This document shows, piece after piece, positions 1 to 64,000 of a stretch of 64,000 bases of DNA. Under the pieces are notes generated by a model. The model ran no database searches, was not told the DNA's origin, and saw only the letters and a list, made by a program, of their open reading frames with translations. The translations under genes were made by a program, and so were the position numbers. Source of the DNA: Natronomonas halophila (lineage in GTDB: Archaea; Halobacteriota; Halobacteria; Halobacteriales; Haloarculaceae); NCBI RefSeq assembly GCF_013391085.1, contig NZ_CP058334.1, positions 1,116,001 to 1,180,000 of the forward strand, in the 5' to 3' direction. Each line of letters starts with the position of its first letter. Within the stretch, counting starts at the first letter, position 1.

Positions 1-717
1 TTCGAGGCCGCGAACGCCTACTACCCGGAGGTGTGGGATACCGTCGACCGCGGAAGCGGAGAGGCCGTCTGCGTCCCGCGGACGCCGGGGCCTGTACTCT
101 ACGGAATCCGTGGTGACGACCCCGATTCCTGTCATGCTGTGTCCGACCACATCGAAAGCGAGTCCGTCGACCGCGCACGGACCTTCGTGACGAATCAGGG
201 CACCGATTCCCACATTCGGGCGGGCACCGTTTCGACTGCACGCGACGGACACTCCTACCATCTCGACGGGCGCGTCGCCGAATCCCCCGAGACGCGCCGC
301 GGTGGCCACGTTTTCTTCAGCATCGAGGATGATGCGACACTCACCTGTGCGGCCTTCGAACCCACGAAGCGGTTCCGTGACCGGGTACGAAACCTCCGTG
401 TCGGTGACTACCTCACCGTCTGTGGCGAGGTAAGCGACGGGACGCTGAAACTCGAGAAGTTCGCTGTCCGCGAGTTGAACCGGACGGAACCGGTGACACC
501 GACCTGTCCCGACTGCGGTCGAACCATGAAATCAGCGGGTCGCGAACAGGGCTATCGCTGTCGGGACTGCGGCACCTCGACTGAGGGGAAAGCCGAACGC
601 CGAATCGAGCGCGACCTGGAAATCGGCTGGTATGAGGTTCCACCACGGGCACGCCGGCACATCGCCAAACCCCTGATTCGCGGCGGGTTCGACGCGCCGA
701 CGCACCCCGAGAAATGA
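1..717 (+). CDS. tiaS: tRNA(Ile2) 2-agmatinylcytidine synthetase, C-terminal part (5' truncated by window)
   Basis: TiaS attaches agmatine to C34 of the AUA-decoding tRNA-Ile in archaea. The frame is open from base 1, so only the last 238 residues are visible of a protein usually a little over 400 long. Residues ~75-150 look like an OB-fold domain (HLDGRVAESPETRRGG to TLKLEKFAV). They are followed by a zinc ribbon, CPDCGRTMK...YRCRDCGT (two CxxC pairs), the standard TiaS C-terminal arrangement for tRNA binding. The catalytic kinase-like N-terminal domain lies upstream of the window. The call rests on this OB plus ribbon order; a generic OB/Zn-ribbon protein is the alternative. Confidence 0.8.
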   Translation, partial: FEAANAYYPEVWDTVDRGSGEAVCVPRTPGPVLYGIRGDDPDSCHAVSDHIESESVDRARTFVTNQGTDSHIRAGTVSTARDGHSYHLDGRVAESPETRRGGHVFFSIEDDATLTCAAFEPTKRFRDRVRNLRVGDYLTVCGEVSDGTLKLEKFAVRELNRTEPVTPTCPDCGRTMKSAGREQGYRCRDCGTSTEGKAERRIERDLEIGWYEVPPRARRHIAKPLIRGGFDAPTHPEK

Positions 718-769
718 CCCGTGTGAACGATACCCACTATTCACATCACAGGGGTGTTATTATCCCGAT

Positions 770-979
770 ATGGCCCAGCGAACTGCCAGCCGAGAGCGAG
801 TCGTCTGCAGCCAGTGTGACCTGCCGTACTACGGCGACAAGAGTGGCTGTCCGTACTGTCAGGAGGCCGGTCTCGCACGTGGCGCGGCGGACGAACCCAC
901 CGCGGAGGCTACATCGGGCACCTCAGATACCGACCGAGAAAGCCTGCTCGGCCGTCTCAAACGAACGCTCGGGATGTGA
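770..979 (+). CDS. small zinc-ribbon protein (haloarchaeal)
   Basis: This 69-residue protein has two CxxC knuckles, CSQCDLPYYGDKSGCPYC, which should bind one zinc ion. A short acidic/Thr-rich linker and a basic amphipathic tail ending LLGRLKRTLGM follow. The start lies 16 bases after a GTTATTATCC TATA-like stretch, so the transcript is probably nearly leaderless. It ends 2 bp before the 3' end of the convergent threonine synthase gene. Small proteins of this kind are abundant in haloarchaea. The function is unknown; nucleic-acid or protein binding is only a guess from the ribbon. Confidence 0.75.
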   Translation: MAQRTASRERVVCSQCDLPYYGDKSGCPYCQEAGLARGAADEPTAEATSGTSDTDRESLLGRLKRTLGM

Positions 980-981
980 CC

Positions 982-2070
982 TCATCCCTTGAGGCCGCTT
1001 CCGGTGAGCGGGACGACGACGTCATCGTCGGCATCGACGACGCCTCGCTCTCGGTACTCACGGAGTCCGGCGGGAGCGACCGCACAGGTCGGCTCCGTGT
1101 AGAAGCCGGCCTCGTGAAGCCGGTCGAGTTCCGTCGCGACAGCCTGCTCCGAGAGGGCGATAGCATCGCCGTCGGTCCGGTCGATGGCCTCCATAATCCG
1201 ACCTTTCTGTACCGGTTCCCGAATCTGGATACCGTCGGCAATTTCGTTGTTTTCTCCCACAGCGCTTTCGCCGTGGAGTTCCGCAGCGATGGGCGCATAC
1301 CCCGCCGCCTGTGCCCCGAGAAGTTTCGGCAGCCGGTCGGTCCAGCCGGCGTCCCGGAGCGCTCGGAACCCGTAGTAGGCGCCGAGAAACAGCGTGCCGT
1401 GGCCAAGCGGCGTGACGACGGCATCGGGAACCGACCAGTCCCGCTGGTGGGCGACCTCGTAGGCGAAGGTCGCCGTCCCAGCGAAGAAGGCGGGTTTCCA
1501 CGCGTGGCTGGCGTACCAGCCATCACCGCTTTCGACGGCCTCGATGCAGGCGTCGGTGACGTCCTGTCGACTGCCCTCGACGCGGTTGACCGACGCACCG
1601 GCGCGGCGGATAGCCCTGACTTTCGACTCCTTGACGCCAGCAGGAACGTAGATTTCGGCCGGGATATCCGCGCGTGCGGCGTAGGTGGCGATGGCGGCGC
1701 CGGCGTTGCCGGAGGAGTCCTCGACGACGACGTCGGCGCCGACCTCCTTCGCGCGGGTGAGCGTCGTCGTCGCACCGCGGTCCTTGAACGACCCGGTTGG
1801 GAAGACGTACTCCAGTTTGAACGTCGCATCCCACTCGGGGGCTTCGACCAGCGGCGTGTAGCCCTCTCCGAGCGTGACGCGGTCCTCGACGTCCGCGCCG
1901 ACGGGCAGGAACTCCTCGAAGGTCCACAGGCCGTCTCGGGGGTCGATAGACGCTTCCTCGGGAGAATCGACCGACGGCAAGGGCTGGTCAGCAAATTCCA
2001 GCGGCGCGCCGCACTCACAGCGCCAGCGGTCGGCGTAGGTCCGGCTGCACTCCGGGCAGGCGAGGTCCAT
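982..2070 (-). CDS. thrC: threonine synthase (PLP-dependent)
   Basis: Threonine synthase converts O-phosphohomoserine to threonine with pyridoxal phosphate. The 362-residue protein begins with a zinc-ribbon-like stretch, MDLACPECSRTYADRWRCECG, seen in archaeal ThrC-like proteins. The fold-type II PLP core follows, with the Schiff-base lysine in TGSFKDRGA (residue ~92), DSSGNAGAA for phosphate/substrate contact, and a Gly-rich VTPLGHGTLFLG loop. The length is near the family norm of ~350-400. Haloarchaea often carry several paralogues, so a threonine-synthase-like role with another substrate cannot be excluded. Its upstream side (2071-2439) holds only a repeat element. Confidence 0.85.
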   Translation of the reverse strand: MDLACPECSRTYADRWRCECGAPLEFADQPLPSVDSPEEASIDPRDGLWTFEEFLPVGADVEDRVTLGEGYTPLVEAPEWDATFKLEYVFPTGSFKDRGATTTLTRAKEVGADVVVEDSSGNAGAAIATYAARADIPAEIYVPAGVKESKVRAIRRAGASVNRVEGSRQDVTDACIEAVESGDGWYASHAWKPAFFAGTATFAYEVAHQRDWSVPDAVVTPLGHGTLFLGAYYGFRALRDAGWTDRLPKLLGAQAAGYAPIAAELHGESAVGENNEIADGIQIREPVQKGRIMEAIDRTDGDAIALSEQAVATELDRLHEAGFYTEPTCAVAPAGLREYRERGVVDADDDVVVPLTGSGLKG

Positions 2071-2231
2071 ACCGACGAATCGGCGGACGTGCCCCTGTGG
2101 GTTTCGGTGGCGAGCAGGCGGAACGCTCCCAGCGGCTATCCGTGTTCCACGCTACTGCCTCGGCGGATAGCCGACGAGTCGTCAGGTCACGAGCCGTCTG
2201 GCCGTGCTATTGTTTATAAAGAACCGGCTGT
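2071..2231. other. intergenic stretch upstream of thrC
   Basis: There is no convincing gene here. It contains a TATA-like TTGTTTATAAAG at about 2210-2221 and a short inverted motif based on GGATAGCC/GGCTATCC (2132-2171). It should hold the thrC promoter on the minus strand. The rest of the gap to 2439 is the repeat element. Confidence 0.5.
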
Positions 2232-2436
2232 AGCATCCGCCGAGGGGCGTTCGGAGAACGCCCCCGAGGCGGTTCCCGCTGGCGACCGAAGGGAGCCAGC
2301 GTAGCGCCGACTGACTAACGCTCAGCCGACCATAGGGAGGCTGAGCGGCTGGAGGGAGGCGCGCATATTTTCCCCAAGTTTTTGCCGAGAACCGGGGTCG
2401 CGGCAACGCCGCGACCCGCGTTCTCGTGCAAAAAGT
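2232..2436 (-). repeat. mosaic palindromic intergenic element, type A copy 1
   Basis: Read on the minus strand, it opens ACTTTTTGCACGAGAACG, forms a long hairpin (GGGTCGCG...CGCGACCC) and closes the arm with CGGCAAAAAC. A conserved GAAAATATGCGCGC follows, then variable hairpins, then GAACCGCCTCGG with a GGGGC/GCCCC hairpin, ending CGGCGGATGCT. The copy at 53659-53871 shares all these blocks while the hairpin interiors differ. Its T5 arm begins 3 bp after the TAG stop of the aspartoacylase-like gene, so it could terminate that transcript. Confidence 0.8.
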
Positions 2437-2439
2437 GGG

Positions 2440-3396
2440 CTAGAATTGATCGATATCCGTCCCGACCGAACAGACGTATTCGCCGGTCGCGACCTGCGGA
2501 AGGCGGCGGTGTCGCCAGAAGACGCCGTCGGAATCGGCAGTGACCTCGGCTTTGACGGTTCCGAAGGGGTCAGTGACCTCGAAGAGGGTGTCGCCACGCT
2601 CGACTTCGTCGCCGAGGTCGACCTTGAAATCGACGAGACCGCCGGCGGGCGAGCCGTGCTGTTCGAAGCCGGTCGCGCGGGTCTGGGGCTGGCGGTCGAT
2701 GTCGCCGTCGAGGAAGCCGTAGTAGTGGAGGACGTTGAAGACGCCCTTCACGCCCTTTTGAATGGATTCTTCGTCCCAGCCGACGGCGCCGCCGAGTTCG
2801 GGGTCGATGGTCGGAATGCCCTCGTCGGGCGCGGCGCGGGCGAGTTGGCCGTCGGGACCCTTCTGGTCGAGGATGTGGCCACAGCCGAAGACCTTCGCGA
2901 GTTCGAGACAGTCCCGATGGAGGCGGTGGCGGGTGCCACAGCGGACCCGCGTCTCGTTTATCATACAGGAGGTCGAGCCCTGATGGAGGTCGAGCACGAG
3001 GTCGGCGCGACTGGCGGCATCGAACGTCGCGGCGGCGATGCGTTCGGAGGCCGTCCCGGAGCTATCGCCGGGGTAGGCGCGGTTGAGTTTCGTGTCGTCG
3101 ATGGGGTTGCGGTGTTCGGCGACCTGAAAGCCGTAGTAGTTGACGATGCCGACGATGAGGATTTCGCCGGCCAGTTCCGCCGGGTCGAGTTGGGGAACGA
3201 GTCGCTGGAGCACGCCCAGTCCGTTGAGTTCGTCCCCGTCGGAGACCGCCTGCATATAGAGTGTCTTGCCGTCGCGTGCGCCGTTGATGACCGCGACGGG
3301 CAGACCCACCTCGGACCCGTCTCTGGCCTCGCCGACCGACAGCCGCCCGGTGTCCATCTCGCCGGGGCCCGCATTCGCCGTGCCGAGGGTCGTCAT
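2440..3396 (-). CDS. succinylglutamate desuccinylase/aspartoacylase-family zinc hydrolase
   Basis: Members of this M14-like family cleave N-acyl amino acids using one zinc ion. The 318-residue protein shows VINGARDGKTLYMQAVSDGDELNG, NYYGFQ, NPIDDTKLNRAYPG, DLVLDLHQG (zinc His) and PELGG. A C-terminal biotinyl/barrel-like stretch follows (GLVDFKVDLGDEVERGDTL). The usual first zinc ligand in the HGxE motif is replaced: SDGDE has Asp where His is expected. The ATG at 3396 was chosen over an upstream TTG. The substrate is not predictable. The gene is divergent from hisI across ~140 bp. Confidence 0.75.
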   Translation of the reverse strand: MTTLGTANAGPGEMDTGRLSVGEARDGSEVGLPVAVINGARDGKTLYMQAVSDGDELNGLGVLQRLVPQLDPAELAGEILIVGIVNYYGFQVAEHRNPIDDTKLNRAYPGDSSGTASERIAAATFDAASRADLVLDLHQGSTSCMINETRVRCGTRHRLHRDCLELAKVFGCGHILDQKGPDGQLARAAPDEGIPTIDPELGGAVGWDEESIQKGVKGVFNVLHYYGFLDGDIDRQPQTRATGFEQHGSPAGGLVDFKVDLGDEVERGDTLFEVTDPFGTVKAEVTADSDGVFWRHRRLPQVATGEYVCSVGTDIDQF

Positions 3397-3535
3397 TACT
3401 ACCAATCGTCGGCCGGGCGTTCTTAGACCTACTGATACCCGTCGGCTTTTCCGACGGCCGCGTCCGTGGCTGATTCCGACCCTTTCGACCGGCTAACGAA
3501 AAGGCCTATTCCCCCGTGAGACCCACGTTCGAGTA

Positions 3536-3898
3536 ATGAGTGTCGACCTCGCTTTCGATGAACAGGAGCTACTACCGGCCGTCGCACAGGACGCCGAGAC
3601 GGGCGACGTGCTGATGCTCGCCTACGTCTCCGAGGCGGCCTTCGAGAAGACCCGTGAGACGGGCTATGCGCACTACTACTCCCGGAGCCGCGAGGAACTC
3701 TGGAAGAAGGGCGGTTCCAGCGGCCACACCCAGGAAATCGAGGAGATTCGCGTCGACTGCGACGGTGACGCAATCCTGTATCTCGTCGACCAGGAGAGCG
3801 GCGCCTGCCACACGGGCTATGAGAGCTGTTTCCACCGGACGCCCGACGGCGAGGTCGTCGGCGAACGAGTCTTCGACCCCGACGAGGTCTACGAATAA
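3536..3898 (+). CDS. hisI: phosphoribosyl-AMP cyclohydrolase
   Basis: HisI opens the adenine ring of phosphoribosyl-AMP in histidine biosynthesis. The 120-residue protein is a stand-alone cyclohydrolase without the HisE pyrophosphohydrolase. It carries the family signatures [35 protein letters not shown] and [15 protein letters not shown], with the Asp and Cys metal ligands, and [11 protein letters not shown]. The next gene starts with GTG one base after the stop, which suggests an operon. hisA lies 18 kb away, so the histidine genes are scattered here. Confidence 0.95.
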
Positions 3899-3899
3899 C

Positions 3900-5015
3900 G
3901 TGTCCGACGTCGCCGCGGAACTCCGAGAGGCCTGCGAGACCGTCCACGAGTACCGGGACCGCGCCGACGACCACGAGCACCTCGACGAGGTGGCCGACGC
4001 CTACGAATCCGTCGAGCGCGTGCTGGACCGCTGGGAGGAGCGGGCCACCGACTGGGACGACTTCGAGGGCTACATGGAGTTCCGAAACGACATCTCGGAG
4101 ACGCTCGAATCGATTCCCGAGGACGTCCCCGAAAGCGACGCCTTCGTCGAAGCGGACCGCCACGTCAAGACGAAGGGCGTCTCCAAATCCCTCGACGAGG
4201 GGGACTTCGAGGCCGCCCGGGAGGCCCTTTCACCCGCCGCAGAATACGCCGAACTGCGCGAGGACTTGGAGGCCGCCGAAACCCGCTACCGAAAGACACG
4301 CCAGCGGGCCAAAAACCGACTCCGAGAACTCGGCGAGCGTATCGACGACCTCGAACGGCTGGTCGAGTTAGGTGAGGCCGACCTCGATGCCCCCGTCGAG
4401 GAATTGCGCGAGCCAGTCGAGCGCTACAACGAAGCCGTCCGGGAGGATTTCGCGGCGTTCCGTCGGGACGAATCGGCCCGCGAGTTCCTCGGATGGGTCG
4501 AAACCGCGGCGGCGTCACCGCTGGTCGACTACGAGGCTCCGTCGGAACGACTGCTGGAGTACGTGCGCGAGCGACCGGCCGGCGAGCAGTCGGTCCCCGA
4601 CCTGCTGGAGTACGCCGACTACTCGCAGTCGAAACTGAGCCACTACGTCGAGGACGCGGACCGCCTCAAACGCCGCGTCGCGACCAACCGGACGTACCTC
4701 GAAGGCCTCTCGGCCGACCCGCTGTGTATCGGCTGGCCGACCCCGCCCGCCGACACGCTCCGGTTTTTGGCGGACGAACTCGTCTCGGTCGTCGGCCGGT
4801 TCGCCGACGAGGAAACGGTCGCGGCGCTGCGCGAGGTACGGGCGCTGACGCGGCGCGACGACTACGGCCGCCTACAGACGGCCGCCGTCGCGCGGGCGGA
4901 GATGACCGAGGAGGAACGAGAGCGGGTAGCGAGCGGTGCGGTCGCCGAGGAACTCGAAGCCACTCGCGAGGAGAAAGAGCGCATCGAGGCGGCGCTGGAG
5001 GACTGCGATATATGA
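3900..5015 (+). CDS. coiled-coil protein of unknown function cotranscribed with hisI
   Basis: This is a 371-residue, strongly acidic, mostly helical protein. It has long heptad-like segments near its N-terminus (AAELREACETVHEYRDRADDHEHLDEVADAY), in the middle (RTRQRAKNRLRELGERIDDLERLVEL) and at its end (EELEATREEKERIEAALEDC). The longest frame opens inside hisI, but a GTG at 3900, one base after the hisI stop, is the sensible start and gives VSDVAAELREACE. No catalytic motif is visible. The residues around DYSQSKLSHYVEDADRLKRRVATNRTYLEGL look like a small helical domain. The tight linkage to hisI need not mean a role in histidine synthesis. Confidence 0.75.
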   Translation: MSDVAAELREACETVHEYRDRADDHEHLDEVADAYESVERVLDRWEERATDWDDFEGYMEFRNDISETLESIPEDVPESDAFVEADRHVKTKGVSKSLDEGDFEAAREALSPAAEYAELREDLEAAETRYRKTRQRAKNRLRELGERIDDLERLVELGEADLDAPVEELREPVERYNEAVREDFAAFRRDESAREFLGWVETAAASPLVDYEAPSERLLEYVRERPAGEQSVPDLLEYADYSQSKLSHYVEDADRLKRRVATNRTYLEGLSADPLCIGWPTPPADTLRFLADELVSVVGRFADEETVAALREVRALTRRDDYGRLQTAAVARAEMTEEERERVASGAVAEELEATREEKERIEAALEDCDI

Positions 5016-5030
5016 GTCAGTAGGTCCCGT

Positions 5031-6401
5031 TTATTTTCGGGCCGAGTCCATCGCCTCACGCATCCCCGCCAGCAGCGTTTCGGCGCGGTCGCGGTCGCGG
5101 GCCTCGGCGTAGATGCGGACGAGCGGTTCGGTGCCGCTCGGGCGGGCGAGTACCCACGCGTCGCCGTAATCCAGCCGGTAGCCGTCGATGGTCGTCAACT
5201 CGGCGTCGGCCTCGGCGGCGTAGGATTCGGCCGCGGCGAGCATGGCCTCGCGTTCGTCGTCGTCCGCGTAATCGAGATTGACGCGGACGTTGGCGTAGCC
5301 GCCGTGTTCGGCGGCGATTTCGCTGGCCGGGCGGTCGGCGAGCAACGAGAGGAAGCGGGCGGCAGTGTAGGCGCCGTCCCGGGCGATGCGGTAGTCGGGG
5401 AAGATGATGCCACCGTTGCCCTCGCCGGCGACCGGGACGGCACGGCCCGCCTCGCGGAGTTCGCGAATCCGGGTGATGATGTAGGTGCTGCCGATGGGCG
5501 TGAGTTCGAGGGTAGCGTCGGCGTCGTCGACGGCGTCGACGAGGCGCTGGGAGACGTTGACCGCCGAGACGGCCGTCTCGCCCGCATCGAGTTCGGCGGC
5601 CGCGAGAGCGGCCAGTGCGGCGTCGCCCTCGATATGGGCACCCGTCTCGTCGACGAAGATTGCGCGGTCGGCGTCGCCGTCGTGGGCGATACCGACGTCG
5701 GCGTCGGTGGCCCGGACGAGTCGGCGGAGGTCCGCGAGGTTCTCGGCGACAGGCTCGGGGTTTCGCCCGGGGAAGTGGCCGTCGGGCTGGCCGTTGACGG
5801 TGACGACGCGACAGCCGAGTTCGCGGAAGAACTCGGGGCTCGTGAGACAGCCGGCGCCGTGGCCGGGATCGAGCGCGACGGTCAACTCGGCGTCGGCGAT
5901 ACGCTCGCGGTGGCCCTCCGTTTCGAGGCGGGCCAGCAGGTCCTCGACGTAGGCGTTGCGGGCCGTGTCGATTCGGTGATGACCGCCGGTGGCATCGTAG
6001 CCGACGAGGCCGATATCGTCACCGAGAAGCCGTTTCTCGACGCGTTCGAGGGTTTCACGGGGGAGTTCGACGCCGTCGGCGCCCACGAGTTTCACACCGT
6101 TGTATTCGGGCGGGTTGTGACTCGCGGTAATCATCACGACGGGGACGCCCGCGCGCTGGGCGTAGGCCTGTGCGCCGGGCGTCGGGACGACGCCGAGTCG
6201 GTGGACCGTACAGCCGACGCCGGCGAGCGCGCTGGCGGCGGCGTCGGCGAACATCCGGCCGGTCGTACGGGTGTCACGGGCGACCGCGACCGCGTCGGCG
6301 TCGAGTACCGTCCCGGCGGCAGCGGCGATACGGCCGACGAAGGGCGGCGTCAACTCCTCGCCGGCGATGCCACGTACCCCGCTCGACCCGAACACTTGCA
6401 T
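5031..6401 (-). CDS. phosphoglucomutase/phosphomannomutase family (GlmM-like)
   Basis: The enzyme interconverts hexose 1- and 6-phosphates (glucose, mannose or glucosamine). The open frame extends ~100 codons upstream, but the family N-terminus MQVFGSSGVRGI starts at 6401, giving 456 residues, the normal length. All four active-site loops are present: phosphoserine TASHNP, metal-binding DGDADR, sugar-binding GEGNGG and phosphate-binding RPSGTEP. Substrate preference (ManB, Pgm or GlmM) cannot be told from sequence alone. It is divergent from a FilR1-type regulator across a 203-bp gap that contains an inverted repeat. Confidence 0.9.
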   Translation of the reverse strand: MQVFGSSGVRGIAGEELTPPFVGRIAAAAGTVLDADAVAVARDTRTTGRMFADAAASALAGVGCTVHRLGVVPTPGAQAYAQRAGVPVVMITASHNPPEYNGVKLVGADGVELPRETLERVEKRLLGDDIGLVGYDATGGHHRIDTARNAYVEDLLARLETEGHRERIADAELTVALDPGHGAGCLTSPEFFRELGCRVVTVNGQPDGHFPGRNPEPVAENLADLRRLVRATDADVGIAHDGDADRAIFVDETGAHIEGDAALAALAAAELDAGETAVSAVNVSQRLVDAVDDADATLELTPIGSTYIITRIRELREAGRAVPVAGEGNGGIIFPDYRIARDGAYTAARFLSLLADRPASEIAAEHGGYANVRVNLDYADDDEREAMLAAAESYAAEADAELTTIDGYRLDYGDAWVLARPSGTEPLVRIYAEARDRDRAETLLAGMREAMDSARK

Positions 6402-6550
6402 AAACGAGTCCTCGGAGGCGGGCGGCAAATGGGTTCCGGCACGGGAAAGTCCCGCTTGGAAGGATAGGAGGGCAGCGCCAGCGGGCGCAATCGCTTCTGC
6501 GGACGGTTGGCCCTTCATGTTACGCCCCGACGTGTGTCTCGGACAGCGAA

Positions 6551-6577
6551 CGATGTTTCGCGAGTCGAAACGTTCAC
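6551..6577. promoter_or_regulatory. candidate operator palindrome upstream of the FilR1-type regulator
   Basis: GTTTCG (6555-6560) and CGAAAC (6566-6571) form an inverted repeat with 5 bp between. The flanking GAACG and CGTTC extend the symmetry imperfectly. It lies about 35-50 bp upstream of the regulator start in the divergent gap shared with the phosphohexomutase, so autoregulation is plausible but inferred. Confidence 0.4.
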
Positions 6578-6604
6578 CATTGCCCCGCCGGAAACTATCG
6601 GGAC

Positions 6605-7378
6605 ATGAGCAACCGGCCGGACGTGGGGGCCGACCGAGGGACCGTCGCCGACCTGCTGAACAAACGGGCGGAACTGCTGACGTGTCTCGCCGACGGCCCG
6701 AAACCACAGCGGGTCCTCCGCGATGAACTCGACCGGTCGCGGTCGACCGTCTACAAGGCGGTCACCGAACTGGAAGACCACGGCCTCATCACCGAGGGTG
6801 CCGACGGCTACGAACTGACGGGTATCGGGCGGTTGGCGTGGCGACGCCACGACGACTACCGGGGCCGCCTCGACCGCCTCGTCGCGGCCGAACAGCTGTT
6901 GAACGCGATTCCGGATGCGACCCGCGTGCCGCTGGCGGTCTTCGAACACGGGCGGGTCATCGTTCCCGGCCGACACGCTCCCGAGCGGCCACTCGACCAC
7001 CTCGAATCCCTCGGTGAGGGTACCGATACCATCCGGTGTTTCTCGCCGGCCGGCATGCCCCGGTATTTCGCCGGCATCCACGATGACGTCGAGTCCGGCG
7101 ACCGGACGGCGAAACTGGTCATCGAGGACGACGGTATCGACCGCGTCCGGTCGATTTACGACGACTTCGAGGCGGCCGTCTCCGAACCTTCCTTCGACGT
7201 CCGCATCGCCGACGGGGAACTTCCCTTCGCCATCGTCGTCTTCGACGAGGCCGATTTAGGGCTGTTCGTCTACGACGAGGGCACCCTCGCCGGCGCGGTC
7301 TTCTGTGACGACGATGCCGTCCTCGCGTGGGCGAACCGGCTGTTCGAACGCGAACACGAGCGGGCGACGCCTGTATAA
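6605..7378 (+). CDS. winged-helix regulator with FilR1-type C-terminal domain
   Basis: This 257-residue transcription factor has an N-terminal winged helix (~residues 12-70: LLTCLADGPKPQRVLRDELDRSRSTVYKAVTELEDHGLI). A ~170-residue effector domain follows, of the type found in archaeal FilR1/MTR regulators (CFSPAGMPRYFAGIHDDVESGDRTAKLVIEDD and ADLGLFVYDEGTLAGAVFCDD). Haloarchaea carry many paralogues with unknown ligands. Its divergent neighbour is a phosphohexomutase, so sugar-phosphate metabolism is a possible but unproved target. Confidence 0.75.
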   Translation: MSNRPDVGADRGTVADLLNKRAELLTCLADGPKPQRVLRDELDRSRSTVYKAVTELEDHGLITEGADGYELTGIGRLAWRRHDDYRGRLDRLVAAEQLLNAIPDATRVPLAVFEHGRVIVPGRHAPERPLDHLESLGEGTDTIRCFSPAGMPRYFAGIHDDVESGDRTAKLVIEDDGIDRVRSIYDDFEAAVSEPSFDVRIADGELPFAIVVFDEADLGLFVYDEGTLAGAVFCDDDAVLAWANRLFEREHERATPV

Positions 7379-7411
7379 ACGCTTTCGTCGGCCGCCGTCC
7401 CCTGTTCATAC

Positions 7412-8200
7412 ATGACCGACGAGGACATCACCATCGACGAAAAGCGGGTCTACGACGAGAAGGCGGGAGCGACGACGGCCTACGTGGGGACGAGCGCCGG
7501 CCTCGCACGTGTGAACGTCTCCGACGATATCGTCGGCGAGTTCAGCCTCGAATACCGCGGCGAAGTGGTCGACGTCGCGGCGGACGGCCGCCTCGCCGTC
7601 GCCACGCCGACGGACGTCCTGCTCGAAACCGAGGAGGGGTTCGCCGAAACCGGCTTCGGCCCGGCGACGGCGGTCGGCTTCGACGACGGACTCCTCACTG
7701 CGGGCGAGGGCCGACTCGCCCGCTACGACGACGGCTGGGAGACCGTCGCCGAAATCGATGACGTTCGAGCGATTTCGGGCGGGTTGGTCGCGGCCGCCGG
7801 CGGCGTCTACCGGACCGATGGCACGCCCGTCGGCCTCGATGCGGCCAACGACGTGGCGGCCGACAGCGACCTGCTGGCGGCGACCGACGAGGGGCTTTAC
7901 TACCTCGCCAACGGCTGGATGCAGGCACGGGAGGGCATCTTTTCCGTCGTCGCGGCCACCGAGGGACGGGCGCACGCCGCCACCGCCGAGGAGTTGTTCG
8001 CGCGCGCGACCAGCGATGAATCGGAGGGCGGCGACTGGGAACCGGTCGACCTGCCCGTCGACGGCCGAATTGCGGGCGTGGCCTACGACGAGGCGACCTA
8101 CGCGGTCACCGAGGACGGGACGTTCCTCGCGAACGCGGGCGACGGCTGGCGGCACCGCTCGCTCGGCCTGCCGGGCGTCGTCGGCGTTGTCGTGCGCTGA
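7412..8200 (+). CDS. beta-propeller-like protein (HVO_0234-like family)
   Basis: This 262-residue cytoplasmic protein lacks a signal peptide. It is built of repeated short strands with small, acidic and Gly residues (VYVGTSAGLARVNV, VVDVAADGRLAVATPTDVLLE, AVGFDDGLLTAGEGRLARYDDGWE, DVAADSDLLAATDEGLYYLANGWMQ, AGVAYDEATYAVTEDGTFLAN). The spacing of ~40-45 residues fits the blades of a beta-propeller. It resembles what haloarchaeal annotation calls the HVO_0234 beta-propeller family. No enzymatic residues are recognisable; a scaffolding role is likely. Confidence 0.6.
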   Translation: MTDEDITIDEKRVYDEKAGATTAYVGTSAGLARVNVSDDIVGEFSLEYRGEVVDVAADGRLAVATPTDVLLETEEGFAETGFGPATAVGFDDGLLTAGEGRLARYDDGWETVAEIDDVRAISGGLVAAAGGVYRTDGTPVGLDAANDVAADSDLLAATDEGLYYLANGWMQAREGIFSVVAATEGRAHAATAEELFARATSDESEGGDWEPVDLPVDGRIAGVAYDEATYAVTEDGTFLANAGDGWRHRSLGLPGVVGVVVR

Positions 8201-8206
8201 ACGCAC

Positions 8207-9304
8207 TTAGCCGATCAGTTCGGACTCCGAGTCGGAGTCGGCACTCGTCGAGAGCCGCTGTTCGGCGACGGCGAAGGCGAGCGTGCTGGCGAGGCCGAGC
8301 AGCGTGCCGGCGGTCAGCGTCGCCGCGAGATACGAGAGGCCGACCGACTCGATATCGAGGAAGAAGGCACTCAGGCCGTGGAGGACGATGGCGATAGCAA
8401 CCACGTAGAAGGGGGCGTTGAGGTAGCGCCAGCGGAAGTTGCCGGCGAGGTACTCGTCGGTGATGCGGCCGAGCGCGGCGACGATGCCCGCGGCGGCGAC
8501 CCACTGGACGGCGCCGAAGACGAACGCGGCCGCCGCCGGAAGCAGGTCGGGGTTGCCCATCCCCTCAACGACTTCGAGGCCGCCGACGCCGCCGACGACG
8601 ACCAGCGCCGCCGCGACGACGTAGGTTATGAGTTGGGCCCGCCCCGAAAACAGCCCGACTCGGACGCGTTCGAGCGACCGGTCGATGGCGTCTTCGAGAC
8701 CGAGACCGCGGAAGAGGATATACAGCCCGATGAGCGCTGAAACCACACCCAGCGTCGATCCCGGCAGGCCGATGACGTCGGCCACGATAGCGACCGGGTA
8801 GATGAGCAGCAAAATTCCGAGCGGGATGAGGATAGTCCCGCGGGTCTCGGGGTCTGCAAGCACCTGCTTGAACGTGTAGTACATCGATTCGAGGTCCTGA
8901 GCCTGCCGGACGACCACCCGGCGAACGGCGTCGATGGGCACCCGCGAGCGGATGACCGGCAGGACGGATTCGTCCTGTGCGCCGTCGGTCACGACCAGCG
9001 CGCGGACGTCTTCACCGGTCGACAGCGAGGCAAGGACGGTGTCGACCTCCTCGCCGACCTTCCGGTTCGCGGAGACGTCGGCCTTCGCCGTGCCCGTGAC
9101 GACCGCAACCTCCACGCTCTCGTCGTCGATGGCGTCGTGGAGGTGGACGCCCTGAAAGCAGACGTTGACGTCGGAGTCCTCGGGGTCGGCGTTCGCGAGG
9201 GCGACGGCCGCCTCTTCGACGTTATCGCGGCCGACGACGGGGGTATCGAACTCCGTCTTCCGGCCGAGGTCGTCGTCGAGGTCGACACAGAGGATGAGCA
9301 GCAT
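8207..9304 (-). CDS. DUF373-family membrane protein
   Basis: The 365-residue protein has a soluble N-terminal half (~1-150) beginning MLLILCVDLDDDLGRKTEFDTPVVGR, with conserved GxxxxDAI and VTDGAQDESVLPVIRSRVPI stretches. About six hydrophobic helices follow (GTILIPLGILLLIYPVAIVADVIG, LGVVSALIGLYILFRGLGL and others). This layout matches archaeal DUF373 proteins, whose function is unknown. The Asp-rich N-terminal motif may bind a nucleotide or metal, but this is inferred. It is convergent with the beta-propeller gene, with only 6 bp between the stops. Confidence 0.8.
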   Translation of the reverse strand: MLLILCVDLDDDLGRKTEFDTPVVGRDNVEEAAVALANADPEDSDVNVCFQGVHLHDAIDDESVEVAVVTGTAKADVSANRKVGEEVDTVLASLSTGEDVRALVVTDGAQDESVLPVIRSRVPIDAVRRVVVRQAQDLESMYYTFKQVLADPETRGTILIPLGILLLIYPVAIVADVIGLPGSTLGVVSALIGLYILFRGLGLEDAIDRSLERVRVGLFSGRAQLITYVVAAALVVVGGVGGLEVVEGMGNPDLLPAAAAFVFGAVQWVAAAGIVAALGRITDEYLAGNFRWRYLNAPFYVVAIAIVLHGLSAFFLDIESVGLSYLAATLTAGTLLGLASTLAFAVAEQRLSTSADSDSESELIG

Positions 9305-9351
9305 CGCTCGTTGTCACTCCCTTTCACGCGGGCGCTTAAGTTCCTTCCGTC

Positions 9352-9500
9352 GAACTTTTTGCACGGCGAGCCTACGGCTCGCCGGCAAAAACTTCGATGA
9401 AAAAGACACTTCGACCCTCCCTCCGGTCGGGTCTCGGTCCCCCGCCTCGCTTCGCTCGGCGCGGTGAACCGCTCGCTCACTTCGTTCGCTCGCGGACGCT
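9352..9500 (+). repeat. mosaic palindromic intergenic element, type B copy 1
   Basis: The element begins GAACTTTTTGCACG. TTTTTGC (9356-9362) pairs with GCAAAAA (9385-9391) around a CGGCGAGCC/GGCTCGCCG stem. The type-B linker TTCGATGAAAAAGACAC follows, then a GACCC/GGGTC hairpin, a hairpin with loop TCGCTTCGCTC, and a last hairpin opened by GTGAACCGCTCG that ends CGCGGACGCT. It lies between the 5' end of the DUF373 gene and the 3' end of the lipoprotein gene. Confidence 0.8.
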
Positions 9501-9526
9501 TCACCACCCCCGTGAGATTTTCCGCG

Positions 9527-10183
9527 TTACTCGTACGTGACGCCGCCCATCAGCGTCCGGACCGTCTCCTCGTTCTGGCCGAAGGCCGTCGGATGGCCCG
9601 CAAGCGTCACGACGAAGTCCTCCCCCACCTCTGCGGGTTCGCTGACGTAGAGGTATATTTCGACGCCCTGCCCGATTTCGGCGAGTTGCGCGTCAGCGGT
9701 AAACCGCGTGACACTCGTCGTTTCACCGGCGACCTCAGCCTCCAGAGTAGCCTCCTCCTGAACGTTGTGGATGTTGTCGTATCGCTCCTGAATCATGTTG
9801 GCGATGGCCGTCGTGTCCATCTCCGCGAGCGGGTTGAAATCCTTGCCGAGGAGACTGATTTGCGGCGTCGACAGCGTCGCGAAGACGGCCGCCTGAACCC
9901 GCGTTCCGATGAGGCCGAGTTCGATGGCTCGGTCGTACTCCGAGATGACGCTTGTCACCTCGACGGTTCGGCTGATACCGAACCGGCTGAACTGTCGGGT
10001 CTGGGTGTCCTTGATCGTCCGGTGGTGCGAATAGTCCGTCTCGCTCTGCACGCTCGCCGACAGGCTCGCCTCTACCGCCCCGAAGGCGGCGCCGTCGGAG
10101 GTGAGGCGTCCGTTACAGCCAGCCAGCCCCACTGCACCGACCGTTCCCGTCGCGGCGAGGAATTCACGTCGCGTCTTTTTCAT
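9527..10183 (-). CDS. Tat-exported lipoprotein (DUF6517-like)
   Basis: The 218-residue protein begins with a twin-arginine signal, KKTRREFLAATGTVGAVGLAGC. LAGC is a lipobox, so the mature protein should be lipid-anchored at Cys22 on the outer face of the membrane. The mature part has alternating strand and helix segments without enzyme motifs (GISRTVEVTSVISEYDRAIEL, GQGVEIYLYVSEPAEVGEDFVVTLAGHP). It resembles the halobacterial DUF6517 family of unknown function. The upstream gap holds the promoter shared with the radical SAM gene. Confidence 0.75.
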   Translation of the reverse strand: MKKTRREFLAATGTVGAVGLAGCNGRLTSDGAAFGAVEASLSASVQSETDYSHHRTIKDTQTRQFSRFGISRTVEVTSVISEYDRAIELGLIGTRVQAAVFATLSTPQISLLGKDFNPLAEMDTTAIANMIQERYDNIHNVQEEATLEAEVAGETTSVTRFTADAQLAEIGQGVEIYLYVSEPAEVGEDFVVTLAGHPTAFGQNEETVRTLMGGVTYE

Positions 10184-10335
10184 TACGTGTGGGAAGGCGA
10201 TTCTCGCTCATTAGTCCGTCGGCCCGGAGATACCGCGATTCCTTTTAAACCCCTTACACCGTAGCCCGCAAATCCCGCCCGCAGAAATCCACAACGCACG
10301 ACTTTTCCCGCTGGGTGGATAAAGGGGAACAACGA

Positions 10336-11334
10336 ATGATTTCGAAGGGCTGTGAACAGTGCGCCGTGGGCGGCAAGATGGTACTCTTCGTCTACGGGTA
10401 CTGCGACCAGCGTGACTGTTTCTACTGCCCGCTGGGCGAGAACCGCAAGAACGTCACCCAGACGTACGCCAACGAGCGGCCCATCGAGAACGACGAGGAA
10501 ATCATCGAGGAAGCAAAGCGCATGGACGCGCTCGGCTCCTCGATTACCGGCGGCGAACCGCAGGAAGCCATGGAGAAGACCTGCCGATACATCGAACTCC
10601 TCAAAGACGAGTTCGGCGAGGACCACCACATCCACCTCTATACCGGCATCACGGGCGGCCGCGAGAACATGCGCCGCCTCGCCGAGGCCGGCCTCGACGA
10701 GATTCGCTTCCACCCGCCGCTGGAGTTGTGGGGCGACATGCACGGCACCGAATGGGAGGAGATTCTCTACATCGCTCGCGAAGAAGGTCTAACGCCGGCC
10801 TTCGAGATTCCGGGCATCCGCGCGGAACCGGAGTTCCTCGAATTCCTCGATGAGGGCGCCGCCGACTTCTGTAACATCAACGAGTTCGAGATGTCCGACG
10901 GGAACTACCGCCGGATGCAGGAGGAGGGCTTCGAACTGCAGGAAGACCACATGTCCGCCGTCGAGGGGTCGAAGGACGACGCAATCCTGGAGGACATGGC
11001 CTCCCACGAGAAGGTCTACTTCTGTACCTCGGTCTTCAAGGACGCCGCACAGCACCGCTCGCGACTCAAGCGGATGGCCCGAAATATCCAGCGGGAGTTC
11101 GACGAGATTACCGACGACGGCACCATCGTCTACGGGAAGACGTGGGTGACCGAACAGCGCCTCGACGAGTTGGGCGTCCCCGAGGAGTTCTACACCGTCA
11201 AATCCGACCACGTCGAGTTGGCGTGGTGGCTCCTCGAGGAGATGGTCGAGGACGGCGACGTCGAGGACGGCGAAATCGTCGAGCAGTATCCGACCTACGA
11301 CGGGACCGTCGTGGAACGGACGCCGTTAGCGTAG
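10336..11334 (+). CDS. radical SAM protein, COG2108-like
   Basis: The 332-residue protein carries a cysteine cluster CDQRDCFYC, spaced CX4CX2C rather than the classic CX3CX2C. TGGEPQEAMEKTCRYIELLKDEFG (the GGE motif that contacts SAM), ITGGRENMRRLAEAGLDEIRFHPP and FEIPGIRAEPEFLEFLDEGAADFCNINEFEMS follow. These match archaeal PflA-related COG2108 proteins of unknown substrate. An extra CxxC (CEQC) sits at the N-terminus. ATG at 10336 was preferred to a GTG at 10315. The last codons (DGTVVERTPLA) recur downstream at 11432-11467 as a second, synonymous copy. Confidence 0.8.
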   Translation: MISKGCEQCAVGGKMVLFVYGYCDQRDCFYCPLGENRKNVTQTYANERPIENDEEIIEEAKRMDALGSSITGGEPQEAMEKTCRYIELLKDEFGEDHHIHLYTGITGGRENMRRLAEAGLDEIRFHPPLELWGDMHGTEWEEILYIAREEGLTPAFEIPGIRAEPEFLEFLDEGAADFCNINEFEMSDGNYRRMQEEGFELQEDHMSAVEGSKDDAILEDMASHEKVYFCTSVFKDAAQHRSRLKRMARNIQREFDEITDDGTIVYGKTWVTEQRLDELGVPEEFYTVKSDHVELAWWLLEEMVEDGDVEDGEIVEQYPTYDGTVVERTPLA

Positions 11335-11340
11335 AGGGAA

Positions 11341-11430
11341 CATCCGGCCGATCGTAGCGAGGCCGGCCTTTTTCATCAACGTTTTTCAAGGAGTGGTCGC
11401 GCGTAGCGCGACCCGACGCCGAAAAAGGTT
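11341..11430 (-). repeat. truncated mosaic palindromic element (type B-like)
   Basis: On the plus strand it runs from CATCCGGCC through CTTTTTCATCAACGTTTTT, a GGTCGCGCG/CGCGACC hairpin and GAAAAAGGTT. Compared with the full type-B copy in the same orientation at 53941-54088, it keeps the outer CATCCG end, the CTTTTTCATC linker and the T5/A5 framed hairpin, but lacks the two central hairpins. It lies directly between two copies of the radical SAM gene tail. Confidence 0.6.
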
Positions 11431-11431
11431 G

Positions 11432-11467
11432 GATGGTACTGTGGTCGAGCGGACGCCGCTGGCGTAA
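11432..11467 (+). pseudogene. remnant second copy of the radical SAM gene 3' end
   Basis: Translated in frame, this 36-base stretch reads DGTVVERTPLA and a stop, identical to the last 11 residues of the gene ending at 11334. The two DNA copies differ at 9 of 36 positions and every difference is synonymous or stop-to-stop. It therefore looks like the tail of a diverged homologue rather than a recent duplication. It has no start codon or body. Confidence 0.7.
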
Positions 11468-11544
11468 TCGATTGATTTCCCCTGCTGGTTCTGCAAAACT
11501 GCCACGGCCAGTATCCCTTTTGTACCCCCAGCGGTAGGGCCGCT

Positions 11545-11811
11545 ATGGCAAACGGTGGGCCACCACTCTTGGGGCTGCTCGGCATCGGCGAGGACAATCG
11601 CGTGCCGGCACGCGTCGACCTCCACGACGACCTGAACCTCGTCGCCGTCGTCGACCGACTCGAACTCGGTGGCATACTCTTCCTCGGGCAACTGGTGATA
11701 TTGGGCCTGCTGACGAACCTGCCGACCACCGCACAGGTCGGTATCGCCGGACTGGTCGTAATCGCGCTGGACCTGTTCGACCGGAAACTGCTGACGAAGT
11801 ATCTCGATTAG
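11545..11811 (+). CDS. small membrane protein, hypothetical
   Basis: The 88-residue protein has a soluble N-terminal part (residues 1-45: GIGEDNRVPARVDLHDDLNLVAVVDRLEL) followed by two hydrophobic helices, GGILFLGQLVILGLL and AQVGIAGLVVIALDLF, and a short charged tail. It overlaps the 3' end of the convergent membrane-protein gene by 4 bp. The family is not recognised. Codon use matches its neighbours, so it is probably a real haloarchaeal gene. Confidence 0.6.
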   Translation: MANGGPPLLGLLGIGEDNRVPARVDLHDDLNLVAVVDRLELGGILFLGQLVILGLLTNLPTTAQVGIAGLVVIALDLFDRKLLTKYLD

Positions 11812-12461
11812 GCCATCTCGGCGCCGGCCGCGACGAACGCACCGATGACGACCAGTACGCCGCCGATAGCCAGCCCCTCAGTCGACCGGCCGGCCGCCGC
11901 CAACGCGCCGAAGGCGAGGAGGCCGCCGCCGAGACAGCCCACCAGCGCAATCGTTCGGGTCCGCCGGTCGATGGGGCCGCCGCGCTGGCGTCGGTAATCG
12001 ACCGCCGCGGCACCGAGGATGGCGGCCGCCGCCGACCCGGCGAGCAGGTCGGAGACGGTGGCGTAGGCCAGCAGGCCGACCGTTCCGAGCAGGCCGGCGG
12101 CGAGAGACCCGTCGGGCGAGAGCGGATTGACCGACTCGCCGAACCGGGCGTGATACAGCGCTGGCGGAACGCCGACGACCAGCGCCACGAGCGACCCGAA
12201 AAGGGCCCGCTGGATGACGATTCCGTAGAGGAAGACGGGCGCGCTCGCGAGGAAGCCCGCGGCGAGAACGTAGTCCGGAACGAAGACGTCCTCGGGCGAC
12301 TCCGAGCGGACGATGCCGAACGCCACGAACGGATAGAGGATGAGGGCGCTGACCAGCAGGGTGCCGAGGTGGTTCGGTGAGAACAGGAGGCCGAACAGTC
12401 CGAAGGCGAAGGCGAGTACCAGACCGACGAGCGGGGCGGCCTCGGGGACGCGGCGACTCAT
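11808..12461 (-). CDS. polytopic membrane protein, hypothetical
   Basis: The 217-residue protein consists of about seven hydrophobic segments separated by short loops (GLVLAFAFGLFGLLF, LGTLLVSALILYPFVAFGIV, YVLAAGFLASAPVFLYGIVI, LAAGLLGTVGLLAYATVSDLLAGSAAAAILGAAAV, TIALVGCLGGGLLAFGALAAAG, LAIGGVLVVIGAFVAAGA). No transporter signature is seen. It is divergent from the TRAM-domain gene. Confidence 0.65.
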   Translation of the reverse strand: MSRRVPEAAPLVGLVLAFAFGLFGLLFSPNHLGTLLVSALILYPFVAFGIVRSESPEDVFVPDYVLAAGFLASAPVFLYGIVIQRALFGSLVALVVGVPPALYHARFGESVNPLSPDGSLAAGLLGTVGLLAYATVSDLLAGSAAAAILGAAAVDYRRQRGGPIDRRTRTIALVGCLGGGLLAFGALAAAGRSTEGLAIGGVLVVIGAFVAAGAEMA

Positions 12462-12528
12462 CTATCCGTGATTGGGCGTCGACCGGCAAAGCGCTGGCGT
12501 TGGCGGCGGACGCGTTCGACCCGCAAGC

Positions 12529-12537
12529 GTTTAATCG
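12529..12537 (+). promoter_or_regulatory. TATA box of the TRAM-domain gene (leaderless)
   Basis: GTTTAATCG is centred about 26 bp before the ATG at 12559. Archaeal transcription starts ~25 bp downstream of the TATA box, so the mRNA should begin at or next to the start codon. Confidence 0.6.
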
Positions 12538-12558
12538 ACTGCGGGGCAAAGCATCGCT

Positions 12559-13065
12559 ATGGCGGACTGCCCACTCGCGGACGACTGCCCGAGTTTTTCC
12601 GAACGCGTCGAAGGAATGGGATGTCAACACTACGGGGACCGCGGTGGTGCCGAGTGGTGTTCGCACTACAACCAGCCCATCCGCGACCTCAAACAGCAGC
12701 CGGTCAAGATGGGCGAGAAGGTCGTCGTCGACGTCGAGGACATCCACGAGTCCGGCGCCGGCGTCGGCAAAACCGAGGACGGCTTCATCGTGATGGTCGA
12801 CGGCCTGCTGCCGCCGGCCCGCGCCGAGGTCAAGATTACCGAGGTCCGGTCGAGTCACGCCCGCGCCGACGTCGTCGAGCGGCTTCCCGAGGAAGACGAG
12901 GAGGACGAAGCCGAAGCGGAAGCCGACGAGGGCGAGGAGGCCGGCGAGGCCGAGGATGACGAAGCCGAAGGCGAGGACGCCGACGAGAGCGAGGGGAAAA
13001 GCGACCGCGAGAAGGCACTCAGCCGCGAGCGACTGGGCAGTCGCGAGAACTTCTGGGGCAACTAG
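12559..13065 (+). CDS. TRAM-domain protein with Cys-rich N-terminus and acidic tail
   Basis: The 168-residue protein has three parts. Residues 1-40 hold five cysteines and a histidine (MADCPLADDCPSF...GMGCQHYGDRGGAEWCSHY). Residues 48-105 form a TRAM domain (GEKVVVDVEDIHESGAGVGKTEDGFIVMVDGLLPPARAEVKITEVRSSHARADVVERL), an RNA-binding barrel found in tRNA-modifying enzymes and in free archaeal TRAM proteins. Residues 106-150 are a nearly pure Glu/Asp/Ala stretch. Cold-shock-like RNA chaperone activity is known for some archaeal TRAM proteins. The metal-binding N-terminus is an added feature here. Confidence 0.8.
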   Translation: MADCPLADDCPSFSERVEGMGCQHYGDRGGAEWCSHYNQPIRDLKQQPVKMGEKVVVDVEDIHESGAGVGKTEDGFIVMVDGLLPPARAEVKITEVRSSHARADVVERLPEEDEEDEAEAEADEGEEAGEAEDDEAEGEDADESEGKSDREKALSRERLGSRENFWGN

Positions 13066-13134
13066 GCTAACCGTGCCAGTCCGACCTGCCGCATCGACGT
13101 TTCGACCGCACGATTCGACCGTTCTACACAACCC

Positions 13135-13590
13135 ATGAGCCTGCCGAACGTCGACGACCTGTTGGACCGCGCCGGCTTCGACGCCGATGAAAGCGTTTTG
13201 ACCCGCCGGCAGGCGGAGGTGCTCGCGCTCCGCGAGCAGGGCATCCAGCAGTCGGCCATCGCCGAGGAGTTGGGCACCTCCCGAGCCAACGTCTCCAGCA
13301 TCGAGGCCAGCGCCCGCGAGAACATCGCCAAGGCCCGCGAGACGGTGGCCTTCGCCGAGGCGCTGTCGGCGCCGGTCAAACTGACCGTCGAGGCCGGCAC
13401 CGACCTCTACGACGTGCCGAACCGGGTGTATTCGGCCTGCGACGACGCGGGCGTGAAGGTAAATCGGACCGCCCCCGAGTTGATGAAACTGGTCGGGGAC
13501 GCCGCCGGCGACGCCGTCCACGGCCGCGAGGTCCGACGGGACATCACGGTCACCGTCACCACTGACGGGACCGTACAGGTCCGCGAGTAG
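13135..13590 (+). CDS. Tfx-family DNA-binding protein
   Basis: The 151-residue protein starts with a helix-turn-helix of the LuxR/sigma-4 kind (ESVLTRRQAEVLALREQGIQQSAIAEELGTSRANVSSIEASARENIAKARETV). A Tfx-type C-terminal domain follows (PVKLTVEAGTDLYDVPNRVYSACDDAGVKVNRTAPELMKLVGDAAG). Tfx was described in methanogens as binding downstream of the fmd promoter; the haloarchaeal targets are unknown. No operon partner is evident. Confidence 0.8.
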   Translation: MSLPNVDDLLDRAGFDADESVLTRRQAEVLALREQGIQQSAIAEELGTSRANVSSIEASARENIAKARETVAFAEALSAPVKLTVEAGTDLYDVPNRVYSACDDAGVKVNRTAPELMKLVGDAAGDAVHGREVRRDITVTVTTDGTVQVRE

Positions 13591-13623
13591 CCGACGACGG
13601 CCCGGCGCTGCCGCGAAGACCCC

Positions 13624-13631
13624 TTTTATAC
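13624..13631 (+). promoter_or_regulatory. TATA box of the SDR gene (leaderless)
   Basis: TTTTATAC is centred 26 bp before the ATG at 13654, which predicts a leaderless transcript. Confidence 0.6.
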
Positions 13632-13653
13632 TTCCGGCGGGCGATTTCCCGAT

Positions 13654-14442
13654 ATGGACCTCGGAATCGACGGTAACGCAGCGCTCGTAACGGCTGGAAC
13701 CGCAGGACTGGGCCTCGCAAGTGCGGAGGCGCTGGCCCGGGCGAACTGCGACGTCGCGGTCTGTGGCCGGGATACGGACCGCCTTGCACAGGCAGAGGCT
13801 CAACTGGAATCGCTCGGTGACGGCGACGTACTGGCCGTCGAGGCCGATATCACCGACGAGGCCGAACTGGAGGGTTTCGTCGGCAAGACCATCGAGACGT
13901 TCGGCCGTCTGGACCACGTCGTCACCAGCGCGGGCGGCCCGCCCTCGGGCCCCTTTGCGGAGACGACCGACGAGGAGTGGTACGACGCCTACGACCTGCT
14001 GGTGATGAGCGTCGTCCGGACCGTCCGGGCCGCACAGCCGACCCTCTCGGAGGACGGCGGCGGCACCGTCGTCAACATCACCTCCCGGTCGGTCAAGGAG
14101 GTCATCGACGACCTCGTGCTCTCGAACTCCGTCCGGCGGGCCGTCATCGGCCTGATGAAGACCCTCTCTCATGAGTTCGCCCCCGACGTGCGCGTCAACG
14201 CGGTCATGCCGGGTGCCCACGAGACGAGCCGCATCGAGGAACTGGTCGAACAGGGCGTCGAGCGCGGCGATTACGCCGACTACGAGTCGGGGCTGGACGA
14301 TTGGTCGGAAGGCATCCCGCTGGAACGCGTCGGCGACCCCGAGGAACTCGGCGAGACCGTCGCGTGGCTCTCCAGCGACCGCGCTTCGTACATCAACGGC
14401 GCGTCCGTGCCGGTCGACGGCGGGTCGACCCGAAGCGTCTGA
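13654..14442 (+). CDS. SDR-family oxidoreductase with atypical active site
   Basis: The 262-residue Rossmann-fold protein has a cofactor loop TAGTAGLGLASAEALA, CGRDTDRL for NADP-type binding, SAGGPPSG and a C-terminal WLSSDRASYINGASVPVDGG as in 3-oxoacyl-ACP-reductase-like SDRs. The canonical catalytic YxxxK is missing: the expected region reads NITSRSVKEVIDDLVLSNSVRRAVIGLMKTL. Some characterised SDR subgroups share this SN-x-x-R form, so it may be a real variant rather than a dead enzyme. The substrate is unknown. Confidence 0.8.
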   Translation: MDLGIDGNAALVTAGTAGLGLASAEALARANCDVAVCGRDTDRLAQAEAQLESLGDGDVLAVEADITDEAELEGFVGKTIETFGRLDHVVTSAGGPPSGPFAETTDEEWYDAYDLLVMSVVRTVRAAQPTLSEDGGGTVVNITSRSVKEVIDDLVLSNSVRRAVIGLMKTLSHEFAPDVRVNAVMPGAHETSRIEELVEQGVERGDYADYESGLDDWSEGIPLERVGDPEELGETVAWLSSDRASYINGASVPVDGGSTRSV

Positions 14443-14490
14443 GCGGATACCCGATTCGACGGGACGGCCCCGACCGAGAGGTCCGCCCGT

Positions 14491-14500
14491 AGTTTAAATA
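14491..14500 (+). promoter_or_regulatory. TATA box of the DICT-domain gene
   Basis: AGTTTAAATA lies about 30 bp before the ATG at 14527, giving a very short or absent leader. Confidence 0.5.
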
Positions 14501-14526
14501 TCGTCGTCCCCGTACTTCGATACCGG

Positions 14527-15297
14527 ATGGACCAGAACCGACCCGATTCGCTTCGGGGCTTTCTCACCGAGGACGACGTTCCCGAACGAACGCTCGTCGT
14601 CCTCAACCGGCAGGAACCGGAGCCGATACAGCGACTCTTCGAGGAGTCGTTCGGGGCGCTCGCTATCGATATCGAGGAACGGGACCTGCCCGACGAGGCG
14701 GACAACGTCGTCGCGCTCCTCGAAGACGGCACTGTCGTCGCCACCTCGCCGCTGAAGGAGTTGCAGAACGCGGTGCTGCTCGTCAACGCCGACCTCTACA
14801 AGACGGGAACGAGCGGCGTCGACAAGTACGAGGCCCCCGACGTGTTGACCGCGCTCGACGAGATGGTCTTCTCGCTGCGGGGCTTCCCGAAATCGAACAA
14901 GGAGAAACTTCTGCTCATCGTGATGTCCCGATTCATCGAGAACCGGGCGCTCACGGCCGACAAGGGCCGACTCGACGTCGCGTTTCAGGAACTCTCGCGG
15001 ATTCGAGACGAGCGAGGGACCGAGATTGTTTATAAACGGTTGGCCGAAAACAACGTCGAGACACACATCTACGGCCTGCCGGATATCGAATACGACCGGG
15101 AGGGCCTCCACATCCACACCGGCACCGACGAGGAGTACCAGCGGTCGTGGTTCGTCGTCTACACGCCCGAGGACCCCAATCTCGACCCGGCGGCCCTTCT
15201 GGCTATCGAGACGGGGCCGAACATCTGGGATGCGATATGGACCTACGACGGCGAGCGAGTCGAGGCCATCCAGCAGTACGTCATCGAGAACTTCTGA
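14527..15297 (+). CDS. DICT sensory-domain protein
   Basis: The 256-residue soluble protein matches the DICT domain, a putative light- or redox-related sensory module often joined to histidine kinases and GGDEF proteins in bacteria. It includes LRGFLTEDDVPERTLVVLNRQEPEPIQRLFEES, VVATSPLKELQNAVLLVNADLYKTG, FSLRGFPKSNKEKLLLIVMSRFIENRAL and TEIVYKRLAENNVETHIYGLPD. Here it stands alone without an output domain, as is common in haloarchaea. It abuts the convergent Usp gene with no gap. Confidence 0.8.
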   Translation: MDQNRPDSLRGFLTEDDVPERTLVVLNRQEPEPIQRLFEESFGALAIDIEERDLPDEADNVVALLEDGTVVATSPLKELQNAVLLVNADLYKTGTSGVDKYEAPDVLTALDEMVFSLRGFPKSNKEKLLLIVMSRFIENRALTADKGRLDVAFQELSRIRDERGTEIVYKRLAENNVETHIYGLPDIEYDREGLHIHTGTDEEYQRSWFVVYTPEDPNLDPAALLAIETGPNIWDAIWTYDGERVEAIQQYVIENF

Positions 15298-15726
15298 TTA
15301 CGACGAGCGAACGATGAAGACGTCGTATTCGAGGCTGCTGGCGACCGTTCCGCCGACACTGGTGACTGGTTTGACGATGCGGCCCGCGTTGTCGCTACCG
15401 AGGAAGACGATTTCGGCGTCCACCTCTCGGGCCGCCCGGCGGATTTTGGAACCGATCTGTCCTTTACCCGCATAACGGTCGATATTGTCGAAGCGAACGT
15501 CGGCGTTCGGGGCGATTTCCAGGACGGCCTCTCGAAGCCGTTCGGCGGCGGCCTCCGGGTCGTATTCGTCGCCCTCGACCAGCCCGTACGTCTCGGCGAG
15601 CGACCGGTCGGTCGGGAGAACGCACACGACGACGAGTCGCTGGTCGTTCTGCTCGGCGAACAATACCGCCCGGTCCAGCGCGGCACGTGACAGGTCGGTC
15701 CCGTCGAACGCGGCGAGGTAGGTCAT
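15298..15726 (-). CDS. universal stress protein (single UspA domain)
   Basis: This 142-residue UspA-fold protein starts MTYLAAFDGTDLSRAALDRAVLFAEQNDQRLVVVCVLP and includes VDAEIVFLGSDNAGRIVKPVTSVGGTVASSLEYDVFIVRS. The G-x2-G-x9-G(S/T) ATP-binding motif is degenerate (GSDNAGRIVKPVTSVGGT), so nucleotide binding is uncertain. A tandem-domain paralogue is present at 32850-33713. Confidence 0.85.
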   Translation of the reverse strand: MTYLAAFDGTDLSRAALDRAVLFAEQNDQRLVVVCVLPTDRSLAETYGLVEGDEYDPEAAAERLREAVLEIAPNADVRFDNIDRYAGKGQIGSKIRRAAREVDAEIVFLGSDNAGRIVKPVTSVGGTVASSLEYDVFIVRSS

Positions 15727-15762
15727 ATCGGGCCTATCGACGGGAGGATTAATATTACCCGG

Positions 15763-16026
15763 TTACAGCGAGAAATCGTCCGTTCCGTCGCGGGCGACCA
15801 GCCAGTAGACCGGCAGCGCGACGGCCAGTCCGAAGGCCACGAGTGCGGCGAAACTGCCGAGGGTCCGAGAGCCCGTTACCGCCGTCGTCGCGACGAGGAC
15901 GCCGACGAGGACCAGCACGCTGAGGCCGATACCGACACAGACAGCGAGCGTATAGAGGAGCACGCGGAGGATACGCCGAGCGACCGCCAGCGTTCGGTCG
16001 ACGGGAAACGGGTCGCTTCGGGCCAT
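15763..16026 (-). CDS. small two-helix membrane protein, hypothetical
   Basis: From the ATG at 16026 the product is 87 residues (MARSDPFPVDRTLAVARRILR). It has two hydrophobic helices, VLLYTLAVCVGIGLSVLVLVGVLVATTAV and SFAALVAFGLAVALPVYWLVA, and a short acidic tail DGTDDFSL. An upstream in-frame ATG at 16050 would add eight residues. The family is not recognised. Confidence 0.55.
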   Translation of the reverse strand: MARSDPFPVDRTLAVARRILRVLLYTLAVCVGIGLSVLVLVGVLVATTAVTGSRTLGSFAALVAFGLAVALPVYWLVARDGTDDFSL

Positions 16027-16098
16027 CTGAATCGGGATACAGCAGGGCAACCGGCCCCGACCGTCATAATCCTTACTGCAGGACGGCGCCGCGACGGG

Positions 16099-16383
16099 CT
16101 ACCACGTTTCGATGCGACCCTCACGGATGTCCTCGACGCAACCGCGGCAGTCCTGATGCTCGGGGTCGAAACAGGCCGGTCGGGCCTCCGAATCGAGCGA
16201 AACCGCCCGTTTCTCGGCGTGGCGGCGGCAGACGATTTTCGCGCGGCCCTCCTCGTCGGTCGGGAGGTCGGCGAGCGTCGACGTTTTCGCGTCGCTGTAG
16301 GCCTTTCTGGCCTCCGCGTACTGCTGGCCCGCCGAGCGGAGTTTCGTCCGCAGGAGCCGTTCGAGGCGACGACGGTTGCTCAC
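16099..16383 (-). CDS. small Cys-rich protein, hypothetical (haloarchaeal)
   Basis: The frame opens at 16458, but a GTG at 16383 gives VSNRRRLERLLRTKLRSAGQQYAEARKAYSDAKT, which looks like the real N-terminus, for a product of 94 residues. The C-terminal half has a possible metal site with Cys/His residues (CRRHAEKRAV...ACFDPEHQDCRGCVEDI). It is divergent from the RPA gene across ~190 bp. Function unknown. Confidence 0.55.
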   Translation of the reverse strand: MSNRRRLERLLRTKLRSAGQQYAEARKAYSDAKTSTLADLPTDEEGRAKIVCRRHAEKRAVSLDSEARPACFDPEHQDCRGCVEDIREGRIETW

Positions 16384-16506
16384 GGACGCCGTTTGGAACG
16401 CGGGCCACAAAGAGCCGTCGGCAGCACACGAGCGGCCACGGATACCCGAGAACGGCACCGGACGCCCTCCTTCCGTCGGTTTTCACTTTCACCGCGCTAC
16501 CGACGA

Positions 16507-16516
16507 CTTTTATACC
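16507..16516 (+). promoter_or_regulatory. TATA box of the RPA operon
   Basis: CTTTTATACC lies about 60 bp before the RPA start at 16573, implying a transcribed leader of roughly 35 bases. Confidence 0.5.
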
Positions 16517-16572
16517 ATCAAGCACCAACCGGCGTACGTCTCCCATTGAAAACACGCGGAGACGGACACACC

Positions 16573-17502
16573 ATGACAGACCTGCGACAGCACGCGGACG
16601 AGATACACGAACAGTTCTCCGACTCGCTCGATGTGAGCGTCGACGAAATCGAAGACCGCCTCGAGACGCTCGTCTCCGAATACCGCGTCCCCATCGAGGA
16701 AGCGCGGCGGAGCGTGGTTTCGACGTACCTCGATGAGGCCGACATGGACCGCGAGGAGTTGGCCGGCGGCGGCAGCGAAGCCGCGAACGTCGAGGATATC
16801 GACGCCCCCGAAGAGTGGCTCGACCTCACCGTCAAGGTGGTCGACCTCTGGGAGCCCCGCGCGGACTCCATCGCACAGGTCGGCCTCGTCGGCGACGAGA
16901 CCGGGCGCATCAAGTTCACCAAGTGGGCCAAAAGCGACCTTCCCGAACTCGAAGAGGGGACGGTCTACCGCCTCGGCAACCTCGTCACCGACGAGTACGA
17001 GGGCAGTTTCTCGGTGAAACTCAACTCCACGACCACCATCGAGGAGGTCGACGAGGATATCGAAGTCGGCGACAACGCCGACGAAGTCGAGGGCGCACTG
17101 GTCGACATCCAGTCCGGTTCGGGGCTCATCAAGCGCTGTCCCGAGGACGGCTGTACCCGAGTCCTCCAGAACGGTCGCTGTTCGGAACACGGCGACGTCG
17201 AAGGCGAGTTCGACCTGCGCATCAAGGGCGTCATCGACGACGGCGAGGCCGTCCACGAGGTCATCTTCAATCAGGAAGCCACCGAGGAGTTGACCGGCAT
17301 CACCCTCGACGAGGCTCAGGAGATGGCGATGGACGCCCTCGACACCGAAGTCGTCGTCGAGGAGATGGGCGAAACCGTCCTCGGCCGCTACTACCGCGTT
17401 CGCGGCCCGACGATGGGCCGGTACGTGCTGGCCGACGACATCGAGACGCTGGGCGCACCGGACGATGCCGAAAGCGTGCTGATCAAAGCGAGGTCCCTGT
17501 AA
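16573..17502 (+). CDS. rpa: replication protein A (single-stranded DNA-binding), zinc-finger type
   Basis: RPA coats single-stranded DNA in replication and repair. The 309-residue protein starts MTDLRQHADEIHEQF with a helical segment (~1-60). An OB fold follows at ~75-160 (DLTVKVVDLWEPRADSIAQVGLVGDETGRIKFTKWAKSDLPEL). A second region carries a zinc finger (CPEDGCTRVLQNGRCSEHG, ~195-213) and a further OB-like segment. This short zinc-finger architecture fits the RPA3 class of haloarchaea better than the three-OB RPA1. It overlaps the start of its partner gene by one base. Confidence 0.85.
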   Translation: MTDLRQHADEIHEQFSDSLDVSVDEIEDRLETLVSEYRVPIEEARRSVVSTYLDEADMDREELAGGGSEAANVEDIDAPEEWLDLTVKVVDLWEPRADSIAQVGLVGDETGRIKFTKWAKSDLPELEEGTVYRLGNLVTDEYEGSFSVKLNSTTTIEEVDEDIEVGDNADEVEGALVDIQSGSGLIKRCPEDGCTRVLQNGRCSEHGDVEGEFDLRIKGVIDDGEAVHEVIFNQEATEELTGITLDEAQEMAMDALDTEVVVEEMGETVLGRYYRVRGPTMGRYVLADDIETLGAPDDAESVLIKARSL

Positions 17503-18092
17503 TGAGTGAATCCGCACCCACCCGCGAGGTCGCCCGACGCGCCTTCGCGGCCGAGTTCAACGACGCAACGTACACGTTCAAGGAATCCGACGACGAGCGC
17601 GCGCCCGTCTACTCGCTGCTCCCCACCGGCGAGCGGGCCAACCGCGTCTTCGTCGTCGGGACGCTCACCGAGACGGAGGACGTCGGCGAGGACTCCGAGT
17701 ACTGGCGTGGCCGCATCGTCGACCCGACGGGCACGTTCTTCGCCTACGCCGGCCAGTACCAGCCCGAGGCCACCTCGGTGCTCCGGGACGCCGAAACGCC
17801 GGCCTACGTGGCCGTTGTCGGCAAACCCCGCACCTACGAGACCGACGAGGGCGACGTGAACGTCTCCCTGCGGCCGGAATCCATCACCGTCGTCGACGCC
17901 GGCACCCGTGACCGCTGGGTCGTCGAGACGGCCGAACGCACCCTCGACCGTATCGAGACGTTCGACACCGCCGACGAGTACGACGCGATGTCCGAAACCC
18001 AGTACGAGGTCGACCTCGGTATCTACCGCGACCAGGTCGTCAAGGCGCTGGAAGACCTCGAAGACGAGGCCGAAGTCGCCGCCGAAGCGTAA
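17502..18092 (+). CDS. rpap: RPA-associated protein (RPAP)
   Basis: The 196-residue protein is coded immediately after RPA with a TAATG overlap. It has an OB-like core (ANRVFVVGTLTETEDVGEDSEYWRGRIVDPTGTFFAYAGQYQPEATSVLRDAETPAYVAVVGKPRTYETDEGDVNVSLRPESITVVD). A helical acidic tail follows. Haloarchaeal RPA genes are typically followed by such COG3390 proteins, which form complexes with their own RPA. The pair is probably translated in a coupled manner. Confidence 0.85.
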   Translation: MSESAPTREVARRAFAAEFNDATYTFKESDDERAPVYSLLPTGERANRVFVVGTLTETEDVGEDSEYWRGRIVDPTGTFFAYAGQYQPEATSVLRDAETPAYVAVVGKPRTYETDEGDVNVSLRPESITVVDAGTRDRWVVETAERTLDRIETFDTADEYDAMSETQYEVDLGIYRDQVVKALEDLEDEAEVAAEA

Positions 18093-18146
18093 CCCCACAC
18101 GCTCTTTCCCCTTTTCGCGTCGCCGACCTGCCGAGGGACGACTATC

Positions 18147-19163
18147 CTAAGTTAATCCGAGGAACTGCATCAGCGCGAACAGCAGGTCGCCGAACGTGAA
18201 GGCCAGCAGCAGGCCGACGAACATCGGGACGATGAACGGAATCCCGGGCGTAATCCAGACCTGCTCGCGGTCAGGGGCGGTGAGCGTCTCCAGCCCCTCC
18301 CGCAGCATCTCGGGGGTCGTCCCGTAGGCGTCGTGTTCCGACAGGAATCGTTCGACGCCCCACTCGTCGAGCGGCCGGACGGCGGGTCTCGGGGCATCGG
18401 TCGCTTCGTCCCTCGCGACACCGCCGTCGGTCAGCGCGCGCTCGTCCTCGACGATAGAGCCGTCCCCGGGGTCGTTGCGCTCGGTCGGCAGCGGATGGCG
18501 ATAGCGGTCGGGGGTTTCGCGAATCTCGGCGAAGGAAACACCGCGCCAGCGCAGATACATCCGGAGGGCGTCGATATCGAGGCCGCGACGGGTGAAGCCC
18601 TCGGGGGACTCCAGCAGGCGGCCGTACTCCGAGAGGACGTCCTCGACGGCGACGGGCCGGCCGATGAACATGGCCGGCGTGGGTTCCCCGTTCGGGAGGT
18701 TTCGGACCGCCAGTGCGATGGGATAGAAGAGGCCGACCAGCACCGTGTTCGACAGTACCGTCAGCGAGAAGACGCCCAGCGGGGCCCCGTAGGCGGGGTA
18801 GGCGCCGCTTGCGAGATAGAAGGTCGGATAGACGGGGACCAGTACCGCCAGCGTGATGACGGCCTTGGCGTCGGCGCCGCCGAAGCCACCGAGTCGCCAG
18901 AAGACGTAGCCGAGCGGCGCCACGAGGCCGAGCGAGAGGCCGACCTGTATCGCGAAGAGTTGCTGTCGGTAGGGCGAGAGCTCGGTGACGAGCCACGCGT
19001 CCCAGACGAGGGCGATGATGCCGACGACCAAAAGCGGCGCCCACGTCCGGTTCGGGACCCGCCGCGTCTCGAGGTCGCGGTAGGCCGCCCACGCGAAGAC
19101 CGGCACCGCGAGCAACCGGAGGAGGTCGGGGACGGTCGCGAGACCGAAGACGAGCGACGACAC
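18147..19163 (-). CDS. pibD: archaeal prepilin/preflagellin peptidase (A24 family)
   Basis: This aspartic membrane protease removes class III signal peptides from pilins and archaellins. The 338-residue protein has the two catalytic Asp motifs: AAYRDLETRRVPN at the end of the first helix and GGFGGADAKAVITL. About six to eight helices are present, with a long cytosolic acidic insert (~200-290). The GTG at 19163 was chosen because a TATA box lies 27 bp upstream. A likely substrate is the type IV pilin at 48732-49199. Confidence 0.8.
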   Translation of the reverse strand: MSSLVFGLATVPDLLRLLAVPVFAWAAYRDLETRRVPNRTWAPLLVVGIIALVWDAWLVTELSPYRQQLFAIQVGLSLGLVAPLGYVFWRLGGFGGADAKAVITLAVLVPVYPTFYLASGAYPAYGAPLGVFSLTVLSNTVLVGLFYPIALAVRNLPNGEPTPAMFIGRPVAVEDVLSEYGRLLESPEGFTRRGLDIDALRMYLRWRGVSFAEIRETPDRYRHPLPTERNDPGDGSIVEDERALTDGGVARDEATDAPRPAVRPLDEWGVERFLSEHDAYGTTPEMLREGLETLTAPDREQVWITPGIPFIVPMFVGLLLAFTFGDLLFALMQFLGLT

Positions 19164-19183
19164 ACCCCGTCTTGCGTCGAGCG

Positions 19184-19194
19184 GGTATATAAAC
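19184..19194 (-). promoter_or_regulatory. TATA box of the prepilin peptidase gene (leaderless)
   Basis: On the minus strand GTTTATATACC is centred ~27 bp before the GTG start at 19163. This supports both the GTG start and a leaderless mRNA. Confidence 0.6.
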
Positions 19195-19302
19195 GCCCGG
19201 CTTCAGCAAGCGAGCATCGATGGTGGACGTTCGTCCACCAGCCTGGAGATACCGCCGGAGAAGGAAGGTATATCCCCGGTGGTTCGGTACCTACTCGTAC
19301 AC

Positions 19303-19887
19303 ATGCCGTACCGGGATTACGAGACGCTCGATATCGAGCGGGTCGCGCTGGTCCCCATCGACGTCCAGCAGGGGTTCGACGACGAACGGTGGGGCGACCG
19401 AAACAACCCCGACGCCGAGCGGCATATCGGGGAACTCCTCACTGCCTTCCGCGAGGCCGACCTCCCGGTGGTTCACGTCAAACACGACTCCACGGAACGG
19501 GGGTCGCCGCTGCGGCCCGACCGCCCCGGGAACGTATTTAAACCCGAGGCCGAACCGACCGAGGACGAACCCGTCATCTCGAAGGAGGTAAACAGCGCCT
19601 TCATCGGGACGGACCTGGAGACGCGCCTCCGGGAGGCGGGCGTCCGGCGGCCCGTCTTCGTCGGCTTCACGACCGACCACTGTGTCTCGACGACGACGCG
19701 AATGGCCGAAAACCTCGGCTTCGAGCCGTTCGTCGTCGGCGACGCGTGTGTCACCCACGACCGGGAACTGAACGGCACGCGCTATGCGGCCGAGCAGAAC
19801 CACCGCCTGTCGCTGGCACAGCTTTCGGGTGAGTTCGCCGAAATCGTCGAGACGGCGACGCTTCTCGCAGCACTGGAAGCACGATAG
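19303..19887 (+). CDS. isochorismatase-family cysteine hydrolase
   Basis: The 194-residue hydrolase carries the catalytic triad of the family: Asp in VALVPIDVQQGF, Lys in VISKEVNSAFIGTDL and Cys in GFTTDHCVSTTTRMAENLGF. Family members act on nicotinamide, isochorismate, N-carbamoyl compounds or ureas, and the substrate cannot be inferred. The ATG at 19303 (MPYRDYETL) was preferred to one eight codons upstream. There is no operon partner. Confidence 0.85.
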   Translation: MPYRDYETLDIERVALVPIDVQQGFDDERWGDRNNPDAERHIGELLTAFREADLPVVHVKHDSTERGSPLRPDRPGNVFKPEAEPTEDEPVISKEVNSAFIGTDLETRLREAGVRRPVFVGFTTDHCVSTTTRMAENLGFEPFVVGDACVTHDRELNGTRYAAEQNHRLSLAQLSGEFAEIVETATLLAALEAR

Positions 19888-19941
19888 CCGGTCGCACGGC
19901 TACTCGGGAAAAACAGCAAAGGACGGCGAGAAGATGCCGAA

Positions 19942-20331
19942 TTAGATGACGCGGTTCTGCAGGTAGTCGAGGTGCTTGGCGTTGTAGACAATTTTGACCG
20001 TGTCGGCGGCGGGGCTGCCGATACAGGTCAGACGGACGCCCTTCTCCTCGACTTCCTCGTCCGAGAGGATCTGCTGCATGTCCATCTCGATTTCGCCCTC
20101 TTTGATGATGGCGGCGCAGTTCGCACAGGCACCAGCACGGCACGAGAAGGGCCAGTCGTAGCCCTGTGCTTCGGCCGCTTCGAGGATGTACTCGCCTTCG
20201 GCGACGTCGAGGGTACCGTAGTCCTCGCCGTCGAGGCCGGCGTCCGCCGCTTCCTCGAAGAGACCGTCGTCGTCAATGTCCCAGCCGTGGTCGTCCAGTA
20301 CTTCGTAGTTAAGGTATTCTACCGTGGGCAT
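19942..20331 (-). CDS. fdx: halophilic-type 2Fe-2S ferredoxin
   Basis: The 129-residue plant-type ferredoxin has the cluster ligands CRAGACANC plus a distal cysteine in VRLTCIGSP. The ~25-residue acidic insertion near the N-terminus ([23 protein letters not shown]) is the hallmark of haloarchaeal ferredoxins. These accept electrons from 2-oxoacid:ferredoxin oxidoreductases. The ATG at 20331 ([11 protein letters not shown]) matches the family start. Confidence 0.95.
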
Positions 20332-20510
20332 CAACACGTGAGTTCACACCCCTATGTGTTGAAGGTTGCTGTTACGGCCGGCGTTTCGACCCTATACGAA
20401 CGATTGTTCACTTTTTATCGTTGACGGCGGGGGCGTCTGTCGAACGTCGGCGAAGAACGGGACAAACGGCAGAGAGACCATCAGGCGCCCGAACCGATGG
20501 CAAAGCGGGC

Positions 20511-21662
20511 TCAGAAGGGGAAAAATCGGAAGACGAGGAACGCGCCGGCGGTCGCCAGCGTCGGCACGAAGTTCTGCATCAGAATGACCCGGCCAGTCGT
20601 TTCGGGGTCGAAGAGGTCCGAGGCCGCAGGGATGTCGTCGGGCTCCTCCTCGCCGATTGGCGGCGCGTTCTCGCCGCGTTTCTCGGTGTCGCCGACGGTC
20701 GCACCTTCGTCGGCCGCCAGCGCGCCGACCGAGACGTTCGCACCCTCGCCGCGGACCGCATCGCGGGCCGTCGTCGTCCGGGTCGCACGACCCCAACCGA
20801 GGCCGATAATGCTCATCGTCGCGATGATGACGAAACTCGCGGGAATGCCGATGGCCGCGAGGGCCGCTGTGGCCGTCGAGGAGACGACGGCGACGATGAT
20901 AGCCGCCGTCAACGGGAGTTGAGTCAGGTCGCTACCCATCGTGTCCAGCGTCTTCCGGGCGATGGTAAAGGCGCCGACGCCGACAGCCACCACCGCGAGG
21001 ATGATGGCGGCGTTCATCGAGAGTTCGCCGCTGCCGACAAGCGGTGCGACGGCGTTGGCGGCGTTGGAGGCGCCCGCTGAAAACGCCATCAGACAGCCGA
21101 TGGAGATGACGACGATTGCACCGAACATCTCCCGGCGGGTCGCGTCACCGGAGAAGGGGCTGCCGTCGGATTCGGGGATGGCGATCCACTCGTTGAGTAC
21201 GGGATAGAAATATCGGCCGATGACGCCGCAAATCCAGAAGGTGATGATAGGGGAGACGATCCACCACGAGACGATGCGGCCCATCACGCCCCAGTTGAGC
21301 GACCCCGTCGCCAGTCCGAGGCCCGCGATAGAGCCGACGGCGGTCATCGACGTCGAGGCGGGAACGCCGAAGGAATTGGAGATGAAGAGCGCGAAGCCGA
21401 TGAAAAACAGGACGATGATGCTCGCTTCGAGCGTAAAGAGCGCGCTCGGGACGATTCGGCCACCGAGCGTTTCGATGACCTCTCGCCCGATGGTCCAGCC
21501 ACCGATGAAGAAAAAGACCGTCATGAGCCCGGCCGCGAGGAGTTTCGAAAGGACGCCGGCGCCGACGGCGGGGCCGAAGGCCGGCGCCGTCGAGGAGCCG
21601 CCGATGTTGTATCCGACGAAAGCGGCGACCGCGAGACCGACAACGAGGAGAAGTTCCACCAT
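20511..21662 (-). CDS. pitA: inorganic phosphate transporter (PiT family)
   Basis: The 383-residue membrane protein has ~10 helices and the two PiT repeats with FIGGWTIGREV, GVPASTSMTAVGSIAGLG and SAGASNAANAVAPLVGSG. The last is the second GANDVAN-like repeat, here ASNAANA. PiT carriers couple phosphate uptake to H+ or Na+. A ~100-residue hydrophilic loop lies near the C-terminus. No PhoU-like accessory gene is adjacent. Confidence 0.9.
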   Translation of the reverse strand: MVELLLVVGLAVAAFVGYNIGGSSTAPAFGPAVGAGVLSKLLAAGLMTVFFFIGGWTIGREVIETLGGRIVPSALFTLEASIIVLFFIGFALFISNSFGVPASTSMTAVGSIAGLGLATGSLNWGVMGRIVSWWIVSPIITFWICGVIGRYFYPVLNEWIAIPESDGSPFSGDATRREMFGAIVVISIGCLMAFSAGASNAANAVAPLVGSGELSMNAAIILAVVAVGVGAFTIARKTLDTMGSDLTQLPLTAAIIVAVVSSTATAALAAIGIPASFVIIATMSIIGLGWGRATRTTTARDAVRGEGANVSVGALAADEGATVGDTEKRGENAPPIGEEEPDDIPAASDLFDPETTGRVILMQNFVPTLATAGAFLVFRFFPF

Positions 21663-21749
21663 ATAAGTCGAAAACGATGGGACGGCAGATAAGCGCCCTG
21701 CTTGCGACTAACGGGTAGGCTTTTGATGCGGCGGTGCCCCGACTCGAAT

Positions 21750-22466
21750 ATGTTCTCGGAGTTCGAGGTGGTTCCGGCCGTCGACATGCAGGACGGACAG
21801 GTCGTCCAGCTGGTCGGCGGCGAGCGCGGCACGGGCAAAGAGTACGGCGACCCCGTCGAGGCGGCCGAACGCTGGGTCGACGCGGGCGCCGAGACGCTGC
21901 ATCTGGTCGACCTCGACGGCGCTTTCGAGGGCGAACGGGGGAACGCTCCCGCCGTCGAGGCGATTCTGGACGCCGTCGACACCGACGTCCAGTTGGGCGG
22001 CGGCATCCGGACCACAGAGGACGCGACGGGCCTGCTGGAGTTGGGCGTCGACCGCGTCATCCTCGGGACCGCGGCGGTCGAAAACCCCGATATCGTCGCC
22101 GACATCAGTGAGGAGTATCCGGGCACGGTGATGGTCAGCCTCGACGCCAAGGGCGGCGAAGTCGTCGTTTCCGGCTGGACCGAGGGCACGGGGCTGGACC
22201 CCGCCGAAGCCGCCGCGCGCTACGAGGAACTGGGCGCGGGCGCGATTCTGTTTACCGACGTGGACGTCGAGGGGCAACTGGAGGGCATCCGTCGCGAACC
22301 CGTCGAGCGCGTGGTCGACGCGGTCGATATTCCGGTCGTCGCCAGCGGCGGCGTCGCGACGCTGGCGGACGTGCGGGCGCTGAAGGAAGTGGGCGCCGCT
22401 GCCGTCGTCGTCGGGACCGCCCTCTACGAGGGCCGCTTTACGCTCGAAGAAGCGATGGCGGTGTAG
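21750..22466 (+). CDS. hisA: phosphoribosylformimino-5-aminoimidazole carboxamide ribotide isomerase
   Basis: HisA opens the ribose ring of ProFAR in histidine synthesis. The 238-residue (beta-alpha)8 barrel has the paired catalytic Asp residues in VVPAVDMQDGQVVQLVGG and ILFTDVDVEGQLEG, and the phosphate-binding loops LGGGIRTTED, GTAAVENPD and ASGGVATLADV. The start MFSEFEVVPAVD at 21750 fits the family; earlier in-frame ATGs would add non-homologous residues. Confidence 0.95.
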   Translation: MFSEFEVVPAVDMQDGQVVQLVGGERGTGKEYGDPVEAAERWVDAGAETLHLVDLDGAFEGERGNAPAVEAILDAVDTDVQLGGGIRTTEDATGLLELGVDRVILGTAAVENPDIVADISEEYPGTVMVSLDAKGGEVVVSGWTEGTGLDPAEAAARYEELGAGAILFTDVDVEGQLEGIRREPVERVVDAVDIPVVASGGVATLADVRALKEVGAAAVVVGTALYEGRFTLEEAMAV

Positions 22467-22472
22467 GCGCCG

Positions 22473-22610
22473 CTACGTCACCAGCGCGTGAAGCCGCCAG
22501 TAGACGGCCGCCACTCGCGCCAGGAGGCCGGCCCTGGTGGTCGGCGGCAACGCGGGCTTGATTGGGTCCGTAAGGGCTGCCGCGACGGGCAGCAGGTTGC
22601 GGGCGCTCAT
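22473..22610 (-). CDS. short ORF with strong Shine-Dalgarno, hypothetical
   Basis: This 45-codon ORF (MSARNLLPVAAALTDPIKPA to the end HALVT) is preceded by GGAGGAG six bases before the ATG at 22610. The C-terminal half is amphipathic and basic (RAGLLARVAAVYWRL). It fills the gap between the convergent 3' end of hisA and the next minus-strand small gene. No family is recognised. The ribosome site is the main support. Confidence 0.4.
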   Translation of the reverse strand: MSARNLLPVAAALTDPIKPALPPTTRAGLLARVAAVYWRLHALVT

Positions 22611-22680
22611 CGCCACTCCTCCTTCAGGACGGTGACACAAAACGTTCAGTCAGACGGCCGTCACGCGGTCGTCGGACCGC

Positions 22681-22854
22681 TTATACCGCTTTTTCGAGGG
22701 CCTCGCTGACGTTCGGGTAACGGTCGGCGACCCAGTCCCGAAACAGGACGAAGGCGACGACCGACGCGAGCGCGAAGACGACACCGCCGACCGGGCCCAG
22801 TCGCTTGGCACTCAGTTTCCAGGCTGACCACGCGAGGCCGAGCAGTTCGAGCAT
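22681..22854 (-). CDS. small single-pass membrane protein, hypothetical
   Basis: The product is 57 residues from the ATG at 22854: MLELLGLAWSAWKLSAKRLG, then a hydrophobic helix GGVVFALASVVAFVLFRDWV and an acidic tail RYPNVSEALEKAV. The longer open frame upstream runs into the ilvE promoter and is unlikely. Similar short membrane proteins are widespread in haloarchaea. Function unknown. Confidence 0.55.
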   Translation of the reverse strand: MLELLGLAWSAWKLSAKRLGPVGGVVFALASVVAFVLFRDWVADRYPNVSEALEKAV

Positions 22855-22972
22855 GATTTCGACATCGGCCGCGTGACATAAAAATAGGCGGCCCAATCGG
22901 CGAGGTAGGGACCGTGTAAACCAGCGACAGTAATCGTCAACACTCATTACGGGCCCGGCCCACAGACGGAGT

Positions 22973-23902
22973 ATGTCTTTCGAGGAAATGGACGTCGACA
23001 CTATCTGGCAGGACGGTGAGTTCGTCGACTGGGACGACGCACAGACCCACATCCTGACGCATTCGCTGCATTACGGGACGGCCGTCTTCGAGGGCGCCCG
23101 CTGTTACGATACGGTCAGCGGCCCCGCGCTCTTCCGGTGGGAGGAACACCTCGACCGGCTGTTCGATTCGGCGAAGGTGCTGGACCACGACATCGACCAC
23201 ACCCGCGAGGAGATCACCGAGGCGACGCTGGAACTCATCCGAAGTCAGGACCTCGAATCCTGTTACATCCGGCCGCTCGTCTACTACGGCTACAACTCGC
23301 TGGGCGTCTCGCCGAAGGACTGCCCGACCGAAACGATGGTCGCCTGCTGGCCGTGGGGCGCCTACCTCGGCGAGGACGCCCTCGAAAACGGCGTCGACGT
23401 GATGGTCTCCTCGTGGCGCAAGCACGCCTCCAGCCAGATTCCGACCAACGTGAAGGCCACCGGCCCCTACGTCAACTCCATGCTGGCCGGCGAGGAGGCC
23501 CGCCGCAACGGCTACGTCGAGGCCATCGTCCTCAACAAGGAGGGCAACGTCGCGGAAGGCCCCGGCGAGAACATCTTCATGGTCAACGACGGCGAGATTT
23601 ACACTACGGGCCTCTCCGAGTCTATCCTCGACGGCATCACCCGCGATACCGTCATCCAGCTGGCCCGCGACATGGGCTATACGGTCCACGACGACACGGC
23701 CATCTCCCGTGGCCAACTCTACACGGCCGACGAACTGTTCTTCAGCGGCACCGCCGCCGAAGTCACCCCGATTCGGAGCGTCGACGACACCGAAATCGGC
23801 AACGGCTCCCGCGGTCCCGTCACCGAGGACATCCAACAGCAGTTCTTCGACCTCGTCGAAGGGAAACTGGGCGGCTACGACGACTGGTTCCTGTACGTCT
23901 AG
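22973..23902 (+). CDS. ilvE: branched-chain amino acid aminotransferase
   Basis: IlvE moves amino groups between glutamate and Val/Leu/Ile keto acids. The 309-residue class IV PLP enzyme has the lysine-containing NVKATGPYVNSMLAGEEARRNGYVEAIVLNKEGNVAEGPGENIF, the phosphate-binding TGLSESILDGITRD and GTAAEVTPIRSVDD. Near the N-terminus are SLHYGTAVFEGAR and RWEEHLDRLFDSAKVL. Length and motifs are those of a complete enzyme. An ABC-2 permease gene follows 65 bp downstream. Confidence 0.95.
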   Translation: MSFEEMDVDTIWQDGEFVDWDDAQTHILTHSLHYGTAVFEGARCYDTVSGPALFRWEEHLDRLFDSAKVLDHDIDHTREEITEATLELIRSQDLESCYIRPLVYYGYNSLGVSPKDCPTETMVACWPWGAYLGEDALENGVDVMVSSWRKHASSQIPTNVKATGPYVNSMLAGEEARRNGYVEAIVLNKEGNVAEGPGENIFMVNDGEIYTTGLSESILDGITRDTVIQLARDMGYTVHDDTAISRGQLYTADELFFSGTAAEVTPIRSVDDTEIGNGSRGPVTEDIQQQFFDLVEGKLGGYDDWFLYV

Positions 23903-23967
23903 AACACCCACGTTTTGCACGGGGACGAGTCACACTTTATTGACGAACCGAGACAACGGCTTAACAA

Positions 23968-24807
23968 ATGTCCCTCCCTGCGGTCGTCAGAAAGGACGTC
24001 AAAGAGTCCATCCGGTCGAAGTCTTTCCTCGCGACCACGCTGTTGTTCGTCCTCGTCTCCGGGTTCTGGGCGGCGATTCAGCACGTTCCTCGGATGGCTT
24101 CGAATAGCGACGTCCCGACCAGCACGCTGGCACTGCTCAATAGCATGGGCCAGCCGATGGCCTTCTTCGTCCCGCTGCTCGGGTTGGCCATCTCCTACGG
24201 CGCCATCGTCGGTGAGCGCGACAGCGGGAGCCTCAAAATCACGCTCGGGCTGCCGAACTCGCGACGTGATATCGTTCTCGGGAAGTTCATCGGTCGGTGT
24301 GCGGTTTTATCCGTCGCCATCCTCAGCGGCTATGCGGTCGTTGCCGCCTTCGCACTGGCAACCTACGAGTCATTCGCGGCCACCGAGTTCGCCCTCTACA
24401 CCGTATTGACGGTTTTCTATGGTCTGGTCTACGTCGCAATCGGCATCGGATTCTCGTCAGTGATGACGTCGCAGTATACGGCGTTCGGCGGTGCGGTGAG
24501 CCTCTATGCCTTCTTTCAGCTAGGCTGGGACCTCGTAATGGCGGTTCTACAGACGATTACCGTCGGATACGTCCCCCCGGATTCCGGTGCCCCGCCCTGG
24601 CTGATCGTCGTCCACGCCCTCAACCCGACCGCAGCAGTCGGCTATGCGGCCCGGGCGATAATCCCCACCTTCGACGCGCTAATGTCGTATCCGGTATCGG
24701 CTTCGTTCTACCCGCCGAAGTGGGCCGGCTTCGCCATTCTCGCGGCCTGGCTCGTTCTATCCCTCGGGTTCGGCTATCTTCGGTTCCAGTCGATGGAGAT
24801 TATGTAA
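23968..24807 (+). CDS. ABC-2 type transporter permease
   Basis: The 279-residue protein has six hydrophobic segments and the ABC-2 layout: a cytosolic N-terminus VVRKDVKESIRSKSF, a first helix and a long extracellular loop, then VGERDSGSLKITLGLPNSRRDIVLGKFIGRCAVL, the characteristic coupling region. No ATP-binding gene lies next to it, although such permeases normally depend on one. The substrate is unknown. Confidence 0.8.
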   Translation: MSLPAVVRKDVKESIRSKSFLATTLLFVLVSGFWAAIQHVPRMASNSDVPTSTLALLNSMGQPMAFFVPLLGLAISYGAIVGERDSGSLKITLGLPNSRRDIVLGKFIGRCAVLSVAILSGYAVVAAFALATYESFAATEFALYTVLTVFYGLVYVAIGIGFSSVMTSQYTAFGGAVSLYAFFQLGWDLVMAVLQTITVGYVPPDSGAPPWLIVVHALNPTAAVGYAARAIIPTFDALMSYPVSASFYPPKWAGFAILAAWLVLSLGFGYLRFQSMEIM

Positions 24808-24873
24808 ACTGTATGGCGTCACCCGCCCACTGAACTCGTCCTTCATCCCTCGAAGCCTGAAACCAAGCCCGCC

Positions 24874-27294
24874 TCAGGCCGTCTCGGTTTCCAGCGCCTG
24901 CTCGATTCGTCGGTCCGCCTGTTCGAGGCGGTTCTGAACGGTCATATCCAGCGTCTCGTCGAAGTCGTTTTTCGATAGCGCCTCGCCGACCTTTTCCAGT
25001 CGCGTCCGGGCCGCTTCCAGCGCGCGGTCGGCGCCTCGCGTGTCGGATTGTTCGGCGCGTTCGACGGCCCGTTCGGCGGAGGCGGCGACCGCCTGAAGCG
25101 CCCGCTGGAGGCCGGTAACGCCGCTCACGTCGATATCGCCGGGGTCCGCAAGCGGGTCGTCGAGCGCGCCACCGCCGCTGCCACCATCGCTACCGTCGCC
25201 GTTCGTCGGCGTTTCGGTCCGGTCGTCATCGTCGTCGTCGGAATCGCCGTCGTCGCTAGAGTCGTCATCGCCGTCCCCCGAGAACGCGGGGGCCTGCTCG
25301 GAGGTTTCGGTCGTGATGTTCGCGACGAACTCGGCCAGCGAGGCCTTCCCAGTTCGTGGATTCTCGATGGTTCGGCGGTTCTCGTCGCCGGGGTTGACGC
25401 GGTAGGCGCCGGGAACATCCTCGCTGTCGCGGATTTCGGTCGTATAAGCGCCGTCGGTGTGGACGTAGGCCGCGAACTTGTCGGGCGAATCCGGCCTGAA
25501 GTCGAAGAGGCGGCCGCCGAAGTCGTCCTCGATTGCGACACGCTGGATGTCCGGGCCGTCGCTGGAATCGCCGTCGACTTTGACCGCGTTCTCGTTCGCG
25601 ACGAGCGTGACCTGCCCGTCGGCACCGAGGACGGTCGGCGTGGGTGCAGTCCCATCGCCATCGGCAGTCGAGGTTTCCGTCTCGGTTGCCGTCGCTGATT
25701 CGGTCGCCGTCGCTGATTCGGTCGCCGTCGCTGATTCGGTCGCCGTCGCTGATTCGGTCGACGTCGACGTTCCCGTCTCGGATTCGGTCGACGTCGACGT
25801 CTCCGTCGGCGACTCCGTCTCACGTTCCGTAGGCGTTTCCGCTGTCGCGTCGTCGTTCCCGACGGTGATACGTTCGCTGTACGGCGCAGTACCGGGCGCG
25901 TTGACCGTCAGGCGATGTTCGCCGGGGTCGACGTCCTGCATCACGACGGCGCCGCCGACGCTCGGGGCGGCCGTGGGCTCGCTTTCCAGCAGACAGAAGG
26001 CGAGCGTGCCGGTAGCCGCCGTCGTCACGCCGTTGCCGTCCGGGGCCTCGGCGTCCTGAACGGCCTCGCCGAGCGCGCCGGCGAGGGAGGTAGTGGGGCC
26101 GCCGTAGTCGATGGCCTCGTAGCGGTCCGCCAGCACGCGCCGGTGGTTCGGGTCCGTGATGTCCTCGGCGGGGTTCTCGTATCGGGGCTGGTCCCACGGG
26201 ACGCCGGAGGTGGTGAGATGGCCGGCGATGGCGTCCTCGGCGAAGTCCGGTACTGAGAACTCGAAGCGGAGCATCGGGCCGGTGACGTCCTCGATGTGTT
26301 CAAGTTCGGTGGTCGGCTGGAGGTCGTACTCCACGTCGGCGTCCCCCGAGGCGTTGGTCGCGGCCGTAAAGTGCAGGCCGGTCTCCCGCGTCGGGAGCTC
26401 AGTCGGCGGCGAGGACAGCTCCTCGAAGGACCGGACGGTGAGGGCGGCGTCGATGAACGCCTCCCGTGTCACGTCCGGCAGGCGGTCGTCCTCGTAGAGC
26501 GGTTGGCCGTCGAGTTCCGGCATCGCGAAAGCCAGCGTCAGGTTCTCGTCGCGCGGCAACCCGTAGGCAAGCGGGAGTTCGGCGAGTTCCTCGACGCCCT
26601 CGATGACCTGATTCGTGATGTCCGCCGAGAGGTCGCCATTCGGGAACCGCTGGAATCGGTCGGGATTCGCGTTGACACCGAGGCCGCTCGCGTGGGCGCC
26701 GAGTTCGGTAACGATAGCGGGTTGGGCGTTGGGGTCGAGATATTCGTTGTTCGGAATCTTTCGGCTGTGGGCGCTGGCGACGTACAACTGCACTTCCTCG
26801 GTTTCGGTATCGACGAAGACGTGCAGTACCTCCCAGTCGTGCCAGTGGAAGTTCGTCGTGAACTGGTCGAACACCGAGTACATCCAGAACTGGACGACTG
26901 CCAGCGGCGAGTCCTCGTACTGGACGGCGTTGTAGAAGACGACCGGCTCGGGCGGCTCGCCCGTCTCCTCGAAGGTTTGGGTGTAGTCGTTGAGCGCTGA
27001 AAAGCCGTCCACGACCGTCTGGCCGTCCTGCTCGGTCGTGTAGGGTCGCGGGTCGGTCATGAACCACTTCTCGTAGCGGTCGAAGTAGACGTCGGGCGCG
27101 AACTGCTCGGCGAGGCGACGGGACTCCTCATCGTCGACCGCGGTCGTCTCGGCGTCCTGTGGGTCCGTGGCCATTCGTCCGCCGATGGCGGCGCCGCCGA
27201 GGCCGAGGCCGCCGACTCCGAGGACCGCGAGCAGTTGTCGGCGGGTCCACTCACGGGGGTCCGCACGGCCGCGGAGGGAGACGTCGGAGCCCAT
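24874..27294 (-). CDS. large Tat-exported protein with HDWE domain, S/T/E repeat linker and coiled-coil C-terminus
   Basis: The product is ~806 residues from the ATG at 27294. The N-terminus has a Tat signal (WTRRQLLAVLGVGGLGLGGAAIGG). The first domain (~60-400) has DVYFDRYEKWFMTDPRP and NFHWHDWEVLHVFVDTET. The HDWE motif recalls Vps62-like and NPP1-like proteins, though homology is uncertain. A PEGA-like stretch (VVMQDVDPGEHRLTVNAPG) and a Ser/Thr/Glu linker with four 18-bp repeats come next. A second globular domain, a poly-Asp linker and a C-terminal helical segment (ERAVERAEQSDTRGADRALEAARTRLEKVGEAL) complete it. Probably a surface protein; function unknown. Confidence 0.65.
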   Translation of the reverse strand: MGSDVSLRGRADPREWTRRQLLAVLGVGGLGLGGAAIGGRMATDPQDAETTAVDDEESRRLAEQFAPDVYFDRYEKWFMTDPRPYTTEQDGQTVVDGFSALNDYTQTFEETGEPPEPVVFYNAVQYEDSPLAVVQFWMYSVFDQFTTNFHWHDWEVLHVFVDTETEEVQLYVASAHSRKIPNNEYLDPNAQPAIVTELGAHASGLGVNANPDRFQRFPNGDLSADITNQVIEGVEELAELPLAYGLPRDENLTLAFAMPELDGQPLYEDDRLPDVTREAFIDAALTVRSFEELSSPPTELPTRETGLHFTAATNASGDADVEYDLQPTTELEHIEDVTGPMLRFEFSVPDFAEDAIAGHLTTSGVPWDQPRYENPAEDITDPNHRRVLADRYEAIDYGGPTTSLAGALGEAVQDAEAPDGNGVTTAATGTLAFCLLESEPTAAPSVGGAVVMQDVDPGEHRLTVNAPGTAPYSERITVGNDDATAETPTERETESPTETSTSTESETGTSTSTESATATESATATESATATESATATETETSTADGDGTAPTPTVLGADGQVTLVANENAVKVDGDSSDGPDIQRVAIEDDFGGRLFDFRPDSPDKFAAYVHTDGAYTTEIRDSEDVPGAYRVNPGDENRRTIENPRTGKASLAEFVANITTETSEQAPAFSGDGDDDSSDDGDSDDDDDDRTETPTNGDGSDGGSGGGALDDPLADPGDIDVSGVTGLQRALQAVAASAERAVERAEQSDTRGADRALEAARTRLEKVGEALSKNDFDETLDMTVQNRLEQADRRIEQALETETA
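25685..25756 (-). repeat. four tandem 18-bp repeats in the exported-protein gene
   Basis: GTCGCCGTCGCTGATTCG is repeated four times on the plus strand (the first copy has one change) and encodes SATATE units on the minus strand. Two 30-bp repeats containing GATTCGGTCGACGTCGACG follow at 25751-25810. This is the Thr/Ser/Glu linker and is likely to vary in copy number. Confidence 0.85.
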
Positions 27295-27357
27295 TGTCAT
27301 CGTTGCGAGTGTTAGCGGCAGACAGCACAAGTACCTGCCGGCCAGACACCGAAGCGG

Positions 27358-27365
27358 GTTTATCC
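27358..27365 (+). promoter_or_regulatory. TATA box of the RNase Z gene (leaderless)
   Basis: GTTTATCC is centred ~26 bp before the ATG at 27387, predicting transcription starting at the ATG. Confidence 0.6.
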
Positions 27366-27386
27366 GCGCCGCCGCTTCCCTCGCGT

Positions 27387-28313
27387 ATGTCCTTGTGTGT
27401 GACGTTCCTCGGGACGGGTGGGGCCGTGCCGACGACCCAGCGAAACACGAGTTCGGTCTTCCTCCGCCGCGACGGCGACCGCTTCCTCTTCGATTGCGGC
27501 GAGGGAACCCAGCGGCAGATGATGCGGTTCGGCACCGGTTTCGCCGTCTCCGAAATCTTCGTCACACACCTCCACGGCGACCACGTCCTCGGCATTCCCG
27601 GCCTCCTGCAGACGATGGACTTCAACGAGCGGGAGGCCCCCATCACCATCCACACCCCGGTCGGCACCCAACCCGACATCGACCGTCTGATTTCGGCGAC
27701 CGGTGCCGAACCCTCCTATCCCGTCCACATCGACGCCGTCTCCGACGGCGACGTGGCCTACGAGGGCGACGACTACGAGATTCGGGCCTTCGAGACCGAC
27801 CACGACGCCAAGTCGGTCGGCTACACGCTCATCGAGGAGAAACGCAAGGGGCGGTTCCACCGCGACCGCGCCGAGGAGTTGGGCGTCCCCGTCGGTCCGA
27901 AGTTCCAGAAACTCCACCGCGGCGAGAGCGTCGAGCTCGACGACGGCACCGTCGTCGACGCCGAACAGGTCGTCGGCGATGCCCGCCCCGGCCGCCGGGT
28001 CGTCTACACCGGTGATACCCGACCCTCGGACCGGACCGTCGAGGTCGCCGAAAACGCCGACCTGCTGATTCACGACGCCACCTTCGCCGCCGACAACGCC
28101 GGCCGTGCCGGTCAGACCGGCCATACGACTGCGACACGGGCTGCCGAAGTCGCCAACGACGCTGGCGCGAAACGGCTGGCGCTGGTTCACGTCTCTTCTC
28201 GGTACGCCGGCAACGTCTCGCCGATTGAGCGGGAAGCACGCGAGGTGTTCGAGGGAGAGCGGGCCTTCGTTCCTGATGATGGTGACGAGATTGAGGTCCC
28301 GTTCCCGGAGTAG
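27387..28313 (+). CDS. rnz: ribonuclease Z (tRNA 3' processing endonuclease)
   Basis: RNase Z cuts the 3' trailer of tRNA precursors. The 308-residue metallo-beta-lactamase-fold protein has FLGTGGAVPTTQRNTSS, the zinc motif THLHGDHVLGIPG, YTGDTRPS and LIHDATF, and the His of VHVSSRYAG. The flexible exosite arm (EEKRKGRFHRDRAEELGVPVGPKF) is present, as in the short-form enzymes. The ATG at 27387 sits at the right distance from a TATA box. Confidence 0.95.
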   Translation: MSLCVTFLGTGGAVPTTQRNTSSVFLRRDGDRFLFDCGEGTQRQMMRFGTGFAVSEIFVTHLHGDHVLGIPGLLQTMDFNEREAPITIHTPVGTQPDIDRLISATGAEPSYPVHIDAVSDGDVAYEGDDYEIRAFETDHDAKSVGYTLIEEKRKGRFHRDRAEELGVPVGPKFQKLHRGESVELDDGTVVDAEQVVGDARPGRRVVYTGDTRPSDRTVEVAENADLLIHDATFAADNAGRAGQTGHTTATRAAEVANDAGAKRLALVHVSSRYAGNVSPIEREAREVFEGERAFVPDDGDEIEVPFPE

Positions 28314-28369
28314 TTTCTGTCGACTATTTATAAGTAGAATTCCGTAACTGCGTGACTGCGAACAGCCGG

Positions 28370-28872
28370 AAAGCCCTCGGCCCGCTGGCGGTCGCTAAGC
28401 AGGATATCCTCGCTCGCTCCGCTCGCTCGGATAGGGCCTGCTTAGCGACTATATAAACGCCAGCGTGCCTCGCCCTTTCATTTCTCCAAGGACAGCACCG
28501 CACCTGCCCTTCCCCGGGTCGCGCGACGGCCTACGGCCGCCCGCGCTCCCGGCCAACTGACTTTATAAATGGCGCGCGCTGGTCGACCGCCGTGAGCGCC
28601 TCCGCGAACGGCGGTCAGGCCAGCAGCGCGCGAGGGACGACCGACTGAGCGCAAGCGAAGGAGGGAGTCGGCTGGGGAGGTGTGTGGCTGCGGTTTCCTG
28701 GCGGACTCGAAGGGCGAGGCTGGCGTGGCGGCCTGCGGCCGCCACGTTATAGGCGGGCGGCGGAGCCGCCCGCCCGGTGGACGAAGCACGGCGACGCAAG
28801 CACCGCAGGAGTGAGCAGAGCGAACGACGAGGAGCGCAGCGAGCCGCGCGAGTCGAGCCGGCCGAGGGCTTT
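28370..28872. repeat. palindrome-rich intergenic block bounded by 13-bp inverted repeats
   Basis: AAAGCCCTCGGCC (28370-28382) is matched perfectly by GGCCGAGGGCTTT (28860-28872). Inside are a 13-bp perfect stem (GTCGCTAAGCAGG at 28391-28403 with CCTGCTTAGCGAC at 28437-28449), a following TATA-like CTATATAAAC (28449-28458), a second TTTATAAAT (28562-28570), and GC-rich palindromes at ~28733-28749 (GTGGCGGC/GCCGCCAC) and ~28753-28775 (GGGCGGCGG/CCGCCC). No ORF is convincing. It fills the 604-bp gap between RNase Z and taw1 and could be a non-autonomous element or an RNA locus. Confidence 0.6.
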
Positions 28873-28917
28873 GGAGATGCAGCTATCGGGATACCGCAAT
28901 TCCAGAAAATCAGTCTC

Positions 28918-29883
28918 CTAGTCGCTTTTCGCGTAGGTGCCCTCACTCCAGAACTCGGAGCCACCCTTAAGCTCGGGCACCCAAGTGTCCTCCTCCTGCG
29001 CGAGCAACGCAACACGCGACGCCTCGATATCCCGAATCACGGGGAACTCGGGGAGGAACTCGCCGACGTCCTCGGTGAACGCGAGGACGTCTTCGTGATC
29101 GGGCATGATATCACGGTCGAGCCTATCTCGGGAGTTGCCGACGTGCATGTAGGCCTTCATTTCGACGAAGTCGGCGTCGGCGCGGTCGACCATCGCGGCG
29201 TACCATTCGGGCGTCTCCATGTTGTAGCCGTTCAGGAGCGTGGTCCGGAGGACGGTGCGGGTCTCGTCCTTCTCGGCCAGCACGTCCAGCGTGTCGATAA
29301 GGTTGTCCCACGCGTCGTCGTCGACGGCCTTGACGACCTCGTCGAAGGTCTTGCGGTCGGGGGCGTCGACGCTGACGTAGAGTTGCGTGGGGTCGCATTC
29401 GGCCAGCACGTCCGGGTTGGTACCGTTGGAGACGAGGAACGTGGTGATATCGCGGTCGTGGAAGGCCTCGATGAGTTCCGGGAGGTAGGGATACAGCGTC
29501 GGTTCGCCGTCCAGCGAGATGGCGACGTGACGTGGTTCCATGGCCTCCTCGAAAACTTCGCGGGGGACGTCGTCGTTGCCGCCGAATCCAGAGAGGAGTT
29601 TGCGCTGGAGGTCGATGGAGGCGTCGACGACCGCCTCGGGGTCGTCCCATTCGACGCCGTCGAGTTCGTAGGCGTGGCCGGAGTGGTCCCGCCAGCAGAA
29701 GACACACCGCTCGTTGCACTTGACGACGGGCGTCATCTGGATACAGCGGTGCGATTGGATACCGTAGAAGTGGTTCTTGTAACAGCGGCCCTCTCCCCGG
29801 AGGGCGTTGGCCGTCCACCCGCAGGTCTGGGCGGCCGTGTGGTTCTCGCTGTGGTAATCGGGGTCGCTGACCTGCTTGGGCAT
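28918..29883 (-). CDS. taw1: 4-demethylwyosine synthase (archaeal Taw1/TYW1)
   Basis: Taw1 builds the tricyclic 4-demethylwyosine base at G37 of tRNA-Phe using SAM and pyruvate. The 321-residue radical SAM enzyme has the cluster motif CNERCVFCWRD, preceded by HRCIQMTPVVKC, whose extra cysteines fit the second 4Fe-4S cluster of the family. HVAISLDGEPTLYPYLPELI, LYVSVDAPD, TTLLNGYNM and VEMKAYMHVGNSRDRL are conserved. Other wyosine genes are not in the window. Confidence 0.92.
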   Translation of the reverse strand: MPKQVSDPDYHSENHTAAQTCGWTANALRGEGRCYKNHFYGIQSHRCIQMTPVVKCNERCVFCWRDHSGHAYELDGVEWDDPEAVVDASIDLQRKLLSGFGGNDDVPREVFEEAMEPRHVAISLDGEPTLYPYLPELIEAFHDRDITTFLVSNGTNPDVLAECDPTQLYVSVDAPDRKTFDEVVKAVDDDAWDNLIDTLDVLAEKDETRTVLRTTLLNGYNMETPEWYAAMVDRADADFVEMKAYMHVGNSRDRLDRDIMPDHEDVLAFTEDVGEFLPEFPVIRDIEASRVALLAQEEDTWVPELKGGSEFWSEGTYAKSD

Positions 29884-30093
29884 ATCCGGCCCTAGACGCA
29901 GCAGGCCCTAAAGGCCGTGGTTCGGGCCGCGAGACGCACGCTGTGGCACCCCGAAAACGGGGCCGACAAGCAGCGCAATCCCGAGGGGTCCCCACCGAAC
30001 GGTCGACAGCATTCAACCCATTTCCCATTCGTATATCCGATATCAGGTGTGGTGGGTGTTCACGTAGAAACCCCTAATACACATTGTACAGAA

Positions 30094-30102
30094 CCCTTAT
30101 GC
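30094..30102 (+). promoter_or_regulatory. TATA box of the 162-residue hypothetical gene (leaderless)
   Basis: CCCTTATGC is centred ~27 bp before the ATG at 30125. Confidence 0.45.
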
Positions 30103-30124
30103 TTCGTCTCAGGAGTTTTCACGT

Positions 30125-30613
30125 ATGCTTCGCGGACTCGACGTATGGGGGAAATCCGACGGGGAACCGACGATAATCAAAGCGGCCGACCGGGACGCAC
30201 TCAGCGGCAGCGTGACCGTCTACGTCTCGAACTCGCTCTCCCCGGAGAGCCACGACCGTCTGCGGTCGGTGCTCGATAACTTCGACCGGCTCGAGGCCGC
30301 CGAAGTCGTCGACGACGTTCGCGTCACGCGCTGGCCCGAGACGGTCGAAGCGCCGACCGACGGTCCCGCCGCCGCGGCGCTTGCCTGCTACGACGAGTTC
30401 GCCGATGCCGTTGGCGCCGACACTCTCGAACCGCACTTCGAGGAACACAGCGGCGAGGGCGCCCACGAGCGGACCGTCGAGTTCGCCGACATCTGTGTCG
30501 CCATCCGCGATGACGGCGAACTGACCGGCCTCTACCCCCGTGCCGACGAGGGCGCGTCTATCGAGGACTGCCTGACCGCGCTGGCGGCGGGCAACCCCGT
30601 CGAGAACGTCTAA
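30125..30613 (+). CDS. conserved haloarchaeal protein of unknown function
   Basis: The 162-residue soluble acidic protein has a recurring haloarchaeal motif: SGSVTVYVSNSLSPESHDRLRSVLDNFDRLEAAEVVDDVRVTRWPETV. In this the alternating strand/helix pattern ends in a Trp-Pro. A C-terminal part has DICVAIRDDGELTGLYPRADEGASIEDCLTAL. Similar modules occur beside winged-helix domains in other haloarchaeal proteins, but no DNA-binding helix is evident here. There is no operon partner. Confidence 0.6.
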   Translation: MLRGLDVWGKSDGEPTIIKAADRDALSGSVTVYVSNSLSPESHDRLRSVLDNFDRLEAAEVVDDVRVTRWPETVEAPTDGPAAAALACYDEFADAVGADTLEPHFEEHSGEGAHERTVEFADICVAIRDDGELTGLYPRADEGASIEDCLTALAAGNPVENV

Positions 30614-30781
30614 ACCGTCCAAACCACGTTTCCCCCGCGAGTCCGCAGTCGAGAACCCCTGACTTACCTCGGCCCGTTCGTTTTTCGAGAGTGTCGATAC
30701 GCCCCCGGTAGTACGACCGACCCGAACTGATTCGCGCCGCCAACCCGTTATCCCTATACCCCGCGCTCGGGAAGTGCAGGT

Positions 30782-32524
30782 ATGTTCCTTGCGTTCCGCG
30801 AGTCGGTTACCCGGGCGCTTCGGGCCACGCTCGAGGCCAACGGCTACCCGACCGACGACCTCGGCATCGAGGAGCCACCGGAAGACGTCGACGCCGTCCT
30901 GGCCTCCAGCGTCGCCTTCCGACTGGCCGGCGAGGCCCAAGCGCCCCCGCCGCAGGTCGCCGCCGAACTCGCCGACGAAATCGACGCCGACGACTACGAC
31001 TACATCGCCGCCGTCCATCAGCAGGGCCCCTACCTCAACTTCCTGCCGGACGAATCCTACTTCCAGGGCGCGGTCCGGGCCGGCCAAGACGATGACTTCG
31101 GCGCGCTCGCCGACCGCGAGACCTCCGTCGTCGTCGAACACACCTCCGCCAACCCGACCGGCCCCGTCCACGTCGGGCGCGCGCGTAACCCGATAATCGG
31201 CGACGCCGTCGCAAATCTGCTGGATTACGCCGGTTACGACGTCGAACGCCACTACTACGTCAACGACGCCGGCCGACAGATCGCCGTCTTCACGTGGGCC
31301 TACGAGACTTTCGACGAGGAGGAACTTCCGGAACCCGCCCGCGACCGCGAAGAGTACCACATGGTCCGCTACTACCGGAAGGGCAACGCGTTCCTCGAAG
31401 AGGCCGACCCCGAAGAGGTCGAGGCCGCCGAAGACGAGATTCAGACCATCCTCCAGGGCCTCGAAGAGGGCGACGAAGAGGTCTACGAGCGCGTCGAGGA
31501 GGTCGTCGACACCGTCCTCGGCGGCATGAAGGAGTGTCTCGCGCGCCTGCCCGCCGAGTTCGACGAGTTCGTCAAGGAGACCCGATTCATCCGCAACGGC
31601 GCGACCGACGACCTCGTTGCCCGCCTCAAAGAACACGACCAGTCGGTCTACGAAGAGGACGCCTGGCAACTCGAATTCGAGGATATCGACAAGAACCTCG
31701 TCTTCCTCCGCGCGGACGGCACCTCCCTCTACACCACCCGAGACCTCGCCCACCACGAGTGGAAGTTCGACAACTTCGACCGCGCCGTGACCGTCCTCGG
31801 CGAGGACCACAAACTCCAGGCCGACCAACTGCAGTCGGCCCTCGAACTGCTGGGCAACGACACCGACCAACTGGCGAACGTCATCTACTCCTACGTCAAC
31901 CTCCCCGAGGGCAAGATGTCCACCCGGAAAGGGACGGGCGTCCAACTGGACGACCTGCTCGACGAGGCCATCGCCCGCGCCCGCGATGAAGTCGAGGACC
32001 GCCTCGACGACCGCCTCCGGAACGACGAACTCGACGAGGACGATATCGACCGCATCGCCCGTCAGGTCGGCATCGGCGCCGTCCGCTACGATATCGTCTC
32101 CAAACAGCCGACCAAGGGAATCACCTTCGAGTGGGAACAGGCGCTGGACTTCGAAGCCCAGTCCGCACCCTACGTCCAGTACGTCCACGCGCGCTGTTGC
32201 GGTATCTTGGACGAAGCCGACGGCGTCGACCCCGTCGCCGACACCGACTACCTGACGACCGACGCCGAACGCGACCTCATCCGCTCCATCGCCCGTTTCC
32301 CCGGCGTCATCGACACCGCCGCCGACGAACTCGAACCCCACCAGGTCGCCACCTACACCCGCGAACTCGCCGACCGGTTCAACACCTTCTACCGGGAGTG
32401 TCCCGTCCTCACCGCCGACGACGCGGAAACCCGCGCCGCCCGCCTGGCGCTTGTCGCTGCCTCGAAACACGCCATGGCGAACGCGCTGGACGTGCTCGGA
32501 GTCGAGGCGCCTACTTCAATGTAG
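30782..32524 (+). CDS. argS: arginyl-tRNA synthetase
   Basis: ArgS is a class I synthetase that charges tRNA-Arg. The 580-residue protein has the N-terminal Add-1 domain (residues 1-100) and the HIGH-like [12 protein letters not shown]. It also has [34 protein letters not shown], the KMSKS-like loop [10 protein letters not shown] and the DALR anticodon domain at the C-terminus ([19 protein letters not shown] to [10 protein letters not shown]). Length and motifs are complete. A repeat element begins four bases after the stop. Confidence 0.97.
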
Positions 32525-32527
32525 GAA

Positions 32528-32800
32528 GAACTTTTTGCACGGGTCGGCTTCGGCCGTCTGCTCGCGGGCCGCAGGCCCGCTCGCATGGTCCGAGGGACCT
32601 TCGGTCCCTCGCTACCCGGCAAAAATCCATGCGAATCGCCGGAGGCGATTCGCTGGATGACGAGAGTCGCCGGCGGCGACTCTCGAACCACTTCGATGAA
32701 AAAGACACGGCGGCCCTCCCTACGGTCGGCCCTTGGTCCCGCGCCTCGCTAACGCTCGGCGCGGAGAACCGCTCGCGCCCTTCGGGCGCTCGCGGATGCT
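32528..32800 (+). repeat. mosaic palindromic intergenic element, type B copy 2 (expanded)
   Basis: The outer blocks match copies 1 and 3: GAACTTTTTGCACG, CGGCAAAAA, CTTCGATGAAAAAGACAC, a hairpin opened by CCGCGCC/GGCGCGG, then GAACCGCTCG and CGCGGATGCT. The first arm is enlarged by three extra hairpins (loops around GGCTTCGGCC, GGGCCGCAGGCCC and GGGACCTTCGGTCCC). Two further palindromes (CGAATCGCC...GGCGATTCG and GAGAGTCGCC...GGCGACTCTC) sit before the linker. It lies between argS and the tandem Usp gene. Confidence 0.8.
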
Positions 32801-32849
32801 AACGACTGGTTTCTCTCCAATTCAGCATCAAGAAGATAGTCCAATCCGC

Positions 32850-33713
32850 CTACGATTCCTCGGGGACGGCCATCACGGGTACCGGCGCGTTGCGAATCAG
32901 CTTCTCTGTCGTGCTCCCGATGAGATACTGGCCCAGCCCCGACCCGCCGCTGGACCCGGAGACGACGAGGTCGATGCCGTTGGCCTCGGCGTAGTCGAGC
33001 AGGCCCTTCTCGACCGACGAAGCCTGCTGGACGCTCGTCGTCACTGACCCCGAGAACGTCGATTCGATGCCCTCGGTGGCCGCATCGAGTATCGATTCGG
33101 CTTCGGTTTCGACGTCCTCCGTTGACCCGGGGAACCGACCACCGAGAAGCGATTCCTCGACGACGTGGACGAGGTGAAGCGAGGCCCCGTGGCGTCGCGC
33201 CGCGTCCGCGGCGGCGACCACCGCCGCATCCGAGGGGTCGCTGCCGTCGACGGCGACGAGGATGTCTTCGTAGGGATAGTGTGCCTCGGCATCGACGCCG
33301 GGCGGGAGCGCGAGGACGGGCATCGGCGCGCGTCGGAGGACCCGTTCGGTGACGCTGCCGACGAGGTGTTCGACGCCCTGCCGGCCGCGGGTCGGCATCA
33401 CGATGGCGTCGATGTCGTACTCCTCGGCGTACTGGACGATGGTTTCGTCGGGGACGCCCTGCACCACGTCCGTCGTCACGTCGACGTCGTGCGTATCGGT
33501 GTTTCCGACCGTCTCCTCGACGATGGATTCACCCTCGCGGACGAACGCATCGACGACCTCGCCGTCGATACGCGTGTGGCTGATTTCGGAGGTGTCGGCG
33601 ACGTGGAGGACGACGAGTTCGGCGTTCGCGTCGGCCGCCACCGCGAGCGCGTAGGCGACTCCGTCCTGTGCGGCGTCGCTGCCGTCCGTCGGAAAGAGGA
33701 GACGGTCGACCAT
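32850..33713 (-). CDS. tandem-domain universal stress protein
   Basis: The 287-residue protein is two UspA domains in a row (about 1-140 and 150-287). Each ends with a recognisable G-x2-G-x(9-10)-G-S/T ATP-binding motif: MPTRGRQGVEHLVGSVTERVLRRAPMPVLALP and SGSSGGSGLGQYLIGSTTEKLIRNAPVPVMAVP. The first domain begins LLFPTDGSDAAQDGVAYAL, the second ILVAVDGSDPSDAAVVAA. Both sites look intact, so nucleotide binding is likely, unlike the single-domain Usp at 15298-15726. Confidence 0.9.
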   Translation of the reverse strand: MVDRLLFPTDGSDAAQDGVAYALAVAADANAELVVLHVADTSEISHTRIDGEVVDAFVREGESIVEETVGNTDTHDVDVTTDVVQGVPDETIVQYAEEYDIDAIVMPTRGRQGVEHLVGSVTERVLRRAPMPVLALPPGVDAEAHYPYEDILVAVDGSDPSDAAVVAAADAARRHGASLHLVHVVEESLLGGRFPGSTEDVETEAESILDAATEGIESTFSGSVTTSVQQASSVEKGLLDYAEANGIDLVVSGSSGGSGLGQYLIGSTTEKLIRNAPVPVMAVPEES

Positions 33714-33753
33714 ACGTCAGCCAACGGCGATGGAACGTATAAAACCACGCGGG

Positions 33754-34674
33754 CTAGCCGACCAGATACGTCGGGAGGTACAGCAGGACACAGAGGATGC
33801 CCTCCGCCCGCCCGAACGTCTCCCGCCAGTAGGCCAGAAGGAGGACGGTTGCCGACGCCGCCAGCATGTAGGCCGTCCCGACGACGGCAACCCGTGGGTC
33901 GCTGATGGCGATAGTGCCGACGGCGGCGCCGATACCCAGCGAGAAGAGCGGGTCGGTGATGTTGCTCCCCAGCAGCGTCCCGACGGCGATGGATTCCTCG
34001 TCGTGGTAAATCGAGGAGGCGCCGATAGCGATTTCCGGAATCGTCGTTCCGAGGCCGGTGACGACGCCGAGGAGGTACCACGGCACGCCGAGTTCGACGG
34101 CGACGCCCCTCGCGCCCGTAATCAGGAGATGGCCGCCGACGATGACCATCGCGATGCCGACGACGAACTGGACCGTGAGACGCGGAACCGACCGGTCCGA
34201 CTCGACCCGCGATTCGACCGACTGGCGATAGCCGTCGTGTTCGAACCGAAAGAGCAGGAAGAAGGCGTATAGCACGACCATGACCGCCCCGAGGAGTCGC
34301 GAGATGCGGCCGCCCCAGACGGCGACCAGCATAATGGCCATGGCGGCGACCATCGCAGTCCCGTACCGGTAGACCGTCCGGCGCTCGAAGGTAAGCGACG
34401 CCGTGAGTGCGAGAACGCCGATACCGAGCGTAATCTGTGACGTCGCCGAGCCGACGATGTGGGCGATGACGAAATCGCCGGTGTCGTAGACCGACCCGTA
34501 AATCGACGTCGCGATTTCCGGCAGGGAACTCCCGACGGCGACGATGGTGATGCCGATAAAGAGCGTCGAGACGCCGAGCGCGTGGGCGAACGCCGAGGCC
34601 GAGTCGACCGTCCGGTCGCTGCCGTAAACGAGCAACAGCAGTCCGCCGAACAGGCCCCCGAGTTCGTAGAGCAT
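33754..34674 (-). CDS. sodium/calcium exchanger family protein (CaCA, YrbG-like)
   Basis: The 306-residue membrane protein has ~10 helices arranged as two inverted halves, each with an alpha-repeat. These are ITIVAVGSSLPEIATSIYGSV with VIAHIVGSATSQI, and VVTGLGTTIPEIAIGASSIYHDEESIAVGTLLGSNI. The Glu in each PE motif is the cation ligand known from this superfamily. The second repeat keeps GSNITD, but the first has GSATSQ. Ion specificity is uncertain. Confidence 0.88.
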   Translation of the reverse strand: MLYELGGLFGGLLLLVYGSDRTVDSASAFAHALGVSTLFIGITIVAVGSSLPEIATSIYGSVYDTGDFVIAHIVGSATSQITLGIGVLALTASLTFERRTVYRYGTAMVAAMAIMLVAVWGGRISRLLGAVMVVLYAFFLLFRFEHDGYRQSVESRVESDRSVPRLTVQFVVGIAMVIVGGHLLITGARGVAVELGVPWYLLGVVTGLGTTIPEIAIGASSIYHDEESIAVGTLLGSNITDPLFSLGIGAAVGTIAISDPRVAVVGTAYMLAASATVLLLAYWRETFGRAEGILCVLLYLPTYLVG

Positions 34675-34821
34675 CAGCGACCGACCACCGGGGGCGGGCC
34701 GACCCGAGAACGTAGTTCTCGTCGGGAACCGTCGAGGCGTCGGGAGGGTCCGGATACGGGCACCGTACGGGGGAAACGAGCGGCGGGCGATTAGGGTTTG
34801 TCCTGTCGCCGGAGGCGAGGC

Positions 34822-34962
34822 TTACAGGAGCGGCGCGATGGACGGGAGGACCGACCCGCCGGCGAAGAGGATGGCGGAGGCGCCCAATCCGAGCGCCAAC
34901 AGCAGGAAGATCGCGATCCACGAAAGCGGGACACCGTCGTTCGACTCCGTTGATGTTGCCAT
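34822..34962 (-). CDS. 46-residue single-pass membrane protein
   Basis: An ORF of 46 codons (MATSTESNDGVPLSW, then the hydrophobic IAIFLLLALGLGASAILFAGG, and SVLPSIAPLL) is divergent from the aRF1 gene across 101 bp. A short hydrophilic N-terminus plus one helix and codon use like its neighbours suggest a real gene. No family is assigned. Confidence 0.5.
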   Translation of the reverse strand: MATSTESNDGVPLSWIAIFLLLALGLGASAILFAGGSVLPSIAPLL

Positions 34963-35031
34963 ATCGAAGGGTTGGGAATTTTCCCCGATATGCCTTGCCC
35001 TCTCGACCGAGGCCCCATCCCAAAGGACGGA

Positions 35032-35039
35032 GTTTTACC
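35032..35039 (+). promoter_or_regulatory. TATA box of the aRF1 gene
   Basis: GTTTTACC is centred ~28 bp before the ATG at 35064, so the transcript is leaderless or nearly so. Confidence 0.55.
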
Positions 35040-35063
35040 GTTCGGGGAGCAAAAGATGGAGTA

Positions 35064-36305
35064 ATGAGCGAAGACGAAGGGGAGCAGTCGGATAAACAAA
35101 AATACGAATTCCAGAAGGTCATCGAGGAACTCGACGACTACTCTGGGTCCGGCACGCAGCTCGTCTCGATTTATATTCCCGAGGACCGACAGATAAGCGA
35201 CGTCGTCGCCCACGTCACCCAAGAGCACAGCGAAGCCTCCAACATCAAATCCAAGCAGACCCGCACCGCGGTTCAGGACGCCCTCACCAGCATCAAGGAC
35301 CGCCTGAAATACTACGACGTCTACCCACCGGAAAACGGGATGGTCATCTTCTCCGGTGCGGTCGATGCCGGCGGCGGCCAGACCGACATGGTCACCGAGG
35401 TACTCGAATCGCCGCCGGACCCCATCGAGTCGTTCCGGTATCACTGTGACTCGCATTTCCTGACCGAACCGCTTCAGGAGATGCTGGGCGACAAGGGCCT
35501 CTACGGCCTCATCGTCCTCGACCGACGGGAGGCAAACGTCGGGTGGCTGAAAGGCAAGCGCGTCGAACCCGTCAAGTCAGCCTCCTCGCTGGTCCCCGGC
35601 AAGCAGCGAAAAGGTGGCCAGTCAGCCCAGCGGTTCGCCCGCCTGCGACTGGAGGCCATCGACAACTTCTATCAGGAGGTCGCGGAGATGGCCGACGACC
35701 TCTTCGTCCCCAAGCGCCACGAAATGGACGGCATATTGGTCGGCGGTCCCTCCCCGACCAAAGACGAGTTCCTCGACGGCGATTACCTCCACCACGAACT
35801 GCAGGACCTCGTGTTGGGCAAGTTCGACGTCTCCTACACAGACGAATCCGGCCTCTACGACCTCGTCGACGCCGGACAGGACGTGCTGGCCGAGGCCGAA
35901 CTCATGCAGGACAAGGCCGAGATGGAGGAGTTCTTCGAGCAACTCCACGACGGCCAGAAGGCGACCTACGGCTTCGACGCCACCCGACAGAACCTGATGA
36001 TGGGGTCGGTCGACCGCCTGCTCATCAGCGAGGACCTCCGGAAGGACGTCGTCACCTACGACTGCGGCGGCCGCGAGGAGTTCGAACTCGTCGACCGGCG
36101 GGCCGACACGCCCGACCACACCTGCGAGGACGGCAGCGAGGCCGACGTCGCCGAACGCGAGGACGCCATCGACCACCTGATGGAACTGGCCGAACAGCGC
36201 GGCTCCGATATGCAGTTCATCTCGACGGACTTCGAGAAAGGCGAACAGTTGCTGACCGCCTTCGGCGGTATCGCCGGCATTCTCCGCTACTCGACGGGCG
36301 TCTAA
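35064..36305 (+). CDS. prf1: archaeal peptide chain release factor 1 (aRF1)
   Basis: aRF1 reads all three stop codons and triggers peptide release. The 413-residue protein contains the stop-codon recognition motif NIKS (ASNIKSKQTR, residue ~61), the peptidyl-transferase GGQ motif (QRKGGQSAQRFARLR, residue ~180) and the eRF1 C-terminal domain (VTYDCGGREEFELVDRRA...FISTDFEKGEQLLTAFGGIAGILRY). The start MSEDEGEQSDKQKYEFQKVIEEL at 35064 was chosen from the TATA distance and family alignment. Confidence 0.97.
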   Translation: MSEDEGEQSDKQKYEFQKVIEELDDYSGSGTQLVSIYIPEDRQISDVVAHVTQEHSEASNIKSKQTRTAVQDALTSIKDRLKYYDVYPPENGMVIFSGAVDAGGGQTDMVTEVLESPPDPIESFRYHCDSHFLTEPLQEMLGDKGLYGLIVLDRREANVGWLKGKRVEPVKSASSLVPGKQRKGGQSAQRFARLRLEAIDNFYQEVAEMADDLFVPKRHEMDGILVGGPSPTKDEFLDGDYLHHELQDLVLGKFDVSYTDESGLYDLVDAGQDVLAEAELMQDKAEMEEFFEQLHDGQKATYGFDATRQNLMMGSVDRLLISEDLRKDVVTYDCGGREEFELVDRRADTPDHTCEDGSEADVAEREDAIDHLMELAEQRGSDMQFISTDFEKGEQLLTAFGGIAGILRYSTGV

Positions 36306-36483
36306 GACGGCGCAAAGTCGGAACCGAGGGGCCTCCCCACGGCCACCGCCGGTTCCACGCACTCCCCCACCCCACAGCGGGTGCAGCCCCCACCCCCCAT
36401 CGAACGCCTACGAGCGAATCGCTATTACCTCACCGCGTGACCTAGCCGCTCAGGAGGTGAAAACACATATATAAATATTCCGC
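36306..36483. other. intergenic gap between convergent genes with orphan TATA and SD-like motifs
   Basis: It holds a C-rich stretch (36360-36400), a perfect AGGAGGTGA (36453-36461) and an AT-rich ATATATAAATATT (36468-36480). It lies between two 3' ends, so neither motif serves a known gene. No ORF longer than a few codons follows the SD-like motif. Confidence 0.4.
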
Positions 36484-36873
36484 TCAATCGAGGAGCTGTT
36501 CGATCTGATGACGCCGCCGCTCGATATCGAATTCGGGGTCGACGCCGCCCTGTGCGTGGAGTCGGTCGAGAATCAGCAGCGGGTCGGTACCGGCCTTCTC
36601 GACGGTCTCCAGCAGGGCTTCGATATCGCGGCGGTGCAGCGCCAGCGAATCCAGCAGGCCGATGGCGAGGGCGAGCGAAACGGCCGCCTCGTCGTCGGGG
36701 AACGCACTGCTGATGCGGTCGAAGCGCGGCGATTCGGGCGCCGAGTCAGCGGCCGAAAGCGTGAGACACTCCGGACAGAGCGCAGCGTGGTCGCTTTCGT
36801 CGGGCGCGTGTTCGCGGAACCGTTCGGGAACCACAAAGGAAACCATCGGGGCACCGCAGGTCGGACAATCCAT
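36484..36873 (-). CDS. zinc-ribbon protein, DUF6276-like
   Basis: The 129-residue protein begins with a split zinc ribbon, MDCPTCGAPMVSF...ALCPECLTLS (two CxxC pairs ~30 residues apart). A helical C-terminal part follows (AAVSLALAIGLLDSLALHRRDIEALLETVEKAGTDPLLILDRLHAQGGVDPEFDIERRRHQIEQLLD). It resembles the halobacterial DUF6276 family, function unknown. Confidence 0.65.
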   Translation of the reverse strand: MDCPTCGAPMVSFVVPERFREHAPDESDHAALCPECLTLSAADSAPESPRFDRISSAFPDDEAAVSLALAIGLLDSLALHRRDIEALLETVEKAGTDPLLILDRLHAQGGVDPEFDIERRRHQIEQLLD

Positions 36874-36912
36874 ACCGGACGTAGCCCGCCCCGCCTGATA
36901 GGGAGCGCGGTC

Positions 36913-38298
36913 CTATTCGATGTCGGCGGCTTCGGCGTCGATTTCCGCCCGGAAGGCCTCCGAGAGTTCGTCGGGGTCCGAAAGCAGGTTCGAATCGCCC
37001 GCGATACCGAGTCGGACGCCGCCGTCGTAACTGAAGATGCTGATGCCGATGCCCTGGTCGGTCGCCTGCGGTACCCAGAACATGATGTCGCTGACCTCAT
37101 GGCCCGCGAACTCGACGGTGTCCAGCGGCCCCGGCACGTTCGTCACGACGCCGGTCGCCTGATTTTCGAACTGCTTGATGAGCAAATCGAGGATGAAATC
37201 CGGCGTGTGGCCGCCGAACGTCAGCGTCAGATACATCAGGAACGCTTCGAGGCCCGCCGTCTCCTCATCCATCCGCTCGTGGATGATGCGAATGCGCTCG
37301 CCGAGGTCCGGTTCACCGACGGGCAGCGGAACGAACGCTAACCCGAAGTAGTTGCCCAGCGACCCGTCGCGGCGATGCATCGGCCGCAGATTGATGGGAA
37401 CGGTCACCCGGAGTTCCCGGCCATCGACCGGGTCACCCCGCTCCTGCAGCACGCGGCGGAACGCGCCCGCAAGCGCCGCCAGCAACACGTCGTTGACCGT
37501 CGCATCGCACGCGCCGCCGACCTCCTTGACCGTCGCGAGGTCGATTTCCTCGGTCCAACCCGCCCGCTTGACCGTCCCGATGTTTCCCCGAAAGGAGGTC
37601 TCGGTTTCGTCCTCCTGAGTCAGCATGTTCCAGCCGGTTTTGGCCGCCTTGCCCGCGAGTCGGACGGCGTCGAGGGGGCCGTCGGGACCGAGCGACCGGG
37701 ACCGCTCGTGGCTCGATTCGCCGGCCGAAGTATCGTCCGCCGACGCGGTATCGGTCGCGGCCGTCTCCGCTTTCCCGTCTCGGAACTCCTCGGCACTCGG
37801 GGGGTCAGGGACGATGCCCATCGGCATCTCGAGTTCCTCGGGAGAATCGACCAGCCCGAAGAGGACGTACAGGAGGGCGAACCCGTCGCCGATACTGTGG
37901 TTGATACGGAAGACGACGGCGTTGCCGTCGCCCGCGCCCTCGACGAGATAGGCCTCCCACAGCGGCCGGCGCTCGTCGAGCGGCCGACTCATCAGGTTAC
38001 TGACGAACTGCTTGAACGTCGCCGTATCCGCCGGGTCCGGCAAGGAGAGATGGTAGATATGCGTCTCAATGTCGAAATCCTCGGTGAACTCCCAGCGGGC
38101 CCGCCCGATGCCGCTCGAATCCACCCCCTGCTTGAATCGGTCGAACCGGAGCAGTCGCTCCTGGAGGCGGTCCCGTAACTCCTCGTAGGTTATCGGATCC
38201 TCGAACCAGAGCACGCCGGTGATGGTCGTCAGGTTATCGACCGTTCCGAGTCGCCGCCACGCGTTGTCGGCCCCCGAAAGCGGGTCAGACTCCGGCAT
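36913..38298 (-). CDS. wax ester synthase/diacylglycerol acyltransferase-like (WS/DGAT) protein
   Basis: The 461-residue protein aligns by motif with bacterial WS/DGAT acyltransferases: PLDERRPLWEAYLVEG (PLW block), INHSIGDG at the HHxxxDG active site, TVNDVLLAALAGAFRRVL and VVTNVPGP. In the active-site block the first His is Asn (NHSIGDG), while the second His and Asp-Gly are kept; the family needs mainly the second His and the Asp. A ~50-residue Ser/Asp-rich insert (~165-215) is probably disordered. Such enzymes join acyl-CoA to fatty alcohols or diacylglycerol and are uncommon in archaea. Confidence 0.75.
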   Translation of the reverse strand: MPESDPLSGADNAWRRLGTVDNLTTITGVLWFEDPITYEELRDRLQERLLRFDRFKQGVDSSGIGRARWEFTEDFDIETHIYHLSLPDPADTATFKQFVSNLMSRPLDERRPLWEAYLVEGAGDGNAVVFRINHSIGDGFALLYVLFGLVDSPEELEMPMGIVPDPPSAEEFRDGKAETAATDTASADDTSAGESSHERSRSLGPDGPLDAVRLAGKAAKTGWNMLTQEDETETSFRGNIGTVKRAGWTEEIDLATVKEVGGACDATVNDVLLAALAGAFRRVLQERGDPVDGRELRVTVPINLRPMHRRDGSLGNYFGLAFVPLPVGEPDLGERIRIIHERMDEETAGLEAFLMYLTLTFGGHTPDFILDLLIKQFENQATGVVTNVPGPLDTVEFAGHEVSDIMFWVPQATDQGIGISIFSYDGGVRLGIAGDSNLLSDPDELSEAFRAEIDAEAADIE

Positions 38299-38364
38299 TC
38301 GTCCGTTCCCCCTCGATTCCGCGCTCGGTCGGTTCCAGTCGTCGCGCGTCCCCGGCGGTCCAGC

Positions 38365-38384
38365 CCACTAACATCTGTTAGTGG
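38365..38384 (-). promoter_or_regulatory. operator-like palindrome upstream of the WS/DGAT gene
   Basis: CCACTAACA and TGTTAGTGG form perfect 9-bp arms around a 2-bp centre. On the minus strand it follows a TATA-like ATTTTACTG (~38396-38404) by ~12-30 bp and precedes the start codon by ~67-86 bp. A bound protein there would cover the transcription start, which is the geometry of a repressor site. The regulator is not identified in the window. Confidence 0.6.
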
Positions 38385-38437
38385 CGCTTTCGGATACAGT
38401 AAAATGAAGCTACCGCCGGAAAAAGACGGGCCTTACC

Positions 38438-39121
38438 TTAGTCGTCGGCCGGAACTGGTTCGGCCTCAGTCTCGGCCTCGCGCTCCTCGGCCTCCTCTTC
38501 TTCCTTCTTGGCCTTGATCTTCTTCATGCGGAAGATCTCCTCGCGTTCCTGCTCTTCGAGTTTCTGCTCGATGTACTCCTGAGCCTCGTGGAGTTCGGGC
38601 AGGAGTTTGAATTCCAGCGCGTTGACACGGCGCTTGGTCTTCTCGATTTCGTCGAGCATCTTCTTCATCGCCGTCTCGACCTCGGCCGCGAGGATGATGG
38701 ACTCCAGCAGTTCCTCGTAGGCGTCCGCGGCCTCGTCGATGCGCGCGGAGGTACCGACCAGCCCGTAGCCACGCTGGTCCAGCGACTTCTTGACCTTCGT
38801 GGATTCGATCTGCGGCACGACCACGCCCATGATGTTCTTCGATTGGGTCGTGATTTCGGGGTGTTCCTTCAGGGCCGCCGCGGCACCGCGAACCGCAACG
38901 TCGCCCTCCATGGCACGGGCCATGTTGATGTTCCGCTGGGCGCGCTCGTAGTTGTCGTCCAGGTCGGAACGAACGTCCTGTGCCTGATCGAGGATGTCCA
39001 TGAACTCCATGATGAGGCCGTCACGCTTCTTTTCGAGCGTGTCGTGGCCCCGCTCGGAGAGTTCGATGCGGTCCTCGATCTGCATGAGGTTCTTCCGCGT
39101 CGGCTTGACGTCCTGGGCCAT
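38438..39121 (-). CDS. atpD: A-type ATP synthase subunit D
   Basis: Subunit D is the central rotor shaft of the A/V-type ATPase. The 227-residue protein is almost entirely two long helices ([42 protein letters not shown] and [43 protein letters not shown]) with the conserved middle [26 protein letters not shown]. The ATG at 39121 matches the family; the upstream extension in the open frame is spurious. It is the last gene of the synthase cluster. Confidence 0.95.
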
Positions 39122-39149
39122 TCTTGGCGGTGCTTCTGTCCGAACCGGG

Positions 39150-39674
39150 TTAATCCTTCTGGAGTTCCGGCCGCACCCGCAGTCTTCCGGCCTCAACGTC
39201 GACGACCGCATCCATCAGCGTCGACATCGCGGCCACGGTCTGTTCGTCGGCCGTTTCGGGGTCGAGATGGTAATGAATGCTCGCGGAGGCGGCGGCACAC
39301 CGCTCGCCCAGCGAATGCAAAAACCGGAAGGCCCGCTCGCGGTCGGCATACTGTAAGAGCGCGGTCAGCGAGTCGAAACACACCTCGGTGCCGGCACTCA
39401 CTGCCTCGGCAATCGCGATTCCCTGTCTCGTCAGGTCGTTCGGGTCGACGTCCGCCCCGATTTCGAGTTCCTCGATAGACGGCGGGTCGGCATCGTGGTC
39501 ATCGAATGCCCGTCGGAGCGCCGTCCCATTGGCACCGGCGTAGGCGACCACGAGGACGTCCCTCGCGCGCGCGGACAACTCAACACAGACGTCGGCGTCG
39601 CTGTCGATAGTCGGTGACAACACCAGCACCGTCGTGGCGCTGTCGGGAATCTCCCCCACGAGGTGCTGGGCCAT
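39150..39674 (-). CDS. KaiC/RecA-like HTR-type protein (DUF7504-like) inside the ATP synthase cluster
   Basis: The 174-residue protein has the alternating strand-helix pattern of a reduced RecA/KaiC fold ([108 protein letters not shown]). It keeps a Walker-B-like FDSLT but has no P-loop. It resembles the haloarchaeal HTR-like/DUF7504 proteins. It lies between atpB (117 bp) and atpD (28 bp) on the same strand, so it is probably cotranscribed. Confidence 0.65.
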
Positions 39675-39791
39675 GTACAATTCGTATAGAATGGGGCGTT
39701 AAAGAAGGCGTTGGCCGATTCGTAGAGAGCCCGGTCATCGCCGTACGGCCAGCGAAGGCCGGAACCGGCGACGACTTCCGCTCTCGGAGCG

Positions 39792-41204
39792 TCAGTCCGC
39801 GGTCTGGGTCGCTGCTTCTTCCTCGACGTAGTACTCTTCGATGAGTTCCTCGTCGATACGGTTGAGTTCCTCTTTCGGCAGGTTGCTCAGGAGGTCCCAA
39901 CCGAGGTCCAGCGTCTCGCTGATGTCGCGGTTCGTGTCGTAGCCCTGCTGGACGAACTCCTCTTCGAACTCGTCGGCGAAGTCCAGATACTTGTTGTCAC
40001 GCTCGGAAAGCGCTTCACGACCGACGATGTTCACGAGGTCACGCAGGTCCTCACCCTCTGCGTACGCAGCGTACAGCTGGTCGGAGACGTCGGCGTGGTC
40101 CTCGCGGGTGTAGCCCTCGCCGATACCGTCGTCCATCAGCCGCGAGAGGCTCGGCAGGACGTCGACGGGCGGTTCGATACCCTGACTGTCGAGGTCACGG
40201 TCGACGTAAATCTGCCCTTCGGTAATGTAGCCGGTCAGGTCCGGAATCGGGTGGGTGTCGTCGTCACCCGGCATCGTGAGGATCGGAATCTGGGTGACAG
40301 AGCCCTCACGACCCTCGATACGGCCGGCGCGCTCGTAGAGCTGTGCCAGGTCCGTGTACATGTAACCGGGGTAGCCACGGCGGCCCGGGACCTCCTCACG
40401 CGCGGCGCCGATTTCGCGCAGCGCCTCGCAGTAGTTGGTCATGTCCGTCAGGATGACGAGCACGTGGTAGCCCTTGTCGAAGGCGAGATACTCGGCGGTC
40501 GTCAGCGCCATCCGCGGCGTGACCGTCCGCTCGACTGCGGGGTCGTCCGCAAGGTTCATGAAGACGACCGACCGTTCCAGCGCGCCGGTGCGCTCGAAGT
40601 CGTCCATGAACTCGTTGGCCTCTTCGGCCGTGATACCCATGGCGCCGAAGATGACTGCGAACTCCGAGCCCTCGTCGCCTTCCTCTTCTTCCTCGGGCAC
40701 CGTCGCCTGGCGGGCGATCTGGAGCGCGAGGTCGTTGTGCGGCAGGCCGGACCCCGAGAAGATGGGGAGCTTCTGGCCCCGAATGAGGGTGTTCATGCCG
40801 TCGATGGCCGAGACACCCGTCTGGATGAACTCCTCGGGATATTCGCGGGCCGTCGGGTTGATAGCCGCGCCGACGATGGGTCGTTCCTCGTCCGGTTCGA
40901 TTTCGGGTCCGCCGTCGATGGGTTCACCGGAACCTGACAGGACGCGCCCGAGGAGGTCCTCGGTCAGCGGCATCTGCAGGGTCTCACCGAGGAACCGAAC
41001 CGACGAGTTGCGGTCGATGCCCGAGGTACCCTCGAACACCTGAATCGCGACGTACTCGGAGGTGGATTCCAGCACCTGACCGCGTCGCGTTTCGCCGTTC
41101 GGCGTCTCGATCTCGACGATCTCGTCGTAGCCGACCGGCTCGTCGATCTCGGCGAACACCAGCGGTCCGCTGATCTCCGTGATAGTTTGGTATTCCTTCT
41201 GCAT
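39792..41204 (-). CDS. atpB: A-type ATP synthase subunit B
   Basis: Subunit B is the non-catalytic nucleotide-binding subunit of the A1 hexamer. The 470-residue protein has the N-terminal barrel ([29 protein letters not shown]), [37 protein letters not shown] with no functional P-loop (as expected), and [18 protein letters not shown]. It also has [31 protein letters not shown] and [31 protein letters not shown]. The start at 41204 lies two bases after atpA's stop. Confidence 0.97.
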
Positions 41205-41206
41205 CG

Positions 41207-42964
41207 TTAGTACAGCTCCCGGAGCTGCTCCGTAATGTCGTCTTTCAGCTCCTCGATGTACGATTCCCACTCTTCCTGGGTGTTCATCCGGTTGAGTCGC
41301 GGGGCGGCGTCGATGTCGATGATTTCCTCGACGGGGACGCCGGCCTCCAGCGCCTCGAAGGCCTCGTCGTTGAAGTGCTGAATCGCCACGAGCATCTCGT
41401 GGGTCTTCTCGGGCTCACAGTAGGTGTCCACGTCGTGGAACGCGTTCTGCTGGAGCCACGCTTCGCGGATGTACCGGGCGATCTCGAGGGTAAGCTGCTG
41501 GTCTTCCGGCAGGGCGTCCTTCCCGACGAGCTGAACGATTTCCTGCAGTTCGCTCTCCTCGTCGAGGACGTCGACGCCCCACTGGCGGACCTCGGGGAAC
41601 TCCTCGTGGACGTTCTCCCGCCACCACGGGTCGAGCTGTTCCTTGTACAGCGAGTACGACTCGTTCCAGTTGATAGACGGGAAGTGCCGACGTTCCGCGA
41701 GGTCGGCGTCCAGCGCCCAGAAGCACTTCACGATACGCAGCGTGTTCTGGGTGACCGGCTCGGAGAAGTCACCGCCCGGCGGCGAGACGGCGCCGATAAC
41801 CGAAATCGAGCCCTCGCTGCCGTTGATGTTCTGGAACTTGCCGGCGCGCTCGTAGAACTCGCTGAGGCGCGCGGCCAGGTATGCCGGGTAGCCCTCTTCG
41901 CCGGGCATCTCCTCGAGACGCGAGGAGATTTCGCGCATGGCCTCGGCCCACCGCGAGGTGGAGTCGGCCATCAGCGCGACGTCGTAGCCCATGTCGCGGT
42001 AGTACTCGGCGATGGTGATGCCCGTGTAGACACAGGACTCACGCGCCGCGACCGGCATGTTGGAGGTGTTCGCGATGAGGCAGGTCCGGGACATCAGGGG
42101 CTTGCCCGTCTTGGGGTCTTCCAGTTCCGGGAAGTCCTCGATGACCTCGGTCATCTCGTTGCCACGCTCGCCACAGCCGACGTAGACGACGATGTCCGCG
42201 TCGGCCCACTTGGCGAGCTGGTGCTGGGTGACCGTCTTCCCGGAACCGAACGGGCCCGGAATGGCGGCTGTCCCACCCTTCGCGATGGGGAACAGACCGT
42301 CGAGGACGCGCTGGCCCGAAACCAGCGGCGTCGTCGGCGTCTCCTTCTCGACAGTCGGGCGGGCCTCTCGGACCGGCCACTCCTGTCGCATCTTGATTTC
42401 CTCGCCGTTGTCGAGTTCGACGACCGTCTCCTCGACGGTGTAGTTACCCGACTTGGCCTCGACGACTTCGCCGCCCTCGTAGCCGGGCGGCACCAGCACT
42501 TTGTGGTCGATACTCTCGGTCTCGGGGACGATACCGACGACGTCGCCAGATTCGACTTCGTCGCCCTCCTCGACTTCGGGGTTGAACTCCCAGGTCTTTT
42601 CGAGGTCGATACCGGGCGCGTCGACACCGCGGTCGAGGAAGGCTCCCATCTGTTCTTCGAGGACGTCCAGCGGGCGCTGGACGCCGTCGTAGATACTGTC
42701 CAGCATCCCCGGTCCGAGGTCGACGGAGAGCGGTTCTCCCGTGTTCTTGACCGGTTCGCCGGGGGCGACGTCGGAGGTCTCCTCGTACACCTGGATGGTG
42801 GTGAGGTTCCCCTCGATCTCGATGACCTCGCCCATCAGGCCTTCCTCGCCCACGTAGACGACGTCGTTCATCCGGGCGTCGAGGTCGACGGCGGTCACGA
42901 CCGGACCACTGACGCTCTCGATGACGCCCTCGTCCGTGATTTCGCTTGCAGTTGCTTGACTCAT
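41207..42964 (-). CDS. atpA: A-type ATP synthase subunit A (catalytic)
   Basis: Subunit A hydrolyses or makes ATP at the A1 head. The 585-residue protein has the Walker A loop [13 protein letters not shown] (~235), [21 protein letters not shown] with the catalytic Glu, [47 protein letters not shown], and the A-type-specific non-homologous region near residues 115-190. No intein is present. It lies two bases from its neighbours on each side, so expression is tightly linked. Confidence 0.98.
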
Positions 42965-42966
42965 GA

Positions 42967-43287
42967 TTAGTCTTCCATCAGGTCGATGCCGATGGCGCGT
43001 TTGATTTGCTCGCGTAGGTTGCCCGAACCGGTTCCGCCACCCAGCGTGACGACGACCGGTTCGACGCTCGTTTCGACGCGCTGTCGAACTGTGCGGGAAA
43101 GGTACTCGATGTCCTCGTCGTGCATCACGACGATGCCGACGTTCTCGTCGTCCAGCACCGACTCGACGGCGTCGTCCAGTTGCTCCTCTTTGTCGGCGTC
43201 CGGGACGTTCTCGGACCGGCGCACGCCAGCGAGGCGAAAGCCGGTCGTGAAGTCCGGACTGCCGACGACTGCGATTTCCTGGCTCAT
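42967..43287 (-). CDS. atpF: A-type ATP synthase subunit F
   Basis: Subunit F joins the rotor shaft. The 106-residue Rossmann-like protein starts [23 protein letters not shown] and has [36 protein letters not shown] and a C-terminal helix [14 protein letters not shown]. It overlaps the atpC stop through ATGA, which indicates coupled translation. Confidence 0.93.
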
Positions 43288-44345
43288 TCTATCACCAGTT
43301 CCTCCTCGATTTCCTCGACGTCGAGTCCGGCCTCGCGGCCACGGGCGATCGCCCGGATGTTCTCGACTTCCCGCTCCTTTGCGAGGATATAGGAGAGAAC
43401 CGGACAGACCGACAGCGGGTAGCGGTTCGAAAGCTTCCCGGAGTATTCCAGAAGCGCCGCCTCCAGTCCGTGTTCGAACTGGATGAGGCTATCGGCGTCC
43501 TCCAGTTCCGTCAGCGCTTCATCGAGGTCGTCGCCGTAGGTGCTCTCCCGAATCCGGGAGACCAACTCGTCGACGTTCGTCGCCAACTGGCGGAGTTCCT
43601 CGCCGCTGAACAGGCGACCGCCTTCGATGAAGTACTCGGCGGGGTCGATGTCGGCGCCACTGCGTGCGATACGCAGGCCGTTCCGGAGGTTCCGGAAGTC
43701 GACTTCCGCTTCGAGGAACTCACGGTACAGCGCCGTCGGCGTGTCGGGTTCCGGCTGGCCGATGTCGTCCAGCAGGTGCGCGTAGAACGCGCGGTCGACG
43801 GCGTTCTCGAGCGGCACGAGCACGCCCTCGCTTTCGAAGTCCTCGAAGGCCTCCTCCAGCGGGTCGCCGAAGATGGTATCCGAAAGCTGTTCGACGACGT
43901 CCTCGATGCTCGTCGATTCGACGAGGCGGTCGAGGCGCTTGTCGGAGAACTCGCCCGTCCGGATGAGGTCGTCCTCGATGTCCTCGCGGGCGGCGTCGGT
44001 GTAGACGCCACGGATGACCGTCTTGACGTTCCAGGCGTCGAACTTCCGAAGGTAGTTCGCGATGTATCCGTAGAGGTCACCGTTGGACCACGAAAGCAGG
44101 TCGTCGAAATGCTTGGCCTGGTTCCGGTTGAGAGCGTACTCGACGAGGTCGACGCCCGAGTGGCGCGCACCCAGAGCGTTCATCTCGGCCTCGTATTCGG
44201 TGTCCTCCATGAAGCGGGCGATTTCGCTCGGGCCCATCCGGACCAGTTTGCGGTAATCGTCCGCGTCGAAGAGTTTCGCCCGCCGCGAACGGACTCGCGC
44301 CGTGACGTATTCGTAGTTCGAACTCCCTTCCGTTTTGATGCTCAT
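43284..44345 (-). CDS. atpC: A-type ATP synthase subunit C
   Basis: Subunit C (eukaryotic d homologue) links the rotor shaft to the K ring. The 353-residue helical protein has [87 protein letters not shown] and the end [44 protein letters not shown], typical of the family. It overlaps atpE and atpF by ATGA. Confidence 0.95.
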
Positions 44346-44923
44346 TCTTCGAAGAGGCGTGCGCTGATTTCGCGCAGGTTGTCGTCCCAGACATCCTCGA
44401 GGACGGAGTCGAACGTGTTATCGACGCGAACACGCGACTCGTCCGACTCGACGACGACGCCGCCGAGACAGTCGACGGGGTCGCCGACCTCGAAGCCGTC
44501 GTAGTCGGCGACGACCGACTCGAGCAGCTCCTGGTCGTTCTCGCGGCCGTGAACCCGGACCGACTCCGCGTCCTCGAATTCCTCGGCTGCGCCGTCGAGC
44601 AACGCCCGCGTAAGCTCCTCGCGTTCGTCGCCGGAGATGTCGGCTATCTGTGCTTCGACATCGTCGCGGACCTCCTCGAGAACCTCGCGGCGAGCCTCGA
44701 GGCGCTCCTGCTTGGCCTCGAGTTTCGCGCTGGAGAGTTTCTGCTCGCGTTCCTGGTCGACCGTCTTCTCGACCTCGCGTTCGGCCTCGGATCGGATGTC
44801 GTCGGCCTCCTGCTCGGCTTCGGAGACGATCTCCTCGGCACGCTCCTCTCCCTCTGCGCGAATCTCGTCCGCACGCGCGCGGGCTTCGTCTCGGATGTCC
44901 TCTACGACCGTATCAAGGCTCAT
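44342..44923 (-). CDS. atpE: A-type ATP synthase subunit E
   Basis: Subunit E forms the peripheral stalk with H. The 193-residue protein is a long N-terminal coiled coil (DTVVEDIRDEARARADEIRAEGEERAEEIVSEAEQEADDIRSEAEREVEKTVDQ) followed by a mixed C-terminal domain (ELTRALLDGAAEEFEDAESVRVHGRENDQELLESVVADYDGFEVGD...GGVVVESDESRVRVDNTFDSVLEDV). It starts 23 bp after atpK. Confidence 0.94.
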   Translation of the reverse strand: MSLDTVVEDIRDEARARADEIRAEGEERAEEIVSEAEQEADDIRSEAEREVEKTVDQEREQKLSSAKLEAKQERLEARREVLEEVRDDVEAQIADISGDEREELTRALLDGAAEEFEDAESVRVHGRENDQELLESVVADYDGFEVGDPVDCLGGVVVESDESRVRVDNTFDSVLEDVWDDNLREISARLFEE

Positions 44924-44946
44924 TGTTTGGAAAAGTTGGATGCGGT

Positions 44947-45213
44947 TTAGACGACGAAGACGACGACCAGCGCCAGAATCACGAGCGTCTCCGGCAGGAC
45001 CGTCAGAATCAGGCCACGACCGAAGAGGTCCTCGTTTTCTGCCATAGCGCCGACCGCCGCTGCGCCGATACCGCGTTCCGCATAGCCCGCACCGAAGGCC
45101 GCCAGACCGACCGCAAGCGCCGCAGCCGCCGCGGGTTCGAGGGCGGGGCCGCCCGTCGCGCCTTCTTGGAGAACCGGTGCAACACTGCTCAGGACCGTGG
45201 CAAGTTCAAGCAT
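44947..45213 (-). CDS. atpK: A-type ATP synthase subunit K (membrane rotor ring)
   Basis: Subunit K builds the ion-translocating ring. The 88-residue protein has two membrane helices (AAAALAVGLAAFGAGYAERGIGAAAVGAM and GRGLILTVLPETLVILALVVVFVV) after a ~25-residue N-terminus. The essential carboxylate is the Glu in LPETLVI. This is the single-hairpin form, not the duplicated or multiplied forms of some archaea. No Na+-binding ligand set is evident, so H+ is the likely ion. Confidence 0.94.
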   Translation of the reverse strand: MLELATVLSSVAPVLQEGATGGPALEPAAAAALAVGLAAFGAGYAERGIGAAAVGAMAENEDLFGRGLILTVLPETLVILALVVVFVV

Positions 45214-45274
45214 GGTTTGAGTTTCCGTCGGGTGGATTGACTGCTATCCGAACAGACGGATATGTTCGTACTGA

Positions 45275-45286
45275 GTTCATAAAACT
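45275..45286 (-). promoter_or_regulatory. candidate internal promoter before atpK
   Basis: On the minus strand AGTTTTATGAAC lies ~62-73 bp before the atpK start, in a 181-bp AT-richer gap between atpI and atpK. A T-run (TTTTTTG, ~45359-45365) just after atpI could stop the upstream transcript. A separate K-E-C-F-A-B transcript is inferred. Confidence 0.4.
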
Positions 45287-45394
45287 TCCCAAACGCCGCC
45301 GAAAACCGCCGTCCTATCGGTGTGTGAACGTTACACAGTACTGCGGCTATCCGACACCTCAAAAAACGGAAAATACCGAACCGAAGAGAGATCG

Positions 45395-47590
45395 CTACTC
45401 TTCGGTGGTGTACTGGCGGTCGTAGCCGAACGGCTCGTAGGGCTTGCCGCCACCCTCGTAGAACTTCCCGAAGAACTCGACGTACTCGAGACGCACGCCC
45501 TGTAGACCGGCGCTCGTAATCCCGAGCACGAGCACGAGGATGTGCCCGATGACGAGGATGAGGATACCGCCGACCACGCCAGCGACGCTGCCGTGGACCA
45601 GGCCTGCGGACATGATCTCGACGACCTCGTGGCCGTGGAACGTCGTCCCGACCTCCGATGGCATGCCGCCGACGCCGAAGTGCCAGTACTCGGTGGTCTC
45701 GCCGCCGTGGGTTTCCTCGGTGACGTAGACGCCGAACACCAGCAGGTTGACCACGAAGGCCATCCCGGCCTTCGCGAGCAGGACTGCGGCGATCCGGGTG
45801 TACGAGAGGACGTTGACGAGCACGTTGAGGAACTCGACGCCCTCGATGGGTTCACCGACGACCAGCAGCACGAGCCCGACCGCGAATACGGCGAGGCCGA
45901 CGAAGCCGACTATCTCGGAAAAGCCGGTGAAGCCGAGATGGAACGGGTGGCCCGCGAAGACGCCGTGGTCGGCGCTGACGAGCAGGTCAGGCGCGGCGCC
46001 GGACGGCGGGGCGTCCGCGAAGATCCACGCCCAGAACCCGAACATCATCATCAGCCACGAACCGCTCTCCATGACCGCGTCCGCGAAACTGTGGGAGAGG
46101 TTCTGGTAGAAGTCGATGATCCAGCCGATAGCCAGATGGACCATCCCGACCAGCAGGCTGATAGCGAGCCAACCGAGCGCGTAGTCGGCGTAGGCGGGGT
46201 TGAGACCCTTGTGAATCGGCGGGCTACCGCCCCAGACGACTTCCCCGAGCTGGTGTAGCCCGAAGAACTCGCCGTACAGAACGCCGAAAATAGCGGTGAA
46301 CAGGCCGGCCCAGATGCCGACGCCGCCAAGCGACCGGATACCCTCGGATTCGAACCGGCTCATCAGCAGGTAGCCGAGCCCCATATAGAGGAGCCCGTAG
46401 CCGAGGTCGCCGATCATGAACCCGAAGAACGCCGGGAACGTCAGGAACAGCACGAACGTCGGGTCGATTTCGTCGTATCGCGGGCGGTTGATGACGCCGA
46501 CAAGCGTCTCGAACGGTTTGACCGTCTTGGCGTTGTCCTGCACGACCGGCGGTTCGCCGCCGCTCATCGCCTGGCCGCCGTCCGCGACGGCCTCGCCGTC
46601 GTCGGTGGCGCCGTGTTCGATTTCGTCGTGGTCGTGTGCGTGGCCGTCCTCGTAGTCGGCCCGTTCGAGTTCCTCGACCTCGACGTGGTCGCCGACGTCC
46701 GCGCTCAGCGTCTCGGCGAGGTCGGCGTACTGGTCGCTGGGAATCCAGCCTTCGGCGATGAAGGCGTTGTCCGTCGTCGCGAAGGTCAGCGGTGCCTCGC
46801 GCTTCTGGACCTCGATGGAGAGTTTCTCCTCGGCGGCCAGGAGGAACCCGGCGACCTCGTGTTTGAGGTCTTCGAGTTCGTTTTCGACCGTCTCCAGTTT
46901 GGATTCGACCTGTTCGTGACGGTGCTGGAGGTCCTCGATGTAGGCTTCGGGGCTCGTCGCCTCGTCGCCGTCACCGAGGTCCGGAATCTCGTAGGGCGTA
47001 AAGGCCGCACCCACGAGCGCGTCGTCGAGGTCGACGTCCGGGTAGACGAAGACGGCGACGTAGTCGCCCTCCTCGAAGAGTTCGAACGACGTGACGCCGG
47101 AGGCGTCCGCGAGGGAGCGCCGGACCGCTTCGGCGTTACCTTCGCCGACGGCCGTCGTCAGCGAGTCGTAGCCCGAAAGCAGGTCGAGGTCGATGCCGAG
47201 TTCGGCGAAGGGCCGTGCGGTATCGACTTTCTCCTCGATGTCCCGGAGTTCCGCTTCCAGTTCGGAGCGGCGGTCGTCGAGTTCGTTGACGCGCTGGCGG
47301 GTCTCTTCGAGTTCCGCCTCGAGTTCCCCGTCGTCGAGGATACGCGTCCGCCCGGCGTCTTCCTCGGTGATGTCGAGGGTGCTTTCCAGCGCCCGGACGG
47401 TGACGAGTTTCTGGGCGGCCTCCTCGGCGCCCTCGATTGGGTCGCCGGGGTCGAAGCCGTCCCACGCGTCGTCGTAATCGGTGACGTGCAGGAGGTTGAC
47501 CGAGTGAATCGCCTCGATGGTCTCCTCCATGACCCGTTTGGATCCCGTCACCGAGACCCGACTCATTTTCTTAGGTCTGAGACTGGACAT
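45395..47590 (-). CDS. atpI: A-type ATP synthase subunit I (a-subunit)
   Basis: Subunit I provides the stator half-channels. The 731-residue protein has a cytosolic N-terminal half (to ~340) with long coiled-coil pairs (LEAELEETRQRVNELDDRRSELEAELRDIEEK and HRHEQVESKLETVENELEDLKHEVAGFLL). About eight helices follow, with FLTFPAFFGFMIGDLGYGLLY and NVLSYTRIAAVLLAKAGMAFVVN holding the essential Arg. The start MSSLRPKKMSRVSVTGSKRVME overlaps atpH by 20 bases. It was kept because LRP-x-x-MS is conserved; the ATG at 47566 is the alternative. Confidence 0.94.
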   Translation of the reverse strand: MSSLRPKKMSRVSVTGSKRVMEETIEAIHSVNLLHVTDYDDAWDGFDPGDPIEGAEEAAQKLVTVRALESTLDITEEDAGRTRILDDGELEAELEETRQRVNELDDRRSELEAELRDIEEKVDTARPFAELGIDLDLLSGYDSLTTAVGEGNAEAVRRSLADASGVTSFELFEEGDYVAVFVYPDVDLDDALVGAAFTPYEIPDLGDGDEATSPEAYIEDLQHRHEQVESKLETVENELEDLKHEVAGFLLAAEEKLSIEVQKREAPLTFATTDNAFIAEGWIPSDQYADLAETLSADVGDHVEVEELERADYEDGHAHDHDEIEHGATDDGEAVADGGQAMSGGEPPVVQDNAKTVKPFETLVGVINRPRYDEIDPTFVLFLTFPAFFGFMIGDLGYGLLYMGLGYLLMSRFESEGIRSLGGVGIWAGLFTAIFGVLYGEFFGLHQLGEVVWGGSPPIHKGLNPAYADYALGWLAISLLVGMVHLAIGWIIDFYQNLSHSFADAVMESGSWLMMMFGFWAWIFADAPPSGAAPDLLVSADHGVFAGHPFHLGFTGFSEIVGFVGLAVFAVGLVLLVVGEPIEGVEFLNVLVNVLSYTRIAAVLLAKAGMAFVVNLLVFGVYVTEETHGGETTEYWHFGVGGMPSEVGTTFHGHEVVEIMSAGLVHGSVAGVVGGILILVIGHILVLVLGITSAGLQGVRLEYVEFFGKFYEGGGKPYEPFGYDRQYTTEE

Positions 47591-47909
47591 CCACCGCCTC
47601 CTTGAACAGGTCTACCGCGTGGTCGACAGCCTCATCTCGGCGCTTTTCGGCGCGTGTTTCGAGGGCCTCACGCTCCTCTTTGCCCGTCGCGAGGATCTTC
47701 TCGCGTTCGGCCTCGATCTCCTCGCGTGCCTCCGCGAGACGCTCCTCTTTGAGCTCGGAGGCATCCTCACGAGCCTCTTCGCGGATGCGGTCGGCCTCCT
47801 CACGCGCCTCCGCGATGCGCTCTTCGCGCGATTCTTTCGCGTCGGCGACGATCTCGTCGGCCTCACGCTCGGCCTCCTTGATTCGGTCAAGAACCTCTGG
47901 CCTGGCCAT
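47571..47909 (-). CDS. atpH: A-type ATP synthase subunit H
   Basis: Subunit H is the peripheral-stalk partner of E. The 112-residue protein is one continuous right-handed-type coiled coil of Glu/Arg/Ala heptads or hendecads (RPEVLDRIKEAEREADEIVADAKESREERIAEAREEADRIREEAREDASELKEERL). It is the first gene of the cluster; the promoter should lie in 47910-48058. Expression order H-I-K-E-C-F-A-B-D is the standard haloarchaeal one. Confidence 0.92.
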   Translation of the reverse strand: MARPEVLDRIKEAEREADEIVADAKESREERIAEAREEADRIREEAREDASELKEERLAEAREEIEAEREKILATGKEEREALETRAEKRRDEAVDHAVDLFKEAVDVQSQT

Positions 47910-48058
47910 AATTATATCATCTGACGCTTCGGAAAGCGCCTATTTGGTAGTTGCGAAAGCGATTAACCGTGTTCGGGTGATTTGGCGTGTTAGCGACACC
48001 CACAGTCGAGGCGCCAGGATAAGCAGAATTATGCCCGGACCGTTCCAAGGACCCCCCA
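47910..48058. promoter_or_regulatory. divergent promoter region of the ATP synthase cluster and methyltransferase
   Basis: This is 149 bp between the atpH start (minus) and the methyltransferase start (plus). It is more AT-rich than its surroundings. On the minus strand it has GATGATATAATT directly before atpH and GGTTAATCGC (~47962-47971). On the plus strand CAGGATAAGCAGAATT lies ~40 bp before the methyltransferase. Confidence 0.45.
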
Positions 48059-48730
48059 ATGGGAGTCCTCGAAGACAAGTCGCGAGCGCGGGTCTTCTAC
48101 AAGTACCTCTCGAAGGCGTACGACGCCATCAACCCGTTCATCTGGAACGAGGAGATGCGCGACGAAGCCCTCGAATGGCTCGACGCCGACGAGGGCGACC
48201 GCGTCCTCGACGTCGGCTGCGGGACCGGCTTCGCCACCGAAGGCCTGCTCCGATACACCGACGACATCTGGGCGCTCGACCAGTCGGCCCACCAACTCGA
48301 GAAGGCCTTCGCCAAGTTCGGCAAGCGCGGCGACGTGAAGTTCCACCGCGGCGACGCCGAGCGCCTCCCCTTCGAGGACGACAGTTTCGACGCCTACTGG
48401 TCCTCCGGGTCCATCGAGTACTGGCCCAACCCCGTCGCGGCGCTCCGGGAGGCCCGCCGCGTGACCAAACCCGGCGGCACCGTCCTCGTCGTCGGCCCCG
48501 ACTACCCCAACTCGACGCTGTTTCAGAAACTCGCCGACGCCATCATGCTGTTTTACGACGAGGACGAGGCCGACCGGATGTTCGCCGAGGCCGGCTTCGA
48601 GGAGTTCGAACACCACATCCAGCAGCGCGCTCCCGGCACGCCCCGAGCCATCACCACCGTCGCGCGCGTCCCCGACGACACGGACGAGGCCGGCGAGGAA
48701 GCGACAGACACACGGACATCGACCGCCTGA
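48059..48730 (+). CDS. SAM-dependent methyltransferase, benzoquinol/menaquinone type
   Basis: The 223-residue class I methyltransferase has the SAM motif VLDVGCGTGFATEGLL, DQSAHQLEKAFAKF, FHRGDAERLPFEDDSFDAYWSSGSIEYWPNP and RVTKPGGTVLVVGPDYP. The N-terminus RARVFYKYLSKAYDAINPFIWNEEMRDEAL resembles plant and cyanobacterial methyl-phytylbenzoquinol methyltransferases and UbiE/MenG-like enzymes. A role in methylating menaquinone precursors, the haloarchaeal respiratory quinones, is therefore reasonable. It is divergent from the ATP synthase cluster. Confidence 0.75.
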   Translation: MGVLEDKSRARVFYKYLSKAYDAINPFIWNEEMRDEALEWLDADEGDRVLDVGCGTGFATEGLLRYTDDIWALDQSAHQLEKAFAKFGKRGDVKFHRGDAERLPFEDDSFDAYWSSGSIEYWPNPVAALREARRVTKPGGTVLVVGPDYPNSTLFQKLADAIMLFYDEDEADRMFAEAGFEEFEHHIQQRAPGTPRAITTVARVPDDTDEAGEEATDTRTSTA

Positions 48731-48731
48731 A

Positions 48732-49199
48732 TCAGCCCGCCTCGCGGACACGGACGGCCAATTCTGCGGTTTCGGTTCCACCGACGTAGATTCGTATCTC
48801 GACGGTCGCACCCACAGCCAGCGTCGGCTCGTTCGTCCCCGCAATCCGGAGTTCCGCCGTTTCGCCCGCCTGCCACTCGCCGGTGTACGCGGAATTGAAC
48901 GGCCCGGTCGGCCCGCTCTCGAAGCCGCGGGCCGAAAAGAAGGGGACGGGTGGCTGTGCCGCCAGCGGTTCGCCGTCGACGCGAACCCGTACTCGGAGGG
49001 TCTCGGGAGCGATGGCGGCACCGCCGAGATGTGTCACCCGGACCGCGCCGCTCGCGTCGGCCTCGGCCTCGAAATGCGCGGCGGGCGCAGGGGTAGGTGG
49101 GTCGACGGCAACCGCTGTACCGACGATAACGGCACCGGTGACGGTTATCGCCGTCAACAGCAGACAGCCGATAACTGGGGAGAGGGCGCGGTCGGACAC
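48732..49199 (-). CDS. type IV pilin-like protein (archaeal pilin N-terminal domain)
   Basis: The frame opens at 49331, but a GTG at 49199 gives VSDRALSPVIGCLLLTAITVTGAVIVGTAV, a canonical class III signal: the ALSPVIG motif is followed by a hydrophobic helix. The product is 155 residues and prepilin peptidase would cut before SPVIG. The mature domain is beta-rich (VRVTHLGGAAIAPETLRVRVRVDGEPL, GATVEIRIYVGGTETAELAVRV). Such proteins form haloarchaeal adhesion pili or pseudopilins. The processing enzyme is probably the one at 18147-19163. Confidence 0.8.
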   Translation of the reverse strand: MSDRALSPVIGCLLLTAITVTGAVIVGTAVAVDPPTPAPAAHFEAEADASGAVRVTHLGGAAIAPETLRVRVRVDGEPLAAQPPVPFFSARGFESGPTGPFNSAYTGEWQAGETAELRIAGTNEPTLAVGATVEIRIYVGGTETAELAVRVREAG

Positions 49200-49246
49200 G
49201 CGGGGACTGGCCGCGTTCTCCGATAAAAAGGCGCGGGTGGAGGCTG

Positions 49247-50500
49247 TCAGTCCAGTCGCGTTTCGACCGACACCGTCCGGCCGCCGTGCGTCGCGTTGAC
49301 CGTCAGGTCTCCGCGGGGAGCGACCGTCCACAGCCGTCGGCTATCCGTCGTTCCGAGCGAATCGCCGTTGACGTCGACGGCCGCATCGACGCGCTCGCCG
49401 GTCTCGTTGTCGAGGACAGCGATGCCGAGCGGGCCGCCTGCCCGCGTCGTATTGACGACGAGCCGAAGGTCACCGTCGGTCGTCGTGTTTTCGACGGTCG
49501 TCGTCGGAACGAGCGTCGGGTCCTTGAACTGTAGCTCGTAGAAGACGTCGGCGGTCGTTCCGTCGAAGAAGGTGACCAGCGCAGGCGTGGTCGCCGCATG
49601 GGAGTGGCCGATGTCGAGCGGCCAAACGCCCGCATAGGTGAAGTGGTGTGGCGGCCCACCGTAGCGACCGATCTGAATCCCGCCTTCCTGGTTTTCCTCG
49701 GTCCAGGGGTAGAGTTGCGCGAACCGCTGTTCGACTTCTTCGGCGGTGAGCCCCGACTGCTCCGCCGAGCCACGGGCACCACGGATGTGAGTTTCCCGAA
49801 CGTACTGTGGGTTCTCGATGGAGGGCTCGTCGACAGTCGCGAGCGCGATATTCGCATCGCCCGTCTCGAGATATACGCGCTGGCCGTCGCCGGTCCGAGT
49901 CGTCTCCTCCAGATGCTGTCGGACGGGGCCGTACAGGGGGAGCAACCGCGCCCTGAACGTCCCGAACTCCTGTCTGGACAGGACCGGCTCATCCAGTCGG
50001 CTGTTCTGTCGGTAAAGCGTCGTGACGAGCCCATCGAGTTCACGGGCTTCGGCGTCGACGACGGCGAGGGTACGGAGGAGTTGTGTCACGGTTATCTCTC
50101 CCGCCGCGTAGCCGCTGATCGCACGCCGTTCCCTGCTTTCGAGCCGTTGGATTCGCGTATCGAGCCGGTCGGCGGTCCGCCGAACCGCCGCCTGACGCTC
50201 GGTTTCGTTGTCCGAACCCCGCATCACGCCTCGGAGCGCGATTTCGGTCGACTGGGTGCGGATAGTCGCCGTATTACTGCTGACGGCCGCTGCGACGTCG
50301 AGTTGACCCCTGGCCGTGGACGTTCGGTCAATATCCGATTCGGGAATCGCGAGGTATTCCGACGTATTGCCGGCGCTGACGACGTTCGAATCGCCGTGTT
50401 CGGTCGACGACGCCTGCGCGCCGTCGGCGGCGACCGGAACTCCGGCGACCAGCGACAGACAGCAGAGGAGGGCGAGCGTGACCGCGCGGAGGCCGTTCAT
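49247..50500 (-). CDS. secreted protein of the haloarchaeal DUF7096/DUF7094 type
   Basis: The 417-residue protein has a Sec signal peptide (MNGLRAVTLALLCCLSLVAGVPVAADG). A helical region (~90-200: RRTADRLDTRIQRLESRERRAISGYAAGEITVTQLLRTLAVVDAEARELDGLVTTLYR) and a beta-rich C-terminal half rich in Asn-x-Ser/Thr sites follow. No membrane anchor is apparent. It resembles the secreted DUF7096-type proteins of haloarchaea, function unknown. It is divergent from a membrane-anchored HTH gene and adjacent to a pilin gene on the same strand. Confidence 0.65.
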   Translation of the reverse strand: MNGLRAVTLALLCCLSLVAGVPVAADGAQASSTEHGDSNVVSAGNTSEYLAIPESDIDRTSTARGQLDVAAAVSSNTATIRTQSTEIALRGVMRGSDNETERQAAVRRTADRLDTRIQRLESRERRAISGYAAGEITVTQLLRTLAVVDAEARELDGLVTTLYRQNSRLDEPVLSRQEFGTFRARLLPLYGPVRQHLEETTRTGDGQRVYLETGDANIALATVDEPSIENPQYVRETHIRGARGSAEQSGLTAEEVEQRFAQLYPWTEENQEGGIQIGRYGGPPHHFTYAGVWPLDIGHSHAATTPALVTFFDGTTADVFYELQFKDPTLVPTTTVENTTTDGDLRLVVNTTRAGGPLGIAVLDNETGERVDAAVDVNGDSLGTTDSRRLWTVAPRGDLTVNATHGGRTVSVETRLD

Positions 50501-50580
50501 ATCGGGTGGTCAACACGGGAGAACAAAAATCCGACCGTCATATCCTCGTCAGGCATCGTCCACGGAGAACCGCCGAGACC

Positions 50581-50607
50581 GTTTATAAGACGTGGAAACC
50601 TTTTATC
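50581..50607 (+). promoter_or_regulatory. two TATA-like boxes upstream of the membrane-anchored HTH gene
   Basis: GTTTATAA (50581-50588) and CTTTTATCA (~50599-50607) lie ~70 and ~50 bp before the ATG at 50654. Together they suggest a promoter with a 20-45-base leader, in the divergent gap with the secreted-protein gene. Confidence 0.5.
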
Positions 50608-50653
50608 ACCCGATAGAAAGCGTTTTCCCGCGGGGGTGTGCATCAATCGCCCA

Positions 50654-51772
50654 ATGCGGTATTGCCGCCCCGTACTCCTGTGTGCCCTCCTCCTCGTGGC
50701 GTCCACCGTCGGGGCCGTACCGGCCAGCGCCCAGCCCGCCACCGAGGAGACCACCTTCGATGTGCAACTCCAGGACAACGGGGACGCCCGCTGGACCATC
50801 GTCATCGGCGTCCCGCTGGAGGACCAACGGGATCTCGAGGACTTCCGCGCGTTCGGCCAGCGGTTCGAGAACAACCAGGAGGACTTCCCGGTCGGCGTCG
50901 ATACCTTCGAGTTGGCCGCTTCGGAGGCCTCGACAGCGACCGGCAGGGAGATGTCCATCGAGTCCACCGAGCGCCGTGCCGTCGTCGTCAACGACACCGT
51001 AGCGGGCGAGTCGGCGACGGGCTACGGCGAGTTGCAGGTGTCGTTTACCTGGACTTCCTTCGCCCGCGTCGACAACGGAACGATGTACGTCGGTGACGCG
51101 TTCAACACCACCAACGGCACCTGGCTTCCGGGGCTGGAACCCGACCAGAACCTGGTCATCCGCGCGCCGCCGGGCTACGGCGGCCCGACGACCTCACCCA
51201 TCGGCGCCGAAGGCGGCGACCTGAGATGGGAAGGTCCCCAGACCTTCGACCCCGGCTACTTCGAAATCGAATACGAGTCGCGCGGAATCGGTGGAGTCGA
51301 CACGGGGATGGACCTCCCGACGCTACTGCTCGTCGGTGCGTTGATTACGAGCGGTGCCGCACTCTTGCTCGGCCTGTATCTCCTGTGGCGCCGCCGCAAC
51401 GGGGAGAGCGAGACGTCGGCGACGGATTCCGAACCGGGCGGGGAGCCGACATCCGCGCCCGACTCCGAGACACAGACCGGCGCCAACGGCACGGCCGGGG
51501 CCGGAACCGGAGCGGCAGCAGCCACCGACGAGGAACCGGACCCCGAACTCCTCTCGGACGAGGAGCGCGTCGAATACCTGCTCGAACGGAACGGCGGGCG
51601 GATGAAACAGGCCAACATCGTCAAGGAGACCGGCTGGTCGAACGCCAAGGTCTCACAACTCCTCTCGTCGATGGAGGAAGAAGGCCGCGTCGACAAACTC
51701 CGAATCGGTCGGGAGAACCTCATCAGCCTCCCGGACGAGGGCCTCGGCGAGATTCCTGAAGACGACGAATAG
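50654..51772 (+). CDS. membrane-anchored winged-helix regulator with extracellular domain
   Basis: From the ATG at 50654 the product is 372 residues with an ordered set of parts. These are a Sec signal (RPVLLCALLLVASTVGAVPASAQ), an extracellular domain (~25-215: ETTFDVQLQDNGDARWTIVIGVPLEDQRDLEDF...NTTNGTWLPGLEPDQNLVIRAPPGYG), one helix (LPTLLLVGALITSGAALLLGLYLLW), and a disordered linker. A cytosolic winged helix at the C-terminus follows (DEERVEYLLERNGGRMKQANIVKETGWSNAKVSQLLSSMEEEGRVDKLRIGRENLI). It is a one-component transmembrane sensor-regulator, divergent from a secreted protein gene. Confidence 0.8.
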   Translation: MRYCRPVLLCALLLVASTVGAVPASAQPATEETTFDVQLQDNGDARWTIVIGVPLEDQRDLEDFRAFGQRFENNQEDFPVGVDTFELAASEASTATGREMSIESTERRAVVVNDTVAGESATGYGELQVSFTWTSFARVDNGTMYVGDAFNTTNGTWLPGLEPDQNLVIRAPPGYGGPTTSPIGAEGGDLRWEGPQTFDPGYFEIEYESRGIGGVDTGMDLPTLLLVGALITSGAALLLGLYLLWRRRNGESETSATDSEPGGEPTSAPDSETQTGANGTAGAGTGAAAATDEEPDPELLSDEERVEYLLERNGGRMKQANIVKETGWSNAKVSQLLSSMEEEGRVDKLRIGRENLISLPDEGLGEIPEDDE

Positions 51773-51855
51773 CCGCGTCCATCGACATCCCGCAGCCCGT
51801 TGAACACTGTTTATCACCGTATAAGACAACGACAAACGCTGTACGATTCGGAAAC

Positions 51856-51863
51856 GTTTAACC
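51856..51863 (+). promoter_or_regulatory. TATA box of the etfBA operon
   Basis: GTTTAACC lies ~38 bp before the etfB ATG at 51897, implying a leader of about 10-15 bases. Confidence 0.5.
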
Positions 51864-51896
51864 ACGGACAGTCGTCATATCCGGTGACTAGCCACT

Positions 51897-52691
51897 ATGA
51901 AGATACTTGTCACTGTCAAAGAGGTGGCTGAAGTCGAGGACGAGTTCGAAATCTCGGGTCTCGACATCGCCGACAGCTCCCTCGAATACGACCTCAACGA
52001 ATGGGACGACTACGCCGTTGAGGAAGCCGTACAGATCAGCGAAGAACACGACGACGTGGAGGTCGTCACCGTCACCATCGGCCCCGAACGCGCCGAGGAG
52101 ACGGTCCGCATGGCCCTCGCGAAAGGTGCCGACCGCGCCATCCGCGTATGGGACGACTCCATCGAGGACGCCCAGTTCCTCGACGTCGACACCAAAGCCG
52201 AAATCATCGCCGCCGTCGCCGAAGAAGAGGACCCCGACTTCATCCTCTCCGGCGTGCAGGCCGGCGACGACGCCAACGGTGCGACCGGCGTCGCCGTCGC
52301 CGAGCGTCTCGACTTCGAGTGGGGCGCCGTCGTCAACGCCCTCGACCTCGACGTCGACGAGGGCGTCGCCTCCGTCCACCGCGAACTGGAAGGCGGCGTC
52401 GAGGAACTCACCGACATCGAGATTCCCGCCGTCCTCACCATCCAGACCGGTATCAACGAGCCCCGGTATGCCAGCCTCCGTGGTATCCGGCAGGCCCAGC
52501 GCAAGCCGCTGGACGTCCAGACCCTCGACGACGTCGGTCTCGACGCCAGCGTCGTCGATTCGGAAATCGAGCGCACCGACATGTACGAACCCGAATCCGA
52601 AGGCGACGCCACCCTCTGGGAGGGCAGCGCCGAGGACACCGCCAACGAACTGGCTGACTTCCTCCGCGACAAAGGAGTGGTCGAAGGATGA
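51897..52691 (+). CDS. etfB: electron transfer flavoprotein beta subunit
   Basis: EtfB binds AMP and shares the FAD site with EtfA, carrying electrons from acyl-CoA dehydrogenases or related enzymes. The 264-residue protein has KILVTVKEVAEVEDEF, WDDYAVEEAVQISEEHDDVEVVTVTIGPERAEETVRMALAKGADRAIRV, LSGVQAGDDANGATGVAVAERLDFEW and TIQTGINEPRYASLRGIRQAQRKPLD, all family hallmarks. It overlaps etfA by four bases. Confidence 0.95.
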   Translation: MKILVTVKEVAEVEDEFEISGLDIADSSLEYDLNEWDDYAVEEAVQISEEHDDVEVVTVTIGPERAEETVRMALAKGADRAIRVWDDSIEDAQFLDVDTKAEIIAAVAEEEDPDFILSGVQAGDDANGATGVAVAERLDFEWGAVVNALDLDVDEGVASVHRELEGGVEELTDIEIPAVLTIQTGINEPRYASLRGIRQAQRKPLDVQTLDDVGLDASVVDSEIERTDMYEPESEGDATLWEGSAEDTANELADFLRDKGVVEG

Positions 52692-53656
52692 GCGTCCTTG
52701 CAGTCACCGAACACCGCCGCGGCGAACTGCGTGACATCTCCTTCGAGATCATCACCGCCGGCCGCGAACTCGCCGACGAACTCGGCGAGGACCTGAACCT
52801 CGTCGTCATCGGCGGCGACGTCGACGGCTTCGCCGAGGACCTCAACCGCGACGGCGTCGACACCATCTACACCGTCAACGAGGGCGAGGAATTCAACCAC
52901 GGCATCTACAAGCAGGCCATCGAGCAGCTCCACGCCGAACTGGACCCGACGGCCCTGCTGACGCCGAACTCGGTCAATGGCCTCGACTACACGCCCGCCG
53001 TCGCCGAGAGCCTCGACCTCCCGCTTGTGACCGACGCCGTCGCCCTCGAGGGCGGCCAGCCCGTCGAAGTCACCCGCGAGCAGTACGGTGGCAAGGTCGA
53101 GACGACCTACGACGTCGACGCCGACCAGTACGCCATCAGCATCCGTTCCGCTGAGTGGCCGACCGCCGAAGACGCCGGCGACGCCGCTATCGAGTCCTTC
53201 GAGGCCGACATCGACCACGACGCCATCGGCGCGACCGTCAACGGCTTCGAGGAAGTCGGCGGCGGCGACGTCGACATCACCGAAGCGGACGTCCTCGTCT
53301 CCATCGGCCGCGGTATCGAGGAAGAGGAGAACCTCCCGCTCGTCGAGTCCCTCGCTGACACCCTCGGCGCGACGCTGTCCTCCTCGCGTCCCATCGTCGA
53401 CAACGGCTGGCTCCCGAAGAACCGGCAGGTCGGCCAGTCCGGCAAAGTCGTCGAACCCGACGTCTACATCGCCATCGGCATCTCCGGCGCCGTCCAGCAC
53501 GTCGCCGGCATGAAGGGCGCCGACACGATTATCGCCATCAACACCGACCCCAACGCGCCCATCTACGACATCGCCGACTACGGTATCGTCGACGACCTCT
53601 TCGACGTCGTTCCGCAGCTCATCGAGGAGTTCGGCGGCGAAGCGCCTGACGTCTAG
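52688..53656 (+). CDS. etfA: electron transfer flavoprotein alpha subunit
   Basis: EtfA holds most of the FAD. The 322-residue protein has an N-terminal domain like EtfB and the C-terminal FAD domain SIGRGIEEEENLPLVESLADTLGATLSSSRPIVDNGWLPKNRQVGQSGKVVEPDVYIAIGISGAVQHVAGMKGADTIIAINTDPNAPIYDIADYGIVDDL. The ATGA overlap with etfB shows a two-gene operon. ETF:quinone oxidoreductase (fixC/fixX) genes do not follow; a repeat element starts two bases after the TAG stop. Confidence 0.95.
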   Translation: MSVLAVTEHRRGELRDISFEIITAGRELADELGEDLNLVVIGGDVDGFAEDLNRDGVDTIYTVNEGEEFNHGIYKQAIEQLHAELDPTALLTPNSVNGLDYTPAVAESLDLPLVTDAVALEGGQPVEVTREQYGGKVETTYDVDADQYAISIRSAEWPTAEDAGDAAIESFEADIDHDAIGATVNGFEEVGGGDVDITEADVLVSIGRGIEEEENLPLVESLADTLGATLSSSRPIVDNGWLPKNRQVGQSGKVVEPDVYIAIGISGAVQHVAGMKGADTIIAINTDPNAPIYDIADYGIVDDLFDVVPQLIEEFGGEAPDV

Positions 53657-53658
53657 CC

Positions 53659-53871
53659 ACTTTTTGCACGAGAACGCGGGTCGCGCCCGCTTCGGGGCGC
53701 GACCCCGGTTCTCGGCAAAAACGTGGTGAAAATATGCGCGCGCTCCTCCTGTCGCGGCGCCTGACGGCGCCGCGGTAGTCGTCGCGCGCTACGGCGACTC
53801 GACGGCTTCGCCGTCTCGTCGCCGCGAACCGCCTCGGGGGCCTTCTTTGAAGGCCCCCCTCGGCGGATGCT
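53659..53871 (+). repeat. mosaic palindromic intergenic element, type A copy 2
   Basis: It shares with copy 1 (2232-2436) the opening ACTTTTTGCACGAGAACG, the GGGTCGCG/CGCGACCC stem, CGGCAAAAAC, GAAAATATGCGCGC, GAACCGCCTCGG and the end CGGCGGATGCT. The interior hairpins are different sequences with their own pairing (GGCGCC region, GACGGCTTCGCCGTC). It starts two bases after the etfA TAG. Confidence 0.8.
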
Positions 53872-53940
53872 ATCTCCCATTCTATTATAAATCAAGCTTG
53901 ACCGAGGTCGTAGTACCCGCCTCAACCCCCAACAGGAGCA

Positions 53941-54088
53941 GCATCCGCGAGGCGCGCGAAGCGCGCCGAGCGGTTCACCGCACGAGCGAAGCGAGTGCGG
54001 GACCGAGACCCGACCGTAGGGAGGGTCGACGTGTCTTTTTCATCGAAGTTTTTGCCGGCGAGCCACAGGCTCGCCGTGCAAAAAGTTC
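53941..54088 (-). repeat. mosaic palindromic intergenic element, type B copy 3
   Basis: Read on the minus strand: GAACTTTTTGCACGGCGAGCC, loop, GGCTCGCCGGCAAAAAC, TTCGATGAAAAAGACAC, a GACCC/GGGTC hairpin, CCGCAC/GTGCGG around TCGCTTCGCTC, then GTGAACCGCTCG with a GCGCGC/GCGCGC hairpin and CGCGGATGCT. Its CGGATGCT end faces that of the type A element 69 bp away. The T5 arm points at the prenyl synthase promoter. Confidence 0.8.
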
Positions 54089-54128
54089 GATCCGTTAGGT
54101 ACTTGCGGGAAACAGACCTACCAGTTTT

Positions 54129-55004
54129 ATGGAGTATCTGGAGCGCCGCCGGTCGTTGGTCGACGACCGGATGGAGGCGGTCCTCGACGCCACCGAACCC
54201 GAGACGATGACCGACCGATTGGAACACGTCTCGCTGTCGGGAGGCAAGCGCGTCCGACCGATCGTGACGCTGCTGACGTTCGAGGCCGCTGGTGGCGAGT
54301 TGGCGGGCGAGGACGGCCTCGGGTCGGAGGCGTCACGTAACGCGGTCGATTTCGCCGTCGGAGTGGAGTTGGTCCACAACGCCTCCCTGGTCGTCGACGA
54401 CATCATCGACGAGTCGGAACTTCGACGCGGCGTCGCCAGCGCGTGGTCGGCGTTCGGCCACGGGGCGGCCATCATCGCCAGCGACGGCTTGCTCGGCGAG
54501 GCGTTCGAACTGTTTTCGGCCGACGAACGGGCGATGCAGGCGGTCACCGAGTCGATGGTCGAACTCGGCGAAGGGGAGGCGACCGAACTGGTCGAACAGC
54601 CCTCCAGCGAATCGGAGTACATGGAACTGGCCCGCCGAAAGACCGGCGCGCTGTTCCGGGCCGCGGCCGAACTCGGCGCGGTAGCCGCCGACGCCGACCC
54701 GCATACCGTCGAGGCGTTCGGGCAGTACGCCGAACGGGTCGGTATCGCCTTCCAGATTCGCGACGACGTCCTCGACGCGACGGCCGACCCCGAGGAACTC
54801 GGCAAGCCGACGGGGCAGGACGCCGAGATGGAACGGCCCTCGCTGGTCCAGATTACGCGCCTGACGCCCGAGGAGGCAAACGAGCGCGCACAGGACGAAT
54901 CCGACGCCGCGCTGGCGGCGCTGGATGCGACCGATTCGACCGATTCCGAGGCCGTCGGCTATCTCGAGGACCTCGCGAGGTTCGTGGTCGTCCGCGAACG
55001 GTAG
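54129..55004 (+). CDS. trans-isoprenyl diphosphate synthase (geranylgeranyl/farnesyl type)
   Basis: This enzyme chains isopentenyl diphosphate units for archaeal lipids or quinone tails. The 291-residue protein has SLSGGKRVRPIVTLL, the first Asp-rich motif DDIIDESELRRG (DDxxD), GEATELVEQPSSESEYMELARRKTGALF and the second Asp-rich motif FQIRDDVLDAT. The residues just before the first motif (VELVHNASLVVDD) include small side chains, so chain length is hard to predict. Its start lies 40 bp after a repeat element. Confidence 0.88.
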   Translation: MEYLERRRSLVDDRMEAVLDATEPETMTDRLEHVSLSGGKRVRPIVTLLTFEAAGGELAGEDGLGSEASRNAVDFAVGVELVHNASLVVDDIIDESELRRGVASAWSAFGHGAAIIASDGLLGEAFELFSADERAMQAVTESMVELGEGEATELVEQPSSESEYMELARRKTGALFRAAAELGAVAADADPHTVEAFGQYAERVGIAFQIRDDVLDATADPEELGKPTGQDAEMERPSLVQITRLTPEEANERAQDESDAALAALDATDSTDSEAVGYLEDLARFVVVRER

Positions 55005-55072
55005 CGAGACGCGACCAGAGAGAGCGTCTCGGAAACCTGTACGGCTATGTGCCCGCCGTCGCTAGGTGGGGT

Positions 55073-55960
55073 GTGTCCGCCGACACTGACCGTCCCGACC
55101 GCCCGGGTGTCGCCGCGCTCGTCGAGGAGTTGGAGGTTCGCCGCCACGCGCGCACCGCGCTCGTCGTCGGCGTGGCCTTCGCCGCCATGGTGTTCCTGCT
55201 TTTCGCGTACCTGCCGGGAACCGACGAGTCGCTGGTCTTCTGGGCCGGCCTGAGTTTCGTCCTCGCGTTTTCGGTGTTCGGACTGGTCGCGACGGTGCTG
55301 GTCGGTATCGCGGCCTATCGTCGCGCACTCGAAGTCAGGGGCCGCGAACCGGGACGGCGCTCGCCGTCGACGCTGGCCATCGTCTTCGGCCTCCTCGGGT
55401 GGGTGCTCGTGCCCGTCGCGGCGACGCTGGCCTTCGAGCGACCGTCGGAGGGCCTTCGCCTCGCTATCGCGCTGGTGACAAGCGGCTTCGTCGCGCTCAC
55501 CGCGGGCGGCATCGGCCTGCGAATCGTCGGCGCGCTGACGCTGGAGCACGTCTGGCAACCACCCGAGGCGATTGCTGGTGCGGTCGTCTACACCGTCGCC
55601 GTCGCCGCGCCCGCGGTCGACTGTCCCTCGGGGGGTCTCTGTCTCGGGACGCCCGATTCGCTGGTCGCGGCAACGGTCGGCCTGCAGGTCGGCGCCGTCA
55701 CGCCAGCCTACGCGGCGGTCGCGCTCGGCGGGGGCGCACTCGTCGGCCTCGCGCTCGGCATCCGTGGCGTCTCGCCGCCCCACGGGTTCTTCGCGGGAAC
55801 GGTCGCCGCCCTGAGCGTGCTGCCCATCGTCGCGGCCGCCTCGGGAGTGCCGGACGTCGTCCGAACGACGGCGCTGTATCTGCCGTTCGTCCTCGGAACG
55901 GTCGCAGCGGTCGGTAACGCCGCTGGTATCGCCGCTATCGGGGCGCTTTCGGACGATTGA
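55073..55960 (+). CDS. polytopic membrane protein, hypothetical
   Basis: The open frame runs through the previous gene, so the start must be internal. A GTG at 55073 gives VSADTDRPDRPGVAALVEELEVRRHARTALVVGVAFAAMVF and a 295-residue product. About eight hydrophobic helices follow (LVFWAGLSFVLAFSVFGLVATVLVGIAA, PSTLAIVFGLLGWVLVPVAATLAF, LRLAIALVTSGFVALTAGGIGL and others). No transporter family is recognised. It is probably cotranscribed with the prenyl synthase (69 bp apart). Confidence 0.6.
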   Translation: MSADTDRPDRPGVAALVEELEVRRHARTALVVGVAFAAMVFLLFAYLPGTDESLVFWAGLSFVLAFSVFGLVATVLVGIAAYRRALEVRGREPGRRSPSTLAIVFGLLGWVLVPVAATLAFERPSEGLRLAIALVTSGFVALTAGGIGLRIVGALTLEHVWQPPEAIAGAVVYTVAVAAPAVDCPSGGLCLGTPDSLVAATVGLQVGAVTPAYAAVALGGGALVGLALGIRGVSPPHGFFAGTVAALSVLPIVAAASGVPDVVRTTALYLPFVLGTVAAVGNAAGIAAIGALSDD

Positions 55961-56025
55961 ACGAATTTCTATGGGTCTTACGTGAACGATAACCCTTTTC
56001 TCCCGGGCATAGAAACCGGTAGCAC

Positions 56026-57159
56026 ATGTCCGAGGAGCTCAAGAAAGGGCTAGAGGGTGTCCTGGTCGCCGAGTCGTCGTTGAGTTACATCGACGGCGAC
56101 GAGGGGAAACTGGTCTATCGTGGGTATACCATCGATGACCTCGCGCGGAACGCGAGTTTCGAGGAGGTCCTCTACCTGCTGTGGCACGGCGAACTGCCGG
56201 CCGCCGACGAACTCGAGTCGTTCAAGGCGTCGATGGCCAAGGAACGCCACATCACCGACGAGGTCCACGACCTCGTGGCCGACCTCGCTGAAGCCGACGA
56301 GGAGCCGATGGCTGCGCTGCGTACCATGGTCTCGAACCTCTCGGCGTACGACCCCGACACCGACGCCGACCCGACCGACGAGGAAGCCAATCTCCGGAAG
56401 GGCCGCCGTATCACGGCGAAGATTCCGACCGCGCTCGCGGCCTTCGCACGCCAGCGCAACGGCAACGACCCCGTCCAACCCCGCGAGGACCTTGACCACG
56501 CCGCGAACTTCCTCTACATGCTCAACGACGAGGAACCGGACGACGTGCTCGCCGATACCTTCGACATGGCGCTCGTCCTCCACGCCGACCACGGTCTGAA
56601 CGCCTCGACGTTCTCCGCGATGGTCACGTCCTCGACGCTGGCCGACATGCACGCCTCCGTCACCTCCGCGGTCGGCGCGCTCTCGGGGAGCCTCCACGGC
56701 GGCGCCAATCAGGACGTCATGGAGATGCTCAAGGAAGTCGACGAATCCGGTAAGGACCCCCACCAGTGGGTCAAAGACGCCCTCGACAACGGGCGCCGCG
56801 TCCCTGGGTTCGGCCACCGCGTCTACAACGTCAAGGACCCCCGCGCTCGCATCCTCAGCGAGAAGTCGAAGGCCCTCGGCGAGGCCGGCGACATGAAGTG
56901 GTACGAATACTCGACGACAATCGAGGACTACCTCGTCGAACAGAAGGGGTTGGCCCCGAACGTCGACTTCTACTCGGCGTCGACGTACTACCAGATGGGT
57001 ATCCCGGTCGACATCTACACGCCCATCTTCGCGATGAGCCGCGTCGGCGGCTGGATCGCCCACGTCCTTGAACAGTACGAGGACAACCGCCTCATCCGGC
57101 CGCGCGCCCGCTACGTTGGCCCGAAGGACAAGACGGTCACGCCCATCGACGAGCGGTAA
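56026..57159 (+). CDS. gltA: citrate synthase
   Basis: Citrate synthase condenses acetyl-CoA and oxaloacetate at the head of the TCA cycle. The 377-residue short-form enzyme has the catalytic His motifs SLHGGANQDVMEML and RVPGFGHRVYNVKDPRA, LHADHGLNASTFSAM and the catalytic Asp in NVDFYSASTYYQMGIP. The length is the normal archaeal one. 2-Methylcitrate synthase activity is possible in this family, but the motifs do not separate the two. Confidence 0.93.
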   Translation: MSEELKKGLEGVLVAESSLSYIDGDEGKLVYRGYTIDDLARNASFEEVLYLLWHGELPAADELESFKASMAKERHITDEVHDLVADLAEADEEPMAALRTMVSNLSAYDPDTDADPTDEEANLRKGRRITAKIPTALAAFARQRNGNDPVQPREDLDHAANFLYMLNDEEPDDVLADTFDMALVLHADHGLNASTFSAMVTSSTLADMHASVTSAVGALSGSLHGGANQDVMEMLKEVDESGKDPHQWVKDALDNGRRVPGFGHRVYNVKDPRARILSEKSKALGEAGDMKWYEYSTTIEDYLVEQKGLAPNVDFYSASTYYQMGIPVDIYTPIFAMSRVGGWIAHVLEQYEDNRLIRPRARYVGPKDKTVTPIDER

Positions 57160-57369
57160 CGACCGCCGTTTCCTTTTTTGCCGCCCTCACGCCCTTAGCA
57201 GTGGATAGCAGCGCGGATTCGCGGCTCAGCGCACGGCCGCCGCCCACCGGAGGAGAACGCCGACTCCGAACCCGAGACTACCGAGAAGCAGGGCAGTCGG
57301 CCGTATTTCTTTTGTCCGCCGGTCGTGTCACGCCGTCTATGCGTCGTCGCGTCGGGAGGTGCGTCGTGG
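57160..57369. other. intergenic gap between gltA and next gene
   Basis: This 210-bp gap has a T-run (TTTCCTTTTTTG, ~57169-57180) right after gltA that could terminate transcription. A minus-strand stretch reads as a hydrophobic peptide without any usual start codon. Nothing else is supported. Confidence 0.4.
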
Positions 57370-57951
57370 ATGGTCGTCGATAGGCTCCGCCGAAATCGGC
57401 GGAAAGGCCAAAGCGGGAAGTATCTCGTCAGCACTGGCCTGGTCGTGTTGACGGCCGGGATGTTCACGGACACGCTTGGTCGGCAGGTCGGCCTTGCCGG
57501 CCTTCGCGTGTCGGTACTCGAAGCCGGTCTACTGGTCCTCGGCGTCGCTCTCGGTCGGTTGCTCGTCCGGGCAGTAGTCCGGAAACTCAAACGGTCGGCG
57601 ATAAAGGGTCTCGCCATCGGCGGCCTCTCGCTCGGCATCGGGTTACCGGCGCTTCCGGCGCTCGTATCGGTGCCCTTCATCGGCCGAATCGCAAAACGGC
57701 TTCCCTACGACGCCGCCCTCGGACGACTACCCTGGTTCGGAACCTCCCGTTATCAGCGACTGCTCCGGACCCTCGGCGGGAAACGCGGCCTCGGCACAGG
57801 GAGTCTGAGCGCGACGCTTTTCGTCTACGGGAATCAGGCGGGGAAGCTATCGGAGGTGTACGACGTCTTCGGCCATCGGCTATCCCTGTCGGCCGTCTTC
57901 GGCCTGCTTGCGGTTCCGGGGGCGCTGATATACATCGTCCGGAACGCTTGA
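57370..57951 (+). CDS. membrane protein, hypothetical
   Basis: The ATG at 57370 is eight bases after GGAGGTG, which fixes the start better than the earlier ATG at 57325. The product is 193 residues, basic at the N-terminus (VVDRLRRNRRKGQSGKYL), with hydrophobic segments VSTGLVVLTAGMF, VSVLEAGLLVLGVALGRLLVRAV, GLAIGGLSLGIGLPALPALVSVPFIG and LSAVFGLLAVPGALIYIV. No known family is evident. It is convergent with the DedA gene. Confidence 0.55.
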   Translation: MVVDRLRRNRRKGQSGKYLVSTGLVVLTAGMFTDTLGRQVGLAGLRVSVLEAGLLVLGVALGRLLVRAVVRKLKRSAIKGLAIGGLSLGIGLPALPALVSVPFIGRIAKRLPYDAALGRLPWFGTSRYQRLLRTLGGKRGLGTGSLSATLFVYGNQAGKLSEVYDVFGHRLSLSAVFGLLAVPGALIYIVRNA

Positions 57952-57960
57952 CGCCGAGCC

Positions 57961-58596
57961 TCAGAGCCCCGCGAGCCGAACGCCGACCAGCAGCCACGCG
58001 CCCGCGAGCCACGACTGGAAGAGCAGGCTGCCGAGCGCCGACAGCAGGAGGAACTGCCGGTCGTCCATGTCGGCGACGCCGGCAGGGACGGTGAGCATCC
58101 CCCGGGTAAACAGCAGGGCGTTCGAGACGGGAATCGCGAGCGGCCCCCAGCGGTCGAACCAGTTGTCGAACCGCGCCAGTTGGTCCTCGGAGACGCGGAA
58201 CCACGACTGGTCGAGGAGGTACTCCCGGCCGGCGCGTTTGGCGATAGTAAACAGCGCGAACTGGCCGACGGTGGCGCCGACGACGGCGACGCCGATGACG
58301 GCGGCGATACCCGGTACGTCACCGGACCCGGCAGTCAGCAGCGCGATACCGGCCGGAACGAGCGCCTCGCTCGGGGCGAAATACAGCAGCATCGCGCCTT
58401 CGAGGATGAGGATGAAAAACAGCGCGGCGAGGCCGTATCGCTGGAGGAGTTCGGCGGCGTAGGCCGAATCCGCGACGAGAAAGAGGTAGATGCCGACCGC
58501 GGCACACGCAAGCGTCAGGGCGACGACGATGTGGACGAGGTACCCTTCGAGGAACGCTTTGGCGCGTTCGAGGGCGGAGGGCCTGCCGTGGGACAT
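57961..58596 (-). CDS. DedA/VTT-domain membrane protein
   Basis: The 211-residue membrane protein belongs to the DedA (SNARE-associated/VTT) family, which includes lipid scramblases and C55-P or polyprenyl-phosphate flippases in bacteria. The signature region is LEGAMLLYFAPSEALVPAGIALLTAGSGDVPGIAAVIGVAVVGATVGQFALFTIAKRAGREYLL, followed by FDRWGPLAIPVSNALLFTRGMLTVPAGVADMDDRQFLLLSALGSLLFQSWLAGAWLLVG. The conserved Arg of F/Y-x-R-G-x3-x-PAG is kept (FTRGMLTVPAG). The substrate in archaea is unknown. Confidence 0.85.
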   Translation of the reverse strand: MSHGRPSALERAKAFLEGYLVHIVVALTLACAAVGIYLFLVADSAYAAELLQRYGLAALFFILILEGAMLLYFAPSEALVPAGIALLTAGSGDVPGIAAVIGVAVVGATVGQFALFTIAKRAGREYLLDQSWFRVSEDQLARFDNWFDRWGPLAIPVSNALLFTRGMLTVPAGVADMDDRQFLLLSALGSLLFQSWLAGAWLLVGVRLAGL

Positions 58597-58673
58597 TCAG
58601 TTCAGATTCGGCAGAGATTACTTATAGGCGTTGTGACCGCACCGTCGCACGCCGGCCGATAGCCGCCGAGGAG

Positions 58674-59153
58674 TCAGCCCGTATAAATGGCGTAGTTGAG
58701 GACCGAAGCGAAGGACACCCACAGGAGGTACGGGACCTGCAGTGCGGCCGCCCGCCGGTCGACGCGGTCGAAGGCGACAATCATGCCGACGATGGCGACC
58801 CAGAGCGCGAGGATGACGACGAGGCCGAGGTCCGGGCGCTGGAGGCCGAAGAAGACGGGGGTCCAGAGGACGTTCAGGACCATCTGAATGCCGAAAGTGA
58901 CGAACGCGATTCGGACGGGCCGGCGGTTGGGACCCTGCCGCCAGACCAGAAATAGCGATATTCCGAGCAGCGTAAACAGGAGCGTCCAGACGACGGGAAA
59001 GATGATTTCCGGCGGGAAGAACCACGGACGGGTAATCCAGTTGGTTCCCGAACCGAAGAGGAAAGCCGGGGCGGCGCCGACGAGGTTCACGCCGAGGACC
59101 ATGCCGACCGCGACGAGCAGGTCGCGGCGTGAGCGACCCCGTAGGAGCGTCAT
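58674..59153 (-). CDS. tspO: TspO/MBR family tryptophan-rich sensory protein
   Basis: TspO binds porphyrins and affects tetrapyrrole handling and stress responses. The 159-residue protein has five membrane helices with the family aromatic motifs GSGTNWITRPWFFPPEIIFPVVWTLLFTLLGISLFLVW and MVLNVLWTPVFFGLQRPDLGLVVILALW. It also has the C-terminal PYLLWVSFASVLNYAIYTG, which holds the W-x-x-F-A-x-x-L-N ligand region. It is divergent from hemB across 80 bp, a meaningful pairing because hemB makes porphobilinogen. Confidence 0.93.
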   Translation of the reverse strand: MTLLRGRSRRDLLVAVGMVLGVNLVGAAPAFLFGSGTNWITRPWFFPPEIIFPVVWTLLFTLLGISLFLVWRQGPNRRPVRIAFVTFGIQMVLNVLWTPVFFGLQRPDLGLVVILALWVAIVGMIVAFDRVDRRAAALQVPYLLWVSFASVLNYAIYTG

Positions 59154-59154
59154 A

Positions 59155-59164
59155 GCGTATAAAC
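59155..59164 (+). promoter_or_regulatory. TATA box of hemB with hairpin in the leader
   Basis: GCGTATAAAC lies ~70-79 bp before the hemB ATG. The predicted leader (~59187-59233) contains an imperfect hairpin, GCGCA/TGCGC (59206-59225 region). On the other strand the box touches the tspO ATG, so it cannot serve tspO. Confidence 0.45.
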
Positions 59165-59233
59165 GGCAGCCGGGACCGTAGGTGTGTCGCCGGGAGCGAC
59201 GCGCATTTGAGCGATGCGCTCGGAGGGCCGCGT

Positions 59234-60214
59234 ATGGACTTCACGGACCGCCCCCGGCGGTTGCGCACCGACGGCGTGCGCCCGCTGGTCAGCGAGACGG
59301 AACTGCAGGCCTCCGACCTCATCGCGCCCGTCTTCGTCGACGCGACGACGGACGAGCGCGTCGAAATCGAATCGATGCCGGGCCACGAACGCGTGCCCGT
59401 CGACGAGAGCGTCGACCGCGTGCGCGAGGTCATGGAGACCGGCGTCGAAGCGGTGATGGTCTTCGGTATTCCGGAATCGAAAGACGAGACGGGGTCGCGG
59501 GCGTGGGCCGACGACGGCGTCGTCCAGCGTGCGGTCCGCCGAATCGTCGACGCGACGAACGCCTACGTCATCACCGACGTCTGTCTCTGTGAGTACACCG
59601 ACCACGGCCACTGCGGCGTCCTCGAGGAATCGGCCGAGGAGGACCCCCGGCTGACGGTCAAAAACGACGAGACGCTGGAGTTGCTCTCCAAGACGGCCGT
59701 CTCTCACGCCGAGGCCGGCGCCGACATGGTCGCCCCCTCCAGCATGACCGACGGCATGGTCGGCGCGATTCGGGAGGGACTGGACGAGGCGGGCTACGAG
59801 AACCTGCCGGTCATGTCCTACGCCGCGAAATACGAGTCGGCCTTCTACGGGCCGTTCCGCGATGCGGCCGACGGCGCGCCGGCCTTCGGCGACCGGCGGC
59901 ACTACCAGATGGACCCCGCGAACGCGCGCGAGGCCATGCGCGAGGTGCAACTCGACGTCGAGCAGGGCGCCGACGTGCTGATGGTCAAACCCGCCCTGCC
60001 GTATCTCGATATCGTCGCCGAGATTCGCCGGGAGTTCGACCATCCCGTCGCGGCCTACAACGTCTCGGGGGAGTACGCGATGCTGCATGCAGCCGCCGAG
60101 AAGGGCTGGCTCTCGCTGGACGAGGTCGCCCACGAATCGCTGCTGTCCATCAAACGGGCCGGCGCAGACCTGATTCTGACGTACTTCGCCGAGGACATCG
60201 CCGCCCAGTTGTAG
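59234..60214 (+). CDS. hemB: delta-aminolevulinic acid dehydratase (porphobilinogen synthase)
   Basis: HemB joins two 5-aminolevulinate molecules into porphobilinogen. The 326-residue barrel has the zinc-type cysteine motif DVCLCEYTDHGHCG and the two active-site lysines in VMSYAAKYESAFYGPFRDAA and DVLMVKPALPYLDI. It also has YQMDPANAREAMREV and VAAYNVSGEYAML. The start MDFTDRPRRLRTDGVRPLV at 59234 fits the family. Other heme genes are not adjacent, but tspO is divergent. Confidence 0.97.
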   Translation: MDFTDRPRRLRTDGVRPLVSETELQASDLIAPVFVDATTDERVEIESMPGHERVPVDESVDRVREVMETGVEAVMVFGIPESKDETGSRAWADDGVVQRAVRRIVDATNAYVITDVCLCEYTDHGHCGVLEESAEEDPRLTVKNDETLELLSKTAVSHAEAGADMVAPSSMTDGMVGAIREGLDEAGYENLPVMSYAAKYESAFYGPFRDAADGAPAFGDRRHYQMDPANAREAMREVQLDVEQGADVLMVKPALPYLDIVAEIRREFDHPVAAYNVSGEYAMLHAAAEKGWLSLDEVAHESLLSIKRAGADLILTYFAEDIAAQL

Positions 60215-60537
60215 CGTCGTCGGGATTCGAACCTCATCAGTCCCGCTCGTTTTATATTCGAACAGTCGAATCGCCGCGAACCGGACGCCCGCCAATTCGG
60301 CGCGCGCGACGCGAATCGGGTTCCGATTCGGGTAGTTGGCAAGCTTTGCAGTTTATGGACGTCCAGAAATTCTCGAATAGAGTCGGACTTCCTTGAACAA
60401 GAGCCGACCTTATACAGATATTATCCTACCCAATATCCGACGACCGTTCACTAAGGATATTCGAAATTGAACATTCCTAACTCAAGGATTTATGTAGGGT
60501 GATTCGATAAGGTTCTCGCGTGAAGCAGAAGACAATC
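60215..60537. other. upstream region of the ammonium transporter gene
   Basis: This ~320-bp gap becomes AT-rich toward the right. It holds an A/T motif cluster (CTTATACAGATATTATCC, ~60408-60425), an imperfect inverted motif AGGATATTC...GAACATTCCT (~60455-60479) and a TATA box GATTTATGTA (60487-60496). Regulation by nitrogen status is expected but the binding protein is unknown. The left end has a T-arm-like GGATTCGAACC that does not fold as a tRNA. Confidence 0.5.
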
Positions 60538-60612
60538 ATGAAGCAAATTGGAAAAACCATGGACGGACATTCAGATATGAGCGGCAACAGTATCGAGGTG
60601 GAAGTATGCTAG
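60538..60612 (+). CDS. 24-residue leader ORF overlapping the amt start
   Basis: An ATG at 60538, ~45 bases after a TATA box, opens [20 protein letters not shown] and ends VEVC with TAG at 60610-60612. It overlaps the amt start codon (60606) by seven bases in another frame. A GAGGTGGAAGT stretch just before the amt ATG may be its ribosome site. The layout fits a translationally coupled leader peptide. A leaderless start elsewhere is the alternative. Confidence 0.45.
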
Positions 60613-62282
60613 ATCTCGCGCTACAGGTCGACGCCGCAGGCGTCGCCGGGGCGCTCAACTACACATGGATACTGGTGGTGTCGTTCCTCATCTTCTTCAT
60701 GCACGCGGGCTTCGCGATGCTGGAGGCCGGGCAGGTACGCTCGAAGAACGTCGCCAACCAGCTGACGAAGAACATGCTCACCTGGAGTGTGGGTGTCGTC
60801 GTGTTCTTCCTCGTCGGGGCAGGCGTGAGTAGTCTCGTCGGGGGCAGCGGCTTCAACTGGGTCGCCGGCAACGACCCCGCCTCGTGGGCCAGCGGATGGC
60901 TCTACGGCGCGGTGTTCGCGATGACCGCGGCGACCATCGTCTCCGGGGCCGTCGCCGGCCGCGCGAAACTCCGTGCGTACGTCGGCTACACGATCCTGCT
61001 GGCAGCGATCATCTACCCCGTCGTCACGGGCATCACCTGGAGCGGTGCCTACGTCAGCCAGTACCTCGGTACCGGCTTTCAGGACTTCGCCGGCGGGATG
61101 ATCGTCCACGGCATGGGCGGCATCGCCGGCCTCACCGCCGCCTGGGTGCTCGGTCCGCGCATGGACCGCTACAACGAGGACGGCAGCGTCAACGTCATTC
61201 CCGGTCACTCGATGACGTTCGCGGTACTCGGAACGCTGCTCCTCTGTTTCGGCTGGTACGGGTTCAACGTCGGCACGGCGTCCATCTTCGTCGAGAACGC
61301 CGCCGGTGAGATGGTGTTCAACGGCGCCGCGCTCGGTCGCGTCGCGCTGACAACCACCCTCGCGATGGCGATGGGTGCGGTCGGTTCGGGAGCGGTCTCG
61401 GTGCTGAAGACCGGAAAAGTCGATACGCTATACGTCGCGAACGGTCTGCTGGCCGGCCTCGTCGGCATCACCGCGATTCCGAACGTCGCGGCGTGGTGGG
61501 GCGCGCTGGTCGTCGGCCTGCTGGCCGGGGCACAGCTCCCCATCGTCTTCGAGTTCGTCGAACGGACGCTGAAAATCGACGACGTGTGTGCGGTCTTCCC
61601 CGTCCACGGCTCGGCCGGGGTCCTCGGAACGCTGCTGTTCCCGTTCGTCGCCGCACCGGGCGTCGTCGACAGTGTCGCACAGGCGTTCCTCGCACAGCTC
61701 GCCGGCGTCGTCGCCATCACGGTCTGGACGGTCGCCGCGACCGCCCTCGTCTTCGGCGTCTTCAAGGCGCTCGGCCAGGCTCGCGTCACCCCCGAACACG
61801 AACAGGAAGGTCTCGACATCGCCGAGCACGGCGTCGACACCTACCCCGAGTTCGGTGGCCGCGATACGGTCGCTACGGACGGCGGCTTCAGCGAGGACAA
61901 CGGCATTGTCCGCCCCGACGGCGGCGTTGCCAACGACGGCCAGATCAAGATGGTCACCGCGTTCATCCGTCCGGACAAGCTCTCGGACGTCAAGCAGGGC
62001 CTCGCCGAGGTCGGCGCGCCCTCGCTTTCGGTGACGAACGTCTCCGGTCGCGGCTCTCAGCCCGCGAAGAAAGGTCAGTGGCGCGGCGAGGAGTTCACGG
62101 TCGACCTCCACCAGAAGGTGAAGGTCGAATGCGTCGTCGCGGACATCCCGGCCGAAGACGTCGCCGAGGCCATCCGCGACTCCGCCTCGACCGGCGAACC
62201 GGGCGACGGGAAGGTGTTCATCCTCCCGGTCGAGAACGCCTACCAGATCCGTACCGGTGAGGTCGGTCCGAACGCGGTCTAA
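60606..62282 (+). CDS. amt: ammonium transporter fused to a PII (GlnK) domain
   Basis: Residues 1-400 form an Amt channel with 11 helices: [37 protein letters not shown] and [21 protein letters not shown], the last two holding the twin His pair. After a ~50-residue acidic linker, residues ~440-558 form a PII domain ([78 protein letters not shown]). The usual uridylylated Tyr of the T-loop is Trp (QWRGEEF). The fusion replaces the common separate amt-glnK pair, so the PII domain is probably a built-in gate. Confidence 0.93.
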
Positions 62283-62283
62283 C

Positions 62284-62727
62284 GTGACCGACTCGCTCGA
62301 CAGGCGGCTCGTCGCCGCGCTCTGTGCGGACGGCCGCGCCGATGTCCGGTCGCTCGCCGCCGAAACCGACACGGCCGCGACGACGGTTCAGGACCGCCTG
62401 CGGGCGCTCGAAGACAACGGCGTCATCACGGGCTACACCGCCCGGCTGGATTACGACCGACTCGGCTACGAGACGGCCATCTTCCAGTTGTCGGTCGACC
62501 AGCAGGACGTCGACGACGTGGCGACTCGGCTCCGCGAGCGGCCGGAGTTCGTCACGGTCTACGAGACGAGCGGTCGCCACACTGTCGTCGCCGTTGGCAA
62601 GTTCGGCGACGAGAACGCCATCGGCTCCTGTTTGCAGGAACTGCACGCCGATGCCGCGATTCGGGCCGTCGACATCGCCCGCGCCGACGTCGTCAGCGAG
62701 GCCAACTGCCCGCTGGCGCCCGAATAG
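62284..62727 (+). CDS. Lrp/AsnC-family transcriptional regulator
   Basis: The GTG at 62284, one base after the amt stop, gives a 147-residue protein. It has an N-terminal winged helix (DSLDRRLVAALCADGRADVRSLAAETDTAATTVQDRLRALEDNGVITGYTARLDYDRLGYET) and the AsnC/RAM ligand domain (FQLSVDQQDVDDVATRLRERPEFVTVYETSGRHTVVAVGKFGDENAIGSCLQELHADAAI). The tight link with the Amt-PII gene suggests control of nitrogen assimilation, with glutamine or another amino acid as a plausible ligand. Confidence 0.88.
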   Translation: MTDSLDRRLVAALCADGRADVRSLAAETDTAATTVQDRLRALEDNGVITGYTARLDYDRLGYETAIFQLSVDQQDVDDVATRLRERPEFVTVYETSGRHTVVAVGKFGDENAIGSCLQELHADAAIRAVDIARADVVSEANCPLAPE

Positions 62728-62736
62728 CGGCCCTTT

Positions 62737-62853
62737 TTATTTCGACGCACGCGCCGATAGCAGCGCGCGCACGACGTATCCGAATCCGACCAGCACCAGC
62801 AGGACGGAACCCCACGTGAGAACGGCAAACGTCGTCGCTCCGACGGCGCTCAT
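62737..62853 (-). CDS. tiny SSS-symporter accessory protein
   Basis: The 38-residue ORF reads MSAVGATTFAVLTWGSVLLV, continues LVGFGYVVRALLSARASK, and forms one membrane helix with a basic tail. Its ATG overlaps the stop of the symporter gene (ATGA), so translation is coupled. Small one-helix partners of this size accompany SSS transporters in many prokaryotes. Membership here is inferred from length, helix and position. Confidence 0.65.
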   Translation of the reverse strand: MSAVGATTFAVLTWGSVLLVLVGFGYVVRALLSARASK

Positions 62854-64000
62854 CGGTCGGTCGCCTCCGTTTCTCCGTCGGCAAGTTCGACGCCGCCGTC
62901 GGCGACCGGCTCGTCGAGCGTCCGTATCCGCCGATCCAGCGCATCGAGGTCGACCCCGGCGCTTCCGGCGAGCGTACCGAGGACGGTACCGACCGCGGCG
63001 ACCCCTGTCGCGCCGACGAAGGCAACCAGAAACGAGGGTGCTGGAAGGCTCTCGGTGAGGCCGGGCACGAACGCCAGCGGGCCGCGCAACAGCGGGAAGA
63101 AGGCGACGCCGACGGCTACCCCCGCGACGCTGGCGGCGACGGCACCCACCCCCGAGAGGTCACGAGTGTAGAGGCCGGCGATGAAGGGAACGAAGACGGC
63201 CGCCGCCAGCAGGTCCGCCGTCAGGAAGAGTTCGAGGACGCTGTAGCCCCGCGAGCCGATGGCGATGGCACCCAACGCGACGGCAACGGTCAGGCCACGG
63301 CCACCGAGCCAGAGCGTCCGCTGGTCCGGGTTATCGAGCAGGCGTGCGAGGTCCGCGGTCACGACGCTGGCGATGGCGTTGACCATCGTATCGGCGGAAC
63401 TCATCACGAGCAGAACGGCGAGGACGACGACAGCGAGGATGACCCACGGCGGGAACGCCTCCTGCAACACGAGGAAGAAGGCGATGCTCGCGGTGTCGGA
63501 TTGGGTGAGGCCGAGCGCGGCCGCGGCGACGCCGAAAAGCCCCGCAAGCAGGACCATCGGGACGACGAGCGCCGCCGCGGCGCCGAAACCCGACCGGAGC
63601 GTCGCCTCGCTGTCGGCGGCGTAGACGCGCTGCCAGACGCCCTGGTTCAGCATATTGGCGCCGATGACGGCGAAGACGACGTAGGCGCCGAACGCCAGCC
63701 CCGGCCGAAAGCCGGGGTCCAGCAGGGCAGCGTCGGCCGCGGTCGCCGAGGCATGGATTTCGCCGGGACCGCCAAGCGCGAGCAGGGCGCCGCCGAAGCC
63801 GACCGCCAACAGCGGCAGGACGACGAGCGTCTGGACGGTGTCGGTGACGATGCTGGCGACGAGGCCGCCGTAGACTGTATAGACGAGGACGAACCCGCCG
63901 ATGAGCAGGGAGGTGACCCACAGCGGGACGCCCGCGACGAGCGACAGCGCGCTCGCGATGCCCGTCATCTCGGCGGCGAGGAAGACGAACATGTAGAAGA
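62850..64000 (-). CDS. sodium:solute symporter family protein, C-terminal part (5' end beyond window)
   Basis: The reading frame stays open to the right edge, so the start lies outside. The visible ~383 residues include eight or nine helices: SALSLVAGVPLWVTSLLIGGFVLVYTVYGGLVASIVTDTVQ, the SSS signature region GVWQRVYAADSEATLRSGFGAAA, VVVLAVLLVMSSADTMVNAIASVVTADL and GGRGLTVAVALGAIAIG. The SSADTMVNAIASV segment matches the Na+-site helix 8 of the family. The substrate (sugar, amino acid, urea or acetate) cannot be assigned. Confidence 0.88.
   Translation of the reverse strand, partial: FYMFVFLAAEMTGIASALSLVAGVPLWVTSLLIGGFVLVYTVYGGLVASIVTDTVQTLVVLPLLAVGFGGALLALGGPGEIHASATAADAALLDPGFRPGLAFGAYVVFAVIGANMLNQGVWQRVYAADSEATLRSGFGAAAALVVPMVLLAGLFGVAAAALGLTQSDTASIAFFLVLQEAFPPWVILAVVVLAVLLVMSSADTMVNAIASVVTADLARLLDNPDQRTLWLGGRGLTVAVALGAIAIGSRGYSVLELFLTADLLAAAVFVPFIAGLYTRDLSGVGAVAASVAGVAVGVAFFPLLRGPLAFVPGLTESLPAPSFLVAFVGATGVAAVGTVLGTLAGSAGVDLDALDRRIRTLDEPVADGGVELADGETEATDR

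Follow-up and report, generated by a model that had tools for sequence, protein, structure and literature searches.

A duplicated gene end behind a radical SAM gene of Natronomonas halophila, probably one of a family of small tail-carrying insertions in haloarchaea

The window, i.e., the whole stretch of 64,000 nucleotides analyzed here, lies on the 3.2-Mb chromosome of the haloarchaeon Natronomonas halophila and contains a radical SAM gene whose coding end occurs twice. The gene (positions 10315 to 11334, forward strand; GTG start in the open reading frame [ORF] list, alternative ATG at 10336; Pfam PF04055, E value of 2.4e-9) is present in 48 of 60 relatives. It closes with tail 1, its last 12 codons (11299 to 11334, forward strand; GACGGGACCGTCGTGGAACGGACGCCGTTAGCGTAG, the first base being the G at 11299), and a second copy of these codons, tail 2, follows on the same strand (11432 to 11467; GATGGTACTGTGGTCGAGCGGACGCCGCTGGCGTAA). 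Direct reading confirmed the observation of the first-pass annotation that both tails encode DGTVVERTPLA-stop and that all of their 9 differences in 36 bases are silent. Which of the two ends is native, and how did the other come to stand beside it? The proposal had been that the gene body was replaced by a relative's allele, with the exchange ending at a truncated element between the tails and the old end left behind.

The 97 bases between the tails hold no gene and consist of a hairpin terminator and a hairpin element. Sequence and fold place a terminator-like hairpin, CCGGCCGATCGTAGCGAGGCCGG, with a T-run directly 3′ of the stop codon (11335 to 11373, forward strand), and this is counted here as part of the putative inserted unit. 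The element that follows (11377 to 11431, forward strand; core pattern at 11381 to 11426) reads CAAC-G-TTTTTC-AAGGAG-stem-CGACGCC-GAAAAA-G-GTTG and was recognized by pattern search, folding, and covariation of its outer stem. The 97-nucleotide stretch folds better than 200 of 200 shuffled versions (z = −3.6), and the element fold (11376 to 11431) has a z of −4.6; Rfam covariance models gave no match at an E value of ≤1 within 11280 to 11560. “Truncated” describes the element only in part: the hairpin part on its 5′ side is shorter than that of the genome's own high-copy relatives, but its 3′ end is the usual end of the family (GAAAAAGGTTG). Tail 2 begins 97 bases past the stop codon, which is no multiple of three, so that it is out of phase with the gene. 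The next gene in the ORF list (88 amino acids; 11545 to 11811, forward strand) is syntenic behind the radical SAM gene in four other genomes (G001, G009, G015, and G018). The spacer between the two genes is 210 bases in the window (11335 to 11545) and about 550 to 1,250 bases in these four genomes, with gene order kept.

The element belongs to a family. Its core pattern was present in 100 of 392 haloarchaeal genomes in an order-wide pattern search, and the general form is CNAN-G-TTTTTC-RAGGAG-stem-CGACGNN-GAAAAA-G-complement, a long hairpin with CNAN on the terminator side. Elements are short and noncoding and have inverted ends; no short target duplication was seen at them. The matches listed, restricted to those with 250-base flanks, comprise 178 distinct elements, i.e., at least 178 copies, and among these the outer four bases vary from copy to copy yet are complementary in 157 (shuffled mean, 62; maximum, 78). 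A second case in the N. halophila genome, L002, lies behind a gene that we take from its sequence to be aminopeptidase-like and has the order tail NGTFRFEDGFGG-stop, element, tail NGTFRFEDGFEG-stop. The main high-copy repeat of this genome, which ends GTGCAAAAAGTTCG, has no duplicated gene tail; it was considered as a tail-duplicating candidate and rejected, as examination of 30 loci with the broader motif gave a duplicated tail only at L042 and L051, the two cases already known.

Tail duplication is a general property of the element family. A repeat of the upstream sequence lay no more than 25 bases from the element 3′ end in 60 of the 178 elements (among the matches listed, 250-base flanks), while the other 118 had no duplicated tail by the same test. 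The cutoff score was 22; 887 mismatched control pairs had a 99th percentile of 19, with five highest scores of 23, 23, 30, 43, and 44. The element of the window scored 19, below the cutoff, and stands outside the 60. Duplications lay at the end of an ORF of at least 90 codons in 55 cases, the other 5 being without such an ORF, and the longest duplicated coding tails comprise 77 codons. Likeness between the tails stops at the stop codon in 42/55 (identity of <50% over the 30 bases beyond) and continues past it into the terminator in 11/55; at L080, L159, and L254 the duplication extends through the terminator as far as the element or into it.

The predominance of silent differences extends to the family. 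If tail 2 of the window had drifted freely from tail 1, the probability of nine silent changes out of nine would be ∼1e-5 or less in simulation (0 of 200,000 runs all silent without transition bias; 5e-6 to 1e-5 with it), and even if only four changes had fallen on the free copy, all would be silent with a chance of 0.004 to 0.01. Across the family, 48 usable tail pairs (the 55 minus 7 loci dropped by eye for a doubtful frame or a noncoding match; first three codons at each junction excluded from the counts) had a pS of 0.208 and a pN of 0.029. The pN/pS ratio was 0.22 over all 55 pairs and 0.11 in the 16 most diverged of the 48 (pS of ≥0.2). Neutral decay of a duplicated tail was ruled out by the silent bias in both the window simulation and the family pairs. 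The pattern instead supports a history in which both tails would have spent their divergence inside working genes, and we propose that tails differ mainly at silent sites because the inserted units come from other lineages. No silent difference was present in 20 of the 48 usable pairs; these, together with the 11 duplications running past the stop codon, may fit plain duplication at insertion or later conversion equally well.

Which tail is native can be approached where relatives are closer. In a gene presumed from its sequence to be ileS, the first tails of G250 and G229 differ by 1.1%, compared with 7.5% for the bodies and 12% for the second tails. Tail 1 of both is nearest to G243 and G113 (11 to 14%), with other tails >20% away, and the terminator behind it resembles that behind the single tail of G243. 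The second tails are nearest to G172 (8%) and group with G172, G024, and G281, as do the bodies. A sliding comparison placed the switch to near-identity within ∼30 bases of the codon that starts tail 2. By sequence comparison, the ileS body in G250 and G229 is judged native; tail 1, terminator, and element are judged foreign; and tail 2 is judged the displaced native end. The junction filler GCAGCC is common to ileS of G250, G229, and G326; in G326 both tails are of the genome's own type and are each other's nearest, and a foreign tail is not identifiable.

The radical SAM gene itself gives a second case. In G192 and G177, of the Haloarcula group, the first tail encodes an unrelated C terminus, SASN.QSEQSAVGD, and the second encodes the usual one, NGADAGRATADD; the insert (tail, stop codon, terminator, and element) is 217 bases in both. 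G149, a close relative of G192, is without it. Between G192 and G149, 570/600 bases match in the body (95.0%) and 190/200 match in tail 2 with its flank (95.0%), compared with 67/90 in tail 1 (74%); the corresponding values for G177 and G149 are 553/600 in the body and 177/200 in the second tail with its flank. On this measure, the gene in G192 and G177 has a native body, a foreign tail 1, and a displaced native tail 2. The second tails of these two genomes differ by 6 silent changes and no others, and they would therefore have been functional until late. The inserts are 92.6% identical between G192 and G177 and the bodies are 92.7% identical, which also fits one old insertion that might have been lost in G149. 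A foreign tail 1 between a native body and a native tail 2 was found, then, in two genes (ileS and the radical SAM gene) and four genomes (G250, G229, G192, and G177).

Second tails behind the radical SAM gene are scattered. Of 59 distinct orthologue tails, 9 are followed by a second tail and the other 50 have none within 700 bases. Among 80 loci from named genomes the count is 10, with examples from Haloferax, Halobacterium, Halomarina, Halorussus, and Haloarcula rara; H. rara belongs to both sets. The named-genome search gave 11 regular-expression hits, of which L468 was taken as a chance match; junctions at L425, L449, L457, L460, L476, and L477 were read by eye, and L457, whose element is shortened, is a remnant. 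The second tail starts at the same Asp-Gly-Thr codons in the window, in G055, G040, G296, and G255, and in four Haloferax genomes. Behind the second tail of Haloferax prahovense (L463) and Haloferax massiliensis (L465) there is a further T-run, at L463 with the same element start as well, which suggests repeated entry. Further genes are struck repeatedly, and entry at the same codon with the same junction filler recurs within a gene in different species. Tandem units are present at L222, L234, L201, and L282. In a third gene, presumably AIR-synthase-like from its sequence, tails 1 and 2 of G299, G326, and G348 group within species or with the same neighbor, and a foreign tail is not identifiable.

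Several parts of the first-pass reading gained from these comparisons. Protein selection on both tails is backed by the simulation and by the low pN/pS ratio of the most diverged pairs; the orphan tails that it had suggested looking for beside other copies exist, at the 60 elements above; the breakpoint at the repeat falls at the 3′ end of the element; and the idea that the second tail is an old native end left behind is borne out by ileS in G250 and G229 and by the radical SAM gene in G192 and G177, and by analogy may extend to the window. Replacement of the gene body did not hold, as the body is native in those four genomes and the window gives no sign of it: fourfold-site divergence of its radical SAM gene from eight relatives is 0.29 to 0.42, like or slightly below that of seven neighboring genes (0.31 to 0.56). 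Recent import of the whole window gene was ruled out on the same figures. The set of relatives gave no close one with an empty site for the window, fourfold-site divergence being ∼30 to 45% throughout, and the 36 bases of either tail are too few to place it (4 to 10 differences to orthologues for tail 1 and 5 to 8 for tail 2, about equal). For these reasons the history of the window is read by analogy and is presumably the same as in the resolved cases, with tail 1 as the copy brought by the inserted unit and tail 2 as the displaced native end.

We consider it probable that the window carries one member of a family of small, noncoding mobile cassettes of haloarchaea that insert with a copy of a gene tail and displace the native end. 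Such a cassette would comprise the 3′ coding end of its target gene, a stop codon, a terminator hairpin with a T-run, and a hairpin element of 55 to 70 bases. It would enter inside the gene, a few to ∼80 codons ahead of the stop codon, so that the host gene would end in the cassette's tail and terminator and its own end would be left as an orphan just 3′ of the element. Spread may proceed by recombination across tail homology, e.g., by a single crossover of an excised circle of tail plus element or by break repair. Such a circle could pop out because the tails form direct repeats, and integration through tail homology would suffice in principle because both borders fall in the stretch common to tails 1 and 2. 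The first junction between element and tail in each gene would have been made by some further activity, and later conversion between tails may blur the record. No recombinase, circle, or carrier was found for the unit, and a search of 72,556 plasmids gave no match to the window unit. A bolder version, which we advance tentatively and think doubtful, is that these are enzyme-less selfish cassettes that spread between haloarchaeal species like a homing allele, at one entry codon, keeping an essential gene working through a recoded tail with a terminator and orphaning the native end. Silent recoding of the carried tail may then protect an occupied gene from reentry, because several loci with identical tails carry tandem units.

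Other histories deserve weighing against the resolved loci. Ordinary homologous exchange could have swapped a stretch of the gene for the allele of a relative that carries the element behind its stop codon, with the exchange stopping at the element and the old tail remaining beyond it. Silent-only divergence would follow, as would the usual end of likeness at the stop codon (42/55), and there is a common junction at L175, L203, and L191, where the first tail of L203 is L175-like and its second is L191-like. The exchange nevertheless offers no reason why its left end should coincide with the first codon of the orphan tail, or why one codon should be struck recurrently in several families, and bodies are native up to the junction in ileS and the radical SAM gene; we regard it as unlikely. 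Allelic exchange and conversion between tails do seem, from the sequences at such loci, to act after insertion as well. At L175 the second tail equals the first, and its comparison with L203 suggests such conversion.

Conversion also enters a less probable history, in which insertion of the element duplicates a long target site (tens to >100 bases) at the host's own gene end and conversion with allelic recombination then makes the copies diverge silently. The pairs that lack silent differences (20/48) and the repeats at L080, L159, and L254 that include the terminator would be expected of it. A duplication of the target should not, however, end at the stop codon in 42/55 cases although the tails are alike, nor give the foreign tail 1 of G192/G177 and G250/G229, and a free copy should have decayed, yet pN/pS is still 0.11 in the most diverged pairs. 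Very improbable, in our estimate, is that tail 2 is itself selected, e.g., as an alternative terminus of the gene or within a conserved RNA, in an old and inherited double tail: second tails are intact with silent changes only, and junctions are common to species of one genus, but presence does not simply follow kinship (G149 is without the insert of its close relative G192), 50/59 orthologue tails do without a second tail within 700 bases, and tail 2 of the window is out of phase with the gene. A cassette inserting with a tail copy remains the history that we prefer.

There is a real chance that the tail-carrying cassettes, akin to known 3′-end insertions, form a class distinct from them. Diversity-generating retroelements also place a second copy of the 3′ end behind a gene, with adenine-specific differences, whereas the differences between the window tails are silent, of mixed kinds, and not confined to adenines. 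Integrase-type genomic islands likewise form direct repeats over the 3′ end of a gene, which is restored by the element's copy (as in ileS and the radical SAM gene and, by analogy, the window), but they encode their own integrase, and there is no gene in the 97 bases that separate the window tails. In thaumarchaeal integrated mobile genetic elements (iMGEs), as described in PMC6563490, entry is into the 3′-distal part of conserved protein-coding genes, with an own stop codon brought and the original displaced, direct repeats at both ends, and tandem insertions. These iMGEs are large and gene-carrying (integrase or casposase types), generally with short attachment sites (PMC6563490), in contrast to the haloarchaeal unit of ∼100 to 330 bases with no gene and a tail, as long as 77 codons, that is recoded or even different.

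Like miniature inverted-repeat transposable elements (MITEs), the haloarchaeal element is short and noncoding with inverted ends. The small mobile repeats (SMRs) and MITEs of Haloquadratum walsbyi, going by the description in PMC3119063, are similarly haloarchaeal, short (∼80 to 110 bases), with inverted ends, no transposase gene, and a strong target preference. They differ in that they are reported to make no target duplications and to enter the palindromes of other mobile elements; the SMRs insert in near-terminal palindromes of PATE/IS605, while the neighbors of the 60 tail-bearing copies here are gene ends and terminator-like hairpins. The sections of PMC3119063 consulted make no mention of tail copies. 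REP/BIME sequences, as described in parts of PMC3733652 and PMC2817692, are short, high-copy intergenic hairpins with nested and tandem forms, which also occur here, and are set apart on that description by the displaced coding tails that accompany the haloarchaeal element. A literature search gave no account of gene tails being duplicated beside haloarchaeal hairpins; it covered open-license papers only, so that the absence is weak.

If true, the cassette reading would explain the orphan second tails behind genes that are common in haloarchaeal genomes and, as far as searched, apparently undescribed. It would provide a readable record of interspecies gene flow at conserved genes and show a way for an element of some hundred bases to invade coding sequence without breaking it. 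The C termini of some conserved proteins would be changed by such insertion, as for the radical SAM protein in G177 and G192, and the enzyme or recombination route that moves the unit is a clear experimental target.

Some minor observations concern the elements themselves. Copies of the TTTTTCATCNANGTTTTT motif lie in the window at 9387 to 9404 (reverse strand, exact), 54036 to 54053 (forward strand, exact), and 32686 to 32703 (reverse strand, two mismatches), and the whole genome has 46 copies at up to two mismatches. At L071 (G002:C1:2763331-2763672) three elements stand in tandem at 142-base spacing, as almost identical units with no evident coding tail. At L150 (G001:C55:1-1100) there is a near-identical duplication around an element variant, in which a one-base difference shifts the frame between the copies near a stop codon. 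Elements appear to insert into one another: at L341 (the ileS locus of G229) and L153 (G015), a second hairpin of ∼60 bases sits inside the element's internal loop, following CGAG/CAAG.

Follow-up and report, generated by a model that had tools for sequence, protein, structure and literature searches.

The window analysed here, a stretch of 64,000 nucleotides of the Natronomonas halophila chromosome, holds several copies of a repeat that, with a probability of about 0.6, belongs to a family of mobile hairpin elements, dispersed and non-autonomous, which are replaced and reshuffled at the edges of genes and probably act as terminators there. Empty sites, relics and the exchange of element types between species are the grounds for the mobile part of this reading, the proposal that a single strand is the form that matters comes from an asymmetry of mismatches, and the proposed role in termination comes from position together with a T5C motif.

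Results

Copies in the window and on the chromosome

The five intact copies described in the earlier note are all present where it had placed them, and every block that it named was found, far above chance. In particular, GAACCGC…CGGAYGCT occurs 5 times in the window against 0.06 expected, CGGCAAAAA 6 times against 0.20, and the type B linker TTCGATGAAAAAGACAC 3 times against 0.06, with the type A linker exact in two window copies; a lone CGGCAAAAA at position 57175 is accompanied by none of the other blocks. The same note had counted one truncated copy and given it no place, and two candidates for it were found (Table 1), which brings the window total to five full copies and two degraded ones.

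Over the whole 3.21-Mb chromosome (a single contig, C1, of which the window is 1116001-1180000), exact patterns gave 28 B linkers, 32 A linkers, 59 terminal blocks and 68 P1 hairpins, with reversed control patterns giving 0-1 matches genome-wide. Joining linker, terminal-block and P1 matches yields about 86 elements, a count that errs on the low side, since a survey by patterns and by separate stretches may overlook diverged copies that have no exact block, and the hundreds of copies predicted earlier were therefore too many. None of the approximately 86 elements lies inside a predicted gene, genes outside the window having been predicted with a codon-usage script that was checked against the window alone. 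The search of the complete genome and of related haloarchaea, proposed at the outset, shows that the copies are not unique to the window and that they keep fixed blocks. Types A and B both hold up, but there are more than two types, as a third linker, C (GAAAAATAGC…GCTAC, also seen as GAAAAATAGC…GCTACC), occurs in other species. At gathering score, Rfam had 0 matches in the window, the weak ones being chance hairpins, and we found no description of the element in a literature search outside whose scope lay ISfinder and subscription literature.

Table 1. Coordinates of elements, element parts and relics in the window
Feature	Position	Strand	Remark
Type A element	2232..2439	-	CCCAC-T5 edge directly after stop codon (2440) of desuccinylase/aspartoacylase-like gene, minus strand
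Type B element	9351..9500	+	P1 edge 49 bp from start codon of DUF373 gene (minus strand), just outside TTAAG promoter box
Short divergent copy CCAACCTTTTTC…GAAAAACGTTGATGAAAAAG…CGGATGTT	11339..11432	-	
Solo left-end relic AACACCCACGTTTTGCACGGGG	23903..23924	+	Right after stop codon
Type B element	32528..32800	+	Enlarged multi-hairpin P1; directly after arginyl-tRNA synthetase stop codon (32524)
Type A element	53657..53871	+	First base directly after etfA TAG (53656)
P1 hairpin of type A copy	53657..53721	+	CCAC-TTTTTGC outer stem, bulged A, variable inner stem, GGCAAAAA
Type A linker GAAAATATGCGCGC	53728..53741	+	Minus strand …ATATTTTC, a T4C tract
P4 terminal hairpin GAACCGCC-TC…TC-GGCGGATGCT	53826..53871	+	
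Core between convergent A and B elements	53872..53939		68 bp
Type B element	53940..54089	-	Faces idsA promoter; P1 edge ~40 bp from idsA start (54129)
Type B linker TTCGATGAAAAAGACAC	54031..54047	-	Other strand GTGTCTTTTTCATCGAA, a T5C tract

Anatomy

Elements are approximately 150-270 bp long and, read in element orientation (plus strand), begin with (C)CCAC in type A or CGAAC in type B, followed by TTTTTGC, a bulged A, the P1 hairpin and GGCAAAAA-C-GTGG or TTC. The linker comes next (GAAAATATGCGCGC in type A, GATGAAAAAGACAC in type B), and then P2, P3, G-GAACCGC, the P4 hairpin, GGATGCT and a loose tail. We infer a tail of about 25 nt, because, with the exception of one copy, the stop codon of the next gene is never nearer to GGATGCT than 22 bp, and these distances cluster at 22-35 bp. 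Many tails carry TTTATAA/TTTAAAT boxes 3-20 bp past GGATGCT, among them tails that do not face a gene start, and these boxes are possible promoters into the minus strand.

The conserved ends and swapped or resized interiors that had been noticed in the window are borne out: the T5/A5 outer stem, the A or B linker and GAACCGC…GGATGCT are fixed, and the stems vary with their pairing kept. The outer partners of P2, read by eye, change together (TATGCGCGC/GCGCGCTA, TAGC/GCTA, GAC/GTC). The two elements between etfA and idsA form one convergent A-B pair, of which the genome has 11, with a core of 67-71 bp in 8 of them and with outer ends that are inverted repeats (ACTTTTTGCAC), and the convergent A-core-B pair may itself be a unit. 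Several of the cores have TTCYTGTATC and GGCTACCTCGGCA motifs in common. Elsewhere in the window, a hairpin-rich convergent intergene of about 600 bp (28314-28917) contains the element hairpin modules GCGTGGCGGC…GCCGCCACGTTATA and GACTGAGCGC…GCGAAGGAG; element ends are absent from it, and it has no Rfam match.

Position at gene edges and terminator motifs

P1 faces the 3' end of a gene in 66 of the 86 elements (p ~7e-7), at a median distance of 5 bp from the stop codon and at most 8 bp in 48 of the 66. As the point of reference was the AC before T5, the true edge of the element is even nearer. Such flush placement is unexpected from random insertion, given that element-free intergenes in the window have a median length of 86 bp. 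Where P1 faces a start codon instead (20 copies), the distance is 32-54 bp in 16/20 and 40-54 bp in 15/20, which would put these edges just outside the core promoter if the mRNAs are leaderless, as they presumably are. Distances on the P4 side are broad, so that this edge is loose. As for the orientation of the flanking genes, 36/86 elements lie in convergent and 4/86 in divergent intergenes, compared with 15/64 and 14/64 for the window as a whole. Apart from stop codons, no target-site consensus was seen upstream of P1.

The idea that the element is a terminator, raised earlier as one of several, gains support from these positions and from its T tracts. Namely, on the minus strand linker B reads TCTTTTTC (T5C) and linker A ATATTTTC (T4C), both being of the T-stretch-then-C form of haloarchaeal terminator motifs, and on the plus strand the P1 edge, T5G, begins with T5 after the stop codon. 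In Haloferax, T5C gives 95% termination (PMC7237163). Resident copies probably supply transcription termination at their sites, as the native spacer DNA is gone.

A strand-specific fold

Covariation shows that the pairing of P1 is kept: in 22 distinct 38-nt type B P1 sequences, drawn from several species, pairing holds in 98.6% of cells, and two-sided changes number 40, versus 14.7±2.6 in shuffles. What is more, the mismatches depend on the strand. In element orientation, the 2x2 internal mismatches of the 86 own elements are TC/TC in 150 cases and GA/GA in 1 (p ~1e-43). The 275 kb around them has a ratio of 32:23, and 58 elements taken from other genomes have one of 111:2. Triloops in the own elements are TNC in 105 cases and GNA in 19. 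The minus strand consequently has tandem 5'-GA/GA pairs and mostly GNA loops. Tandem GA/GA and GNA-loop motifs form stable sheared G·A structures in both DNA and RNA. In the four copies tested the minus strand folds better than the plus strand, by 2-3 kcal/mol as DNA and by approximately 7-12 kcal/mol as RNA; in the copy at 9351 neither strand is clearly better than shuffled sequence. P1 and P2 hairpins genome-wide also show a recurring minus-strand internal loop, GACTGA/GAAGGAG, that is, a GA pair, 2 bp and a GA pair, which gives tandem GA pairs every 4 positions.

The asymmetry of mismatches has no reason in a duplex palindrome or cruciform site, and recognition of a single strand would explain it. 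A cruciform or nucleoid site, as the earlier note had suggested, is therefore not the best reading. Since it is the minus strand that folds with tandem G·A pairs, the selected form is likely a single strand, be it RNA or single-stranded DNA; the folding of the minus strand would also fit RNA.

Gain, loss and exchange between species

Empty sites, sought in relatives, were found in sister species with both flanks conserved. Between etfA and idsA, where a 433-bp A-core-B pair lies in this genome, three relatives (G002, G003, G016) have 39 bp and a fourth (G004) has 41 bp, both genes being conserved, and G009 and G012 have a type A element with different hairpins. For the window copy at 2232, 6 sister genomes have an empty site and G007 a filled one, and for the copy at 9351 the site is empty in all 7 sister genomes compared. 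Elsewhere on the chromosome, the loci at 2248k and 2123k have empty counterparts with flanking homology, and at 2248k just ~3-12 bp separate the two genes in G002, G003, G004 and G016. Some congeneric species have almost no elements. That said, some of the "empty" sites could be losses, since the species compared share just ~80-90% identity. A target duplication was also looked for, and none was seen in these comparisons, which are between species and not strains, at etfA-idsA, 1118k (2232), 1125k (9351), 2248k or 2123k. The spacer DNA of relatives is gone at etfA-idsA and at 2232 (1118k); elsewhere the relatives' spacer is just ~10 bp.

Types are also exchanged at one and the same site: the locus at 348k is type A here and type B in G002, G003 and G016, the one at 1202k is type B here and type A in four others, and the one at 2552k is occupied in seven genomes by differing types (A-core-B as against A or B). 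Relics of the A-type left end stand directly before 5/21 B copies that face a gene 3' end and before 0/54 other copies, with a background of 1.1%. All six B copies 17-22 bp from a stop codon have an A-like left end in front, for example CCCACGTTTTACAC; five of the six pass the scan, the sixth having an extra base. Together with the solo left end in the window (Table 1), the exchange of types and these A-like left ends point to copies having been overwritten by other copies. In G007, the counterpart of our 1202k site (L403) has a duplicated left end, ACACCCACTTTTTAGCAC followed directly by CCACTTTTTGCAC, namely an A element behind the relic of another A.

The wider family

Outside the genus, the exact P1 pattern occurs in 4 genomes, chiefly in G037 (12 copies). 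At the ends of thermosome genes in 30 genomes of the family, an element is present in 13/30, from seven genera (by eye), and fits the strict consensus in 6. It has the form CCCAC-TTTT(T)-hairpin-AAAAA-C-KTGGGG-AAAA, several examples ending in GCGGATGCT or a near form, and often lies directly after the stop codon, with P1 cores that differ. In G037, which belongs to another genus, match coordinates put a P1 hairpin directly after the stop of each of two thermosome genes (C12, C15). The P1 matches outside the genus and the relatives at thermosome ends indicate that the family has a greater age and range than would be guessed from the window. The persistence of elements at the thermosome site speaks for a benefit of some copies to the host, and vertical retention over long times, for a host function, would likewise account for sites that are occupied in several species and for the copies at thermosome genes.

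Search for a mobilising enzyme

For want of a transposase nearby, the element had been proposed to be either non-autonomous or a host-maintained structure, and no associated transposase was found. This genome has one Y1 protein (132 aa), which sits beside a TnpB and is thus IS605, and the termini of this TnpA+TnpB element and of two further TnpB loci share no end or linker with the family, which speaks against an IS605/Y1 origin. Across 20 genomes, Y1 transposase count does not correlate with element count: the element-rich G009-G011, in assemblies that are 72-88% complete, have no Y1 gene, and the element-free G001, G005 and G006 have 3-5. An autonomous copy was sought between distant convergent elements (2053-2055k and 2381-2383k), where translations, read by eye, revealed ordinary host genes alone. 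In plasmid and phage collections the window pair had no match, one weak partial match to a relative's element being found on a Halorientalis plasmid. The 17 P1-pattern matches in viral contigs are due to chance, none being palindromic. A B-linker scan of genome contigs gave 79 matches, of which most are chance 17-mers in bacteria and those of interest are from Natronomonas.

Discussion

One close parallel is with the PATEs of Haloquadratum walsbyi (PMC3119063), which are likewise haloarchaeal, non-coding and present in many copies, have near-terminal palindromes and no single-copy terminal inverted repeat, and show presence or absence among strains as well as a "switch" of repeats at one position. 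In single copies of the present elements, too, P1 and P4 lie near the ends (CCAC/CGAAC-T5 on one side, GGATGCT and the tail on the other) and terminal inverted repeats are lacking, but no IS605-related termini were found for them within this genome. Unlike PATEs, they have a multi-hairpin body with strand-biased tandem GA mismatches, lie flush with stop codons or promoters, and exchange two or more linker types at one site. SMR-A of Haloquadratum is also short and mobile, with an enzyme that is unknown, and inserts into the near-terminal palindromes of other elements (PMC3119063), much as B copies here lie in the A left end; SMR-A, however, has prominent inverted terminal repeats, a length of ~110 bp and high identity, whereas hairpin sequences here diverge widely. 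With REP, REPIN and BIME sequences and their TnpA-REP (RAYT) (PMC8266576, PMC3733652) the family has in common imperfect palindromes with a conserved mismatch, an intergenic location often at gene 3' ends, and convergent dimers; mismatch and strand matter for the recognition of REPs as single-stranded DNA and may do so here. Yet REPs, whose phyla in PMC3733652 are bacterial, are 20-40 nt long with a GTAG or CGTC tag (PMC3733652), and the edges here are CCAC/CGAAC and GGATGCT, with neither tag beside the palindrome.

Integron attC sites have variable stems and conserved ends, are folded on one strand and come right after stop codons. The present elements may work in the same way; unlike attC sites, the copies are scattered singly between syntenic genes, and sister genomes lack the element alone, with no gene cassette missing. 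In the respects given above the family works like PATE and REP elements, yet it lacks IS605-related termini (within this genome), which define PATEs, the GTAG/CGTC tag of REPs, and the inverted termini with target duplication of MITEs. It appears to be a family of small mobile elements that has not been described before.

Could the copies instead be host-maintained terminators or boundary elements, that is, a structured cassette selected at gene ends and spread by recombination between copies, with no transposase? Such an account would explain why copies sit at stop codons and promoter edges, why they carry T5 and T4C/T5C tracts in a haloarchaeon, why they are over-represented in convergent and under-represented in divergent intergenes, and why 13/30 genomes have kept an element at the thermosome site. 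Nevertheless, the closest relatives lack the element at the same sites, congeneric species have almost none, P4 faces a gene start in 30 copies, and relics of overwritten copies exist, so we consider this account somewhat unlikely. An antisense small-RNA family would need the minus strand to be transcribed from a TATA-like box beyond P4, to fold as P4-P3-P2 and to stop at the T4C/T5C linker. The better folding of minus-strand RNA, the boxes in several tails without a gene start and the T tract that ends the linker are in line with it, but about half of the convergent copies have no TATA-like box, its distance is variable, a single RNA should not be so variable in its stems and size, and no Rfam family corresponds, all of which makes it distinctly unlikely.

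A PATE in the strict sense would have arisen by deletion from an IS200/IS605-type transposon and would share its near-terminal palindromes. Copies that singly have near-terminal palindromes and no terminal inverted repeats, too short to code and numerous in a haloarchaeon, with no visible target duplication and with the switching at one site reported in Haloquadratum (PMC3119063), match that description, but they have neither end nor linker in common with the IS605 element and TnpB loci of this genome, and Y1 genes are distributed among relatives as described above, so that we hold it to be quite improbable. We give very little credence to a classical MITE moved by a DDE transposase, with the convergent A-core-B pair and its T5GCAC terminal inverted repeats as the unit. 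The 11 pairs, 8 of them with a core of 67-71 bp, and their inverted outer ends are what one would expect of it. Most copies, however, are single and have no inverted repeat, inspected empty sites show no duplication, and strand asymmetry of mismatches is unexpected for double-strand recognition.

For the family of mobile hairpin elements that we favour, the following course of events can be proposed. An enzyme acting like a Y1/HUH transposase would recognise the minus strand in its folded, single-stranded DNA form and would insert or replace copies. On the P1 side, dispensable DNA would be lost, at insertion or through later erosion, as far as the nearest stop codon or core promoter. The T5 at the P1 edge would then terminate the gene running in, and the hairpins followed by the T4C/T5C of the linker would terminate transcripts from the P4 side. 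That these elements make up a distinct haloarchaeal class, which has a folded single strand of tandem-GA hairpins, overwrites older copies, erodes spacer to stop codons or core promoters, takes over termination and is mobilised by a not-yet-recognised enzyme, is a tentative proposal that we put forward with some doubt.

Small non-coding mobile repeats are common, and their choice of site and their effect there are rarely clear. Here, sequence alone offers three handles, namely the strand that is read, the fixed edge, and gene ends taken over since related species split, and the claim can be tested in cultivated Natronomonas species, of which N. gomsonensis has copies. If true, it would point to an unknown single-strand transposition enzyme, and it would mean that in archaea a mobile element can act as a replaceable transcription terminator.
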